64,000 bases of DNA, taken from NCBI GenBank assembly GCA_026419785.1, contig JAODTK010000721.1, positions 124,001 to 188,000 on the forward strand, written 5' to 3'. Shown here one piece after another: positions 1 to 64,000 of this stretch (position 1 is its first letter; each line of letters starts with the position of its first letter). The stretch comes from Sclerodactyla briareus. Taxonomy: Eukaryota; Echinodermata; Holothuroidea; Dendrochirotida; Sclerodactylidae. The translations under genes were made by a program, and so were the position numbers. Below the pieces are notes generated by a model, which was not told where the DNA came from, ran no database searches, and was given only the letters and a program-made list of their open reading frames with translations.

Positions 1-950
1 GTAGGTATGGTGAGTCAAGGGACAGACTCGGACTGGTTGTGAATCCTGGCTTGTGAGTATCGACAGAGAAAACTCACTTCTGGAATTGAATTGTAGGTCC
101 TACTGTACCCACTTTCCAACAAAATCCTACTTTCTGCCTACTTTTCGAAAAGTTCCTAACATCCTTTGTCTCCTACTTTTTTCAGGGAAGCCTGTGCATG
201 CTGTAGAACTCTCGCTACAGTAAATATAATTCATGCAAAAAAAAACGGGTGGAAAAGTGTTTATTTAGGCCAATGCTTTTAAATACTATTAAATGCAGTG
301 GAACCAAGTTGAGCTAAACCAGTAGAGTACTTAATTACTGTACAGCCTACAGTGACAAGGGAAAGGTTTATTATATGCCACAGTATGGTGCTTGTGTTAC
401 ATGTAGAATGTTGAAGAAGAGTGCAGCACTGAATTCCTGCGAATACTGTATGTCACATATTTCAAAACAGTTTTTAAAGCATTGTAAAGAACTGACTTGT
501 TGCTTGTCAACCTACCCCTTTCTGTAACTGTAAAGAGCCTGTGAATCGCAATGAAATTGCAACAGTTCCGGCATACACCCCTCCATGGTACCAGAATTAT
601 GGAGTTGCAGTGGAGTTCTACTGTAGCTGGGCAGAACTGAAAAGTTTGCGGGGAATACTCGTTTTCGAGACACAAGGTGAAAAGTTTGTTTAGTGACGAT
701 TACACTACACCCCGTACATTATACATCGCTCCCCTACATAGCTCCCCTTCCCCATCCTAAAAATACTTGAACGGTGCGATATTTATGGATACTTCCTAAT
801 GTAAATGTTTTGCTATTGTGATTGACAAAAAAACCGGGCTTGCGTTATGTATACATGGATTCCAATGTGTTGAATACTGTATGTACAGCATGGAATTAAC
901 GGAATCAAGTGGCGACCCCAAGCGATCAGTAATTTTTAACACAAAAACTG
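1..950. other. No recognisable gene
   Basis: AT-rich sequence with short A and T runs. A minus-strand open stretch at 397-675 has no family signature that I recognise, and nothing else in the interval supports a gene. Confidence 0.5.
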
Positions 951-953
951 ATT

Positions 954-1045
954 TTGATTCCTGACGAAGTCAGAGGAATTTATGCAGTCACGTTGTTGGG
1001 TGTGTGTGTGTGGGCGTGGGGTTATGTGTGTGTGTGTGTGACGCC
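954..1045 (+). repeat. Head of composite repeat element: hairpin plus (GT)n
   Basis: A short hairpin (ATTCCTGAC, then GAA, then GTCAGAGGAAT) at about 954-977 is followed by GTCACGTTGTTGGG and two GT-rich runs at about 997-1040. The same order of parts (a hairpin around CCTGA/TCAGG, then GTCAC, then a GT-rich stretch) begins the copies at 19,946 and 28,706. I therefore read it as the left end of the element whose tandem units follow directly. Confidence 0.5.
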
Positions 1046-3012
1046 GAGCATGTAAACACGATAACTTGATCAGGTTTGGGTAGTCAGGAGTCAAGACTTG
1101 GTATGTTGGTTCCCCATGATGAGTACATGAACCCTATTGTTATGGAGTAAGGTCAGGTCTGGAGGTCATCTGAGGTCACCAGAGGTCAAGTCTAAAAACC
1201 TTGTATTAACACGATAAGTCCAGAATGGTTGGTTGAATCAAGTTGAAAATTAGTAATTAGGTGTGTTACGCTTTCTTATGGGGAGAGTACAGGAACCCTA
1301 TTGTTTTGGTTCAGGTCGGGTGTGAATTTTGGTCGAAAATAGGAAATTTGGGGGAATTCGATATTTTGGCAAATTTGGCTTTTGTAAACACGATAACTCG
1401 GACCCCATCTGGATGGATGTGAAGCTCATACTTGGTATGTATTTCCCCATGATGAGTACATGACCCCTATGTTTTGGGGTCCAGGTCAGAGGTCACCTGA
1501 GGTTCAAGTCTGAAACTTGTGAAAACGATAAAGTCCAGAATTGTTGGGTCTGATCAAGTTGAAATAGGGTTGTATAGCTTTCTGATGGGGAGTTTACAGG
1601 AACCCTATTGCTTTTGGTTGTCAGGTGAGTAGTGAATTTTGGTTCGAAAGACAGAAAATCGGGTGGAAAGAAAAATTGATATTTTGGCCAAATTTTGGCT
1701 GTAAACACGATAACCGACCCCACCTGGATGGATTGAAGGCTCATACTTAGTATTGTGTTCCCCATGATGAGTAACATGAACCCTATCATTTTGGGGTCAG
1801 CGTCAGACAGAGGTCTCATTCTGAGGTCACCAGAGGTCAAAGTCTGAAAACCTTGTAAACACGATAAGTCCCCAGAATTGTGGTTGATCAAAGTTGAAAT
1901 CCGGTGTAAGCTTTCTTTGGGGGGAGTTAAAGGGGGAACACTAGTGTTTCTGGTTCAGGTCGGGGTGAATTTTGGTCGAAAATAGAAAAATTTGTGAAAA
2001 ATGTGGAAAAGTTGATATTTTGGCAATTTTGGCTTGTAAAACACGATAACTCGACCACAACCTGGATGGATGAAGCTCAACTTGGTATGGGTGTTTCCCC
2101 TGGTGAGTACATGGACCCAATTGTTTGGGGTCAGGTCAAGGAGGTCATCTGAGGTCAACAGAGGTCAAAGTCTGAAAAAACTGTAAACACGATAAGTCCA
2201 GAAATGGGTGGTCTTGATTCAAGTTGAAATTGTGGGAGGTAAAGAACCCTTGTTTTTGGTTAGGGTCAGGAGTGGAATTTTGATCGAACATAGAAAATTT
2301 GTGAAAATTTGATTATTTTGCCAATTTGGGCTTGTAAAACCGGTTAACTTGACCCAACCTGGAGGAGTGGAAGCATCAACTTGGTGTGTTGTTCCCGGAT
2401 GAGTTACATGAACCCTTTGTTTTGGGGTCAGGTCAGAGGTCACCAGAGGTCAAAGTCTGAAAAAACATTGTAAAAAGATAAGTCCAGAACGGTTGTTGGT
2501 CTGATTCAGGTTGAATTAGGGTATAGCTTTTTATGGGGGAGAAAGGAACCCATATTGCTTTGGTCAGGTCGGAGGTGAATTATGGTCAAAATAGAAAATT
2601 GTGACAAATTCGATATTTGGCCAATTTTATATTATAACACGATAACTCGACCACACCTGGAGTGCTGAAGCTGATAGTTGGTATGTTTGTTACCAATGAT
2701 GATGAGACATGAACCCTATGTTGTGGGGTCGCTCAGAGGTATCTGAGGTCACCAGGGCTCAGGTAAAGTAAAAGTCTGAAACCGTGTAAACACGATTAAG
2801 TCCAGAACGGTTGGTCTGATCAGGTTGGAAATAGGTGTGTGGATCTTCCTTGTGGAGTACATGAACCCTATGGTTTTTGGTAAAGGGCGGGGTGGATGAG
2901 GCTCTCATACTTGGTGGGTGTATTCCCCATGATGAGTCATGACCCTATTGTTTTGGGGTAAGGCGGAGGTCATCTAAGGGTGTTACCAGAGTTCAAAGTC
3001 TGAAACTTGAAA
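1046..3012 (+). repeat. Tandem array 1, about 6.5 units of ~300-340 bp
   Basis: The marker GTAAACACGATAACTCGACC, with small changes, recurs near 1056, 1385, 1693, 2037, 2333 and 2634, so the unit is about 300-340 bp. Each unit consists of two related halves. One half starts GTAAACACGATAAGTCCAG and the other GTAAACACGATAACTCGACC. Both halves then run to a shared GGGGAGTACAGGAACCC / GATGAGTACATGAACCC block followed by TTGTTTTGGGGTCAGGTC. Units end in clustered AGGTCA half-sites, for example at 1483-1495, 1823-1838 and 2131-2167. Open reading frames inside the array are by-products of the repeat and are not called as genes. Unit differences are mainly 1-2 base indels. Confidence 0.9.
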
Positions 3013-3212
3013 AATTGAGTGTGTGCTTTCTTACCCAAGGGTACAGGAACCCAGAGTTGGTTGGTAAAAAGATAGGAAATTTGTCAGACGTTAGATTTTG
3101 TCCAAAGGAGCTGGTACTACCTCCATGTGCCGTGTGTGTCTGGCTATGGGTTGACAGAAACAGTCAAGGATCACTAGCCTTTGGTGTTCTGGTGTTGCAA
3201 TTCAGTAGGTAG
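3013..3212 (+). repeat. Conserved tail module of the composite element
   Basis: The array ends in a single-copy block containing CTGGTACTACCTCCAT, GTCTGGCTATGG, TTGACAGAAACAGTCAAGG and a run like ATCACTAGCCTTTGG. The same tail follows the arrays at 8,138-8,222 and 23,482-23,575, and appears on the opposite strand at 59,944-60,031. Its fixed place after the units marks it as the right end of the element. Confidence 0.75.
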
Positions 3213-4345
3213 AATTTTCGCAGCTGTTATTTAGTAAATATTGCAGCAGCGGGGGTCTAGGGCCCATAAAGTGTACTTATTTGCCAACAATAGGAGGAGG
3301 GTTTGAGGCCATTCTGAGGGCGCACCCATTGGGTTAGTGACCTCAAAACCCCCCTCCCCCCCAAGACAAATCTCCGGTTACACGCCTCTGTGAAAGGAAT
3401 TCACAATAGAATTTGTTTTCTCAGGTCGGACAATGTTACAAAATGTTCCCTTTGATTCAATGCGATGTAATTTCCTTTTCAAGTTACCGACACATGATTC
3501 ACCACCTTCATGATACTTTTTAGGGGAACGGCTTGTTTTGATAGGCATTCATCATTATGAGGTCATCACAAGGGCATTTTGATTGAAGTTAAGTGAGGTG
3601 CAGCATAGAAGTTGGTTTTACCAATTTATTGCGGGAAAATTGACCACTTGCTTTGGACCTCCCTTGCTCTTGCTAACCTGTGCAGTATGCCAAAATACTA
3701 GCTAGCTAGGATATGGACATAAATGTAGGCCTGAAGGTGGTCCTCATTGCCCACGCCAAACGTAAAACAAGCTGTAGTTTCAGGAGCGCATAATTCACTC
3801 ATTTTGACTACTAGAGCCCAAAGTGTTATGAGCGTGTAATTTTCCAGAACGATTTACAGTGATTTTGTGTGGAGCGCAGGGGGTTTTGGGCATTTTGCAT
3901 ACAAGAAGGTACTGCATTTTTTTATGGCATGAACTTCAAATGAAAAATGGCATGGACCATGAAAATATGGGCATGTCCATATTGACTATTGACCTGCATT
4001 TGGCCCATCATCAGTACTTTCAGTGGACTTTTACTCATCACAATTCCCTCCCTGGCCATTTCATCAGTAGTGCATGTGAAGGTATGAGCTCACAGACCTC
4101 AAACTCAGGACCACCATGGTCCAGCTGAAGAGTATGCTGATGTGCACCCAACTGCATGTGGGGAGTGTTAGGGGTTTGCCCAATGTGCATGCAATCGCAT
4201 GATTAGTGTTAGATTGATTAGTACACAATGGATGATGGAATTATGATGGCATATTATTCCGCTGAAAAATATGAGTTATACTAGCACCCTTCTTGCTCGC
4301 TGATGCTCCCGGCCCTAAATGTGGGGTTAATGAAAACCATGTCCC
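3213..4345. other. No recognisable gene
   Basis: A C-rich stretch sits at 3350-3362. A plus-strand open stretch at 3859-4128 has no family signature that I recognise. I see no splice-flanked coding pattern and no repeat shared with the rest of the window. Confidence 0.4.
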
Positions 4346-4960
4346 TAGCATGCAAGAAAGGTTACTGTTATTCGTGGTGTGATTAAAATGTCAACTTCAG
4401 TTTCCTGACAAAGAATTGTTGTCAAGGCTGTTTGCTGGTGAGACCTCACCTATAGTATTCTGTCCAAGTATGGAATCCATTTTTCTCGAAAAACTAGCAG
4501 GTAATTGAATAGTCAGGGGAGGGTCACTGAGATTACTTCACTGTCTTAAAAATTTACGGTGTATGAGGAAGAATGAGGCGCTCGCGTCTCTGATGAGCTG
4601 AGACGATTTGAGGTGATTCAATTCAGGTTTTTGGAATTGTTCATGGATTCAAGGGCCTTTCCTTCCACTATTCTTTGAGTTCTCCATAGTACCCCAATAG
4701 GGGTCATTGCTCAAGCTCGTGGTAAACCGATGTAGATGAATGCAGAAATATTCCCTCACAGAGAGTTATTAATGATTGGAAGTAGCCTTCCTGAAGCTGT
4801 TGCTCTGTCTGAGGGTGAATGTATTAAAGAACAGTTCACAGATTTATTTTCAAGGATTGTGGGGGTTTCATCTATTTTGGGATGGTGTGCCGTCAGGTCT
4901 TCTACTGAGGATTCTGTCCTCCTTACCCTTTTCCTAAACTAAACTAACTAAATAGCCAAG
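4346..4960 (+). mobile_element. CR1/L2-like non-LTR retrotransposon, 3' end
   Basis: Translated with frame changes, this stretch matches the C-terminal part of CR1/L2-type pol proteins. It shows LVRPHL followed by VQVWNPFFSK near 4438-4495, a region like the thumb/C-terminal segment up to 4700, and SLPEAVALSEGECIKEQFTD at about 4784-4845. The last corresponds to the family's WNSLP...VNAFK...LD block. It ends in AAACTAAACTAACTAA (about 4936-4952), a short terminal microsatellite typical of CR1-like elements. The same segment recurs at about 31,600-32,120, where more of the element remains. The 5' part, including the RT catalytic core and endonuclease, is missing, so this is a dead 5'-truncated copy. 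Several stop codons and frame changes are present. Clade assignment is an inference. Confidence 0.75.
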
Positions 4961-5440
4961 GATAGTGGCAGCATCTCATTTGGAACACCACACATCTAAT
5001 GAGAATGTTTTTTTTTTTTTTTTTTTGTTTTAGGGTCCTCTATCCAGCAAGCAAGGTCAATATTTCTAAAACAAGTTGATCTCTTTATCTCGGTGTCTTC
5101 CAGGTTAGAAGAGGCTTTTGCTGAGACAAAAGGACCACCCAACATGATCAAAACATGACTCTCTGAAGCCTGGTATAGTAAGTATCAGCATTGTGAGTTG
5201 TTTTTTTCGCAGCATGTTATAACCAAAATGGTTCAAAAAATGGCTGGAACTATATGGTGTCAAACCTGTACTATACAGAATGCAGGCATACCTACTCTCT
5301 CTCTATTATTTTTGAACAATAGTCATGATTTGCTTTAAACTACACAGTGAAACAAGGAAATATAAAAGGCTCACACCCCAGTTCTAGCATGTTGCCTTGT
5401 TGAGATATTTCAATTTACTTTTAGGAAATTCAAAGGAATT
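4961..5440. other. No recognisable gene; poly-T run
   Basis: A T run of about 20 bases lies near 5008-5026 and a short CT repeat near 5298. Nothing in the stretch supports a gene or an RNA. Confidence 0.45.
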
Positions 5441-5449
5441 TATGACATC

Positions 5450-6710
5450 AGGTGGCGATGAGCAAAGGCCAGCTCATAGGCCCTGCAACCCCCCCCTCCC
5501 CCCCCCCCCCCGAGCGGAGCCGGGGGTTGGGGGGGGGGTTGGGGCAGCCTAGCTGGAGAGGTAACCAATTGTAAGCTATAAGCATTGACGGATACCACGG
5601 GCCTTGCAAGGAAATTCTTCGGGGGGGCAGAGGGGGGGCCGGGGGGGCAGCGCGGGGGGGGGGGGGGGGGGGGGGTCCGTCTGGCACGCGCAACCCAACT
5701 GGTGGGTGTGGTGGTGAGGGCCATGATAAAAGGCCCACCACCCACAAAGTAGGCTAGCTTAGCTCCCGAGAACCACGCGGGAAATCTACGGCAAAATGCC
5801 AACGCCCATTATCCATTAAACATGAATGACCCGTGCACAGACATTTAGTTAGTGGGTGTGGCCCGCCAGACGACAATAACTGGGGCCAAAAAAAATGAGC
5901 TAGCTTACGCTCAGAGGTAACTAGTTGGACAAAGTAGAATGTTTGTGACACTCCAGCTATACACAAATGACCAATGCAAGACATTTTATGTGGTGGGATG
6001 GGTGCGCCACCAACGCCATACAAGATTCCCCACCCCTACAGCTACCCTAGGTTAGCTCGTGAGGTAACCAGTTGGAAAAAGAGAAAATGAGAGTGACATC
6101 CCAGCATAACAAATGACAATGACAGACATTTTAGGGTGGGTTGGGTGCGCCAGACGCCATAAACCTATCCGCACCCTTTCAGCTACACCTAGTTAGCTCT
6201 CGTAAGGTAACCATTGGGACAAAGTAGAAATTGTAGTGAACCACTCCCAGCTATCACCAAATGACAATGACAGACATTTACGTGGTGGGTGGGGAGCCAG
6301 ATGCCTAATATCACACCCATCAGCTATATAGGGGTGATGGTAACTAGCTGAAACATCAATAGTCATAAGGGGGGTGACGGTCACCCCATCTAGTGTGCGC
6401 TTGCGGCCGAACAGGCCACCTGAATCGTATGCGCGCCCAAGCTACCTGGGATCCTGGAACCCGACTCAGCGGATTTTGGGGCTGGATCTTGGGCAAACCC
6501 ACTTTAATATTCACGGCTTGGTGGCGTGTGGTTGCCGTTGGGAGTTGAGTTGAGTGGTGTTTGTAAAAACGTCTTGAACTAAAATAGCTAACCAAGTCGG
6601 ACATGTGTCTTTGAGCAAGTTTAATACATAGTAGGTTTGCATTCAAGGAGTGCAATGCGCCGTTGATTAACGGCAGTCCCTCGTGATATTGTTAAGCAGG
6701 CAAAAATCCA
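5450..6710 (+). repeat. Left arm of a foldback-like structure, ~145-bp subrepeats
   Basis: This segment matches the reverse complement of about 10,770-12,415. Landmarks shared in order from outside inward are GTCTGGCACGCGCAACC (5,680), GGTGGTGAGGGCC, TAGGCTAGCTTAGCTC, AAATCTACGGCAAAA, the subrepeat array, GGTGACGGTCACC, CCAAAATCC / GGATTTTGGGG and AAGTCGGA. Within the arm the block GAGGTAACCAGTTGGACAAA recurs near 5,555, 5,766, 5,914, 6,061 and 6,204, a period of ~145 bp apart from the G-tract-expanded first interval. Each unit also carries GACAGACATTTTA and GGGTGCGCCAGACGCCAT. Long C and G homopolymers occupy 5,490-5,540 and 5,640-5,676. No coding capacity is apparent. Confidence 0.8.
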
Positions 6711-6892
6711 CATATATTAAATGATATAATATACATTATAAAAGCCGAAGGAACAATGTGATACTTGTAGTTGGTCGGGACTTGTAAGTGAGTGGACAGT
6801 TGGTGCAAAAAAACGCTTCAGAGTGTATCGTTAATCTGGCAATTATCAAGGGATTTGTATACATTGACGCTGATTGAACAGTTTGACCATTT
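6711..6892. other. AT-rich spacer inside the foldback structure
   Basis: AT-rich sequence (for example CATATATTAAATGATATAAT near 6712) between the left arm and tandem array 2. No gene is visible. Confidence 0.4.
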
Positions 6893-8060
6893 TGTTAGAA
6901 CTGTTTAGTACGATAAGGCCCGAATGGTGGTATGACAAGTTGAAATTAGGTGTATGCTTTCTTATGGGGAGTACAGGAACCCCTATTGTTTTTGGTTTAA
7001 GGTCGGGGGGAATTGGTCGAAAAATAAAAGTTTGTGAAAATTTGATAGGTGGCCAATTTGGCTGTAAACACGCTAACTCGACCCCACCGGAGGATGAAGA
7101 TCATACTTGGTATGTGGTTGCCATGAGGAGTACATGAACCCTTTGTTTTGGGTCGGGTTCAGAGTCATTGAGTCACCAGAGGTAAAAGTATGAAAACTTG
7201 TAAACACGATAAGTCCAGAATGGTTGGTCTGATCAGGTGAAATTAGGTGTCTAGCTTTGTTATGGGGAGTACAGGACCCTCTATGTTTTTGGTTCGGTCG
7301 GAGTTTTTTGAATTTTGGTCGAAAATAGAAAATTTGTGAAAATTTGAGGTTTGTGGCCAATTTGCTGTAAACACCCGATAACTCGTCCCCACACGGATGG
7401 ATGAAGTCATTAAGTGGGATATGTGTTCCCTAATGATGAGTACATGAACCATTGTTTTGGGGTCAGGTCAGAGGTCATCTAGGGTCACCAGAGTTCAAAG
7501 TCTGAAAAACCTTGTACACACGATAGTCCTAATTGTTGGTCTGATCAAGTTAAAACTAGGTGTTTAAAAGCTTTATTATGGGGAGTACGGAAAACCCTAT
7601 TGTTTTTGGTTCAGGTCCGGAGGGAATTCTGATCGAAAATAGAAAATTTGTGAAAATTTGATATGTTTAGCCAGTTTGGGGCTTGTAAACATGGTAACTT
7701 GACCCCACCTGATGGATGAAGCTAATATTGGTATGTGTTCACCTTGATGAGTATATGAACCCTATGTTGGGGGTCAGGTCAGAGGTATCTGAGGTCACCT
7801 AGAGGTCAAAGTCTTGAAAACCTGTAAAAACACGATAAGTCCCGGAAGGGTGGGATCAGGTTGAATGAGGTGTGTATCTCCTTATTGGGAGTACATGAAC
7901 CCTATGTTTTTGGTAAAGGGGGGGTGAAGGAGGCTCATATTGGTTTGGTATTCCCCATGATGAGTACATCAACACTATTGGTTTTGGGTCAGGTCGGGGT
8001 CATCTAAGGTTACCAGGGTTCAAATTGAAAACCTTGAACAATTTTAGTGTGTAGCTTTCT
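6893..8060 (+). repeat. Tandem array 2, about 3.5 units
   Basis: Same unit family and strand as array 1. The marker GTAAACACGATAACTCG, varied, falls near 7061, 7368 and 7683, giving a period of about 310 bp. Units carry half-site clusters at 7464-7500 and 7763-7809. No head is visible. The first unit starts within AT-rich sequence at about 6893, so the left end of this copy is truncated. Confidence 0.88.
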
Positions 8061-8222
8061 TACAAGGGTACAGGAAACCATTAGTCGGTTGGTAAAGATA
8101 GGAAAATTTGGCGTACGTTATGTTGCCTATAATGATCTGGTACTATCTCCATTTGTCCGGGGTCTGGCTATGGTTGACAGAAACAGTCAGGAACACTAAG
8201 CCTTTTGGCTTCTGGTTGTCAT
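8061..8222 (+). repeat. Tail module of tandem array 2
   Basis: Matches the tail at 3,013-3,212: GATCTGGTACTATCTCCATT, GTCTGGCTATGGTTGACAG, AAACAGTCAGG, ACACTAAGCC and GGCTTCTGGTTGTCAT. It abuts the Penelope-like coding region with almost no gap. Confidence 0.75.
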
Positions 8223-9430
8223 AAATGGCCGTGAATTCAAAGCAGGTGCGTGAAGTATCAGATCAATGAGTTTGCGCAATGATATGGACGATATTTTCAG
8301 TTATTGTCAATCCAGTATAGGTGCGTTATCATTATAAACCTGGAATTGTGCATCGAGGGCCTGATCCTGTGGGCTGTTGGTGTACATTGATATGACATCC
8401 AGAGTAGCGAAAAATTAACTGGTAAAGTCAACACTGTAGGGTAAGGATGTGATTTGTGTCTTTCACATAAGTTCTTGCCGGTTAATATTGGAAGGAGGAA
8501 ATAATCCCCAAAGGCTGAGATTGGATCTGTGGGGGACCCGTTACCGCTTATGATGAGGCTGCCTGCGAATTTTGAGTTTATCGTATATCACTGGGTGAGG
8601 GTCGTATGGTGGTGGGGGGTGGGGGGAATTAGGGAGTGAATGTCTTTCGTCTATTCTTTGTTGGAGACGCATGTGAAGGCGGTTTTGAACACCACATCGG
8701 TGGTGGTGCTTTGGTATGCCTCGGAATTGTTAGTTCCTTTCCTTTGTGGTTTTTATATCGTACTGACAGCTTTCAGCTGGACGTGCGATCTCGGTTGATA
8801 ATCGGAGCATGAGTAGGCTATGATCGTCCTTTGTCTAGAAGGGCTACCACCAATGAAGTAAGTCATTTTAATGGAATTTAGAGCGATGCGTTCTGCTTTG
8901 TGGTATTGTTGCGTGCATATCTCGAAGGAATGCTAGCCATATCAGCCATCGTTGACTCCGGTAATCTCGAGTTCGAGGGGACCATGTGGATTGCATGTGG
9001 AATCTTTGTGTTCGCTGCTTCTTATGTAGGTGACCAAAACGAAGGCGCATTGATCTTGTGAGTTCCTTTATGGAGGGGAGAATGAGGTACGCTCGGTTTA
9101 TTGGTGTCAGTGATGAACTTTAAACCCCTTACCTAGGGCGATAACCTCATATTGGATAGAGGGCGAGATGATAGTTTAGGACATCTCTTTAAGTTAGTGC
9201 CTATTTTGCAGGTTTTGGCTGTGGCTACGTGTAGCCTGCGCTCCCTGAGAGGTTGATAACGATTACGGTTATATTTATTGATTTTTCCTGCTCTGTTAAA
9301 TTTCGTCGTTTGTTAGACGGGGTAGTGTTCTCTTTATATCTGACAGTCAAAGTAATGGCACACAGACACAGGATTGTTTGAGAGAGATTGGGATCATGCA
9401 ACCCTTTCTGGGTGCTTGGGTGGGCCTTTA
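8218..9430 (-). mobile_element. Penelope-like retroelement, reverse transcriptase part
   Basis: The minus strand, read with several frame changes, gives the diagnostic block ISGNGSPTDPISAF (about 8,560-8,510). Downstream comes a region with KNLCERHKSH and then a LDVISMYTNSPQDQALDA stretch (about 8,410-8,345), which is RT motif A of Penelope-like elements. A segment ending in FEF follows at about 8,230. Upstream there is VIVINLSGS (about 9,280) and a ALGKGFK block (about 9,140), like the conserved N-terminal part of these proteins. The coding region stops at the array tail at 8,222, so the catalytic ADD box, the thumb and any GIY-YIG endonuclease are missing. The element is dead as it stands. 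The family call is firm, but the frame breaks could be sequencing errors. Confidence 0.83.
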
Positions 9431-10100
9431 AAAAAGAGCCATTTGAGCACCAGAAAAAGGTCTGGCGCGATCTGCATTTGGATTGTAGGCTAATTGCCCT
9501 CCTGCCGACTTACTTCTGTGAGGTGTCGCTTTCACGTTCGGTCTCTCTTTGGAGGTTCGCAGAAGCTTCTGTAGCAGACGGTGGATTGACGTGATTTCTG
9601 TAGGACTCGATATCCTGTTGAGCCCTGTTGTATTTTCCTGAAGGGCTTTGTACCCACTTCGCCTGATGGAGAGCTCTTCGCGCCAGGATTCTGGACAGGC
9701 GCCGTTCTGCCAACGGGTGACAAGTCCCAAGACTCTGTCCTCATCAGTACAACGTAGATGCACCGGAGTGTTGGATAACCCTTGTTTACCCGAAGGGAGT
9801 TAGGGGTGTAGCCCTAGGAGATCTGACGGTTGAGTTTCTCAAGCTCCTTGGTAAGAAGAATACTCTTCTCCTGCAAGGCCGTTAGGTCGTCGGCGTGGCT
9901 CCGATTTTCTGGACGAGGAGTTGGATACGGCCTGGGACGTCTTGGTGACAAAGTCTCAAGGCCAGCGAAGGCTCTTAAAGGAAATACTGCTCCCAGATGC
10001 TCATATTCGTTACTAGGGAGGGGCAGTGTGGACACGGTAAGCAATAGTGGCCTTGCGGCGATACGTCTCGCCGACATATCGATATGTGGTGGCATTGATA
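9431..10100 (-). mobile_element. Probable N-terminal region of the Penelope-like element
   Basis: Minus-strand frames open here encode a basic, polar sequence (9,763-9,428). A second one (10,095-9,814) ends in a heptad-like stretch, LTALQEKSILLTKELEKLN, suggesting a short coiled coil. Position and strand fit the poorly conserved N-terminal domain of the Penelope-like protein that follows. I do not recognise a specific domain. It could instead be flanking sequence. Confidence 0.4.
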
Positions 10101-10330
10101 CTGTTTGATATCATTGTCCGATATACCGTATCGATATCAAATCGCATGGGGGACGGTATTTCGCTGCAACGTAATGGAGCTTTACATTCGTTTTACTAGC
10201 GGTCATACCTCCTCATGCCAGTACCCAGCCACACAAAGGCTACCACCACGTGAACAAATGTTCAAAGGATGGTTAGAACCCTGCCCGATTAACATTTCAC
10301 TGAAGGGAGTCACTAATTGACGGCACCTGA
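10101..10330. other. No recognisable gene
   Basis: Short stretch with repeated GATATC and CGATAT words near 10,077-10,140. A plus-strand open stretch has no recognised product. Confidence 0.35.
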
Positions 10331-10830
10331 GCATCTCGTGAACATACCAAAGTCTTTCAACCCAGCGTTTAAAGTTTTAGCATCCAAGGTGGCCAAATTG
10401 TTCAGTCGGCAAATATACACATATATTGTTCGCCGATAACGATTACCACCCTAAACTTTCACACATCTGCCCTCAACTCAGCGTGATAAGTTCTGTGCTT
10501 GAGATAAAGAGCTCACAAAGTGATCAAATTGTTCCCAATCTGGCTATACAGTACAGTTTAGCATGCTCAACAAATCACAGACGGACTATTGCTATTGACA
10601 AGGCGCATGGGAGTTTCTTGAGAGTGGTTTCCAAAGTGGTCAAATTTTAATGCTGTAACGATACCAATCACGAGCTTTCAAACATGCATGCTCAACTTGA
10701 CTTACTTGACCTGGGCTAATAAAAAGCTCACAAAGTATCAAATTGTTCAATCGCTATGCTAATTTAGCATGATTGACAATATCACAGACGGGTCATCGGA
10801 TAATACAGGTGCATGGCACTCATGAACACA
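10330..10830 (+). repeat. Short tandem repeat, ~215 bp period, 2-2.5 units
   Basis: The block AGCTCACAAAGTGATCAAAT occurs at about 10,510 and again as AGCTCACAAAGTATCAAAT at about 10,725. Both are followed by a TTTAGCATG word, ATCACAGACGG and GCGCATGG / GTGCATGG. A weaker third copy with CCAAATTGTTCAGTCGGC lies near 10,390. The last unit runs into the inner end of the right foldback arm. Confidence 0.65.
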
Positions 10831-12415
10831 ACACGGTTAGACTTAAGTCATCTATCCGACTTAGTCAAGCTAATCGGCCAGTGTTCAATTTGGCGTGACA
10901 AACACCATCACAATGGCCAACTCAAAACGGCAACTCACGCCACTAAGCCACAAATATTCAAGTGGTTTTGCCCAAAATCCAGGCCCCAAAATCGTTGAGT
11001 CAAGATTTAGGATCCGGTAGCTCCCATACCAATCCAGTTCTGTTCGCCGGCAAAGTGCAACATAGATGGTGACCGTCAACCCCCCCTTACTACAAGGGAT
11101 TTCCACTTTGTGAATCATGGAATTGCTTCCAGGGTCGTAGCCAAATAGGTAGTGGTTGTGTGGTTGGCACACTGCCACTTGAAACCATCTGAATGTTATA
11201 TCACGATTACCATGACAAAATTTATACTTTTTTCAACTGTAAGGTTTCACGGTGCTGCCAGTCATGAATATATGGCGCAAACTATTCTTACATTTCCCAC
11301 AGCTGCCTTATTTGGAAATCTCTCATAGATTGTGTGAAACCTTCTTACCTGCTTTTGCGGTTTGTCAGTGGCAAAACTAGTTGAATCATGAGATGACCTG
11401 AGAGTCAGTTCTGTCCAATCCAATTAACACTTGAATTGTTTTAGGTTGTTATACAGTACATTAATATGACCTGATGTAATGCCTTTTAAACACATACAAT
11501 TTCTTTGTCCTGTTAAGGGTTTTCTAACATGAGTGGGATTTCAGCTAGTGGAATCAAATAAAAACTATTGAACAATACGAGATTTTCAGCTGGGTTACCT
11601 ACGAAGCAACCTAGGTTAGCTCTATGTGAGAGGATTGTTGTTTTGGATGGCGTCTGGCACATCCTACCCACTACTTAAAATGTTGTCATTGGTCAACTTG
11701 TGATAGCTGGGAGGGTGCAACGAACGGTGTTCAAACTTTGTTCAGCTGTTACCTTACGAACTAACCAGGTTAGCGTCGGGGTGGGGGTATGTAGGCATCT
11801 GGCGCACCCAAGCCCACCACTAAACTGGTCGGTTCATGGTAACTTTTGATAGCTGGGAGTGTTACGATCATTTTCTACTTGTCCAACTGGTCCTTACAGA
11901 AACCTCGGTTGCTGTGGGGTTGGGGGGTATTGTATGGGTCTGGGCGCACCCAACCCACCACTTAAAATGTCTGTCCTTGGTCATTTGTGATAGCTTGGAG
12001 TGTCGAACATTTTTAACTTTGTTCCAACTGGTTACCTTACAAGCTAACACAAACCTAGGTTAGCTGTGGGGTGGGGGTTTTTGTATGGCGTCTGGCGCAA
12101 CCAACCCCACCACTTAAAATGTCTGTCTTGGTCATTTGTTGATAGCTGGGAGTTGTAAAGAACATTTTCTATTTTTTCAACTTGTTACCTCATGAGCTAA
12201 GCTAGCTAGTTTTTGGGCCCCAGTTATTGGCTTCGGCGAGAGCCACCCCACCAACTAAAAGGTCTGTCATGGGTCTGGCCATGTTTCATGAGATAATGCT
12301 GGACCTTTTGCCGTAGATTTCACGCGGTTACCTCGGAGCTAAGCTAGCCTAATTGTTTGACGCTTTTGTCTTGGCCCTCACCACCACACACACCAGAAGG
12401 TGCGTGCCAGACGAC
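10770..12415 (-). repeat. Right arm of the foldback-like structure
   Basis: Reverse complement of the left arm at 5,450-6,710. The ~145-bp subrepeat boundary (a TTACCT block, usually after an AACTGG-like run) recurs near 11,595, 11,744, 11,884, 12,027, 12,179 and 12,324. The inner part holds CCAAAATCCAGGCCCCAAAA (about 10,974) and GATGGTGACCGTCA (about 11,070), both mirrored in the left arm. Relative to the left arm it has one or two more subrepeats and an extra ~490 bp (about 11,095-11,590) with a small foldback of its own: GTAAGGTTTCAC at 11,239 facing GTGAAACCTTC at 11,333. No coding capacity is seen. Confidence 0.8.
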
Positions 12416-12686
12416 GATTATACTTGTCAACACAATATCAAGTTGAACATGGGAATAATGGGTTTCAAAGAGTGGAGGGGACGGGTGACAGTTGCAATTA
12501 AGCGATAAAACAGCAATATGGTGAGAATATTGTCTTGCCTCTGAATGTTTAGTTATAGGATGCATGCGTCCTCACAACCCGTACAGGCTGATATTCTACC
12601 TGTGGGTAGCATGAGACAATCAAGGAGGTACAGTATGCCTTGATTGTCTATCAGGATTAGAGCAAAAATGTCCTGTCTGGCTTCAA
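12416..12686. other. Spacer with a perfect 12-bp-arm hairpin
   Basis: No gene. AGACAATCAAGG at 12,614-12,625 and CCTTGATTGTCT at 12,638-12,649 form perfect 12-bp arms around a 12-base loop. Confidence 0.5.
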
Positions 12687-13090
12687 ATGGTGTTTGAACA
12701 TTCTCGTGCCGTATCCACATGTGTTACATGTATTCTCCTAAACAGACTTCATCACACAAAGAGCTTGGAGGATAACAGGAAAACCGTGAAGGAACTAAAA
12801 CCAGAATATCTCCAAATTGCAGAAGGAAGCTGTAGTTGCAAATGGAAGTATTGTACAAGGTCAAAGTTAGTCAGTCAGGTATGTATGTATGTATTTACGC
12901 ACGACGACTACTTTATAGCGAAGTTGAGATGCCTGACCACCCTTCTCTCAGTCGCAGTGAACTCCAAAAAAACTTATGCAGTAGGCTTCCGCTGCCCAAT
13001 GTGTGGCCACCCGAGGGCGCGCCGGGCGTGGCCGGTCCCATAAGTGAAAACAAGCACTTTTGCTGGGTCCCCTTTAGCGCGGATGGGTAA
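12687..13090 (+). CDS. Possible exon(s) of unknown protein
   Basis: Overlapping plus-strand frames stay open through 12,687-13,090. The first has a cysteine cluster, CSCKWKYC, near 12,828-12,855. The stretch ends at GGATGGGTAAGTACTGCC (about 13,080-13,098), where GGTAAGT is a good splice donor. I do not recognise a family. The open frames overlap and disagree, so at most one is real, and a chance open stretch is equally possible. Confidence 0.22.
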
Positions 13091-13989
13091 GTACTGCCTT
13101 GTATGTAGGTATTTAGTGTTGTATTGTAGGGGTGTTAAAGTTGCTCTGTTGTATAAACACCAGTGGCAGCTGTGGAGGTGGGCGTGCATTCAACATAATA
13201 GCGCATCAATAGGTTTGAAGAATATGTCACAATAGCAACCATTTTGCATCTTAGTCTATTGGATTCCTGACAAACTCAGAAAAATCTGGGAATGCTGGAA
13301 TTTAGTTCCAGATGTAAATAAAGCACATCAAGGAACCCTGGCCTGTTTTGATGAGGAGGAGAGCCACCATCAATATGTCAGCTGTGATCATCAATCGAGT
13401 ACATGGAGTAGATCAACCGAAGTTGAACAAGGATGAAGGAGAACAAGTACTGGAGGCCCGGCGGAACCTCTATGCAGAGAGGAACACCTCCATCAGTTCC
13501 CGGGAGGAACAAGGATAATGAAAAGTAACAGTAAAATGTGACTCCATTTTCACCTTTTCCAGATCTATAGAAAGAAAGGAGAAAGAGCTGAAGACATAGA
13601 GCGAAACAGAGGGTGAAGTCCAAGAGGTGAGGATACCACCTGTTTGATTATTTTTCAGATCAATGATTAAGGTGGCGAAGGTGAAAGTTTGATGTGAAGC
13701 TGCGGTTTGCGCAGGACAAAAAAATTGCTCACTATTATTTTCAATACAGCCGTTTCCACAAGGAGGACAACGAGCAGGTCGGTGGGATGGAGGGGGCATG
13801 GATGCGATTTTCTAGAACAACTCGAGGAGTAGCGATTTTGTCTCACCGCTGCACGAGGCCCCGCCACATGGTATTTTGCATAGTTCTGGGAATTCCTGTT
13901 ATCACAGGTGCTTGAAGTAAACATGTAAACTGAGGTAGGCCCATTGCATTGGTAGCTGATTGTGTACAGCCACAGTCAGTAGTTCAACT
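13091..13989. other. No confident gene; partial echo of the MADF-like exon
   Basis: At about 13,692-13,722 the sequence AAGCTGCGGTTTGCGCAGG, followed by ACAAAAAA, resembles the start of the exon at 13,990. In frame it reads KLRF then QDKK. The resemblance is too short to call a copy. The remainder shows no recognisable gene. Confidence 0.35.
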
Positions 13990-14068
13990 ATGGCCCCCCA
14001 AACTGCGGTTTCAAGAAGACAAAAAGAAGGAGCTCATCGAGCTGGTGCAGGAAAAAAAAATATACTGG
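13990..14068 (+). CDS. Small MADF-like exon, 5' end of an unknown protein
   Basis: After an ATG at 13,990 the frame, allowing one extra C in a C run, reads MAPKLRFQEDKKKELIELVQ and then EKKIYW. It stops at TGG|GTAAAAC, a plausible splice donor at 14,069. The pattern of acidic/basic lead, ELI-LV, four to six residues, then a (L/Y)W pair fits the first helix of a MADF (Myb/SANT-like) DNA-binding domain. Such domains occur in host transcription factors and in the second protein of PIF/Harbinger-type transposons. The rest of the domain would have to lie in a later exon that I cannot find. The copy of this spot at 15,681 has lost the frame. The family call rests on about 26 residues and is tentative. 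Confidence 0.4.
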
Positions 14069-14646
14069 GTAAAACTCCATGAAGTTGGGGCACAAAAGTG
14101 TGACATAGGCATCAAAAAAAAAAAAGTTAGAAAAAATGGCAATCTGATGCAGATTTAGTTACTCCAAGGACACTATTTAAAAAAAACGATTTCTATGTTC
14201 CCCTCATTGTACAAAATAAATACTTATTGCTGCATCAAAATGGATCATCATGAAAAATATAACTACCCTACACGGACACCTTCATTTTTAAATTTGTATA
14301 ATTCGGTTCATTATTGGCTTTGTTGTATCTATAAATATTGGTTCATATTGTACTATCAATAACTCATTGGGTAATAATACATGACTGCATCACTAAACTA
14401 AAACAATAGAATAGACAGTTGGGGGGGGAGGGAATCTCAAGTTGACACGAATGGCTATTTCAGCATGTCCAAATTGCTGCATGTGTCATTAACTATTAAA
14501 TATAAAGACATCAGGTTGCTGCAAATAATTGCATATCATGTCAGTTTAATATTAGTTGGTGATAACTTGGCTCAGAGGAAAGAAAAATCACAAACATGGT
14601 TTCTATTGGTAATACTTTGAAAAATACATCCATTAATAATAATTAA

Positions 14647-14682
14647 CTATGCTACATGGACACTGTGTCCAGTAGGTAGGTA
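14647..14682. repeat. Palindrome P1
   Basis: Member of a ~40-bp inverted-repeat family whose arms approximate CTACACTACATGGACAC and its complement. Here the left arm GCTACATGGACAC and the right arm GTGTCCAGTAGG face each other with no spacer beyond T. Confidence 0.6.
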
Positions 14683-14816
14683 TGGTGTCGATGTACCACA
14701 GATAAGCTAGTGACACGATATTAATTTATTTAACTACTGTCAATACAAATGATTCAAAATCAACCTAAAAATGTAACATTTACGTCAACAACGAGGATCA
14801 GATTTAAGCCGGAATG

Positions 14817-14857
14817 TATACCTATACTACTAGACAACGTGTCCATGTAGTGTAGGT
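14817..14857. repeat. Palindrome P2
   Basis: Arms ACCTATACTACTAGAC and GTGTCCATGTAGTGTAGG, 170 bp downstream of P1. The right arm is the full consensus. Confidence 0.6.
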
Positions 14858-15362
14858 AAATAATTTCTCATAAAAATTCATTCACACTTCGATTATGATA
14901 CAAGAATAAACAGTTATTGTTCGTTTTATAACTGTTTTCAATTACATATGGAATTTGGAAGAAAATGAGGTTGTGAATGACACGATCTTCCCCACAGGAG
15001 GTACCTACCGACAATTGAGACACCAATGTGTTAACCTCGAATATTTTCTAAATGTAAATAGAAAATGCCTTCACGTGTGTGCCATTATACCATATTAGTG
15101 ACAGTACAATGATTTAATGATAAATTTATGGCATGAATTAGATCTTTGGAGAAGTGGCATCACTTTTCATTTTTCAAAATACCTACACTACATGGACACA
15201 TATCCAAAATCGCAAATACTACTACTGAGCAAAAAATGAAAACATAGAATTATGTTTTATATCCTGGGCGCTTTCCTTACATTCATTGGGCATCTGTATC
15301 GTACTTCTGAAGCCGGTTCCATGGAAACCAAAGATGGGAACTGAATGGTGGGAAGAGATTTG

Positions 15363-15402
15363 ACCTAGCTACATGGCAGACACCGTGTTGTTAGGTAGGT
15401 AC
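15363..15402. repeat. Palindrome, degenerate member
   Basis: ACCTAGCTACATGGCAGACAC faces CGTGTTGTTAGGTAGGT. It belongs to the same family, with a decayed right arm. Single arms are also found near 14,265, 15,000, 15,183, 15,910 and 16,636. Confidence 0.45.
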
Positions 15403-16273
15403 TCATTTTTTTCAAAAGTCATAATTTGGTAAAATGAGCATGTCCGTACTGTGCTTGCAAGGTCAATGAGTTGATACACGTATAAATAAATGAGTTAATT
15501 CATAATCCAGAGATTTGTTCTTACGTATCGCGGAAAATTTGATAGTCCAACTTGCTTTATTTTTATGTCACACTTTTTTGGTCCAAAAATATGAGTGGAC
15601 ACCAACAGATAATCATGCATAAAAAACCAAGAAAGCAGATACAACACTTATTGTTGTTTTGTTTTAACTGACACAGTGTAAGAAGAGCTCATCGAGTGGT
15701 GACAGGAAAAAATAATATAAGGGTGGTAAAACTCCATGAAGTTGGGGCACAAAAGTGTGACATAGGCATCAAAAAAAAAAAGTAGAAAAAATGTAATCTG
15801 ATTCAGATTTAGTTACTCCAAGGACACTATTTAAAAAAAAAAGATTCTATGTTTCCCCTCATTCGTACAAATAAATACTTATTGTGCATCAAATTGTCAT
15901 CAAAATATACCTCCCTACACGACACCACTCCTCATTCTTTAATTTTGTATAATTCTGCTTAGTGAATTGCTTTGTGTAACTATAAATATTGGTTCATATT
16001 GTACTATCAATAACTCATCAGGTAATACCACTGACTGGCATACTAAACTAAACAATAGAGTTAGGAGGAATCTCAAGTTGACACTGAACGGCTAATTTCA
16101 GCATTTCCAAATTGTGCATGTGTCATTAACTATTAGATGTATAAATTACGTCAGTGCAAATAATTGCATTATTATGTCATTTTATATATTATTGGTGATA
16201 ATTGGCATCAAGAAAAATCACAAACATGGTTTCTATTGTCATACTTGAAAATAACATCCATTAATACTAATTA

Positions 16274-16315
16274 ACCTATACTACATGGACACTTGTGACC
16301 ATGTAGTGTAGGTAT
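16274..16315. repeat. Palindrome P3, best-preserved member
   Basis: ACCTATACTACATGGACAC then TTGT then GACCATGTAGTGTAGGT. The arms pair over about 17 bp. It is the copy of P1, 1.63 kb downstream. Confidence 0.7.
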
Positions 16316-16446
16316 GGGTTTCCATGTACCACAGATAAGCCAGTGACACAATATTAATTTATTTCTACTGGCAATACAAATTGATCAAATAACCTAAAAA
16401 TGTACATTGACGTTACAAGAGGATCAGATTTGAAGCCGGAATGTAT

Positions 16447-16487
16447 ACCTATACTACATAGACCACCGTGTTCATGTAGTGTAGGTA
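16447..16487. repeat. Palindrome P4
   Basis: Copy of P2: ACCTATACTACATAGAC faces GTGTTCATGTAGTGTAGGT, about 170 bp downstream of P3, the same spacing as P1 to P2. Confidence 0.65.
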
Positions 16488-16660
16488 AATAAATTTCTGC
16501 ATAAAATATTTCATCAACTTGATATGAATACAGACTAAACAGTATTGGTTGTTGTTATAACGTTTCAATTACCATATGAATTTGGAGAAAATGAGGTTGT
16601 GTGGAATGACACTAATTGATAATTTTCCCACGAGGAGGTACCTACCGTACATATTTGGAC

Positions 16661-19292
16661 ACCACATGGTTTAACCTCGATATAGTTTCTAGCAGGAGGA
16701 CAAGCATTTTGATGATGTGGCATGAAAAAGAAATGCACGGAAACAATGGTTACAGACTCAAAACCTTTGTTCGCCTCAGCGCTGCCCACGTCAGCCTGTG
16801 GAAACCAGATCACCCATGCCCTCCCTGCACACCTGCGCCCCCTGCCTGGTTTGCTTGTTGGAAAACCCACAGCTTGAACATTATGAGGGTACACAAACTA
16901 TGAATAGCACAGCACGATAGTTGTTTGAAACATGTTCAGTGGAAACCATTCATAACACACCTGTGGCAAGTCCGATTCCTTGACCACTCGCCTGTTGAAA
17001 GAGGCATTTGACATTGTTCAACATATCAGCTACATCCCTCATGTGACGGATGATGTAATAATCGATCAATGGTTTGCCTAAAGGAACACCTGTAGGACTT
17101 ACTTTTGTTCCACTGCGTGCTCGCTGTCAATCTGAGTATGGGTGGGACTATGGGCAGGACACTGTGTTATGCTTGGAACACAGCGATAACCTCGCCTCTT
17201 GGGGTCATGGATTTTTGCGATTATTTGACAAATCCATCCTCAGAAACAGCACAACCCTCAGTTGAAAAGAAAGTAAAGTATTTTGTTTTCTCCTTTCTAA
17301 TAGGATAACATATTTCTATTGTTATTCTAAACATTTTTGGGTGATTATTAGCCAAATGTTGAACAAAACAGTTATATGAGTTTACCACTGAGGGCCCTTC
17401 AGTGACATAGCTGCGTTATGTCAACGAAGAGATGTTAGTTGTTATCAAACCTTTCGCTTTTTACTAAATGCCCCTGCCTCACAGATAAATTGATATACTA
17501 AACTGACTGCAGATGGTTCATTAACTTACTGTTGGCGAAATTGAAGAATCTTCTATTTAGTATTTCGTCAGCCTTAACAGGTTATAAACTCAACAAAAGT
17601 TTATATTCAGCAACTATCTATATGTCTGATATGATGTCTATATGTCTGATCGTCTGGAAAAGTCACTGAAGAATATATAGCGTATGTAAAAAAAAAAACT
17701 GTGACTCTGCAAAGTGCTCTCCTACGGTTAAGTGTGGAAACTATGATACTTGAACAATAAAACCTTGAAAAGCTGGTGTACACTGTCAACTTTTGCTGAA
17801 ATTGGCATTGTGTCTGAAAATGGCAGTGTAACAGAGTGAAAACAAGAGGCAACATGGTGCATAATAAGGCACAACTTGTTGCCGATAATTCCAAATATAA
17901 TTATTAGAAACATGTGTCAGCTTCATTGATCAGGATACAAAAGTATTGTGTCCAGGTAATGGGTAGTGCGGCAACTTGTTGGCAAAAGGTGGAAACTTGT
18001 GGACAGTGTAACAAGGCCTTGTGGGATGTAGGTGTTCAGACATTTAGGGACAAGGTCATCAAGATGGCCTACTTGAAAGCCACTATTTATAAAAATGTAA
18101 AAAATATCCCATTAAGAACCAAGAAAGATGAGAACTTTGAAGTGTCTCATCAGAATGTTCCTTCAGCAGCGTTTGTTTTATCGTTTTAATCTAAAGAAAA
18201 AAAAAGAAGAAAATCTGTTTAAAATTTCACCCGTGATCATAGTGGTCCAAAAGTAAAAATAGCTTGTCATCATTTTCCTTCAAGCGGTAATTGCTTGAAA
18301 GCGGCAGTTGTCCGTCAGAAGGTTGGTCTTGTTAGCTGAGGAATATATCAAGAATATACTGAAATCAGATGAAGTTGAGGTGGGAGGACAGGGTAGATGT
18401 GTTCAGTCAAGTGTCTCTCTGTCATGTGTTTTCCCTGAATACCCATGTTCTTCTTATACCAAAAAAAAAAAACAAAAACACAAAACTTCAACAAAATGTT
18501 CCCTTGACCTCTCCATCATCTTCAACCACTTGAGAGCCGAGGTCAAGTTCAAATATTGAAAGGTATGAAAATGTTGAGTGAGAAAATAGAGAATGCATCT
18601 CATACAAGAGCACAATGAAGAAGATAAAAAAAAAACAGATTTTGTTACATGGTCATTGACCTAACATCTTAACAGAGAAAAGGGAAAGAGTAAAATCAGG
18701 TCATAGGTCATTACAGATTTAGACTTTGAGACTTCATCCACATCCAAATGGTTGTGTTTTCTCCCAGAATCAACCTGCTAACAACCCAACTCAACCTTTC
18801 TATGCTTCCAGCCAACATGTAGTCCAATCAGATGGGACTGGGTACGACGGGCGCAGTCAAACGATCAATTGCCAGTGGAAGTGACAACAGCAGTGTGGAA
18901 ACATGACAAAGCCAGTGCAGGTTAAGAATCAGCTGGAGCAACTAGGAAACCCGGTTTGTTTTTTGTCAGATTACACTTCATTCAGTGCTTGCTTAATTTA
19001 TTTACTTAACTTTGGTTACTCAATAGCTGAGGCCTTTTCAATCATGTAAATAATAATATGAGTAGTTCCTAATATACCGTACGTCAATACCAAAGGCCCC
19101 TAGGCGCTTCACACATGCCTTCCACTGAATATTGTTTAATGTCCACACAAAATAACTATGTAATGGTTTCTAAGTATAAATAAAAATGTAACTGTTGTCC
19201 TGTTGTGTGGTCTGAAATTTTGGTTGATGGCGTTTGGCGCCAATACATACTTAGCTATACTGATTCATATAAATCATTTGTAATCCAGTAAC
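16661..19292. other. No confident gene; a few open stretches
   Basis: Plus-strand frames around 16,972-17,085 (reading TRLLKEAFDIVQHISYIPHV) and 17,105-17,275 stay open. The second ends near GAAAAGAAAGTAAAGT, a possible donor at 17,271. A plus-strand open stretch at 17,914-18,189 has four cysteines. None matches a family that I know. A runs occur at 17,689-17,698, 18,194-18,203 and 18,461-18,471. Confidence 0.3.
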
Positions 19293-19540
19293 ATGATTGT
19301 CTCTCCTGATGAACTTCAGGACAGACTCAGCAAATCACTTTTGTGGGTGTGTGTCATGGCCTGCCATCAGTACATTCCTCCACAAAATGCAACTACCAGT
19401 TTCAATGAAATTTTGGTATCGTGGGTCAACACAATTGACAAGGTTTTGGGTTACAAAGTTAGTAGGGGGTGGTTTATGTATTTCATTATTCAACTTGTTA
19501 GTTTAGGATTACAGACTGATTCATGGGAGCTATGTTGATG
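19293..19540 (+). repeat. Partial head of the composite repeat element
   Basis: GTCTCTCCTGATGAACTTCA, then GGACAGACTCAGC, and a GTGTGTGTCATGGC run at 19,301-19,361 repeat the hairpin head and GT-rich beginning seen at 19,946 and 28,706. The rest diverges quickly. An open frame through it is incidental. Confidence 0.45.
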
Positions 19541-19945
19541 TAGTTCAGAACATGGGTTCTCAGGGAGATGAATGATTAGATATTAAGCTTGAAATCAGAT
19601 AATTGTATCTAATTTTCAATGAGTTTCACAAATTTTCACAAACCAGGGGATATAGGACGACGTTTGGTCCGCTAATTTTATGCATAAATTCAGAGGCCCT
19701 GGAAGGCCCTTCTTGTGTCCATTTTGTTTGTTTATTTCAATGAAAATTTATTAATCTGTCTACCTCTGTATTAGAGCTAATTCAAAATTTGAAACGGGTC
19801 CCTAGAGGTTAAATCATTACCTGGCCTTGGAAATTCCCACCCTGGACAATTGGCATACAAACAACTACCACCATGATAACTCTCACACCAAGCCCTCGCT
19901 GCTTCAAACCGTTTTTCCCAGTGGTTTGTCCAATCGGCTGTTTCT
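19541..19945. other. No recognisable gene
   Basis: Ordinary AT-rich sequence. Nothing recognised. Confidence 0.4.
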
Positions 19946-21800
19946 TTGTCTCGCCTGATGAAATTCAGGAATAGACCATAGTGGTCACTATGGCGTGCGG
20001 ATTTCTCACAAACCGTGAGGCCGACGGCGCAATTTTGTGTGTAGCACTGGGGTTGGGTTACACTACCTGATTAGATTTTGGACAGTCCATTAATGAAGTT
20101 GGGTAATTACTCATTTTATGTAAATTATGTTTAGGCTCGTTAGCAGATTACGCAAGAACCGTCTGTGCTACAGTGATGTAGTTTGACATGTTGGACCTGG
20201 ATGACAGGTGGATGAACTATTAGTTTTGCAGCATAAAATATGCTAATTAAGTGGTCTAATTTGCATAATTTATGCGAATTTTTCAGTTTGTCGATTGTTT
20301 TCACCGAAACTTGGTGGCTGATGGTTTACCATGGTCCCGGAAAATTAAGAAGGGGAAGTTCGGGATCAACTGGAGGTCATTTATGTGTTTATTTGCATAA
20401 TTTATGCCAATTTTTGAAAGTCTGTTGGATTTCCAAAACAAACTTGGTAGATGTGATCCACTTTTGATCCTGATTTCTTTGAAGGTAACAGCTGGGGTCA
20501 GTCGAGGTCATTGTTTAATGGTATGTGCCTAATTTGCATAATATCAATTCCCAATTTCCAACTTGGTAAGAAGGTTAGAGAAACGCGGTGGTATGGTCCG
20601 TTAACATTTTCGGATCCGATGTGTTTGATGCTCCAGGAATTTGATTGAATTCCATTATTTAATAGCCTTTCTGTTAGAATAAAGCATGAGGAACCAGTAA
20701 ACCATAGCTTCCTGTGACAATTGTGCTGTTATAAGCTGCCCCAAGCACCCCTCTCTTACCCACCAATTTTTGATCAGGTTGATTAGACCTTCAAATATAC
20801 TGGGTAACATTTTCTTTCTCTCTTCTTGCCTGGGGACTGGGGACAATGTGGAGGTTTCTAAAGATATATTTTTGGGACATCTTTGACTGCTGCATCGAGA
20901 TAGTTTCGTTGGTGTGTGGGTGCGGAGGCCTGGGGAGGTGTTCGCTCCTGGCAGGGGGGGGGGGGGGTGGGAGGGGGGGGGTTGGGGGGTGGGGGGGGGG
21001 GGGGGGGGGGGGGGTGGCATGTCCTGGCTGCTTGGAAAATAAAAGGCAATGAATATGAAGGAAATGATTTAAAAAGGCAATGAAGCCTGGGCTGCTAAGT
21101 GGGTTTAGAACATTTCAAGTTGGATTTTGGGTAAGGAGTGAGTTGACCTGAGCGATACCAACTTTTCAAATGTGGGTATTTATGAAGAGAAGAGTGGGGG
21201 GGGGGGGATTGAGAAAGAAAAGGCAATTAAGTGACTTTTGTAATAAGATTCAAACTTTAATTGGTCAGTTTATTTCAGGAATTTCGATGTGTTATATGTG
21301 AAAATATGTGATGTTCGTTTGACATCACGATGGTCTGTGCAATGAACTTAAGTTGGTTGTGTATAGTGTGTAGTGTAGTGAAAATTAGAAATCCACCTAT
21401 CGTGCAACCAGACGAATTACTTTTTGGCGATGCCTTGGTAATGTTTTCCTGGGGAATAAGAACTCTCTTGTTTTGGTGTAATTGGGACATTTTGGAGTGT
21501 AAACATGGTAACTCCCCCCAGCTGAACGGATTCCGCTCCATACTAGATACGTTGGTTCCCCGTAATGAACACATGATCCCCATTGTTCTGGGGTCACGTC
21601 AAAGGTCAAATGATCAAATCTTCACTACAAGACCTCATATGGATGGATAAATTTGGTACTTGGTCTGTGAGTTCTTCATGATACCTATTGTAATTTTGTA
21701 ACTCTTGTACGCATGTGAATTCGACGATCTTCGCTGATCATGTCCATTCACGGAATCACTAAGCCTTTTTTTGCTTTCTCCTGGTTTTGATGGTAACGAA
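19946..21800 (+). repeat. Composite repeat element, copy A (head, body, one unit, tail)
   Basis: Begins with the hairpin GTCTCGCCTGATGAAATTCA at 19,948 and continues with ATTTCTCACAAACCGTGA, GGCTCGTTAGCAGATTACGC, GACCTGGATGACAGGTGG, several ATTTGCATAATTTATGC blocks (20,257, 20,391, 20,531) and ATAAGCTGCCC. After an extra segment it resumes at about 21,285 with GTTATATGTGAAAATATGTG. One degenerate tandem unit follows (21,440-21,660), then a tail remnant with GGAATCACTAAGCCTTTTTT at about 21,750. Copy B at 28,706-29,760 matches the head and body throughout. No protein is encoded that I can recognise. Confidence 0.75.
20835..21285. other. Extra segment in copy A with very long G tracts
   Basis: Compared with copy B (which passes from CCTATTCTTACATGGGACG straight to TGTATGTGTTATATGTG), copy A holds about 450 extra bases. 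They include runs of G broken by single T or A at 20,957-21,014. The tract could form G-quadruplexes and is also the sort of place where read or assembly errors collect. Frames through it coding for poly-Gly or poly-Pro are meaningless. Confidence 0.6.
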
Positions 21801-21939
21801 TTTACTGGGTATTAACTTGCGGGGGGAACGACATTATTTTCGGCTGATATTGTTATTCCCAATCCATAATGTTATTTCTCCATTCGCGAGAATCTGACCC
21901 CCATTACCAGCTGGCCAGTCTTCCACAAAATTGGAACTT

Positions 21940-23481
21940 TGTGAAAAGTTGATAACTTGGCTGGTTTTAGCTTGTTAACACAATGACGTCGATCCCACTG
22001 GATGGATGAAGCTCCTACGTGCATGTGGTTCCCCATGTGAACCCTATTGCCTTTGGGGGCCAGTCACAGGTCATAACATGAAGTGACCGAGGTCAAAGTC
22101 TGAAAAAACCTTGTGAACACGATAAGTCCATAATGGTGTTGGTCTGATCAGTTGAAATTTTGGTGTGTAGCTCTTTCTATGGGGAGTATAGGACCCTATC
22201 TTGATTTTTTGCTACAGGCTGGGGCTGAATTTTAGGAGGCGAAATAAGAAAAGTCGTGAAAAGTCAATCATATCTTGGCAAATTTTGGCTTGAGAACACG
22301 TTAACTCGACTCCACCTGGATGGCTGGAGCTTCATACATTGGTATTGTGTTCCCCTGAATTAGGACATGAACCCAATTGTTTTGGGGGTTCGGTTCCAGA
22401 GGTCCACCAGTCTTTTAAATCCCTGAAAACCCTGTGCACACGATAAGTCCAGAATGGGTTGGCTGATCGGGTTGCAATTAGGTGTGTATCTTTCCTATGG
22501 GGAGTACCTGAACTCTGTTGTTTTTTGTGTAGTCAGGGGTAAAATTTTGGTCGAAAATAGAAAATATGTGAAAAGTTCTTATTTTTGGCCAATTTTGGCT
22601 TGTGAACATGAATAACTCGACCCCACCGTGTGGACGGATCGCTCATCTTGGTATGTGTGTTTCCCCATGTGTTGATCCAATGAACCCTATTGTTTTGGGT
22701 CAGGTCAGAGGTCCCAGATAGGTCAAAGTCTGAAAACAGCCTTGTGAACAGACGATAGTCCCAGAATGGTTGGTCTAATCGAGCTCAAATTTAGTGTGTA
22801 GGCTTCTTGTGGGGAGTATAGGAACCTATTGTTTTTGGCATAGGTCGGGGGTGAAGTTTAGTTCAAAAAATGAAAATTTGTGGAAAGTCATAATTTGGCC
22901 AATTTTGGCTTGTGAACATCACTTGACCCCACCTGGGATCGGATGAATGTCAACTTGGGTCTTGTGTGTTCCCCATGTTGAGAGTTTCTTGAACCCAACT
23001 AGTTTGGTGTCAGGTCCGAGGTCAAAGTCTGAAAACTTTGTTGAACACGATAAGTCCAGAATGGGTGGGGGTCTTATCGGGGTTAAATTTGGTGTGTAGC
23101 TTCCTATGGGGAGTACATGAACCCTAATTGTTTTTTGGTATAGGTCCGGGGGGTGAATTTCTGTCGAAAATAGCAACCGTGAAAGTCAATTATTTGACAA
23201 ATTTTGGCTTGTGAACACGCTAACGTGACCCCACCTGGAGGATGAAGCTCTACACTTTGTATGGTTTGCTCCCCATTATGTGTACATGAAATTTATTGTT
23301 TTGGGGTCGGTCAGAGGTCATGCTGTGTCGTAAATCACCAAGGTCAATGTCTAGAAACCTTGTGAACGAGTCAAGTCCACCTAATGGGTTGGTCTGATCG
23401 GGTTTGAAATTTGGTGTGTAGCGTTTCTTATGGGGAGTAATGGAACCCTTTCATTTATTTTTTGCTACAGGCTGGGGGTGT
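21940..23481 (+). repeat. Tandem array 3, about 5 units of ~310 bp
   Basis: Markers like GTGAACACG-TAACTCGACC lie near 21,975, 22,291, 22,603, 22,912 and 23,212. In this array GTGAACAC usually replaces GTAAACAC, so it forms its own subfamily. Paired halves, the TTGTTTTGGGGTCAGGTC block and half-sites are present as in arrays 1 and 2. Confidence 0.85.
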
Positions 23482-23590
23482 CAAGAATTGTTCCATCTCC
23501 CATTTGTCCTTGGTCTGGCTATAGGTTTCAGAAAGAGTCATGTAATCACTAAGGCCTTTTAGCTTTCTGTTCTTGTTCGATTTGAGATCA
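23482..23590 (+). repeat. Tail module of tandem array 3
   Basis: TTCCATCTCCCATTTGTCC, GGTCTGGCTATAGG, TTTCAGAAAGAGTCATG, AATCACTAAGGCCTTTTAGC and TTTCTGTTCTTGTT, in the order seen in the other tails. Confidence 0.7.
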
Positions 23591-24026
23591 CGGGGGCATC
23601 ATTCTAATTCGCATAATTGTTGCACCTTGCTGGATTGTCCCTGAAGGTATGAAGTGCCGTGGGGCTTGAGAAATTCGGAATGAGATTTGTGTTGCTGAGT
23701 CAAGTATGGTCCCTAATTTGTCTGAAAAGACAGGGAAAAATTTTTCAATTTACAACGAATTTCCACGAAATTTTGTATCCACCATTTGGTCATTGGTCAC
23801 GGAATAACTGCCAATTAATAATCGGTCCACACCTTAGGGCTGGCAAACTAACAACAACTCGCAATTGCGATCTAGTGAACACCCACCTAAGCTGGAATTT
23901 TCGGACATTTTCAATCAAATGAAAAAACGGAAAGTAGGTAAAATATATCGCTTGTCTCAGGGGAGGTGAATTTATCTACAATGAAATGTTGAAGTGTTGG
24001 AAGAAGAAAAGTGAAGAAGAGAATGC
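23591..24026. other. No recognisable gene
   Basis: A plus-strand open stretch at 23,659-23,922 has no recognised product. Confidence 0.35.
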
Positions 24027-25682
24027 ATAATTTATTTATTTTATTCACGCCAAATCTGGAGGACAAAAAATGGTTAAAAGTGCACATACAAAATATACAT
24101 TGCTATATACCGTTACATCAAAACTTCTCACAAATATTAATATGCACAACAATAAAAAGCTATAATATATAACTCATAAAATATAATTAAAACGGAGTTG
24201 TTAAGAGGTACAACAGCTTATGCTCGTCGAATGTGGCTTAATAAAATATTCACTGTGATTACTAAGCATTTTCAACAGTCAACATGACCATCAGGTATAA
24301 GGCACTGATCACTAACCACCGGGAGGTTGAAAACTAAGCTCATGGGCGAAATATTGCAACTGATAACCCTATCCAAAATTGACCCACGAGTGACCTGGCC
24401 ATAGAGCAAATAGTATGCAGATTACAGGAACGAATATCCTCTAGCGGGCTAATTTCTTGAAAGACTCTATGAAATAATGAACAGACATTTCTGTGAATAA
24501 TATCCTTCACATTGGCAACCCCAAGGGCCTGCAAAATAGCTGTATTGTATGAACGTTTACTTAAACCCATGTAATCTCCGTTTACGGTTTAATAAGCTTA
24601 CACTGATTAGAATTAAATTGTTCTTTGTCGTGATCACTAAGATTCATACAATCACTGCCATAGACTGAGGAGGCTGGCAAATCTTTTGATAGGTGGATTT
24701 GGGCACTGCGGAGAAGCCCCTGGATTACACATACCAGTAGGAGAGAGACCATAAAAAAGATTGTTGAATTTGGCGACCCGCTGATTAATATGATCTAATT
24801 GTACCTTCAGAATTGAAGACATTGCCAAGAATTCCAGCTTTATTTATATTCTGCATAGCTGAACCATTAATATAGAAAGTGGCTTCCTCTTCTGGAGGGC
24901 GACACCCTACTAACAAAACCCCATTTGGATTTATCTTTATTAAAATTAAACCGCCATCAGTTTTTGCAGACCGATGCCGAAAATTCAAACAAGGAAATAT
25001 CATCCGCAATATGAACGAATTGTAAAGCGACCCGATAACAACACCAGTCTTCCAGCTCTGCCGCTCCAATAAAAGATCATTTAAATATATATTGAATAGG
25101 TGAGGTGACAATACACTTTCCTGTCTGGTACCCCGAGGTAATCTAAAAACAGAGCTTTTATAACCCCTTGCCACTTCACAATTGCATTCACAAATTCCGG
25201 TACCAATATAGAGAACTGCATTGAATAAGCAAGGAAGAATGCTGATAATTTATAAAAATAGGGTTAAGAAGTGGCAGCGGAATCGAAACATTTCTCAGCT
25301 TCTTGCCCTCGTAAACATAAACGCAGTTTATTGACCGTACAGTGAGAAATGACATCATTTAATAAAGCATGCCATGGCAGTCCCTCTGCCATCTTTAAAG
25401 CCATACTGGTTATCACTCATCTTTACATCCTTGGGTTATAAAAAGTGTTTACTAGCTTACTATGAATTGAGCTCAAGGTCACTGGACGAGAATTCTTTGC
25501 AAGATTAGGTTTTAAAGTGGACTTCTTCAGAATGGGATAGTACACCAGTATGCAAAGCAGTTGGGGCACTACCAGTGGACAACATTGCACTATATAGTTA
25601 GGACAGTAATTACATAACGTCAGTGACTTACCATGAATTAGATGCTCTGCAGTCACATGATCTAAACCAGGCGATTTACCCC
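24027..25682 (-). mobile_element. Non-LTR retrotransposon, 5'-truncated, minus strand
   Basis: Reading the minus strand with frame changes gives the RT domain in order. First is GKSPGLDHVTAEHLIHG (about 25,682-25,630), then LKPNLAKNSRPVTLSSIHSK (about 25,520-25,460, the KP...YRPISL-type block). RLPRGTRQESVLSPHLFNIY and LNDLL follow (about 25,145-25,070, the QGSVLSP motif), then the catalytic ADD (25,007-24,999, IADDIS), and ATFYINGSAMQNI before GILGNVF. A C-terminal segment, GLSKRSYNTAILQALGV (about 24,567-24,510), closes the protein. The 3' end carries AATAAAATAAATAAAT at about 24,030-24,045, a tail with polyadenylation signals. The endonuclease and ORF1 are absent. Stops and frame changes make it inactive as read, with the caveat on sequence quality. 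It is a different family from the CR1/L2-like copies at 4.4 and 31 kb. Confidence 0.85.
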
Positions 25683-25727
25683 TATGTAAGGGCAAATCGC
25701 CTGGTTTAGATGATGTGACTGCAGAGC
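25644..25727. repeat. 38-bp inverted duplication at the LINE 5' junction
   Basis: Left arm 25,644-25,681 and right arm 25,690-25,727 are reverse complements over 38 bases with 2 mismatches and an 8-base spacer. Both arms, each in its own direction, encode the RT block GKSPGLD-VTAE. The right arm is followed by unrelated sequence, so only this short piece is inverted. Confidence 0.85.
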
Positions 25728-27108
25728 TTAATGTTTTTTGTATTTTCCTGCAAAAGCATGGGGCATGCCTTGAATCCATTGGGGGCTCAGCACCCCCCCC
25801 CCCCCCCCCTTCGACCATACATGAACACCTATCTCCTTCCAACATGCGAATGGAGGAACTTGAATACATGATCAACAATGATGTAATTATTCAAATATTT
25901 GTTTATGGCGATCCAGTCTCACAAAACTAAAATGTGGGTACTGCAATATACCTCCCAGAATTGGTGAAAGAATTGCCATGTTTCTTGTTCCCTTTAGCTG
26001 AGCGTTTGTAGGTCGACATTGCACTCCACGGCCCTGGCGGCACCCACTGCCATAAAAAGTGATAATACGAGCTGAATATTTAAATATGCATTTGCGTGTG
26101 AACCATTGAAAGGACCAATACTCCTTTAAAAAAATGATCTGAGCAGGTGGAGGAATGTACGAACCTCCTGACCCCACTTCCCGGCCATGGGCCTGTTTGA
26201 GGTGACAGATAATTAAGGAAAAACATAATATACGGATGTAAACACGATTGCAAAGTACTTGCTCCTGAGGGAATCGGGTCGTACATGTTTGCCACACGGA
26301 TATGCACCTGATGACGGAGACATGTGTAATTCTCATAGAGTTATTCGAGGTCCCCGTTGTATAAAAGCCTGAACTAAACACCAGATTAAATTGACCAACA
26401 ACTGAAGGTTCTGTGATCATTGTAGTGTTTTATGAGAAAAACTAGCGCCCTCTCTAAAATTCGTGTCGCTGTCGGTGATTTTTGAAACGAGTGATCTCTT
26501 AAAGTGGAGTTTTCAGACGAATTTAGTGCTTCTGTCCGGATGTGAATTTTTTTCCGCTTTTCTGTTTTCTGCCCCACTAAAAATTGTTGTCAACAATTGT
26601 GAAAATGCGCGCCCTCACTTCAATGGTGATGAAAGCACAACAGCAACACTGAACACCACCCAAAATATTTCGAAATATTATGCCACGGTGCCAGCTGTCA
26701 GCTGTGTGTCAGATACAAATTACACCATTAGTAATCAAACTCACCATTAATTATCAGAACGGTTTGTTTCGTCCAGGATCATTGATGTATCAAAAATATG
26801 CAGCTGTTGGTCCATGGCCGATGGCAGCTGGAGTTTTGTACACCCCACACCCGGGGAAAAATCATCTAGGCCCCTCCTTTTTCTTGGGGGGGGGGGTGGG
26901 GGGAGAAAAAATAAATAGTGTGGTGTGTTCAGGCGTGCTGTAGTGGGGCACCAAATTCCATCTGAGAGCACAATGAAAATGCAATATATATCCATCTAAG
27001 CAGAATACCCCCCCCCCCCCCGCCCCCTCCCCACAACAACTCGAGCTCGAATTTTTCCAGAATTATGTCCTGAACTGCATTTTGCTTCTATTTTTGCTTC
27101 ACTGTATA
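25728..27108. other. No confident gene; C tracts
   Basis: C runs at 25,791-25,810 and 27,008-27,022 and a G run at 26,886-26,901. A long minus-strand open stretch (26,420-25,887) and a plus-strand one (26,463-26,750, with several N-x-T/S sites: NTT, NIS, NYT, NQT) have no recognisable family. Either could be chance. Confidence 0.3.
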
Positions 27109-27345
27109 CCTATGGTGACCGGAATGTGGACTACCGGTGTTAATCCCAAATTACTTTTCTCAGCCTCCAGTGGCGGATCACGTGCTGTACGTGTCGCATT
27201 GATATGAAGTTGTGATTCCGCCAAACCCATGAATACATATTGGTCCTCAAAATTCAAATACGTCGGTCCTCGTTGGACAAATGTATCGTCACAATAATAT
27301 AGGGTGACTACGAACAACAGCAACGAACAATCCCACTGATTAACA
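27109..27345 (-). pseudogene. Orphan homologue of sulfotransferase exon 1
   Basis: Minus-strand sequence at about 27,345-27,260 aligns with exon 1 of the gene at 36.4 kb: GTTGCTGTTGTTCG, then CACCCTATATTATTGTGACG, then ATACATTTGTCCAACGAGGAC. The hydrophobic run LLLFVVTLYY is the counterpart of the signal anchor. The frame then stays open to a possible donor ATAG|GTATAC at about 27,109 and includes an N-glycosylation site, NAT. The start ATG of the 36.4-kb copy is not conserved, and no catalytic exon is found downstream on the minus strand before or within the LINE at 24-25.7 kb. It may be a relic of a third gene copy, or a live copy whose exon 2 lies outside the window or was split by insertions. 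Confidence 0.5.
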
Positions 27346-28705
27346 AATAACTTGACCTAGCCTATTTAGCAGTATTTGCTTGCATTGAGCAAAGCCAATT
27401 GTTGACGAGGGTCTGTAGACTGATTATCTATCTGTACTGGCATGTCATAAATCATGAAAGCCTCGTCATTTCAGCGATGAAGGGCATCATACTCTGTTGT
27501 TAATTAAAAGGCTAGTCGTATGGTAGCACCTGGTGGAGAAGACGGCGACGTTTGCATGACGTCACGATGAAAATCGTCTTAAAATTCGATACCAATATGG
27601 CAGGTAGGCTATATCATCATGTCAATGTAAGAACCATGGAGCTATTCTTATTAAACTGGAGGGGACACCAGAGCGCCTATTGTGTGCCCCTGTCCCGTCG
27701 AGACCACAAACTCAAAGTGATGAGGCGCCCTATCGTGTATACCATCGTGAAACACATTCAGTTTGTTTACTCTCTATCTGCGATTTCCTTCTACCATATG
27801 CCCCCGACGCATACCTTTGTTGTTTCATATGATGATAGTATGGCATAGTGCAAGAAGTGGAACAATCTTCTGTGAGTTGTTACCCTGTCAGAATAACGCG
27901 CGCAAGTCATCCGATCCATTACGAACTCACAGACACAACAATAATTATTTCGATATCCTGACGGAAGTTAACATCAACTTCTTGCAACTAGAGCTTAATA
28001 ATGTGGAGCTCAACTGAAGAGCTGTCAACGGAAAATATTCCACCTTCTGACGGGATGCGAATCATATCGCCCCAATCACATGTCACTAGCCACTGAAATG
28101 GGGGGCGCTGTTGGGGGCATAACAACACGGTTCCACACTTAACTTCTGCCTTCTGCTCTGCATATAGAATCTCAATACAACAGCATGTCGGGGTAAAAAA
28201 TCAGGCCGATATATTGGACGTCTTATTAATGGGCCGAGTCGGGGGGCGCCGGTGCCGATGAGGTCCCCCAAACACACCGACTCACTACCAGCTAGTCACT
28301 GCGTGTTTGGTGTTTCAAGGCTGAACCGTTGTAAGAGCTCTGACATTGAGTTTACTCATCGGACCGATGCCACTGATGCGAGGCGAAACACCCGCTGGAA
28401 TATGACCGAGTCTGAGGACTTCCTCGATAACCCACCGCATTGTTTTCCATACTTAAACCTGTTGATCAAACAGGTGCCTCCCATTGGGAGCCTCCCATAT
28501 GGTGACCAAGAATGCTCGAAGCCATCGATCGGGGTATGGCTCACTCTAAAATGAGCTTAAAATTAAAGTAGACCACGCTCTCCTATATAAAACTGTTAAT
28601 ATAACTTATGTCTGCAAGCCCCGTTGCAGTTGGGCCTGTGTACCATTCCTAAGCATTACGCACTAGTGAGGTATGGATCCATAGCTCTCTCAATACGCCT
28701 TTTTT
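27346..28705. repeat. Duplicated flank, shared with 36.33-36.72 kb
   Basis: Upstream of the orphan exon, GAGCAAAGCCAATTGTTGAC (27,389) matches GAGCAAAGCCAAAGTTGAC (36,454). Further out, AACCGTTGTAAGAGCTCTGA (28,324) and GATGCCACTGATGCGAGGCG with AAACACCCGC (28,366) match GAGCCGTTGTAAGAGCG and GATGCCGCTGATGCGAGGC at 36,616-36,690. The interval is about 800 bp longer here because of extra sequence between about 27,480 and 28,300. This is the 5' flank of both exon 1 copies. Plus-strand open stretches at 27,552-28,017 and 28,252-28,554 have no recognised product. Confidence 0.6.
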
Positions 28706-29760
28706 GTCTCGCCCTGAATGAATTCAGGACGAGACTTACTGGTCACTTTGGTGTTTGTGTTTGTGTGTATGTCACAACTTCTTGTTAGCAGGATTTCTCA
28801 CAAACCGTGAACCCGATTATGACAAAATTTTGTGTGTAGCACCGGGTTTTTGGGTGTACAACGATCTTGATTCGGATGTTGGGCAGCAAAGTCATCACTT
28901 GAGTTGGGTAAAATTAGCCTCCTTTATGTAATTTATTGTTTGAGGCTCGTTAGCAAGATTACGCAAGAACCGTATTTGGCTAGCAGTGATGTAGTTTGGC
29001 CATGAAGGATCTGGATGACAGGTAGCTGACCTGATTAGATTTTCTGCCTCAAATATCTATTACGTGGTAATTTTTGTTTAATTGTTTGAAATGCAACATT
29101 TTTCAACTTCGTCGGATTGTTCACGAAACTTTGTGCGGATTTAGCATGGTTCCCGAGAATCGGGGTCACTGGCGGTCATTCAGTGTGTTTAATTGCCATT
29201 CTGGAATTTTTGAGTGTTGGATTTTCACAAACTTGGTTGATGTGATCCACCTTTGATCCTGATCATTTTAAAGGTACCGCTGGGGTCCGAGTATCGGGTC
29301 ATGCAGTTGCCTAATTTGCATAAGTTATTCTCCAATTTCAACTTGGTCGTAGAAATTTTCGCCAACTCAGTAGGTTAACATTTCTGGATCTGATGTGTTT
29401 TGATGTTCATGAATTTGATTGAATTCCATCATATATAGCTCCTGTAGAATAAGCACTGAGGACCGAGTGAACCATAGCTCCGTGACAATTTTCCTGCTGT
29501 TATAAGCTGCCCACAAGTAAACCCTCTCTTTCCCAATCAGTTTGATTAGGTTGATTAGACCTACAAAACTTACTGTTAAAATTTTCTTTCCCCTATTCTT
29601 ACATGGGACGTTGTGTATGTGTTATATGTGAAAATGTGTGATGTTCGTTTGACATGACGATGGTCTGTATGAACTAATTGTTTTTTTTGTGTAGTGAAAA
29701 TAACACAAACCACCGATCGCGCCAACCAGGCGAGACACTATTTGGACGATCGGCCCTCTT
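28706..29760 (+). repeat. Composite repeat element, copy B (head and body only)
   Basis: Starts with GTCTCGCCCTGAATGAATTC and AGGACGAGAC (28,710-28,736), a hairpin, then GTCACTTTGGTGTTTGTG and CTTGTTAGCAGGATTTC. It follows copy A to TGTTATATGTGAAAATGTG (29,615) and GTGTAGTGAAAATAACAC (about 29,690). The tandem unit and tail are missing. Within the body, short periods of ~140 bp around an ATTTGCAT-like word are visible, though less clearly than in copy A. Confidence 0.7.
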
Positions 29761-30800
29761 TCGAAATCGTAACTAATTCATCTCCGTATTTACTGGTGAG
29801 ATGTGTAATTCTCGTCAGGGGTGTCCCATTCGGAATATCTGTCTGTATGTCTGTTCAGTCTGTGATTGTTTTTGTTTTTTTGTTAGCTCAGTATGTCGTT
29901 TAGTTTGACAAATTGCTTCATACACACTTTGGACCACCACCTTAAACGCCATGATAAGGGCATGAAAAAGGCACATAGGCTAAGGGGTGTATATGGGAAA
30001 ATTGTTTAAAATGCCCTCCCTCAAGTTAATTAGATTGGAATATCGGTGCCATCATTGACTAGTGGTACATTTTAAATGGATGGGCAAACGGGTCATAAGC
30101 TAGACTATTCTTATGTACACTGACAATTGCAAGGACGAAATCCTTTTGTCGCCTGGGTAGAAGACCCCAACAGCACTAGTGGTTGTCAATGCATAGGGGA
30201 CAGCGCACAACAGGCACAAACTTAACAGAGTTGTATTTTGAAGTTATTGCACCATCGCCAGACAGAATTTGTGTCCTCTAATCTGCCATAGTGAAATCTT
30301 GGAATTGTTCTTGGCCGATCCAAAAGGACCCCTGAACACTTCTGTATTAGAAGCCAGATTTCTAGAATCAATATCATCTACTGCATGATGTCGGGTGCGA
30401 TGGTTAGTCTATAACTCCACGATACCATGCACCGGTACAGGCCCAAATGTGTTTGTTTTTAGTGGAATTATAATTATGGGAAGCTTGAGTCCGGTGCCTT
30501 GGCGTTTTTCTCTGTCAGTGAGAGTAATTAGACAGGCAGGTGTTCAAGAGTACGAGAGCTTGTCAACCTTGGTTAACGGCGTTGATTCGTTGCAATCAAG
30601 TATGACAGCTTTGCAGTGAACCATTTTCCAGCTCCTATTGACAGGCTTTGTATGGATCCCGAACCGAGGAGCTATATTCCAAACCTGGAAGAACTCAGGG
30701 ACTCATAAGCAATGATTTTGGGTTTTATTAACCCGTCGTGGAGATTTCGAACGGATCAGTGAATTCTTTGTAATCTTCACTAATGTCCCCAAGGCTCTTC
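29761..30800. other. No recognisable gene
   Basis: A plus-strand open stretch at 30,395-30,619 has no recognised product. No repeat shared with the rest of the window was noticed. Confidence 0.35.
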
Positions 30801-32120
30801 GGAGCATGGGTAGACATGGTGTTTCATGTCTCCCAGTAACACCATAAATCACTATTCTATCTGTAGTCTACTACGATCAACTATAGTCTAAACGGCGTTC
30901 TCACATGGTTCCAAGGTTTTTGCCTACTCTTTATGGAAGATGTTACTAGTGAAGTTGACCACGGCAGTGCGTTGATAGTAGATGTTTCTGAAGTACCTTG
31001 TCAAAAGCTTTTGACAAGGTTCCTCGTGATCTCCTTTCGCTTAAATTGGAAAAGTTTGGGCATTAAAGGGAATGACCTGAGTGGATACGTCCGTGGTCTT
31101 CTCCATAAGGAACCACGATTTGTCATCAATGGCGGTTTTCACGTTTCTTGGCAAAAGGTCACCATGCTGTTCAACAAAGGATCAGTTTTTCTTGGTTTTT
31201 AACTTTTTCTGGCGTATATACGATCTCGGAGATTCGTGTGCATTCCCCAGAATTTAAAAAAAAATTGCGACATACCAAGTTGTATCGGGAGGGTGCCTTC
31301 GGACGATGATGTTGCAAATGTCCGAAGGGATCTTATATATCCCCAACTGGTCTTTCGTATTGGCAAAGATGTTTTTCAATGCCGATAAGTTTCAAAGTTA
31401 TGCATGTTGTGGTTTTCCACACTCCAACGCTTCTTCAGTTGAATGCAACATATTCATCAGGTGAATTCAGAAAAGGTCTCGTTGTTCATTTCTAGTCTTC
31501 TTTGCAACCTCGGCAGTGTGCCGAGCTGTGAGACAGGTACCTGATTCATGGCTTGATTAAACGTCCACCTAAATTTCCCTTGATAAAAATATGGTGTCAG
31601 GCTGGTTACGCACTAGTGAGCCTCATCTCTTTATCCTTTCCAGTATGTAATCCATATTTCTCGAAAGACCAGCAGGATTTTTTGCAAGGGCCACTATAGT
31701 AAATCATCTGTCTCGATTTACTTTACGAGGAAAGATTAAGGCGTCTCCGTCTAACTTCGATTGAGCTGATACGAATTTCGAGGTGAGTTGATTTCGTATG
31801 GATTGTCATGGATTCGAGGGCCCTACCTTCCACTCTTTCTTTGAGTTTTCGATGTTACCACCAATAGGGGCCATCGCCTCAGCTTCGTGGTAAACGCTGT
31901 AGATTTAACATTCGGAAATATTTCTTCTGCAGAGGTTTATTATTAGTGGAATAGCTTTCCTGAAGATGGGTTCTATCTAAGAGTGGTGATGCGTTCAAAG
32001 AACAGTCATTGATTTATTTACTAGATTTGGGTTTTCATCTCTTTTGGGATCGATGTAGTGGCGGTCAGGGTACTCATGAGTGTTTTGTTCTTCATGACCC
32101 TTTTTTCACTAAACTAAACC
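30801..32120 (+). mobile_element. CR1/L2-like non-LTR retrotransposon, 5'-truncated
   Basis: In order on the plus strand, with frame changes: LFMEDVTSEVDHGSAL (about 30,927-30,975), then a DVS...FDKVP block (30,981-31,025) which is RT motif A. KSLGIKGNDLSGYVRGLLHK (about 31,049-31,110) and FVINGGFHVSWQKVT (31,120-31,164) follow, with the expected QGSVLGP-like block now reading NKGSVFLGF (31,173-31,202). A DDVANVRRDL stretch (about 31,304) corresponds to the ADD box. Further on are MHVVVFHTPTLLQLNAT (about 31,398), a FSKDQQ region near 31,655, and the C-terminal WNSLP...FK block near 31,950-32,010. It ends in CTAAACTAAAC at 32,108-32,118. The 3' half is the same element as at 4.35-4.96 kb. ORF1 and endonuclease are absent. 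Confidence 0.82.
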
Positions 32121-33780
32121 AGGATACTGTTGATTGACAATTGCCAATGAAACAAGATGTGTGGTTTTAGGAGGACATGTTATTTAAGGAGCAGCTTCTC
32201 AATGACATTATACCTTTCAATAAATTGCAACATAGTCATTTTGAAATTATTTGCAATTCTTGAAACGCATCTTGAAGATCGATTAGCTCCGTCGGCGAAG
32301 TTCCAGCCACCTTTGGTGGTGCTATTCCCGTTGAAGGAAGCTTCACCCCAACAGGCTCATAACCGCGGGGATCTGTGGGTACTCGCCTAACCAGATTGAC
32401 ACTGCTTGTAAAAAATCGAGACAAACAATATACAGACCGTAGTTGTTTGAACTTCGCTTGTCTACGTGCGGTGCGTGTACAACTGACTTTCAGCATCAGC
32501 TGCGCTACCTATAGCCTAGAAACCAAAATGTCTCCTAGTCCTACTCATTCGACGGCCGATTGCCTTTGCACTCCTTGCGTTGATACTACATGTACTCATA
32601 CGGTCCCCCTCTTCACGTCAGATTGCTCTACTAAGGTTTGTCGCCGCAGCGTTGGCTCGTTCTTTCCCCCTTTTTCTTGCAGCTCGCACTGGGATACTTT
32701 TTCTTTTCAATCGTTACAAGCATTAGGCCTGTCATTGCCTCCTCATTTGATATAATAGCTCCAACGAATGAGTAGGCCTCCACAACCTCGCCAAAAAGAT
32801 ATGTTTCAGCGTATACCCGGGACTTCCATGTTGCGAACGTGACGCGTCCCATGGTCAGGCTGATATCCTTGAAGCGTTTTAATTTTACCACTTCGATGGA
32901 TGAACGGCGCTCGCTATACAAGTACGTGGTGATGGCATGTCAACTACGGAGGATTTAACAGAAATAACAAACCGCCATGTGCGATGGATTCCCACGAGCC
33001 AGTGGTTGCGACCTGTCATATGCACATTGCCCAAGAGTAGTGAACCCAGGTGAAGTGAGAAGGGGCTATGTCAATGTTTTGGGGGTCGATGTTCTCGAGG
33101 TTCAAAGCAACTCGGGAGGGAAAATCGGACCCCGGGAACATCGAACCTCGTAAATCAGGGGGTGCCATGAGAACTTATACGGAAACAAGGAACGACGAAT
33201 TTCAGGACTGAAATATAAGTCGTGAAGAATGATCGTGTTAGATTGATGGGAAACGTGTTTTCTCCAGCCCCACCCAATACTGCAATGATGACAATTAGAA
33301 TATATTACGTTATGAACAGCACGCGTAAAAAGTTGATATTGAAATATGGCTGGGCTTGAAGGTATTGAAGAAGAAACGGATGATTGTAATGTGCTGAAAA
33401 AGATGGGCAGTTTCCATGGTACACGTGGTCATGGAAACGCGATCGTCAGGAACATGAAGTGGTCAGCGAAAACTTTTCAGGGCGTGAGATTCCTGAACCC
33501 CGGCCCGGTGACTTAGGATCCTCCTCCCCCATCGAGCTAATTTTGGCGCTACCCCATGATGAAGCTTTTCACCTCGTACCTTCTTCGAAATTGTACTCGG
33601 AGTCTCTATACAGCCAATCCAAGATCTATTTCGATAATGATACTTTTGACAATTTGAGTGACGTGAATATTGGAGTAGTCGTATTCTATATATGCCCGAA
33701 TAGTCCCAAAACACACAATTTCTCACATTTTGAATTGCCAATATTCTCCAAGATATTTGCGATTAATGGCTGACTGAATG
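32121..33780. other. No confident gene
   Basis: Minus-strand open stretches at 32,921-32,631 and 32,496-32,236 and a plus-strand one at 32,375-32,755 overlap one another. None shows a recognisable domain. The minus stretch at 32,810-32,745 reads GEVVEAYSFVGAIIS, which faintly recalls the FTYLGAIIS block of some LINE proteins, but I cannot extend it. Confidence 0.3.
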
Positions 33781-33879
33781 ATTGGAATGTGTACAAGGTA
33801 GAGGACACAAAGCACGAACGAAGGTACACAGAGAAATGAGGCCGGGGAATCGGATCTATGCAAAACTTTTCGGTCAAGT

Positions 33880-34200
33880 CAACTCCGTACTTGTACGTCT
33901 TCATATGATGAATCACATGAAAATGGAATCACATGAATTCAACTATGCGCTGGCTCAAAGGTTATATGAGGTGAACTGAGGTCAAAGTCTCAAAACCTCG
34001 TGATCACGTTGAGTCCACAGTGCTTGCTCAGGACAGTACATGTAGGTTTGGTTTGGGGTCAGTTTCAGTGGAAAATTTGGAAATTCGGAAAATGGATATT
34101 GGGGCAAACTTGTTTTGGGGTCAGAGCAAATGTCATCTGAGGTCATTGGCCATCAAGGCTGACGAGGAATCCACTGACCGTTTGGCTTTCTAGTTTTATT
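33880..34200 (+). repeat. Solo degenerate unit and tail of the composite element
   Basis: GAGGTCAAAGTCTCAAAACC, then a CACGTTGAGTCCACAGTG block, a weak GGTCAG-AATTTGG-GGGGCAAAC run, TTTTGGGGTCAGAGCAAATG with TCATCTGAGGTCATTGG, and a short tail (CTGACCGTTTGGCTTTCTAG). A single eroded copy with no neighbours. Confidence 0.6.
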
Positions 34201-34793
34201 TATACAGCTTCTCCGTCGCCGATACCCTTCCTATCTTTCCTAACAATATAACCATTGTACTTTGTGGTCTCGATTTGGTTCATTCCGTCAACGACGTCTC
34301 ATTCAGGGTAAAACAAGAAAATCGACCATGGGTCAATTGTGCAATGATCGCAGTTGATCAACCTCTGGTACAGGAGATGGATATTTAAAAAAATGCTCAA
34401 AAACACCATTTTTACACATTATAATTTCATTTCCGAACTTATTAGGATGAATGTACACAGTGACTGGATTTAGGCAACCGGGTTTAGGTAGGCCCATGAT
34501 ACTTATTGGGTAATTCAGTCTCATATGACACTGTTGCCGTTGTTGTTGAGTTATTAGCCATTTTTAGATTTTGCCTACCATCATCTTCCTGCCGGAGAAT
34601 GAATGCATACATGCCCTTATGCAACTATATTGCAACGTAACTGAAATGAACCACACACATCTGTAGCATTATCAAACTATCACGTTATCGGCAAGACTGT
34701 CACAGAAGATGTTGCAAATTGTAAAATCCTAATAAATCGTCCCGTCCACAGCAAATTCCTCGCATGTTGACCTCGACTCAACATCCATTATTT
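34201..34793. other. 3' flank of the sulfotransferase gene
   Basis: Region downstream of the minus-strand stop codon. TTTATT at 34,197-34,202 (AATAAA on the minus strand) is the only polyadenylation-like word I noted; it lies ~590 bp from the stop. No gene is seen. Confidence 0.35.
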
Positions 34794-36416
34794 TTAAACC
34801 ATGTCCATTGGGTCATAGTTGAATAGTTCGTAATCTAAGGAGTAGGGTTTTTGGAGCAGCTTTACATATTTAATCGGGATATTTGCAAACTCACAGGCAA
34901 TGGCAGATTCAGTTTTTGAAGAAGTAATGTTTGGAAGTTCGCACACTGCGGCTAAACCATACGCCTCGAGGAAGAAGGAGCCTCAATACCTGTTTTTTCG
35001 AAATGACCAATAAAGTCATACGGGATCTCACATACGTGTGATACTAAATGTTGTGGTAGAAAATGGTCAGAGATTTCATTCAGTTCGTCTCGTCCGACAT
35101 TTCGATAATGAAACGTATATATTCTAAGAGAGTAACATTGAGGAAGGGCCTTACTGCCATGGGCAGTGAGGCCACATGGGTTACTAGTGCCTCGGAGCCA
35201 GGCCGATATTCGACTCAAATTCCGACCATAGACCATGTTCCCATCCCGCTGATTAGCCCTGAAGTTCCGGAACTTGCTCATATATGCTGACAGTAGTCTC
35301 GATAACGGCTCGCGAACGAAAACAAACCTTGCGATAGCTCCGTAGTTTCCTCTCTCGTTCAGAGTCCTCCAGATTGGACAATCGCCAGTGGGGATCCTTC
35401 TTGCCATCCCAGCCATGGTAATCAAGAATGTTCCCGAATACTTGCTTCCTCCCTTCCCTCTTACAACTCACCTTGGGTATGAACCCAAACATAAACCTGC
35501 TATAATCATCTGTCATAACCTACGGATGAAATCCCGTCGCTGTGGGGTGAAGGTAAACGACCTATTAAGGCGCCCACAGACTTTTCTGATTTCGCTTGTC
35601 TCACTTTTTGTTCCCTCAAAATTTGTTCCGAAGAGTTGAAAGTATTGGTGGTGGTCGGACGCTCTGATAGTTGATGGGAGACCACGATGCGCAGAACGGA
35701 ATTGTTACTTCGAACTCCGAATTTCTTTGCTTTTCCTGCGGGTGAAGATAAAAAGAAGATATACTTACCTACTGATAATAATAATAATATTAATAATAAT
35801 AATGCATGGGGTATCATTATGTTTTGATGTTCACCTAGGCAACATTTAATTGCACAAACTGATGTACATGTGAGAAAACTTTTATCATGAAGACTGAAAT
35901 CAACCTACAAGGACATAATACTACTTCCCTACCAGACTTTCTTTGAAAGCTATAGGGTTGAATGGGGAGGGAGGGAGTATAACCAACTCCATCGGAGGTA
36001 ACTAACAAGGTCAATCTGGGGTCGAAAGCCATGTAAATGTGGCTCAGCTGTTCATGTAGGCAAGTACATGCCACTTGTACGTGGAACAGTAAGTGATAGC
36101 CACAAAGATGCAGGTCCGCCCTTTGGAGTTACAAATGTTTCGCGCCCACCCGAACCCAACTTGTGGCACTCAACGTATCAGTCTTGCTGTCATAAACTGC
36201 CGCTTCACTGTACCTCATGACAACTACGGTGTGAACACAGTAATTCGAACGAGTATACTCCCCACTTGCATTGCCTGTGGTAATCCCGACTTACCATGAG
36301 TGAACGATGGCCCCGGTACCTTGGTCCTGTTGGACAAATGTATCGTAACAATAAGTAGAATGGTCACAAACGAGCAACCAAACATTCCTCTGAAACAGGC
36401 GCCTGAATATAGCCAT
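34794..36416 (-). CDS. Carbohydrate sulfotransferase (CHST8-14/HNK-1 family), two exons
   Basis: Golgi type II membrane enzyme that transfers sulfate from PAPS to sugars of glycans. Exon 1 (36,416-36,295) starts MAIFRRLFQRN, continues into a hydrophobic signal anchor around LLIVTIHL then SNRTK, and ends CATG|GTAAGT. Intron 1 is 559 bp. Exon 2 (35,735-34,794) begins after CCGCAG. It shows FGFIPKVSC (5'-PSB site; the usual CTxWK reads CKREGRK here), FVFVREPLSRLLSAYMSKF (3'-PB site, about 35,330-35,274), HVCEIPYDFIGHFE (about 35,036-34,995) and the C-terminal YSLDYELFNYDPMDMV, then TAA. Length is about 354 codons, normal for the family. At least three frame changes in exon 2 and one in exon 1 have to be assumed. 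With all motifs kept, they look more like sequence errors than decay. Substrate cannot be told. The nearest relatives transfer to GalNAc or GlcA. Confidence 0.85.
35776..35805. repeat. (AAT)n microsatellite in intron 1
   Basis: AATAATAATAATATTAATAA and continuation, upstream of exon 2. A similar run (AATATATTAATAACAATAAT, 56,521-56,541) sits in the same place in the second gene copy, so it predates the duplication. Confidence 0.7.
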
Positions 36417-36900
36417 CCTGACAAGTGCTTCGGTTGCGATCACTTGGTACCACCGAGCAAAGCCAAAGTTGACGAGGTTCTGTTTGACTGTGAAAAAATT
36501 CTATCTGAAAGCAACATGCCAAAAATATCAAGCCGCAACTCCTTTCATCGCAATAGATATTTTTAATTATTTTGTTGTTAATTCAACAGATAGATCAATG
36601 TCCTGTTTTGCGTTCGAGCCGTTGTAAGAGCGCGTCTGCTCTGAGGTTACCTATCGGATCGATGCCGCTGATGCGAGGCAAACACCCGCAGGACAATGTG
36701 AATCGAGTTGAAGGACATCCTTATTTTTTTATAGTAGCCCTAAAGCAGTGCATCATATATCAAACTTGTAATGTAACAGCAGGTGGCCTCCAATAGTTTT
36801 ATGATGCTAGCATCGGCTACATATAATATGACGCACTCATCTCAAATCAGTGCTTGGAAATGAAACTTCCTAAATACTGATTACATAAACTTCGGAATGC
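36417..36900. other. 5' flank of the sulfotransferase gene
   Basis: Upstream region of exon 1, part of it (36,325-36,715) shared with 27.27-28.44 kb. No TATA box is obvious at a sensible distance from the ATG. Confidence 0.4.
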
Positions 36901-36901
36901 G

Positions 36902-37372
36902 TTAAATTGCAGAAAGTGAGTGAAATGAGCTTGTTAAAAGATATCGCGATCGCCATGACATACTATCCAATGACTTCATGTTCCCATGCGCCAGTCCGAG
37001 GGGTCTACTAAACCCAGACTCGCACGGAACAGATCCATAGGACACTGCCGAGGTAGACACAGAATGGTGAACCTCCACGTTCCGTCCGGCACCTAACTGG
37101 ACCGAACCTGCAGTACTACCCAACAGACCATCCCCCATACCACCAAAGAACTGGATCTTGATCTCATTCAATTGAATGGAATCAATTAATGGAAGCACCA
37201 ACGAATCATACTCTTGACTGAGTGCCTCAAAGGCGTCAACCAGAATATCCCCAAACTCGGCAAGTGATGTTGCATCACCCGCCAAGTCCAGGGCAGAACC
37301 CCTAACCCCCTCCATGATCCAGTCCACCAAGTGTTGAGAATAGTCTACACCGCTACCCTCTCTTCAATCCTT
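36902..37372 (-). CDS. Possible exon of unknown protein
   Basis: One of the longer clean open frames in the window. It is open on the minus strand from just after a stop at about 37,360 through LVDWIMEG (37,330) to 36,902. Composition is protein-like: acidic helices such as LAEFGDILVDAFEALSQEYD, then a Gly-rich turn FFGGMGDGLLGS, then a Ser-rich end. No signal peptide, membrane segment or known domain is recognised. It lies upstream of the sulfotransferase on the same strand, so it could be a 3' exon of a neighbouring gene or a piece of an unrecognised transposable element. Confidence 0.35.
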
Positions 37373-38700
37373 AGCACTAGCTAGATTATCTTCACCACGT
37401 GTGTGATTCTGGCTCTAGACCATATGAAGAATCTGGCCAGATAGTTTCCATTGAAATACCTCATCTAATCGAATATAGAATCCTACAATTAAACGAGGTT
37501 AAGTTTGATTGAGATTTTGTCGAATAACAAATCACGCATGGAGGGATCATGTGCGTCGGTATCCAGTAAGGTTTGAGTAGTTGTGTCTAAACATTGTGAC
37601 CAGAATTTGCAGGGCATTTTTGTAGTTTTAGGTCTCCTCCCCTTGTACCTGTTTGAGTTTGCTTCAAAGCAACTGGTTTATTCGTGTAACCTGGTAACAA
37701 CTGGGACCAAGTTTTTCTGGTTGTTCATGGAAAGTTGTGCCTGGCTGCCTGTTGGGAGTTCTGAGTCTGGCAATGCGCATGGACCGGTCTGATGTTCCAT
37801 CTGTATAGTCAAAACTGTAAGCATGTGTAATCAGTGGACCGGTTCCGAAACTCCGAAACAAGATCCGAGCGTCAAAACCATGTGCGGGTTCATTCAATTT
37901 CCACAGCCAACTTGTTCTCAATCTTCGAACGAGCAGCAGAACTCCGCTACGGTGTGCGCGTCTGCATGAAAGCCATTTCAACTGAATGCACCTGAGAGGA
38001 TTAACTCACCTATACACCTGGGAACTGCACTGAAGTCCGCCTATCTGTCTATTGGGTGGGTTTATTCGAGCACAGCGGCAGTCGGCTCAGCGAAATTGAC
38101 AGCTCGGAGTCAAACGTGCACCATGGAATGCAGCGCTTTAATTGTTATGCGATAGAACCCATATCTGGAAGAATTTGCAAGAATTCTCCAAATGTGCATC
38201 ATCATATAGCCCATATATGTTTTTTGATTTTTAATCTTCGGTGCATAACGTTTTAATCTGGCCATTGAAAGAATTTATTTGGACGTTACAATTTAGCCGA
38301 TTGCAACGGAACCCAGTTGTTTTGATTAATAGGAGCAGAGATTGAGCAGCGGTAGTAACACGCAATAGCTAGACTATATCTTCAACACTTGTTTGAATTG
38401 GATTACGGATCTGGATAATTCGTCAGTGTGGTACTGTAAAATTGAATATTAAATGAGACCTCAGGGTGAAGTTTGATAAAAAATAAACACAGACGAACAT
38501 CACACGGAAACGGAGGGGTTACATGAGTATGGTCAATCTGATCGCTCCATGTTTCACGTGTTCTGTAATGAACGCTAGTCCAGTTGACCACTGGGTGAGA
38601 TTCTGTACGTACAAATCGGAAGGACATGTGATCCCTCCGAAAAACGTCCCAATTGAACCTGCCACAACACGGAAGAGGCATTAATACGTTGATGAAATTA
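37373..38700. other. Open stretches without recognised family
   Basis: Minus-strand frames at 37,981-37,664 (start MKWLSCRRAHRSGVLLLVRR, basic then hydrophobic) and 38,681-38,403 are open for 90-105 codons. They look more protein-like than random, but I cannot assign them or find convincing splice sites. Confidence 0.25.
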
Positions 38701-40150
38701 ACTCTGATGCAAACCCGCTACAGCCAGGAATTCCCGATTTCGTACTATACAGTGGTTTCGAATGCATGCCGAAGACAGTGAGTAGGATGGACCTGCCGAC
38801 TAAGTCATCTGTGGGTATATAAAATGTCCGTCAAAGACATATTTTCAGTGGTCGTTGAAATGAACCTCCCTCCTGAGCTTTGGGATGTTGAGATAGTACA
38901 GTGGAATGAGAAGCACTGGGATAGTCTATTGTCCTGGTCCATTCCCACTATTAACATTACAGGTTCACGGTAATGCCCATAACTACCTTATTGAATAACA
39001 GTACGTCACAAACCGAAATCTTGCTCTTCATTGGAAGCAGATGGGACCAACATTCTGGATGAGTCGGCCCAAGTCAGATCTCTAATCTGCATTCGGTAGA
39101 GTCTGTCGAAGTCAGAGCTCTATAAACTGTACAGGCCTCCATCTTTCGTTAAGATGCGTTCATCGAACTTGCCAAGATGCTAGCTCATACGGCAGATTCC
39201 AATGTAACGTAGGCAGTTGTACGTAGCGTATTGCTTCTATCTATCGGGGTGGATGCATGCCGCTGTCACGCCCGTCGCTCAATAGTTACGCCTTTCTTTG
39301 GCTTCCAATATATCAACTGATTCTATCATGCACTATCAATGAAACATGTAGCACTACGGGACCACGACAATTAAATTGTTAATGATCGACGTATATTGCG
39401 CGAGGAGGAATGGCTTTAATAACAACAGTCTTTCCCGAAATCCGACGATATACACAATAAAGCGATCGGACTGACACTATCTCATGCGGTACCGGACAGT
39501 ATCGTAGTGTGATGTATGCTGTATTATGTATGCAAATTCTGGACTAAAAAAAAGTAACTGTCAACTTCTCTTTTTTTTCATTATTGGGGATGAAGTGGGA
39601 CTTCTCGCGGGGTCATAAAATTGGAACTATGACTGGAAAGCGGCAGTCAGGAAAGAGGGGGTAATTTTACGAGTACTATACAGGAAGAGGAGAGCGGAAA
39701 GTGAGGCGGAGAGACCCCCTACGGGACTGTCCCAGGTAAACGTAGTCGTAGTAGCCTGTGGTTGGGCACTTTCGGCATTTCTTCAACTTATGAATTTGGA
39801 CCATACACGCCAGACTAGCTAGACTATTTATTTTCAATACGTGTATGGCTGTCATATGAATTGGACCATATAGTTTCACAGTTGAATTCGTGATAGTTTG
39901 AACTCTGTTTTTCTCATTCTTCTCTTTAAACTCTTAAAAACGAGAAAATAGTTGAAGGTACCAACGTGCTATTTAGTTGTAGATTGAGGGGGAAAGTTTT
40001 TTCATCGCAAGAAAATATTAGTTTATTGTTGTGACTTATGTGAAAGGATGGTCAGGCAAATATGCTGGACTTTTGGTGCTTTCTATTTAGTACATTATGA
40101 CCGCCCGAACTCCTGACCAAATTTCAGCCAATTCGAGTGCACCGATAATA
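38701..40150. other. No recognisable gene
   Basis: Nothing recognised beyond a short internal echo: AAGTCAGATCTCTAATCTG and AAGTCAGAGCTCTATAAACTG at 39,072 and 39,109. Confidence 0.4.
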
Positions 40151-40155
40151 AAGAG

Positions 40156-40305
40156 CTGTTCACACTAGTGTGATACGATACGATTAGATAAATTTATCGA
40201 ATGTCGAGTTAGAAAAGGTGTTATTTTCAATGGCAGTGTTACACTAGTGCGATACGTTACGATACATACGAAACGATATCATAATTTTATAGGACGCCAA
40301 GTTGA
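40156..40305 (+). repeat. ~85-bp imperfect tandem duplication
   Basis: CACACTAGTGTGATACGATA at 40,161 and ACACTAGTGCGATACGTTAC at 40,242 both lead into CGA-rich words, an AATTTAT block and GTCGAGTT / GCCAAGTT. CACACTAGTGTG is itself a perfect palindrome. Confidence 0.55.
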
Positions 40306-41690
40306 ACAATTGTTAACTTTTAACCCGTATTATTCGATGCGATAAAATGCGCAATGCAGTGATAAACTTTCGCAATTCAGCAAAGAGTATGGAACGCCAA
40401 ACGGGATATTTTGAGACGTTTGGCGTGAGAATTAGGATTGGGATTTGGTGAAGAAACCAGGGGTTTCATGATGAATGTATTGGGCAGTGGACCCTAAATC
40501 CAGGGTAACCTCGTCCCCTGATTGAGCTACTCGGCCCTATTTGGCACAATAAGTAAAATCCTACACAACCATGATTTTAGTTCAAATCCATGATCGATTC
40601 TGTCCCTAAAACCTGCTGGAATACGACTAAACATCATTAGATCTATTAATCAATGAATAATCGATTAGCTACACTAGAAAGGATGGAGAAGGCGAGGAGG
40701 TGGTGAGAGAAAAGGAGGTAGTAGTAGTAGTAAGAAAATTTATATTAGCGCCATATAACAAAATACACACTGTGCTGATGACTTGAAAGCCAAGTTGACA
40801 TAATGGGTTTTAAGTTTCGATTTGAACAAGCATAATCACTAATGCCACGGATATCGGCAGGAGGGAGTTTCCGGTGTGTGGAGCCATGTAATAAAATCCT
40901 CTGGTACCAATTGAATTTTACAAACCCCTTGGATTCTAAGTTTGTTAGCGGATTCAGAGCGATGGGATCTGGTAGGGATGTCGATTCATATGATTAGCAT
41001 GGGCGTCAACTTTTCCGGACCGTAATAAAAAATAATAGGCACCTGCCCGATCTAAAACATCTAACTGATTCAATTTTTTGTCTACCAAACATATAATCGC
41101 TTTGGAAATTGACTTAAGTCCACTAATTCCAGGTGCGGACTCCAGGTGAAGATCTGGACCCGACTAGTGCCGAAGTCGAAGGATACCCATGTTCCATATC
41201 GAGTTCTCTCGAGTTCTAAATCGAATAGCCAAAAGGCATAATTTTCATGTGTTTCGCGCGCAATGCGTTTTTCTTCTAGACGTTGTAGGCTAAATATGCG
41301 ATGTGATGCTTCGAATCGATTTATTCACTGGATTAATTTCAGAAGCCTGGAGGCAGACTGCCCCCCCCCCCCCCAAATTGCAGACTCTTTCGATAAAATG
41401 CGCCGGTAGTTTCCATTGGCTGACTTGTAAAATTTGGTTAAAAGTTTTTCTGCTCCCAAATTAGAGTGGTCCCGTACGCCTATGGCTTTTCCCTCCGATC
41501 CCACCAGAGACCGTTTCGTAGAAAGACCCCTGGATCCCCACGACCCACGCAAACAAAGCCAGAGAAGAAAAGGTATTAAAAAATACCATGTGTGATATTC
41601 GGTAAATCATCTTAGTATGCACAATGACAATGACAATGTAGATGAGTGCTATTGAGCCTGGCAACTTGGCAAGTGCCGTATCCGTCGATC
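40306..41690. other. No recognisable gene
   Basis: A GTA microsatellite at about 40,716-40,732 and a C run at 41,361-41,374. No gene is recognised. Confidence 0.4.
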
Positions 41691-41825
41691 TGGAGCATAT
41701 GAAAATCTGATTTTTTGGGGGGACGCTTCGCGCCGACCGATGGTGGCGCCCCGCTTAAATGGTATTTTGCATTCGTGTCTCCCCCCACTTTTCAAAACGG
41801 TCCGACGCCCCTGATTATTAGAAAG
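41691..41825 (-). repeat. G/C-run interspersed repeat, copy 1
   Basis: On the minus strand: GGGGCGTCGGACCGTTTTGA then AAAGTGGGGGGAGAC, and later GGCGCGAAGCG followed by a C run. A related sequence (GGCGCGTTCCGTTTGAAAAT, then GGTGGGGGAG) lies at about 47,502-47,532 on the same strand. I take it as a short mobile repeat of unknown class. Confidence 0.4.
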
Positions 41826-41829
41826 AGGG

Positions 41830-42640
41830 GGCTCTCCCACGTGGCATTATACAGACTAGGACCAACTTAAAGAGGATTCTATACTTTTACATAACCAGTG
41901 CAGGGAATGCAACACGACAGGGAGGTCCGGAGTCGTTCGTGTGTGATACCATTGGAGACTCTCTGCAACAGAGTTCTGGAGATGCTGTAGTTTGGAAAGA
42001 TTATATTTGGTGACACCATAAATAACGAATTACAATAGTTAATTGCTAGAGACAGAAGCACGAATCAGGGTAATCAACGAGTTCTTGTCCAGGTATGGTC
42101 TCACTGACGTTATTCGCCGCAAGTGAAAATAGCCAGCCCTACAGATGTTGTTAATGTGGTTCCCAAAGCTAAGTTCGGACTCAAATTGAACACCAAGGTT
42201 CCTAGTAAGAGAGGTGCTATGGACAGTGGATGGCCAACAACAATGTCAGACGAGATGCACTCGGAGAGTTGCTGCCTAGAGCCGAGATACATCACCTCGG
42301 TCTTGTCATCTTTTAATGTAAGCCAATTGACGGCGAGCCATGATCTTATGTCTTCAATACAATTCTCCAGATTGTGAATAGCTTCCAACTCCGAACTACC
42401 TTGGGGCGAATGATTTGTAGATGTGTGTGTCGTCGGCATAACTCAAACAGGCAACTGCATGAGAGCGTGTCGATGTCAAACCTTGGGGCTAAGTAGGCTA
42501 GAAAATAGATGGGCCCAGCGCAGCTGCCCTGGGAGACCTGGGGAAGATGGAGCGCTCCCAAAAAGGTGCCGTTACACAACGATTGATATCTGTTAGTAGA
42601 TAGCTGGTAACCACTCACGTGCCTGTGCGCCACTCAGGGT
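41830..42640 (-). mobile_element. Jockey/CR1-like LINE fragment, RT domain
   Basis: On the minus strand in order: SYLTNRYQSLCNGTFL (about 42,605-42,560), LHLPQVSQGSCAGPIYFLAY (about 42,550-42,490; QGSCAGP is the conserved box), an intact catalytic YADDTHIYKSF (42,440-42,410), and NLENCIEDIRSWLAVNWLTL followed by KDDKTEVMYLGS (about 42,380-42,290). A region like RIDYCNSLLYG (about 42,050-42,020) comes next, then the LHWL block near 41,905. Both ends of the element are missing. Two or three frame changes are needed. The box sequence differs from both other LINE families in this window, so it is a third family. Confidence 0.83.
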
Positions 42641-42869
42641 GGGCACAGACGAGTTCATAATAAATCCGGCAGCATATGTTCGTAATGATTAAACGTTCAC
42701 GTAACTCTTGTAATATAATATTGTCGGGCTTCTTTATTTCAATAAGTAACGAGTTCCAACATGAACAACCGACTTACGAATGTGGGATTGTCCTTCTGTC
42801 GTTCCAAATACGGGTTACTTGGAGCATGTCGAAAACGAGTGTTGATACCAGATGCTGAAGTTTAGTATA

Positions 42870-43355
42870 GAATGAAAAAAAAATCGAATCCTTTGTGGGA
42901 TCATACCCCGGGGAAATGAATTATATAGAGAAACACTCTCCCAATTGATAGTCATACAGAACATGTACACCTTTCAATTCATGGAGTAGTGCAGAATTAT
43001 ATACCTTCCTTCTCTGTATAATCAATCGGGAATATTGCGTACACCGTTTCTTCTGTAACTCGTATATAAACCATGAGGATTGTCTTACTAGTGTTGCCTG
43101 TTACCCCGAACGCAAACGGCACGGCAGTTGAGGGGGTTTGGGGAATAAAGAGTTTTATCTCGCTAGAAGAACCCCTACAAAAAAATGTTTGAGTCGATTG
43201 CTTTCCCTCCTGTTTGATTTTCGCTAACTTTTTTCAACTATTCCTATATAATGTAGTTCTCGCTAAAGCTGCATGCTCAATCCGTTCTACTCCCACTCCC
43301 TCAAACTTTGTACTAATGGACCGTTTTACCTCAGGGTTCCACACATGATGTTGAT
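42870..43355 (+). repeat. ~485-bp direct repeat, unit 1
   Basis: Shares with the next unit, in order: ATGAAAAAAA-TCGAATC, GGATCATACCCC, GAAACAC-CTCCCAATT, ATAGTCATACAGA, TTTCAATTCATGGAGTA, GGAATATTGCGTA, ATATAAACCATGAGGATTG, CGATTTTCGCTA and TGGACCGTTTTACCTCA. No coding signature. Confidence 0.8.
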
Positions 43356-43840
43356 AGTTAGTGTGATGAAAAAAATATTATTCGAATCATTGTGGAGCAT
43401 ACCCCCATGGAATTTTAAAGAAACACTGCCCCCAATTCATAGTCATACAGACAGTGTAAAACCATTTCAATTCATGGAGTAATTCCTAATTATTTACCGA
43501 TGTATTGAAGATCAGTTAGGAATATTGCGTATAGCACGTTTTCGTAAATCATATAAACCATTGAGGATTGTCTTTGAGCGTACCACCACCCAAACCACCC
43601 CCCACACAGAAAAACCGCAGGGTTGGAGCTGGGGATAAATAATTATAAAAATAAGAGCACTCCTACAGGAGAGTCGTTGTTTTTAGATTCGATTTCGCTA
43701 CTTTTCCCACTGTTCTATATATGTAGTTGGATAAAAGCTCCTCATCTATTGATACTACTACTGCTCCTGGCCACTACTAATGGACGCGTTTACCTCATGT
43801 CGACTGCGAGATCCTTTTACGTTTCCACTTAACAATAAGC
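43356..43840 (+). repeat. ~485-bp direct repeat, unit 2
   Basis: Second unit, head to tail with the first. It differs by indels and by a different middle (a C-rich stretch at 43,584-43,612). Landmarks: ATGAAAAAAATATTATTCG at 43,362, TTTCAATTCATGGAGTAAT at 43,465, ATGGACGCGTTTACCTCATG at 43,779. Confidence 0.8.
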
Positions 43841-45480
43841 AGCTCAGTCTTCAAAAATTTGAAACGAAAGTTATTATTAACCCATTCATGTTTGTGTCGT
43901 TTTGTAAAAATTTTTTGTACTATCATTTAGAGTATCAGGTTGCTGCGTGTTATTTTGTAATAATACGGTGGGTACCACCGCAAACAAATTATCATTCACA
44001 TCCAATTAGAATAAAGGAGAACCTGAAATGAGCCTTGTGGTACACTACTAGTACTAGTTCAAAAACAAGAGGATACGTGTCGAAAGGAACATGCCGTTGA
44101 CGGGAAGATGCTTTACCAATTGAATCAACCCCTCTATTTTTTAAGTATTCCAGCAAAATGTTCTTATCCGAAGTGAAAATGCCTTTGAGAATTAACAAGG
44201 ACTGCTCTATTGATGTGGTCGTATGGGGGTGGTTGTGACGACTCCATAACTGCTATATTTATGCTTGTTAATGACTATACAGCATTGTTATAAACTATAC
44301 CCAAACATCTTGGAATAACATGTAAGTATTTTTTGGCTTTATTTGAATACCATTTCAGGTCACATGCTTCGGATTTTTTTTGCTGTATTTCAATTCAATA
44401 TCCTGGCACCATTCAAAGTTTCTGCTATTTGCACAGACAAGCTCGGAGATAACTCTATTTTGTAGGAAATAAGATTACCGAGGTGAATTATTATCATTTG
44501 TGAAACCTTATGATTCATTCGTACCTGCTTGCAATTCGTCTGCCGGAACTGATTGAAATAATTATTTCATCAGAGTTAAACGATGAATTGGTAGGAGATT
44601 TGGTTGTTGAAAAAATGCTCACCGTTTATTTTTACATTTCTTTTATAATCGCTCACTATTATGATAAGATTAGAGTGTTTTTGCCCGAGTTAGTATTGTG
44701 TTAAAAAATTTATATTTAACATCATTTGGCCTCTTATGAATGTTTTTCGTTGAAGATTTGCCTATACGATATTTGTTTAGTCAACAATTGAATTCAGGAT
44801 TGCAGCTTTAAGGCGATAAGGGCTGGGATTTTTGTTCAAAGTTTATGGTCACCAAGCCGAGAATCCAATCACAACCTTTCCTATCACAGCTTCTCCACAC
44901 TGCTTTGGAGTTGACGTCGAACCACCAGCAACACTTTCAGAATTTTGCCCATTTTGATTTTTTGACTATTTAAAATGAAAGACGCGTTGGCGGTTTTGCC
45001 AGCCGTCCATGCACCAGTTTTTGCATTTATCGCGTTGGGAAACCATTTGCATCGGACGACTGTTCGGCAGATTCCGTCTAAATCCCTTTTAACAATTCTT
45101 GAACTGTTATGGGTTATGCTTCTAAATTCCTAAGGTGACGTGTTTTCCGTCAGATCGGGTAACATGTCGGCCTGTACATAATTGACTTCAGGCCGTTTGG
45201 TCGAAAAATGCCGCACAGTGGCCTTTCTATTATTTTTGGTTGATATTTGGAATTCTGCTGTTGCCGTTGGCATTCTTCACACAGTCCTGCAGACAATCCA
45301 CCCAGCGGCCATATTCACGAAGTTTTTTATGACTGTTACGAAAAGTCATAGAAAATTATTCTGTGTCAAGTGGCATAGACACGTATTATGCATGGGGGAG
45401 GGGCCGAAGTTGAATGACCGATTCTGGGAGGGCGGAGGGGTCTAGGGAGGGGTAATCTCCCTCGCCTTTGGCCAAATATT
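43841..45480. other. No recognisable gene
   Basis: AT-rich. A plus-strand open stretch at 44,510-44,704 is acidic then hydrophobic, with no known family. Confidence 0.35.
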
Positions 45481-46210
45481 GCTTTCCCACGGTGGCCCAA
45501 GATGCGATTTGGTGCTATATAGCACTCCCAAAACCTCACTCATTCCAGATATTACGCATTTCCACATGTCTTGTTAGATGCGATTTGCTGCTCTGAAATC
45601 TCGTCTTCTCCCTCCCTGCCAATCAAATCGAGGGCCAGTAAGATTTCGTAAGTCTAAATCTCACTTTCAGAGGCCACCGAAGCCCCCCTACTCCTACTTT
45701 AGAATTTTTTGGCATTCCAGGTGGCCTAAAATGCAATTTGATGGCATTAGACATCCTAAAGCCTCTCTCTCTTTCGTTCCAGAAATAATTTTCCATTCTC
45801 ACGGGGGGGGGGGGGTCAATTAGATCGACTTGCTACTCAGGGTCTTGTGATTTTTTCTGCTGCCAACTTTACTAAAGCTCCACGGGCGTTGAGTAGGGCT
45901 CTTACTTTGGGAGTTGTGTACTTTTTTCCTACCAGCGGACCCACATATAGGCATTCGGGACCATTGCAATTTAGTGGGCGATAAATTTTGCCCGAACTTT
46001 GGGTGGTCAGCGCCCGACTACCAAATACCATCCCTCTACTACCCCACTATTGTGGAAATTTCCTTCACATTACAGAGGTTTTGCTCTGATGCAATCTTGC
46101 GCCTTTTAGCACGCCCTCAAAACATTCCACATCGTCCAAAATAATTTTGCAAAATCTTCACATGTCGTAAGATACGATTTGCTACTCTGAATCTTGTATT
46201 TTTATCCACC
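45480..46210 (+). repeat. Degenerate tandem repeat, three units of ~200-300 bp
   Basis: Units near 45,493, 45,722 and 46,082 share GATGCGATTTGGTGCTATAT / AATGCAATTTGATGGCATTA / GATGCAATCTTGCGCCTTTT, then AGCACTCCCAAAACC / GACATCCTAAAGCC / GCACGCCCTCAAAAC and a CATTCCA word. They end in CATGTCTTGTTAGATGCGAT, TTAGATCGACTTGCTACTC and CATGTCGTAAGATACGATTT. Strongly diverged, so an old array. Confidence 0.65.
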
Positions 46211-46990
46211 AAAAATGTACTGAGTAGCACAAGGCCTGTAGTGCCCCTTCGTTGGGAGCTGGTCGTTTCACTTTCATGACCGTCAAGATCCTCTAGTTGG
46301 TGCAAATCTAGATAACCCCCGTTATAGCTTTTCTTTTTGTCCACGTTCCGTTTCTCTTTCTTTCCGACGTAAATCTTTAGTTCTCGAATTTCATGAGTTC
46401 ACAGATGACGGGTACGCATAAATACACCGAAGGATATTGCGTGCGAATCGCGCCAAAACATATCACAATTTTGGGATACTGATTTGAAAAATTACCATTC
46501 ACCTCATCTTTTTTCCTGGATTCTCTCTCAAGATTCCTTATAGCCATGTCGGCTGTCTCCATTTTGATCCATGGTAAACTTCTTTCATCATAACATCCGA
46601 AGTGGAGGGCTAAGAAGGGTGGCTGGGGGCGCTTCTCCCTCATAGGTCCCGCCTCCAGCTGACTATCCAAGCCCATTTGTATATTTTATCCCACCATGCG
46701 GATGACGAAATTGCACTAACCTAATGTGAAAAAAATGCTTGAGGGCAATTCGCAATTTTTTACCACTATTTCCGCAATTGATAGTAATGTGAATCAATTC
46801 CTAACCGACCGTATTCTCTCATCTTAATCACGGGTTCGGGTTGTTAAATATGTGTGCTACTTGACGACAGAAGAAATGTGCGCGCCGCGAAATTTTTTGC
46901 ACATATCTTGATGTTTGATATAGAAATTGGATATTATAAGAGGGAATTCAAGCAATCTGCCTGAAAATGAGGAAAGTGTGAAAAGCATGA
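46211..46990. other. No recognisable gene
   Basis: A minus-strand open stretch at 46,676-46,377 has no recognised family. Confidence 0.35.
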
Positions 46991-47560
46991 ATGACGAATG
47001 CTGGTTTTAAAAGCAATAATGGTTTTTGTTTGGTGGGGAGTGGGGGAGGGAATACCATGGGGGGAGGGGGCGGAATGGTACCCACATTTGTCAATGGGGT
47101 TGCCCCCCCCCAGCACCCCTCCCCGGTTCCTACGCCCTTGACCTAAGTCATTGCAAGGCTGGGAAGTTGCTGTTGTCATTTTCGACGCCCATGAGTCTAG
47201 GGGGTGCTTTTTTGTACGCTCGCGCCGACTACCGTCAGTCGAGGCTTCGCTTATACTGCGGGGTACGCGCTGCTTTGATAATTGTTTGGGGAAATGCTCC
47301 TACGTCGCCCACGCCTGGCTCCAGAGGCTGGCTACTACCCTCTGACCGTGAAATTCAAATGATTACCCCCTTTTTTTTTCATCATACTTTCTCCTGGGAA
47401 ATGCAATTTCCGACAATCTGGGGGGTGGGGGGTTACATCTTCAAAACACTTCAGGTTTTTGTCCGAGCGAATCCATGGTCGCGCTAAGCTTCTAACATCA
47501 CTCTCCCCCACCATTTTCAAACGGAACGCGCCTTGTCTCGAATCCAGCCCATGACGTACC
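46991..47560 (-). repeat. G/C-run interspersed repeats, copies 2 and 3
   Basis: Two segments: 47,010-47,145, ending on the minus strand in CAAGGGCGTAGGAACCGGGG, then GAGGGGTGCTGGGGG; and 47,395-47,535, with GGTGGGGGG and, near 47,505, CCACCATTTTCAAACGGAAC. The second resembles 41,691-41,825. Open frames through them are composition effects. Confidence 0.4.
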
Positions 47561-49285
47561 CAAATTCTTCATTTTGAGACGTTTATGAGACACCTGTCAA
47601 ATGCGTCCTGAACGGCCAGGAATTGTGACCTCAACAGCTCTGCACTAACAATGGAACTAGTATCTTCCATAATTGCCAGTAGATGCTGAGACGCAACTAA
47701 TCAGGTTATACTTATTGCAATAATTCACTTAATGAATCTCGTAGTAATGCAATCCATCACTTTGCAGACACCACCGGTGAAACTCACTAGCCTGTTACAA
47801 AAATAAACGATTGCCTTTCTCGAAGATAGGCTAAACCTTTGCCTGTTAAATCCCTCCTGAACCACACCTTCTCCTAGAGTTTATTGAAAACGTAGCTAAC
47901 GGAACAGACAATTGATCAATGACCAGAACTGGCGATTCTAACAGATGCCCATAGGCTAAATATTTATTCTCCTGTCGCTTAGGGACTGTATGGACTAGGA
48001 ACATAACATGGTTATAATAAATGAACATGGAGAATAATTGGGACAAGGTAAATGTGTTAAGTCAACTCAGTAGGTTGCTTACCTTAATTCCTCGTGGCCC
48101 TGGAACACGTTAACCGCGTAGCAGTGGTTTTCCATCTTGGTGAGAGGTGGACAATAACCCCGAGACGTTTACCCCAAACCCAAGAGAGCACCGTGAATCG
48201 GTCTGTTAGGTCCCACGGCCAGAGTGTAACTAACTGGCTCGTCATGTATTGGTCAGGAGGGCATACAATGAAGGAGGCCATATATACAATAATGTACGTA
48301 GCTGCTGGGATTAATCTGTTAATTAACGGGCAGCTGAGTAATTGAGCATGTGTATTGCACTAAAGAGGTTGCCAAGTACTCGATCTATACAGTGGCAGCT
48401 CTGCCCTATAGAAATCATTCACTGAAAAAGTTTAAGCAGGTTCCCTGTGCGCACATTCGCGCCGTCCGTATCATGCTCTAGCTACACCACTACATGTGGC
48501 GCTGTTCCCCAATAAGCCAACTACCAATGACGAAGCCCGCGTGGAAGAGAACGGGAGTCTGTTAGAACAGATATCCGATTGGCGTTCATGTAATCCCCTC
48601 GAAACCGGGAGCGCCGCGCATTGACACCTCCGCATTTTCAGAGAAAAAAGACTCAAATGGTTATGAGGGTAAATGATTGACGAGAAAATGAAAGAAGAAT
48701 ATGTTTATTGGGTACGGGTTCATATCATATGTTGGCGGTGGACTGTAATTGTGATTTTCATCATGATAGCCTCAAGATGCCTAGTTAGCCTAGTTTTAAC
48801 ATTCCGACACGTCTGGGCTGCTTCCGAGCATCTGTATGACATGGACTTCCTCATGAACGCTTGCCCTGCATTTCCTCGAAAAGCACGGCCAACCTGTAGC
48901 AGTACGCTGTAGGAAGGCACCAGATGGGGCCTACCTCACTGTACAGTATGGGTGACCATACATTGCATTGTAATAACTTAACACATTGTTGAATTGCCCC
49001 TGCAAGAGCATGGATCGTTTTTTTCCTTGTGGAAGGGACATGGCGGATCGACTGAAACGCATCAAAGGAAAAGTATCAAGCTTTCATTGTTAAGGGTCTA
49101 ATCTGATCGTAGACTTCTTTACCGACCGTATAGCCAAACGAGAATTTATTGCTCTGATAATCACAGTGGTCCCTGTTAGAAATAAACTACTATGTTTTGG
49201 ATTTATACGAGGGAGCTGGTATGATTCAGCCCAAAACTGAAATAAGATCAATCGCCTTGCGAGGATCACCTCCATTCAAATAGCG
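47561..49285. other. No confident gene
   Basis: A plus-strand open stretch at 48,673-48,912 contains a hydrophobic run (TVIVIFIMIA) and ends at a stop. The minus frame over the same place is open too. No family or splice pattern decides between them. Confidence 0.3.
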
Positions 49286-49289
49286 GCAC

Positions 49290-49530
49290 ATGCTACAATC
49301 TTGACAAACTGTTTGGGACACCCTGCACTCTCGTTCAATGTTGGGATTCTGACCGGAACACATCGGGATAACATTGTTTGGGGAAGCGGGGGCATAGCGG
49401 ACGGGGTAGGATGAGGGGGGGGGGGTGTTTCTCTCCGACTGCCTAGTCCACACGACACGACTAACAATGTCAGTGAGCGAAGAAACGGTCAGTTGTCCCA
49501 ACTGTTTTGCCCAAGATTGTCTGAGAGCTG
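49290..49530 (+). repeat. Dispersed direct repeat, copy 1
   Basis: CTGTTTGGGACACCCTGCAC, GTTCAATGTTGGGAT, GAACACATCGGG, ACATTGTTTGGGG, a G run (49,414-49,425), TTTCTCTCCGACTGCCTAG and CAACTGTTTTGCCCAAGATT recur in the same order about 1.28 kb downstream. Confidence 0.7.
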
Positions 49531-49903
49531 GGATAACAACTTGCACTAAGTGGATTCATTGCATGAGCTCACGAACAAACCAAATAGTTTATGTGCGGCA
49601 TCCTACAATTGTCACGTGATAAAAAAAATCTAATAAAGTGGCAGTCATGTTGATGACACATTTGGAGTCCGGGCGAGAAGAATTGGTTATGATGTGCCAT
49701 TTGCGTATTTCACACGCTTTGGATGGCTGGACTGGCAACTATTCGATTATTCCGCGCGAATAAACATTGGGTAAGAACACAAAACCCGTAGACTGAAATT
49801 CACGATTTGGGTTAATGTGGTTACCAACCGCATTTTGCTATTTTTCGGAATGGGAAATGTCAGGCCAATAAAAGATCGTAGTATTTCTTGTGAATATTCA
49901 TTC

Positions 49904-49971
49904 ACGGTCCACCACTTTATCAAAAAAGGTTTTGTGTGAATAACATGTCTTTTTTCTTTGTGGTGGACCGT
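49904..49971. repeat. 68-bp hairpin, MITE- or precursor-like
   Basis: ACGGTCCACCAC at 49,904-49,915 pairs perfectly with GTGGTGGACCGT at 49,960-49,971. Inside, an A-rich and a T-rich stretch (AAAAAAGG, CTTTTTTC) prolong the stem imperfectly. I cannot tell a small inverted-repeat element from a structured RNA. Confidence 0.5.
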
Positions 49972-50569
49972 ACAGTTTTTTTTTAGGGTTTTGTAGGGAA
50001 CACATTTACGTAACGGCCATCAATCAGCAGTCTTGAATGTAAGTCAATAGTTAATTTCTGCTCACCCATGAGGTTATGGTTGCCACATTGTCACTCGAAA
50101 CACATACGCAAATGTTCGTCACGTCGTATTCAGAGTTGATGCGTTCAAAGTCCTCCTTTTAGGTCACCGCATATATTAGCGCAATATTGGGTACAGAAGA
50201 CTATAATATTTAATGCAACGAAGCAATGGCTGGCATCCAGTGCCATCTTTAACACTCAACCCCGCCCTCCCGTTTAGTGAGCTCACAGGAATTGCTTGAG
50301 TCTGTAGCTCTCGTCACGTATGTAAATCCCGCACTTCTATGGGATTCTTCATGTACCATCCAGCCTGGTTGATTTTTTTTCAAACTCTACACAGCTGTTA
50401 CTTATCCAGAGACCCCCCCCCCCCCCACACCTCTTCATTAAGAAACTACATAGGAGGCCCCCTTCCAATGAAAAACTGGACTTTTCCAACCCAAAATGAA
50501 TAAACGAACCAGCCTGAAAATATACCGCTCTGTCGCTACTCTAACCCGGCCCGATAATCTCAGAAATGT

Positions 50570-50800
50570 TGGGGCCAACCAACTGTTTGGGACACCCTCA
50601 CTGTCCCGTTCATTTTTGGGATATGATCGAACACATGGGGGGGCCAACATTGTTTGGGGATCGAGAGTAGGGGCGTGAAGGGTGGCTTCGTTTCCCTCGA
50701 ACTGTTTAGTCCTCGGCAGAACCACGACCAAAACTGCCGTGAAAGAATGTCTGTGAGGTTTTCCCAATGTTCTGTCCAACTTGAAGATTGTAGGCTTCTG
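50570..50800 (+). repeat. Dispersed direct repeat, copy 2
   Basis: Counterpart of 49,290-49,530: CTGTTTGGGACACCCTCACT, CGTTCATTTTTGGGAT, GAACACATGGGGGG, ACATTGTTTGGGGATCGA, CCTCGAACTGTTTAG and TTTTCCCAATGTTCTGTCC. A C run lies at 50,411-50,425 upstream. Confidence 0.7.
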
Positions 50801-53800
50801 CAACATTTGGCTAGTTTCTTTCTTCACAGGAGAGAAAGCGCAATGCACGACTCTCTTCCCCTATTTCACTAACAAACATATCGGCTCTACGCAGTTTCAT
50901 CACAGACCTAAATTATCGCACACGATCATGATCAGTGTATTGAATTTATGATGGACTTGTTGTAGATGACGACGACCTCTGGTGGTCCGTTTGGCCGAGA
51001 ATAATTCCAGATTTGAACGCTCTCTTTCGTTTTACTATGCAGGGATCAATGTCATGGGGAGCCTTCTGGCGATTGTGTCATCTCTTAATAATACACCAAC
51101 CTCCTTGTTGAGGAGCTCGTGCTGATGTGTGCGGTCCCCTGTGTGCATTGATAACAGCAAATGGGCGCTTCGCATAGTATGAGACTCACAGTTAAGCCCA
51201 AGTCCTAGGCAAATTAACGTGTCAAATTAACGACGGGGACAGCACTGAGTTTTCCATTCAGGCGTGGTTAGATTCAGTCCCCTGGTTTTTCTCCTGACTT
51301 TCTGTATCCCGTTTCCGACCTGACACCAACATTATTACCATGACATTCAAATCCATTTATTAATGATGAGCGCAATAATCCGCAAAGGCTATTCTAACCA
51401 GCTAACCCTTGTTCCAGTCCCTGGAGGTTCTTGTATGAGGATCTTCTTTTGGACATTCGGTTTTTTACCTTGCGTAATAAATAGCCCATTCGACATAGGT
51501 GATCTGAATTTGAAAAAATACCTAAGATAATCGACGATTAATACAATTTCCTACATTTGAAACGCCTTACCTGGAATGGCGGCCTGTGGCAAGGTAGAAC
51601 AATATATACTAATATTTTGACATAATTGCATCTTGTCCAGTGAAATCCGTGGCGTTCTGTTTCGAATGTGGTGCTTTTGAGTCTTCATTGTCCTAGTTTA
51701 TACGTAAAACAATCCATGTATGAGATGGTAAAATGAGCTAAGTAACACTCACATGAATTTGGGCAAACCGACGAGTTTATGTGTCACTGAACATTTGATG
51801 GTAGAACTGTCTACGTCAGAATGGGTCGGGTCACCTCCCTAAGGACATCACCTACTTGCACAAAGTTTCTCTTTTATAAAGTAAAACGATAAATAACAAT
51901 TACAACACTAGAAGAATAAATGTGACCGTGCGCTTTACCGAGATATAATAACTAACTCTACTGTTCTTCCAAAAAATAGGCACTAAGCAACACAGTCTCA
52001 CTAAATAATCCCATATAATTGAACAGCTTTCTTGGGAAACACAATTATATTCTGTATCCTCGCATGTAATGGTCAACATGACAATTCGATGCCATCAGCT
52101 TATATTGTTATACATATTCTAGGATACAGTCATTTACCTTTCATTTCATGCCTGCCTGTGCAAATGCTTTCCTACTTCACCAAGTCGTCACTAAATACTT
52201 TCTGTCGGGAACCTTACCGATCATAGTCCTTGGTTTACGAGTATAACTATCGTAGTGGATTTTTAACCTAATAATGGTTGATAGCAGCCATCTTCGCTGT
52301 TAGTTCATCATTTAATTATGTAATGCTTCAGTCTACAACTGTTGTCACATATATACCATAGTATGTGTTTCAGTGAAGACACATGTCATTCAGCCTATAT
52401 GTGATATAAGATCTTGAGCATTGGTCCACAACATCGTCCCATACCCAAATCAGAAAATAAGTTAATTGTGTTCTACCAACCAGGTATGACCCACATTATA
52501 TAATAAACGATTAAAATGTAAGTGATTAATCGGACCCTCGAAACAGCTTTCCCAAAGCAGAAATACACAGAATAGACTAGCTTCTCTTCTTCTGCAATTG
52601 ATTCCACCCAGCATGAGTGATTTTTCAAGAGACCCGGTCTCGCGTGGGTGTTTTCACTGAACCCTGATCGTGCCGCTCCAAGGCACAATCGGTGAATATC
52701 GGAAATCTCATTATTATAAGTAACAAGTCAAAGTCACTCAATTGTTATACATGAACATTAGAGTAATAACGCCTAACGCCTGCATGCTCGCTTTTTTCAA
52801 AAACGTCTGGTATTAATCCTCGTCAAGACTGGTCCGGAGAGGTTAGATGCGTCGTCCAGACTGTGTGTGATCAGAGGGATACACCATTATCAGGGAGTTA
52901 GTTAATAAATAATTTTTGAGCTCACATGATGTTATATTCGTCTCCGCTATATCACTTTAGACACTGGGTTTGAAAAACTGTTAACATTCGCAAACTTCAT
53001 TTGTATCACTCCATACGATAACTTTTTACCATAACTGGATCAAGTTTGATTAAAAAATTCAAGAAATTTCCTTCGTGCCCAATTATAGCATTATGATGAT
53101 ATTCATGCGTAGATCTTCCAACAAGCTTCAATACAACAACAAGAACAATCTTCTTAGCTATATTCCTCATTTTCATTACAACAAAAATCAATATTCGTCA
53201 TCCAACATCCGGTTGAAATTGCCTCCTAGGCTCCTGTTTATGCCTCATGTCATGGCCTAATTCGATTATCTGATCTTTTCTTCCAAATTCAGGTGTGTTT
53301 ACACCGGTATTCGTTAGGTTTCTATACCAATAGATTTGTGTGAGCTAGTCCCAATTCTCATGTTCACATGCTGTCAAGTTAATCTTGGATATTGGTGCCA
53401 ATCGCGAAGTCTGTCACTTTTACAGGCTGATTACACGTGTTGCTGTATATACATGGTCTGGCTTCTGTTTCTCGGTTACATCCGTAATCACCATCTGCGC
53501 CAATCCCTAGTAGTTCGATATCCTGACTCCAATTGTATTTTTCCCATTCGAAAGAGTGATATTAAAATCACACATAACAACGGCATCTAAATTAGAAGTT
53601 CACGGGCAAGCAAACATCTCATTTAATATCGGGCCATTCTCTGATGGGCGATGCAACACATGTATTAGGATATTTTGAATATTCCCTACTCAATCTCATG
53701 CCGTTGCACTGCTGTCAGCCCCCATTAGTTTCCTCCAAACCCGTAAGTGCGGGCATATTCTGATGACAACGCGTGATTCGTATCGACTAAGTGATGTTCA

Positions 53801-55420
53801 ATCGTGGACGTTTCGTTTCGTACCATATCGCATTGCGTTTCTTGAATTGGTCTATCACAGCCATGTTTGCATTCAAATCCTGCTGACTGCTCTGAAGACC
53901 GTCCGGTTCAGTTATGTGACCCTGTAGACGAGCAGCAACCTGAACAGAAATTCGACCTACCTCCAAACATCTCTCCTCTCGAATTCTAGAATCCACTGTG
54001 AATGGTACTGCAGCGATTAGTGGAGGCAGTTCGAGTGGAACATTTTTAAGTGCATGACAATTTTATTTTGGTCAGGTTTTGGGTATGCTACATTCGGGAC
54101 TTTCGCTGCTAATTGTTTGTCGCTTCCACACAGTGACTCAAGCCACGATACAAACGCTGTGGCAACGGTGGTTCACGTTAGTCACTAGTTACTAGTACAG
54201 TAACCCATCAGCTAATTAGCTTTGTCTAAACATTCGTGTTGTCCATGAAGACCAAAAAAAACCGAAATTGTTGCGCTCTTTCGACAATTTGTCTAACTTT
54301 CTTTACCATACAAAGCTTAAAACTCCACTTTAGCTACTGTCCAATTCGGATATTTTGCAACGACTATCACAGGCTAGGTATCTCAAACGCTATCATTTAC
54401 TTCATTATATTACGTTGTTTTCGTAATGTGTAGCATAGATTCCATCTGTTGTATACCTGGAATAGGAAGGTGCTACTACTACTGCTTGAGTGTCTTCCTG
54501 CAGATTAAAAACAGAATGTCGCCAGATGTTTGCAACAATTCGATATTCAGCAATGCAACATGTATGATAACTACAGTCACCGTCATCATTGTCAAACTGA
54601 CTCCGGGTCAGTGAGTGGCAGTAATCGCAGTGAACAGAACAGGACTCCTGTCGCTGGAATATTGACAGAAATTCGATTGGTTGACACAATTTTCTTTCGT
54701 TTTTACTTCAGGTTGTCTACCATGTCTGTGAACGGTTTTTTTTCACATATGGGGATCAGTTTGCTATGTGTACATAAACTCACGTAATTTAATAGATACC
54801 ACGCCTCGATGAAACAAATGGATGAAATGGGAGGAATCTCCAGCGGAATAAAATTTAGGTTGATAATAGAATAGTGTCACTATAATATTTGCATAGGAGT
54901 CTTGTCGCTAGCCTGAGTGATTATTAATGATTGACAACACCGCAAATTATAGTATGGAGGATCTAATGTTAGAGAATCCGGTACACTTTAACGCATTTCT
55001 TAATAGTGATAATGTGAGTGCCTATATAGTGCCTTTTCCAATGTACAACGGCGCTGGGGAACATCCTCAAAGCGATCACGAACACCCGATCATCGGAATC
55101 CGTACGCTCTCCGACGATCCCTGAAAACTTGTTGCTGCAATTATAGGCGCATAATGTTGAGGCTGGTCGGCCCTGTGGGCTTACTTCCAACTCATACTTT
55201 TTCTTATTTGAAGTCTGGAGTATATAGGTACTTGGTACACCTATGTAGCCTATAAATGCTATATATCACGTTATAGCGAACGTGACTCAGATGTTGAGAA
55301 CATTTGCAATAGTTGTAACGTTTGAAATTCTATGTTGTCATCTAAAGCTTACAATTCTTCACATGTTGTGCGAGATCTAACATCCATTATTTTCGAAGAG
55401 CTATGTACATTGTTGGATTA
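50801..55420. other. No confident gene over 4.6 kb
   Basis: Several short open stretches: minus 53,996-53,787 (polar, ends KRPRLNIT); plus 54,500-54,614 between a good acceptor (TGTCTTCCTGCAG) and a possible donor (GGTCAGTGAG), encoding an N-glycosylation-rich, hydrophobic segment with NNS and NAT; and plus 54,927-55,124, reading MIDNTANYSMEDLMLENPVH. No family is recognised for any. The 54.5-kb piece is the best exon candidate by its borders. Confidence 0.3.
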
Positions 55421-55423
55421 TAG

Positions 55424-56486
55424 TTTTAAATATTCGTAACCAAGTGATAGTATTTGGAGCAGTTTTACATATTTAATCGGGATATTTGCGAACTCACAGG
55501 CGATCACGGATTCAGTTTTCGATGGAGTAATGTCAGGCAGACCGGCCACTGCGGCTACTAAACTACTCCTCGAGGGGTGGAAGAAAGAAGGGGGCTTCAA
55601 TGGCATGTTCTGCATAATGACCAATGAAGTTATACGGGATATCACACACGTGTGATTACCAATGCTGAGGTTAGAAAATAGGTCAGAAAAATCCGTCAAT
55701 TCCATGTTGTCGGCGTGATCGAAATGAAAACCGATAAATTCCAAGAAGGTTACGTGGGAAAAGGCCTTTCTTCCAGGGGCAGCGAGGCTACATTACAACA
55801 GTGCTTCCGAATCAAGGCGATATCTCTCAAACCCAAATATACATACCATACCGTTCTTTTCCCCCTTTTCTACAGAAGTCCTGAAAGTTACGGAACTGCT
55901 TATATATGCTGACCGTGTTCGATAACGGCTCCCGAACGAAAACAACCTTGCGATAACTCCGTAGTTTCCTCCTCGCGTTTCAGAGTCCTTTGTTTGAAAA
56001 ACCGGGTATTGATGACCTCCCTCTCTCCAAGCATGGCTGGAAAAGAAGTTCCGGAAGACAATCGACCACATCTTAGTAGAACTCACTTTGGTATGTAGCA
56101 AACATGAACTCCTGCGGTGATCATCTACTAGAAGCCTAAGGCGCCCATGTACCTCACCGGAGGGCGTGTAGGTTGAGTAAATTCTGAGAGAACTATGCTC
56201 TGACGTTTTCTGGTCTCCGTTTTGTTCCCTCAAAATTGGGTCCGATGGTGGTTCGGTAGTATTGGATGTTCTGATAACGGCGGTGAGGGACAGCGTGTCG
56301 GCCGCACAACGGAGAGGTTGGCTGACTTTCGGAGCCAGTAGATTCGAACTCAAGTTCGTGGCGCACAACGGAGATGTTTGTCTGACTTCGGCGTATATTT
56401 CGAACTCAAAGTGTCGGGCGCACAAACGAGAGGCTTTGTCTGACTTCGAGCCAGGAGATTCGGAACTCAAGTTTGTGTTTCTTTGT
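55424..56486 (-). CDS. Second carbohydrate sulfotransferase copy, catalytic exon
   Basis: Paralogue of exon 2 of the gene at 34.8 kb. After TTCGCAG|ACAAAG (acceptor at 56,487) the frame runs through ILREQNGDQKTSEHSSLR, LLVDDHRRSSCLLHTKVSST and KMWSIVFRNFF (5'-PSB region, here with the T-K-M-W that the other copy lacks). GGNYGVIARLF follows, then a shifted frame over the 3'-PB site (SAYIS kept). AFSHVTFLEFIGFHFDHADN comes next, then a CVISRITSL stretch equivalent to CEIPYDFIG after a shift, and SKTESVIACEFANIPIKYVK, LLQ near the end (about 55,500-55,465). Downstream the terminal YELFNY equivalent is out of frame. No exon 1 was found between 56.5 and 60 kb. At least three frame changes are needed. 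Whether it is a gene or pseudogene depends on read accuracy. Confidence 0.75.
56300..56480 (-). repeat. ~62-bp tandem repeat inside the second catalytic exon
   Basis: Three units on the plus strand near 56,305, 56,361 and 56,424: GCACAACGGAGAGGTTGGCT, GCACAACGGAGATGTTTGTC and GCACAAACGAGAGGCTTTGT. Each leads to CTGACTTCG, a (GA)GATTCGAACTC-like block and AAGTTCGTG. They fall at the 5' end of the exon, in the stem region of the protein, and the 34.8-kb paralogue has only one unit (TTCGGAGTTCGAAGT region). Confidence 0.65.
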
Positions 56487-58117
56487 CTGCGAATACAATC
56501 AGAAAATTATGATGACAAATCAATATATTAATAACAATAATATGGGGCGAGGAAAAAAGAGATGAAGAAGAAGGGAGAGAAGTGCAGAGAAGAAAAAGAA
56601 ACGTCAATTATAACAAACCATTCAGGCTTTCGAACACATGTATCCAAAATGACCTTAAACAAGTTGAGCAATAAACATATGGGCTTCTCCATAATAGCAA
56701 CCCGAGTTTATTCCGGAATTCGTTTTTTGCATAACCTGGTGGTACGGACAGAAACGTATTTTCTTTCCGCTCTGATAATGACCTTCTGGGACAGCAACAA
56801 TACCAGAAGAAACACCCTTTCTACTGCATGCTTATGTTCGCAACATAGGCCTCATGCCTCCTTCGTAGTTGGATGATTCTCCGCGTTTTATACAAATACG
56901 GTCAACATTTTGACAACACTAGGACACTTCCGTCACCCAATCGTATTCATTAGGAATATGTTATTCAGTTTATTACTCTCAGTCTGTTAACTAACTTTTT
57001 TTCCATTTATGCGCCACTAACGTGTTTGCACATGACTCAGTATTGAGGGTTTTGTCCCATTCACCATCAACATTAAACCGTTGTGTTGCGCTGTTGTTAT
57101 CTGCCCAAAGACGTTGTGATATTGGCAGATTTTGGTAGCGTTGCTCTGGTGGACGGATTGTCAAGATCTTGGCAAGAAAAAGATGCGCTTGAGCCCCTCG
57201 CCTATGAATATTATTTAAGTAAATTGCAAACAAAAACAACATCGGTTGGGGGACCATCCACTATAGGACATCTGCCACTAATATTAGATCATCTCAGTAT
57301 TCCTGTCGTTGAGTGTTGCCTGAGTCGTTGAAGGCATGACGCCACTTACACATCCTTCCGGCCTTCTATAAATATAACTACTGGTACACATTGGAATAAA
57401 GACTTTTGGCGCTCCCTATTGTCAGTTAAAACAGTTTGAGGAAGGATTTACATTTCAGTGCGAAGAGATTTTCACTAGAATACATTTCTTGTTATAGACC
57501 ATTTCCCCCTGTGATTATTTACTACCTCAACTTCGCCGCTCCTATCTGTCTTGGATAATTTTGGCAGAGGTGTTTTCGTGTGATGCGGGGTCAGACCAAG
57601 GACAGTCCGTTGGCCGGGAGGAAGGCCGAGGTAATTTGGAAACAGTGGGGTGAATGCGGTATGGTACCGTCCATACCAATTTGAACTGATCAGACAAAAG
57701 CATTGTGGACCTTGACCTGACCTAAAAACGATGGAGACAAAGTACACATCATGGGTACCCGCATACCAAGAGGGCTACATCCAGCTAGGTGTGTAGGAGG
57801 GGGGGATCGTGTTGACAAGCTAGAATCACAATATGTCAATTTTTCCACAATTTCCCCATGGTTCTCCAAAATACCCCATTCCACGCCAAAACATTAAGTT
57901 CTGTACTCCGCTGGAAAAAGGTGCAGGCTAAATTTAAACTGATTAAACCTTAACATTTTGAGGTATTTCTCATGTTAACAAGATGTAGGAACTTTTACAT
58001 CTTTCGACTCTCCGTTGACCTTTGACGACCCCAAACAAAAGGGCTCATATACTCATGTAGCAAGATGAGATCCATCAGTTGGTGAGATGAGTTATCAGGT
58101 TATGCGTTCACAAAAAT
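56487..58117. other. Upstream of the second sulfotransferase; no exon 1 found
   Basis: Contains the AT-rich intronic run at 56,521-56,541. Open stretches on both strands at 56,991-57,331 overlap each other and match no family. The expected signal-anchor exon was looked for on the minus strand and not seen. Confidence 0.35.
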
Positions 58118-58235
58118 CAAACACACACACGCCCCACACGCACGCACACACGGGCGGCACATAACACAGCACGCACGTACGTAGCACACACACACACAAA
58201 CACACACACACGAACACCAAAACACACACAACAAC
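58118..58235 (+). repeat. (CA)n-rich microsatellite
   Basis: Interrupted CA repeats with CG steps (CACACACACGCCCCACACGC and on). Frames through it giving Cys/Val-rich peptides are artefacts. Confidence 0.9.
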
Positions 58236-59940
58236 ACTCGTCATGATGCATATATCTTGACGCGGCGTGGAAAACTGTTAGAAAACAAATAGACATGCTC
58301 AGCATACGGAATTGTAGAAGATACAGCGACAACCCCTTGCCGGTCCAGATGCATGTCCCAAATGCAGACGAAACAGCGTTCTCCTCGGTCATCAGAACTA
58401 CCAAAGCCCCCCCAAAAAATAGAGCAAGTGACAACACGAAAAGACTCCGAACAAAAATACGTTGCCTTTACATCTTCTACGAGGGGACAACCACTGACCA
58501 TCGCCTCACGTATCCGAAAGTCATGATATAAACGGTGCAAACTGTGTTCCACGTGTATGTAAATGGGTTTCCCCTGTAGAAACTGTTACGTCCTACTCGA
58601 TACTCAAGGCGTTGCGTTCACTTTGATGACTAATGGGGGTTAGCCCTAGCCCTGCTTGCACGTAATAATCGAAAAATCAATCAATGCTTTGAACACTTAC
58701 ATCACACTAGCATATAGAATGACTAGCTATATTGATTATTCTATTCGTGAGGGGTAGCATATGAATACAAGATGCAAATGTCACGTGAATCAAATAGATG
58801 AATCATTTATAGGACGGCTGAAGGATTGGGCTTCGTTGATTGCGTACATGTGTTCATTAATTGCGTACATGTTTTTTCGTTTTTCAACCATAATAAATCT
58901 GAAAATAAAATAATTTTTAAAAGTAAAAGGATCAAGTAAAAAATAACGATACCATTAGCATTAGGAATACATAGCAGAACGACAGTACCCACCCAGGCTC
59001 ATTCTACTTACCGCAACCAATTACGCTAGCCGATTATAGCGCGCTCTATCTATGACAGGCTATTCCACACAATACTTCAACGCGGGGAAACTTTAACAGA
59101 CACGCCCAGATGGTATGGAAGTGCTGCTGCCTCTACAAAATGTTTGGCATAGTCTCGACATTATAACATCTACCCTGAGGATGTGCTATAATAAATATGA
59201 AAAAATTAATACAATAAACAGTGAAAAGAGGATAGGGGAAAGCGAAACCACAATCAGCGTTTCGCTATATTTTTTCTCAAATAAATTGTAGCAATTATCC
59301 GCCACGAACCCACTGTGAATACAGGGGTTGTACCAATCTATGATACGAGGAAGTGACCGCACCGGTTATACATGTATTAGGGGGGGGTGGGGGACCAAGT
59401 TAGTTTCAACCTTTGCCGTTGATAATACAGATGGACACGAAGCGGTATATTGAGTCAATTGGGACTCGCAAATAAACCAGGAGTAGAGAAAGGAAATACA
59501 ACGAACGGGTGGGAAAGTTCACGTTGAAGTCAATTGCACAAGTATAGAGGGTGGGGACGGTTGGTGGGGGGGGGTGGGGTGGGAATAGCATGAGACTCCG
59601 AGGCTGGTCTCAAGAATCGTAAGCGCGCTACTTATTTCGAAACTAGCCTGGGAATATCCGCAAATCATTACAACGGAAAGAGGAGACATCTTCAACCCAA
59701 CTCTCCGGAACATTCAAACACCTAACATGCAACAGGTATTCCCCCAAACGTTACAGATGGGAAGGAATTGTTTTTCAAATCCTGCGTTCAAGTTGCGTTG
59801 TGGGACAAGTAGCTGCTCCATACATTCAACCTAATATTCGAGTCTACTGTAAATTGATTGCGCGACTAGACTTCTCCTGATGGCCTGGAAAAGATATCGG
59901 GAAAGTCTAAAAGTTTGGCAAAGTTGGCGATCTGGGGTCA
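58236..59940. other. No confident gene
   Basis: On the minus strand around 58,470-58,330 a basic lead (RQRIFVRS) is followed by a strong hydrophobic run, LFVLSLALFFGGALVVLM. This would suit a signal anchor, but the only ATG before it is followed by a stop. G runs at 59,380-59,392 and 59,560-59,578. Nothing else is recognised. Confidence 0.3.
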
Positions 59941-59943
59941 GGG

Positions 59944-60031
59944 AGAAACCAGGAAAGTCAAGCGACTTAGTGTTCCGTGACTCTTTCTGGCAACTATAGC
60001 CAGACACAAGGACAAGGGTATTGTACCAGCT
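59944..60031 (-). repeat. Tail module of the composite element, minus strand
   Basis: Reads on the plus strand GAAACCAGGAAAGTCAAGCG, ACTTAGTGTTCCGTGACTC, TTTCTGGCAACTATAGCCAG, ACACAAGGACAAGGG and TTGTACCAG. This is the reverse complement of the tails after arrays 1 to 3. It shows that the right-hand array is the same element in the opposite orientation. Confidence 0.75.
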
Positions 60032-60111
60032 CATTATGGGCAACATAATGTCCCTTTCTTCCCAACCAACAAATAGGATTCCTATACTCTTGATGCAGAA
60101 AATAACACTTA

Positions 60112-63100
60112 TTTCAAGTTTTCAGACGGACCTCTGGGTGACCTTCAAATGAACTTCTGACTGACCCCAAAACAATAAGGTTCAGTTACTTAATCTATGG
60201 AGAAAAACTAAATAACCAAGTATGCGCTTCATCCATCGGGTGGTGATGGTTATCGGGTTTACAAGCCAGAATTGGCCGAAATAGTGAATTTCAAAATTTT
60301 ATATTTTTGACAAAAAATCACCTCGACGAAGCCAAAAACAATTAGGGTTCCTGTACTACATAAGAAAGCTACACACGAAATCTCAACCGATCAGACCAAT
60401 CATTATGGACTTAGCGTGTTCACAAGTTTCAGACTGACCTGGTGACCTCAAAGGAACTCTGACCTGACCCCAAAACAAAGGGTTTATGTACTGGATCATG
60501 GAGGAACCTCCATACCAAGTATGAGCTTCATCCATCCGGGTGTGGGTGAGTTATCGTGTTTACAATGCAAATGAGCCGAAATATTACTTTCACAATTTTA
60601 TATTCTTGACCAAAAATCACCCCCGGCCTGACCAAACAATAGGGTTCGTACTCCCATATAGGAAAGCTACACACGAATCCAACCAATCAGACCAACCATT
60701 TGGACTTATCGTGTTGACTAAAAGTAGAGCTCAATTCATCCAGGTGGGGTTGAGTTATGTGTGTTACAAGCCCAAAATAGCAAAATAGCAATTTCGAATA
60801 TTTTATAATTTCGCCCAAAAATGACCCCCCAATCAACACCCAAAACATTAGGGTTCTCCTCTCCATAAGAAAGCTACACACCAAATTTCAGGCCTGGACG
60901 GACCAACTGCTTTGGACTTATCGTGTTTACAAGATTTCAGACTTTGACCTCTGGTGACCTCAGATGGAACTTTGACCTGACCCCAAAACAATAGGGATCA
61001 TGTACTCATCATGGGGAACCACACATAACAAGTATGAGCTCAATCATCCAGGCTTGGTGGGGTGGAGTTAGGGTGTTTACAAGCCAAAAATGGCCAACAT
61101 ATCAATTTTCACAATTCATAATTTTCTCCAAAAAATGACCCCCATCAACACTCAAACAAAAGGTTCTTATACTCCCATAAGAAAGCGACACACCAAAAAT
61201 TTCAGCTTGATGGGACCAACTGTTTTGGACATATAATGTTACCCAAGGATTTCAGACTTGATACTATGGGACCTCAGAGACCTGACCTACCCCAAAACAA
61301 TAGGGATCCCGAACTCATCATGGGGGGGAAACACAGATACCAAGTATGAGATTAATTCATCCAGGTGGGGTTGAGTTAGGTGGTTACAAGCCCGAATCGC
61401 CAAAATAATCAGTTTTTGACTATTTCCTAATTCTCCCAAAAATGATACCCCACTCAAACCCAAAAAACATAGGTTTCTTCTTAACTCCCATAGAAAGGCT
61501 ACACACCAAATTTCAGCTTGACGGAACCAACTGCTTGGACTTATCGTGTTTACAAGGATTTCAGACTTGACCCTGGTTGACCTCAGATGACCTTTGACCG
61601 GACCCCAAAACAATCGGGATTCATGTTTCATCATGGGGAACACACATAACAGTATGAGCTCAATCATCCAGGCCAGGTGGGGGTGGGTTAGTGTGTTTAC
61701 AAGCCAAAATGGCCAAAATATAAAGTTTTGGACTATTTCCTAATTCTCCAAAAAAGACCCCCAAATCAACACTCAACACAACAGGGTTCTTATATCCCCA
61801 TAAGATAAGCTACACACCAAATTCAGCTGATGGGACCAACGTTTCGGACTTATCATGTTTACAAGGATTTCAGACTTTGACCTCTGGTGACATCAGATGA
61901 CCCTTGACCTACCCCCAAAACATAGGGATCCCTACTCATCATGGGGAACACATATACAAGTATGAGCTCACTTCATCCAGGTTGGGGTTATTTAAGTGTG
62001 TTTACAATCCCCAATCGGCAAATATGAGTTTTTGACTAATTTTCAATTTTCTCTCAAAATGACTCCATCAAACACCCAAACACTGGGTTCTTGTACTCCT
62101 CCCCATAAGAAAGCTACACACACCCAATTTCAGGTTGATCGACTAAACTGTTTTGAACTTATTGCTTTTAAAAGGATTTCCGACTTTGACCTCTGGTGAC
62201 CTCAGATGATCTGTGACCGACCCAAAAACAAAAGGATCATGTACTCATCATGGGGAACACCATACAAGAATGAGCTCAATCAATCCAGGTGGGGTTGATT
62301 GGGTGTGTTTTTACCATCCAAAATTGGGCAAAATATCAACTTTTACTATTTCCAATATGTCCCGAAAATGACTCCCATCAACACGCAAAATAATAGGGTT
62401 CTTGTCTCCCCAACGAAAGCTAACACCCAAATTCCATCTTGATCGGACACCTGTTTTTGGACTTATCGTGTTTCTAAGGATTTCAAGACTTGACCTCTGG
62501 TGACCTCAGAGGACCCTTGACCTTTACCACCAAACCAATAGGATCCCGACTCATCATGGGGACACAATATACCAAGTATGAACTCAATTTCATCCAATTG
62601 GGGTTGAGTTAGTGGTGTTTACAAGCCCAATCGGCCAAAATATCACTTTTTGACTCTTTCCTAATTTCTCCCAAATGCTCCCAATCAACACCCGAACATA
62701 GGGTTCTGTACTCCCCATAAGAAATCTACACAACCAAATTTCAGGTTGATCGGACTAACTGTTTTAACTTATTGGGTTGACAAGGTTTTCAGACTTTGAC
62801 CTCTGGTGACCACAGATGACGTCTGACCTGCCCCCCAAACAATAAGGAATCATGTACTCATCATGGGAACCCACATACCAAGTATAGCTCACTCCATCCA
62901 GGTGGGGGTGAGCGGTGTGTTACAATCCACAATTGGGGGCAAATTCAATTTTTTGACTATTGTCCTATTGTCCAAAAATGACTCCCAATCACACGCAAAA
63001 TAATAGGGTTCTTGTACTCGCCATAAGAAGCTACACACCAAAATCCATGCTTGATCGGACCAACTGTTTTGGACTTATCGTGGTTTTACAAGGATTTCAG

Positions 63101-64000
63101 ACTTTGACCTCTTGTGACCCTCATAATGACCCTTGCTTACCCCAAAACAATAGGGATCCCGACTCCATCATTGGAACGCACATATCAATTATGAGCGTCA
63201 TCCTTCCAGGTTGGGTTGAGTTAGTGTGTTTACAAAGCCCATCGGCCAAAATATCAGTTTTTGACTATTTCCTAATTTCTCCAAAATGGACTCCCAATCA
63301 ACACCCAGAACAATAGGGTTATTGTACTCCCATAGAAATACAACATACCAAATTTCAGGTTGATCTACTAACTGTTGGAACTTATTGTGTTTACAAGTAG
63401 TTTCAACTTTGACCTCTGGTGACCTCAGATGATCTTGACCTGACCCCAAAACATAAGGATCATTACTCATCATGGGGAACACACCGATCAGTCTGAGCTC
63501 AATCCATCCAGGTGGGGTGAGTTGGTGTGTTTACAATCCAAAATTGGGGAAAATATCAATTTTTTGACTATTTCCTAATATTCCCAAAACTGACTCCCAA
63601 TCAACCACGACACGCAAAAATAAAGTGTTCTTTGTCTCCCCATAAGAAGCTACACACCACCAAATTCCATCTTGATCGGACACTGTTTTTGGACTTATCG
63701 TGTTTAGCAAGGATTTTTCAGACTTTGGACCTCCGGTGACCTCATATGACCTTTGCCTGACCCCAAAACAATAGGCTCATGTAATCATCAGGGGAATACA
63801 CATGCCAAGTATTTCTCAATCCATCCAGGTGGGGTCGAGTTGATCGGTTTAGTGTTTAAAGCCAAAATTGACTAAATATACTTTTCACTACATTTTTCCC
63901 ATTTTTGACTCAAATACCATTCAACCCCCCATCAGACCAAAAACAATAGGGTTCCTGACTCCCCCTAAGGAGCTATACTACCAAAATTTCAACTTGAATC
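60112..64000 (-). repeat. Tandem array 4, ~13 units of ~308 bp, runs off the window
   Basis: The marker GAGTTAGTGTGTTTACAAGC, varied (the reverse of GTAAACACGATAACTC), occurs near 60,247, 60,550, 60,755, 61,066, 61,373, 61,685, 61,990, 62,297, 62,607, 62,910, 63,220, 63,517 and 63,838. Most steps are 297-321 bp; the one of 205 at 60,550-60,755 marks a shortened unit. From about 62,100 on, two unit types alternate. Units carry TGACCTCTGGTGACCTCAGA and TGACCTTTGACC (61,587). The array continues past 64,000, so its head is not in the window. Confidence 0.92.

Follow-up and report, generated by a model that had tools for sequence, protein, structure and literature searches.

Positions 5,450–12,415 of the window (the whole 64,000-nucleotide stretch of Sclerodactyla briareus DNA analysed here) contain two long inverted arms that enclose a satellite array and part of a reverse transcriptase (RT) gene. 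The initial annotation had described two arms with ordered landmarks, and this is borne out by self-BLAST of the window: 5678–6307 matches 12413–11792 in inverted orientation (75%, 660 columns), and 6366–6564 matches 11089–10898 (75%), both far beyond chance. The arms are indeed built of ~145-bp subrepeats, which TRF reports as arrays at 5914–6305 (period 143–148) and 11643–12190 (period 141). The satellite array and the Penelope-like remnant described in the interior are likewise both real (6910–7914; 8216–9336, minus strand). The copy is organised as follows.

5512–5913 (+): left arm, outer (flanking) domain; terminus at ~5512, matching the termini of other copies; G-rich expansion at 5620–5676 (TRF)
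5914–6305 (+): subrepeat section of the left arm, about 2.7 units of ~145 bp (TRF, profile hits)
6366–6564 (+): inner domain of the left arm, in inverted orientation to 10898–11089 (self-BLAST); present in other copies
6565–6898 (+): innermost 3'-side part of the family interior, corresponding to L014 interior 4227–4567
6900–8215 (+): satellite (~310-bp) and tail, an independent insertion and not a family part (comparison with other copies)
8216–9336 (−): putative Penelope-type RT remnant, N-terminal part, catalytic half lost (comparison with other copies)
9337–10897 (−): 5' leader plus the inner portion of the interior; type-2 subrepeats at about 10656–10897
9423–9440 (−): sequence resembling the histone-mRNA 3' stem-loop, preceding the RT start (family consensus and alignment)
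10898–11089 (−): right (5') arm, inner domain (self-BLAST)
11093–11592 (−): ~500-bp 5'-arm segment without counterpart in the other arm; collinear in L014, L020 and L032
11593–12205 (−): subrepeat section of the right arm, about 4 units of ~145 bp (TRF, profile hits)
12206–12430 (−): right arm, outer domain, without the last ~77 bp

The left terminus of this copy lies behind a C-rich run. Its right arm ends ~77 bp before the family terminus, and no target-site duplication can therefore be read for the window copy. The catalytic half of the RT is gone, and where the satellite stands, ~1.4 kb comprising RT gene and sequence downstream of it has been lost.

A genome search with the outer left arm (40 of 78 candidates scored) identified at least 28 loci outside the window, all of which were retrieved. 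Both outer ends are present as an inverted pair at 17 of the 28, so the proposed search for other arm pairs succeeded and the arms do not occur only singly. The same RT region is present, within different flanks, at 20 of the 28 loci, including 13 of the 17 with paired ends. At eleven loci, one of the outer ends is absent from the sequence examined; L023, L025, L026 and L035 run to a contig end, and L032 is cut inside an arm. Family edges are abrupt: on L014, 27–28 of 28 other sequences cover the inside and 0–1 the outside. RT-bearing copies are mostly about 6.8–7.5 kb in size, and the interior consensus shows a deeper inverted symmetry than had been noticed in the window, pairing 12–292 with 4509–4223 and 367–1030 with 4436–3792 (69–70%). 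A search from the RT side (123 candidates, 40 scored) gave at least 40 RT loci, 16 of 40 coinciding with arm matches. Copies without the RT were also seen. L018 and L036 (type B) have the same arms around another interior, with no coding signal seen, and L009 and L010 are deletion derivatives, of which L010 has no RT and L009 retains 208 bp of it. Such copies agree with mobilisation of a class-II element in trans. A tree of 19 sequences is star-like (terminal branches sum to 2.94, internal branches to 0.156) and records an amplification burst.

The satellite behaves differently. Its 314-bp unit also occurs in the window at 1096–3192, 21927–23449 and 59955–63996, and among the family copies examined it lies inside the arms only in the window copy, although L036 has similar stretches of 110 and 358 bp. 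This near-absence from other copies, together with the other window locations, rules it out as a part of the element. The interior had been explained either by two unrelated insertions or by movement of the whole as a unit; the second holds for the RT core and the first for the satellite. The arms and RT core are one mobile unit, into which the satellite was inserted locally at a later time.

The arms were correctly said to differ in subrepeat number (1–6 profile hits per arm, partial hits counted). For the ~490-bp difference between them, which had been put down to unequal exchange, that origin is not supported: the segment at 11093–11592 belongs to the family's 5' arm and is collinear in three other copies, with part of it missing in L029. 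For the same segment, 14–20 of 28 compared sequences cover L014 2301–2700. Over the outer 250 bp, the arms within one copy are no more alike than those of different copies (0.902 versus 0.900; p=0.20, 17 copies). The idea that the subrepeats copy a binding site at the terminus was rejected, as the similarity is only weak (p=0.019).

Family termini read TAGA(G/C)CGGGAGCCC. Flanking 3-bp target-site duplications were assessed in 15 of the 17 two-ended copies, L011 and L029 being left out for a damaged terminus. Exact matches were observed in 6 of 15 copies, whereas the 210 mismatched pairings yielded 5 (p<5e-5; 0 of 20,000 permutations), and the signal is confined to k=3 (identity 0.69 versus 0.31). 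The remaining nine copies have no exact 3-bp match, and the 6/15 comes from a second placement of the termini, chosen after the flanks had been seen, the first having given 4/17. A search for an empty site gave none. With arms that recur as inverted pairs and a 3-bp duplication, the structure is of foldback type, as initially suggested.

Scans of family copies and consensus frames gave no transposase. For type A, 133 of 143 listed ORF pieces were scanned, and 12 families match one piece each (best E=0.0051), with neither a transposase nor an RT among them. Because this single-ORF-piece scan missed the RT itself and is weak on decayed copies, it may have missed a decayed transposase. Type B (L018, L036; 40 of 45 pieces) gave two single weak matches only, and L021, L009 and L019 (32 of 77 pieces) gave five, which we regard as chance matches (best PF03324, E=0.002). 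Class-II movement of the family thus rests on its termini and target-site duplication.

In contrast to the remnant in the window, the family majority sequence encodes a recognisable RT (Pfam RVT_1, E=7e-8, above its cut-off) with YRDD present, and the RT was therefore functional until close to the burst. Penelope-like elements encode a telomerase-like RT, and from its motifs the present one is putatively of this Penelope type. Canonical Penelope elements carry a GIY-YIG endonuclease, and endonuclease-deficient members exist; here a scan of five consensus frames (three downstream, two of the three upstream) gave no GIY-YIG at E up to 5. Many Penelope-like elements have a hammerhead ribozyme, for which nine loci and window positions 5400–12500 gave no match at E up to 1. 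There are no direct pLTRs around the RT gene in L014, L020 or the interior consensus, where direct repeats lie only inside the arms. The lack of flanking direct repeats and of a hammerhead argues against an ordinary Penelope layout. A third-position excess was seen neither among shared changes nor in four supported two-copy clades (low power). In these clades, with background subtracted, change at coding sites was about half as frequent as elsewhere (28.5 of 5297 versus 80 of 7868 site comparisons), which may reflect constraint, though without a third-position excess.

In the family consensus and alignment, a sequence resembling the histone-mRNA 3' stem-loop precedes the RT start by ~75 nt. 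Rfam Histone3 matches it below the gathering threshold in two of five loci scanned; the window copy has no Histone3 match at E≤1, the window as a whole has nothing at the gathering threshold, and four further loci have no Rfam match even below it. Other matches below gathering were mir-5736 at 9400–9462 (plus strand, E=0.049), which overlaps the stem-loop-like sequence, freshwater-1 within 5400–12500 of the window (E=0.87), and SAM-III in L011, outside the element.

Given the abrupt common edges, paired arms, 3-bp duplication, common RT core, star-like tree and internal deletions that are observed, the stretch is probably an old and by now decayed copy of a multicopy DNA transposon of foldback type, with a Penelope-type RT gene in its central domain, that amplified in a burst and was moved in trans by a transposase we infer to be encoded elsewhere. 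Such a transposase would bind the arm ends, and perhaps the subrepeats too, and the element would then be excised and inserted elsewhere at a cut staggered by 3 bp. The RT gene would have been captured before the burst, mainly as cargo and not as the driver of movement. The losses in the window copy (part of the RT, the right tip) and the satellite insertion came afterwards.

It is unlikely that the family is instead a Penelope-like retroelement, with arms that are unusually long inverted pseudo-LTRs, moved by reverse transcription and with inverted ends arising from self-priming. The core does encode an RT, and Adineta vaga has Penelope elements with an RT between inverted pLTRs, one of them with a host gene there; however, in the passages cited, those pLTRs are around 200 bp, the elements contain an endonuclease, and duplications are 8–10 bp or none (PMC3846280), as opposed to 3 bp here. 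In the present family, moreover, both ends are alike and present at 17 of 28 loci, so there is no general 5' truncation; the same arms surround a non-RT interior; and the scans and comparisons made gave no direct pLTRs, GIY-YIG or hammerhead.

It is judged quite improbable that the element is a class I/class II hybrid, cut and pasted by a transposase while its own Penelope-type RT, expressed from an RNA whose 3' end is processed by a histone-type signal, helps to replicate it by reverse transcription. The RT might, for example, extend the foldback hairpin or copy RNA ending in the stem-loop. The RT lies between the arms in most copies examined and was recognisable at the burst, the leader has the stem-loop, and coding sites changed less than others in the four clades, but the third-position excess is missing (low power) and RT-less copies exist. 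A coincidental nest of unrelated arms, satellite and Penelope-like element, or an assembly artefact, is very improbable as an account of the whole. Coincidence holds for the satellite, but for the arms and RT core it is ruled out by the joint recurrence of the two, within differing flanks, at 20 of 28 loci.

The preferred reading, a DNA transposon with an RT gene inside, can be compared with known systems. The suggested placement with FB, Galileo and TU stands as a structural resemblance but not as membership, since no transposase was found and duplication length differs. FB foldbacks make 9-bp duplications; FB and MULE foldbacks combine these with a MULE transposase, whereas the present family has 3 bp and no such transposase was seen. 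Galileo (P superfamily) shares very long TIRs of varying length, with ~140-bp direct repeats in one copy, but the portions cited give it 7–8-bp duplications and a P-type transposase (PMC4168063); the present family has 3 bp, and the ORF pieces and consensus frames scanned showed no transposase of that type. Tetris of Drosophila virilis is similar in its TIRs (up to 1.7 kb, with an outer and an inner domain plus internal tandem repeats of ~220 bp) and in that no transposase copy is reported in the sections cited, but differs in its 8–10-bp duplications and lack of conserved ORFs (PMC4079207). Tm1, a Mutator/Foldback family of root-knot nematodes, likewise has composite inverted repeats with internal repeats, several classes with common ends, and one non-autonomous class with a histone-hairpin motif, according to the passages cited (PMC3169594). 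Those histone-hairpin elements are about 0.9–1 kb without coding potential, against ~7 kb with an RT gene here, and Tm1 has 9-bp duplications, ~14-bp subrepeats and one known transposase-coding (Phantom-like) copy, unlike the 3 bp, ~145-bp subrepeats and absence of a detected transposase in our family (PMC3169594, same passages). Zator makes 3-bp duplications in the part cited (PMC10045372), a likeness in duplication length alone and a lead only. Among the matches listed in a literature search of titles and abstract starts, none was a transposon with a Penelope RT and inverted-repeat ends.

A histone-type stem-loop is present here in a foldback family other than nematode Tm1, hinting that foldback elements may gain, or profit from, an RNA-processing signal more than once. 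Transposons fall into RNA-copied and DNA-cut classes, and this family mixes both, with ends and a duplication of the DNA kind and a putative Penelope-type RT as its central gene. Modules of the two classes travel together in a multicopy foldback family, which gives a specific case for asking if the RT is mere cargo.

The inverted arms with subrepeats proposed in the initial annotation are real. When the window is compared with itself, 5678-6307 matches 12413-11792 and 6366-6564 matches 11089-10898 in inverted orientation at ~75% identity, and both arms contain arrays with a unit of 141-148 bp. The left terminus of the window copy lies at ~5512, and its right arm stops at ~12430, ~77 bp before the family terminus. 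The main features of this copy, and their counterparts in two loci outside the window (the reference copy L014, and L011), are:

6900-8215, 310-bp satellite, between the window arms
8216-9336, minus strand, RT-gene remnant, between the window arms
9423-9440, minus strand, histone-mRNA 3' stem-loop-like sequence, then CAGAAAGGG, upstream of the RT start
L014 4525-4569 and L011 5188-5234, histone-mRNA 3' stem-loop-like sequence, then CAGAAAGGG, upstream of the RT start

Window 5450-5800, searched against the genome from which the window comes (319 Mb in 3171 contigs), gave at least 63 matches (40 of 78 candidates scored). Those listed outside the window fall at 28 places, all of which were fetched (L009-L036). 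Among the matches listed, the inverted pair of outer ends is complete in 17 of 28 loci, and the RT region (at least 1376 of 2040 bp) is present in 20, including 13 of the paired loci, an association judged from loci found by arm search. Of 40 RT loci scored in a search with the RT side, 16 coincide with arm matches. The shared region starts and ends abruptly against L014. Paired copies measure 3.0-8.5 kb, and most with a near-complete RT region measure 6.8-7.5 kb (L013 and L015 are shorter, L011 longer). Arms and RT core are a family, rather than a nest, and the ~490-bp arm difference, noted earlier, is not peculiar to the window copy when other copies are compared.

Eight of the 28 loci lack the RT region. 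L009 (3 kb, 208 bp of RT remaining) and L010 look as if they arose by internal deletion. In L019, L021, L023 and L034 a single end is seen, in L023 because its contig ends there. The remaining two, L018 and L036, form a second subfamily (L018 1789-7812, L036 1389-8157) in which the family's arms enclose another interior, common to both, where no coding signal was seen. This interior holds a ~0.9-kb repeat of very high abundance; a query with the interior gave 2235 first-look candidates, of which 40 were scored. L030 has left ends at 1476 and 3364 that point the same way, are separated by ~1.9 kb and have similar flanks, possibly a tandem duplication of an arm. At G000:C29:4625-10882, two RT-core copies lie in the same orientation, 4.7 kb apart.

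It had been left open whether the RT and the satellite entered the loop separately or moved with the arms. The RT came with the arms as one unit; the satellite is a later arrival. The window copy, which groups with L032 (support 0.992), lacks L014-interior 2809-4226, and the 310-bp satellite unit occupies its place. Since this kind is also present at three further window places, the two guests have different histories. The ~310-bp satellite (1096-3192, 6900-8215, 21927-23449 and 59955-63996, both orientations represented, with a shared tail at 8115-8211/60051-59955) looks like a mobile satellite-carrying repeat. Elsewhere in the window, an ORF at 34952-35467 (minus strand) matches Sulfotransfer_2 (PF03567, E=3.9e-12).

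In the 4.6-kb interior consensus (majority of 19 interior sequences), inverted symmetry of the arms extends inward to 1030/3792, enclosing a unique centre of ~2.76 kb (1031-3791). An ATG at 1652 is followed by the RT gene across several consensus frames; single copies differ in indels there, so the shifts between frames are, at least in part, artefacts of the consensus. RVT_1 (Pfam) matches a piece of the consensus above its cut-off (E=7e-8), and NCBIfam and PDB gave only distant RT relatives. The DKG segment, YRDD, LDRNSAHP..KGE segment and KHWHL thumb are presumably Penelope-type motifs. No GIY-YIG or transposase was found in the scanned consensus frames, nor in 133 single ORF pieces, a scan that likewise missed the RT itself.

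The consensus carries ACGGCTCTTTTTAGGGCCACCA at interior 1555, ~75 nt upstream of the RT start. This differs at 2 of 22 positions from the canonical metazoan histone-type signal, and none of 150 first-order Markov sequences had fewer than 6 mismatches. The stem-loop is recognisable in most of the 19 aligned sequences; L022, L024 and L028 lack half or all of it, and L017 has an altered form. Histone3 (Rfam) matched below gathering in two of five loci (L014, E=0.001; L011, E=0.012), with no match in four other loci or the window copy. The nematode foldback family Tm1 likewise includes a histone-hairpin class (PMC3169594).

The family termini read TAGA(G/C)CGGGAGCCC. With a first, local terminus placement, flanking 3-mers were identical in 4 of 17 copies. 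A second placement, picked after the flanks had been seen, aligned the whole terminal sequence (n=15; L011 and L029 left out for a damaged terminus) and gave exact 3-bp flanks in 6 of 15 copies versus 5 of 210 mismatched pairings, with identity of 0.69 versus 0.31 (0 of 20,000 permutations). Flank lengths of 4-10 bp showed no exact match and no notable excess in these copies. Short fixed-length duplications are a mark of cut-and-paste transposase, not of target-primed reverse transcription. A Penelope element with inverted pLTRs seems unlikely.

Identity to the consensus ranges from 0.80 to 0.88 among the 19 sequences (window copy 0.817). Their tree is star-like (terminal branches 2.94, internal 0.156), the mark of mostly one old burst. 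The two outer ends were already alike at the burst, and no later homogenisation of them was detected. Third-position excess is absent among changes common to copies and in four supported two-copy clades (24, 17 and 15 changes at positions 1, 2 and 3; background ~2.3 changes per position per pair). After background subtraction, the rate of change at coding sites in these clades was about half that at other sites (28.5/5297 versus 80/7868), which counts against simple cargo. A working hybrid, to which the fewer coding changes might point, seems unlikely. The family is probably a foldback-type DNA transposon, whose elements would be mobilised in trans by a putative transposase and whose RT gene would have been captured and carried mainly as cargo.
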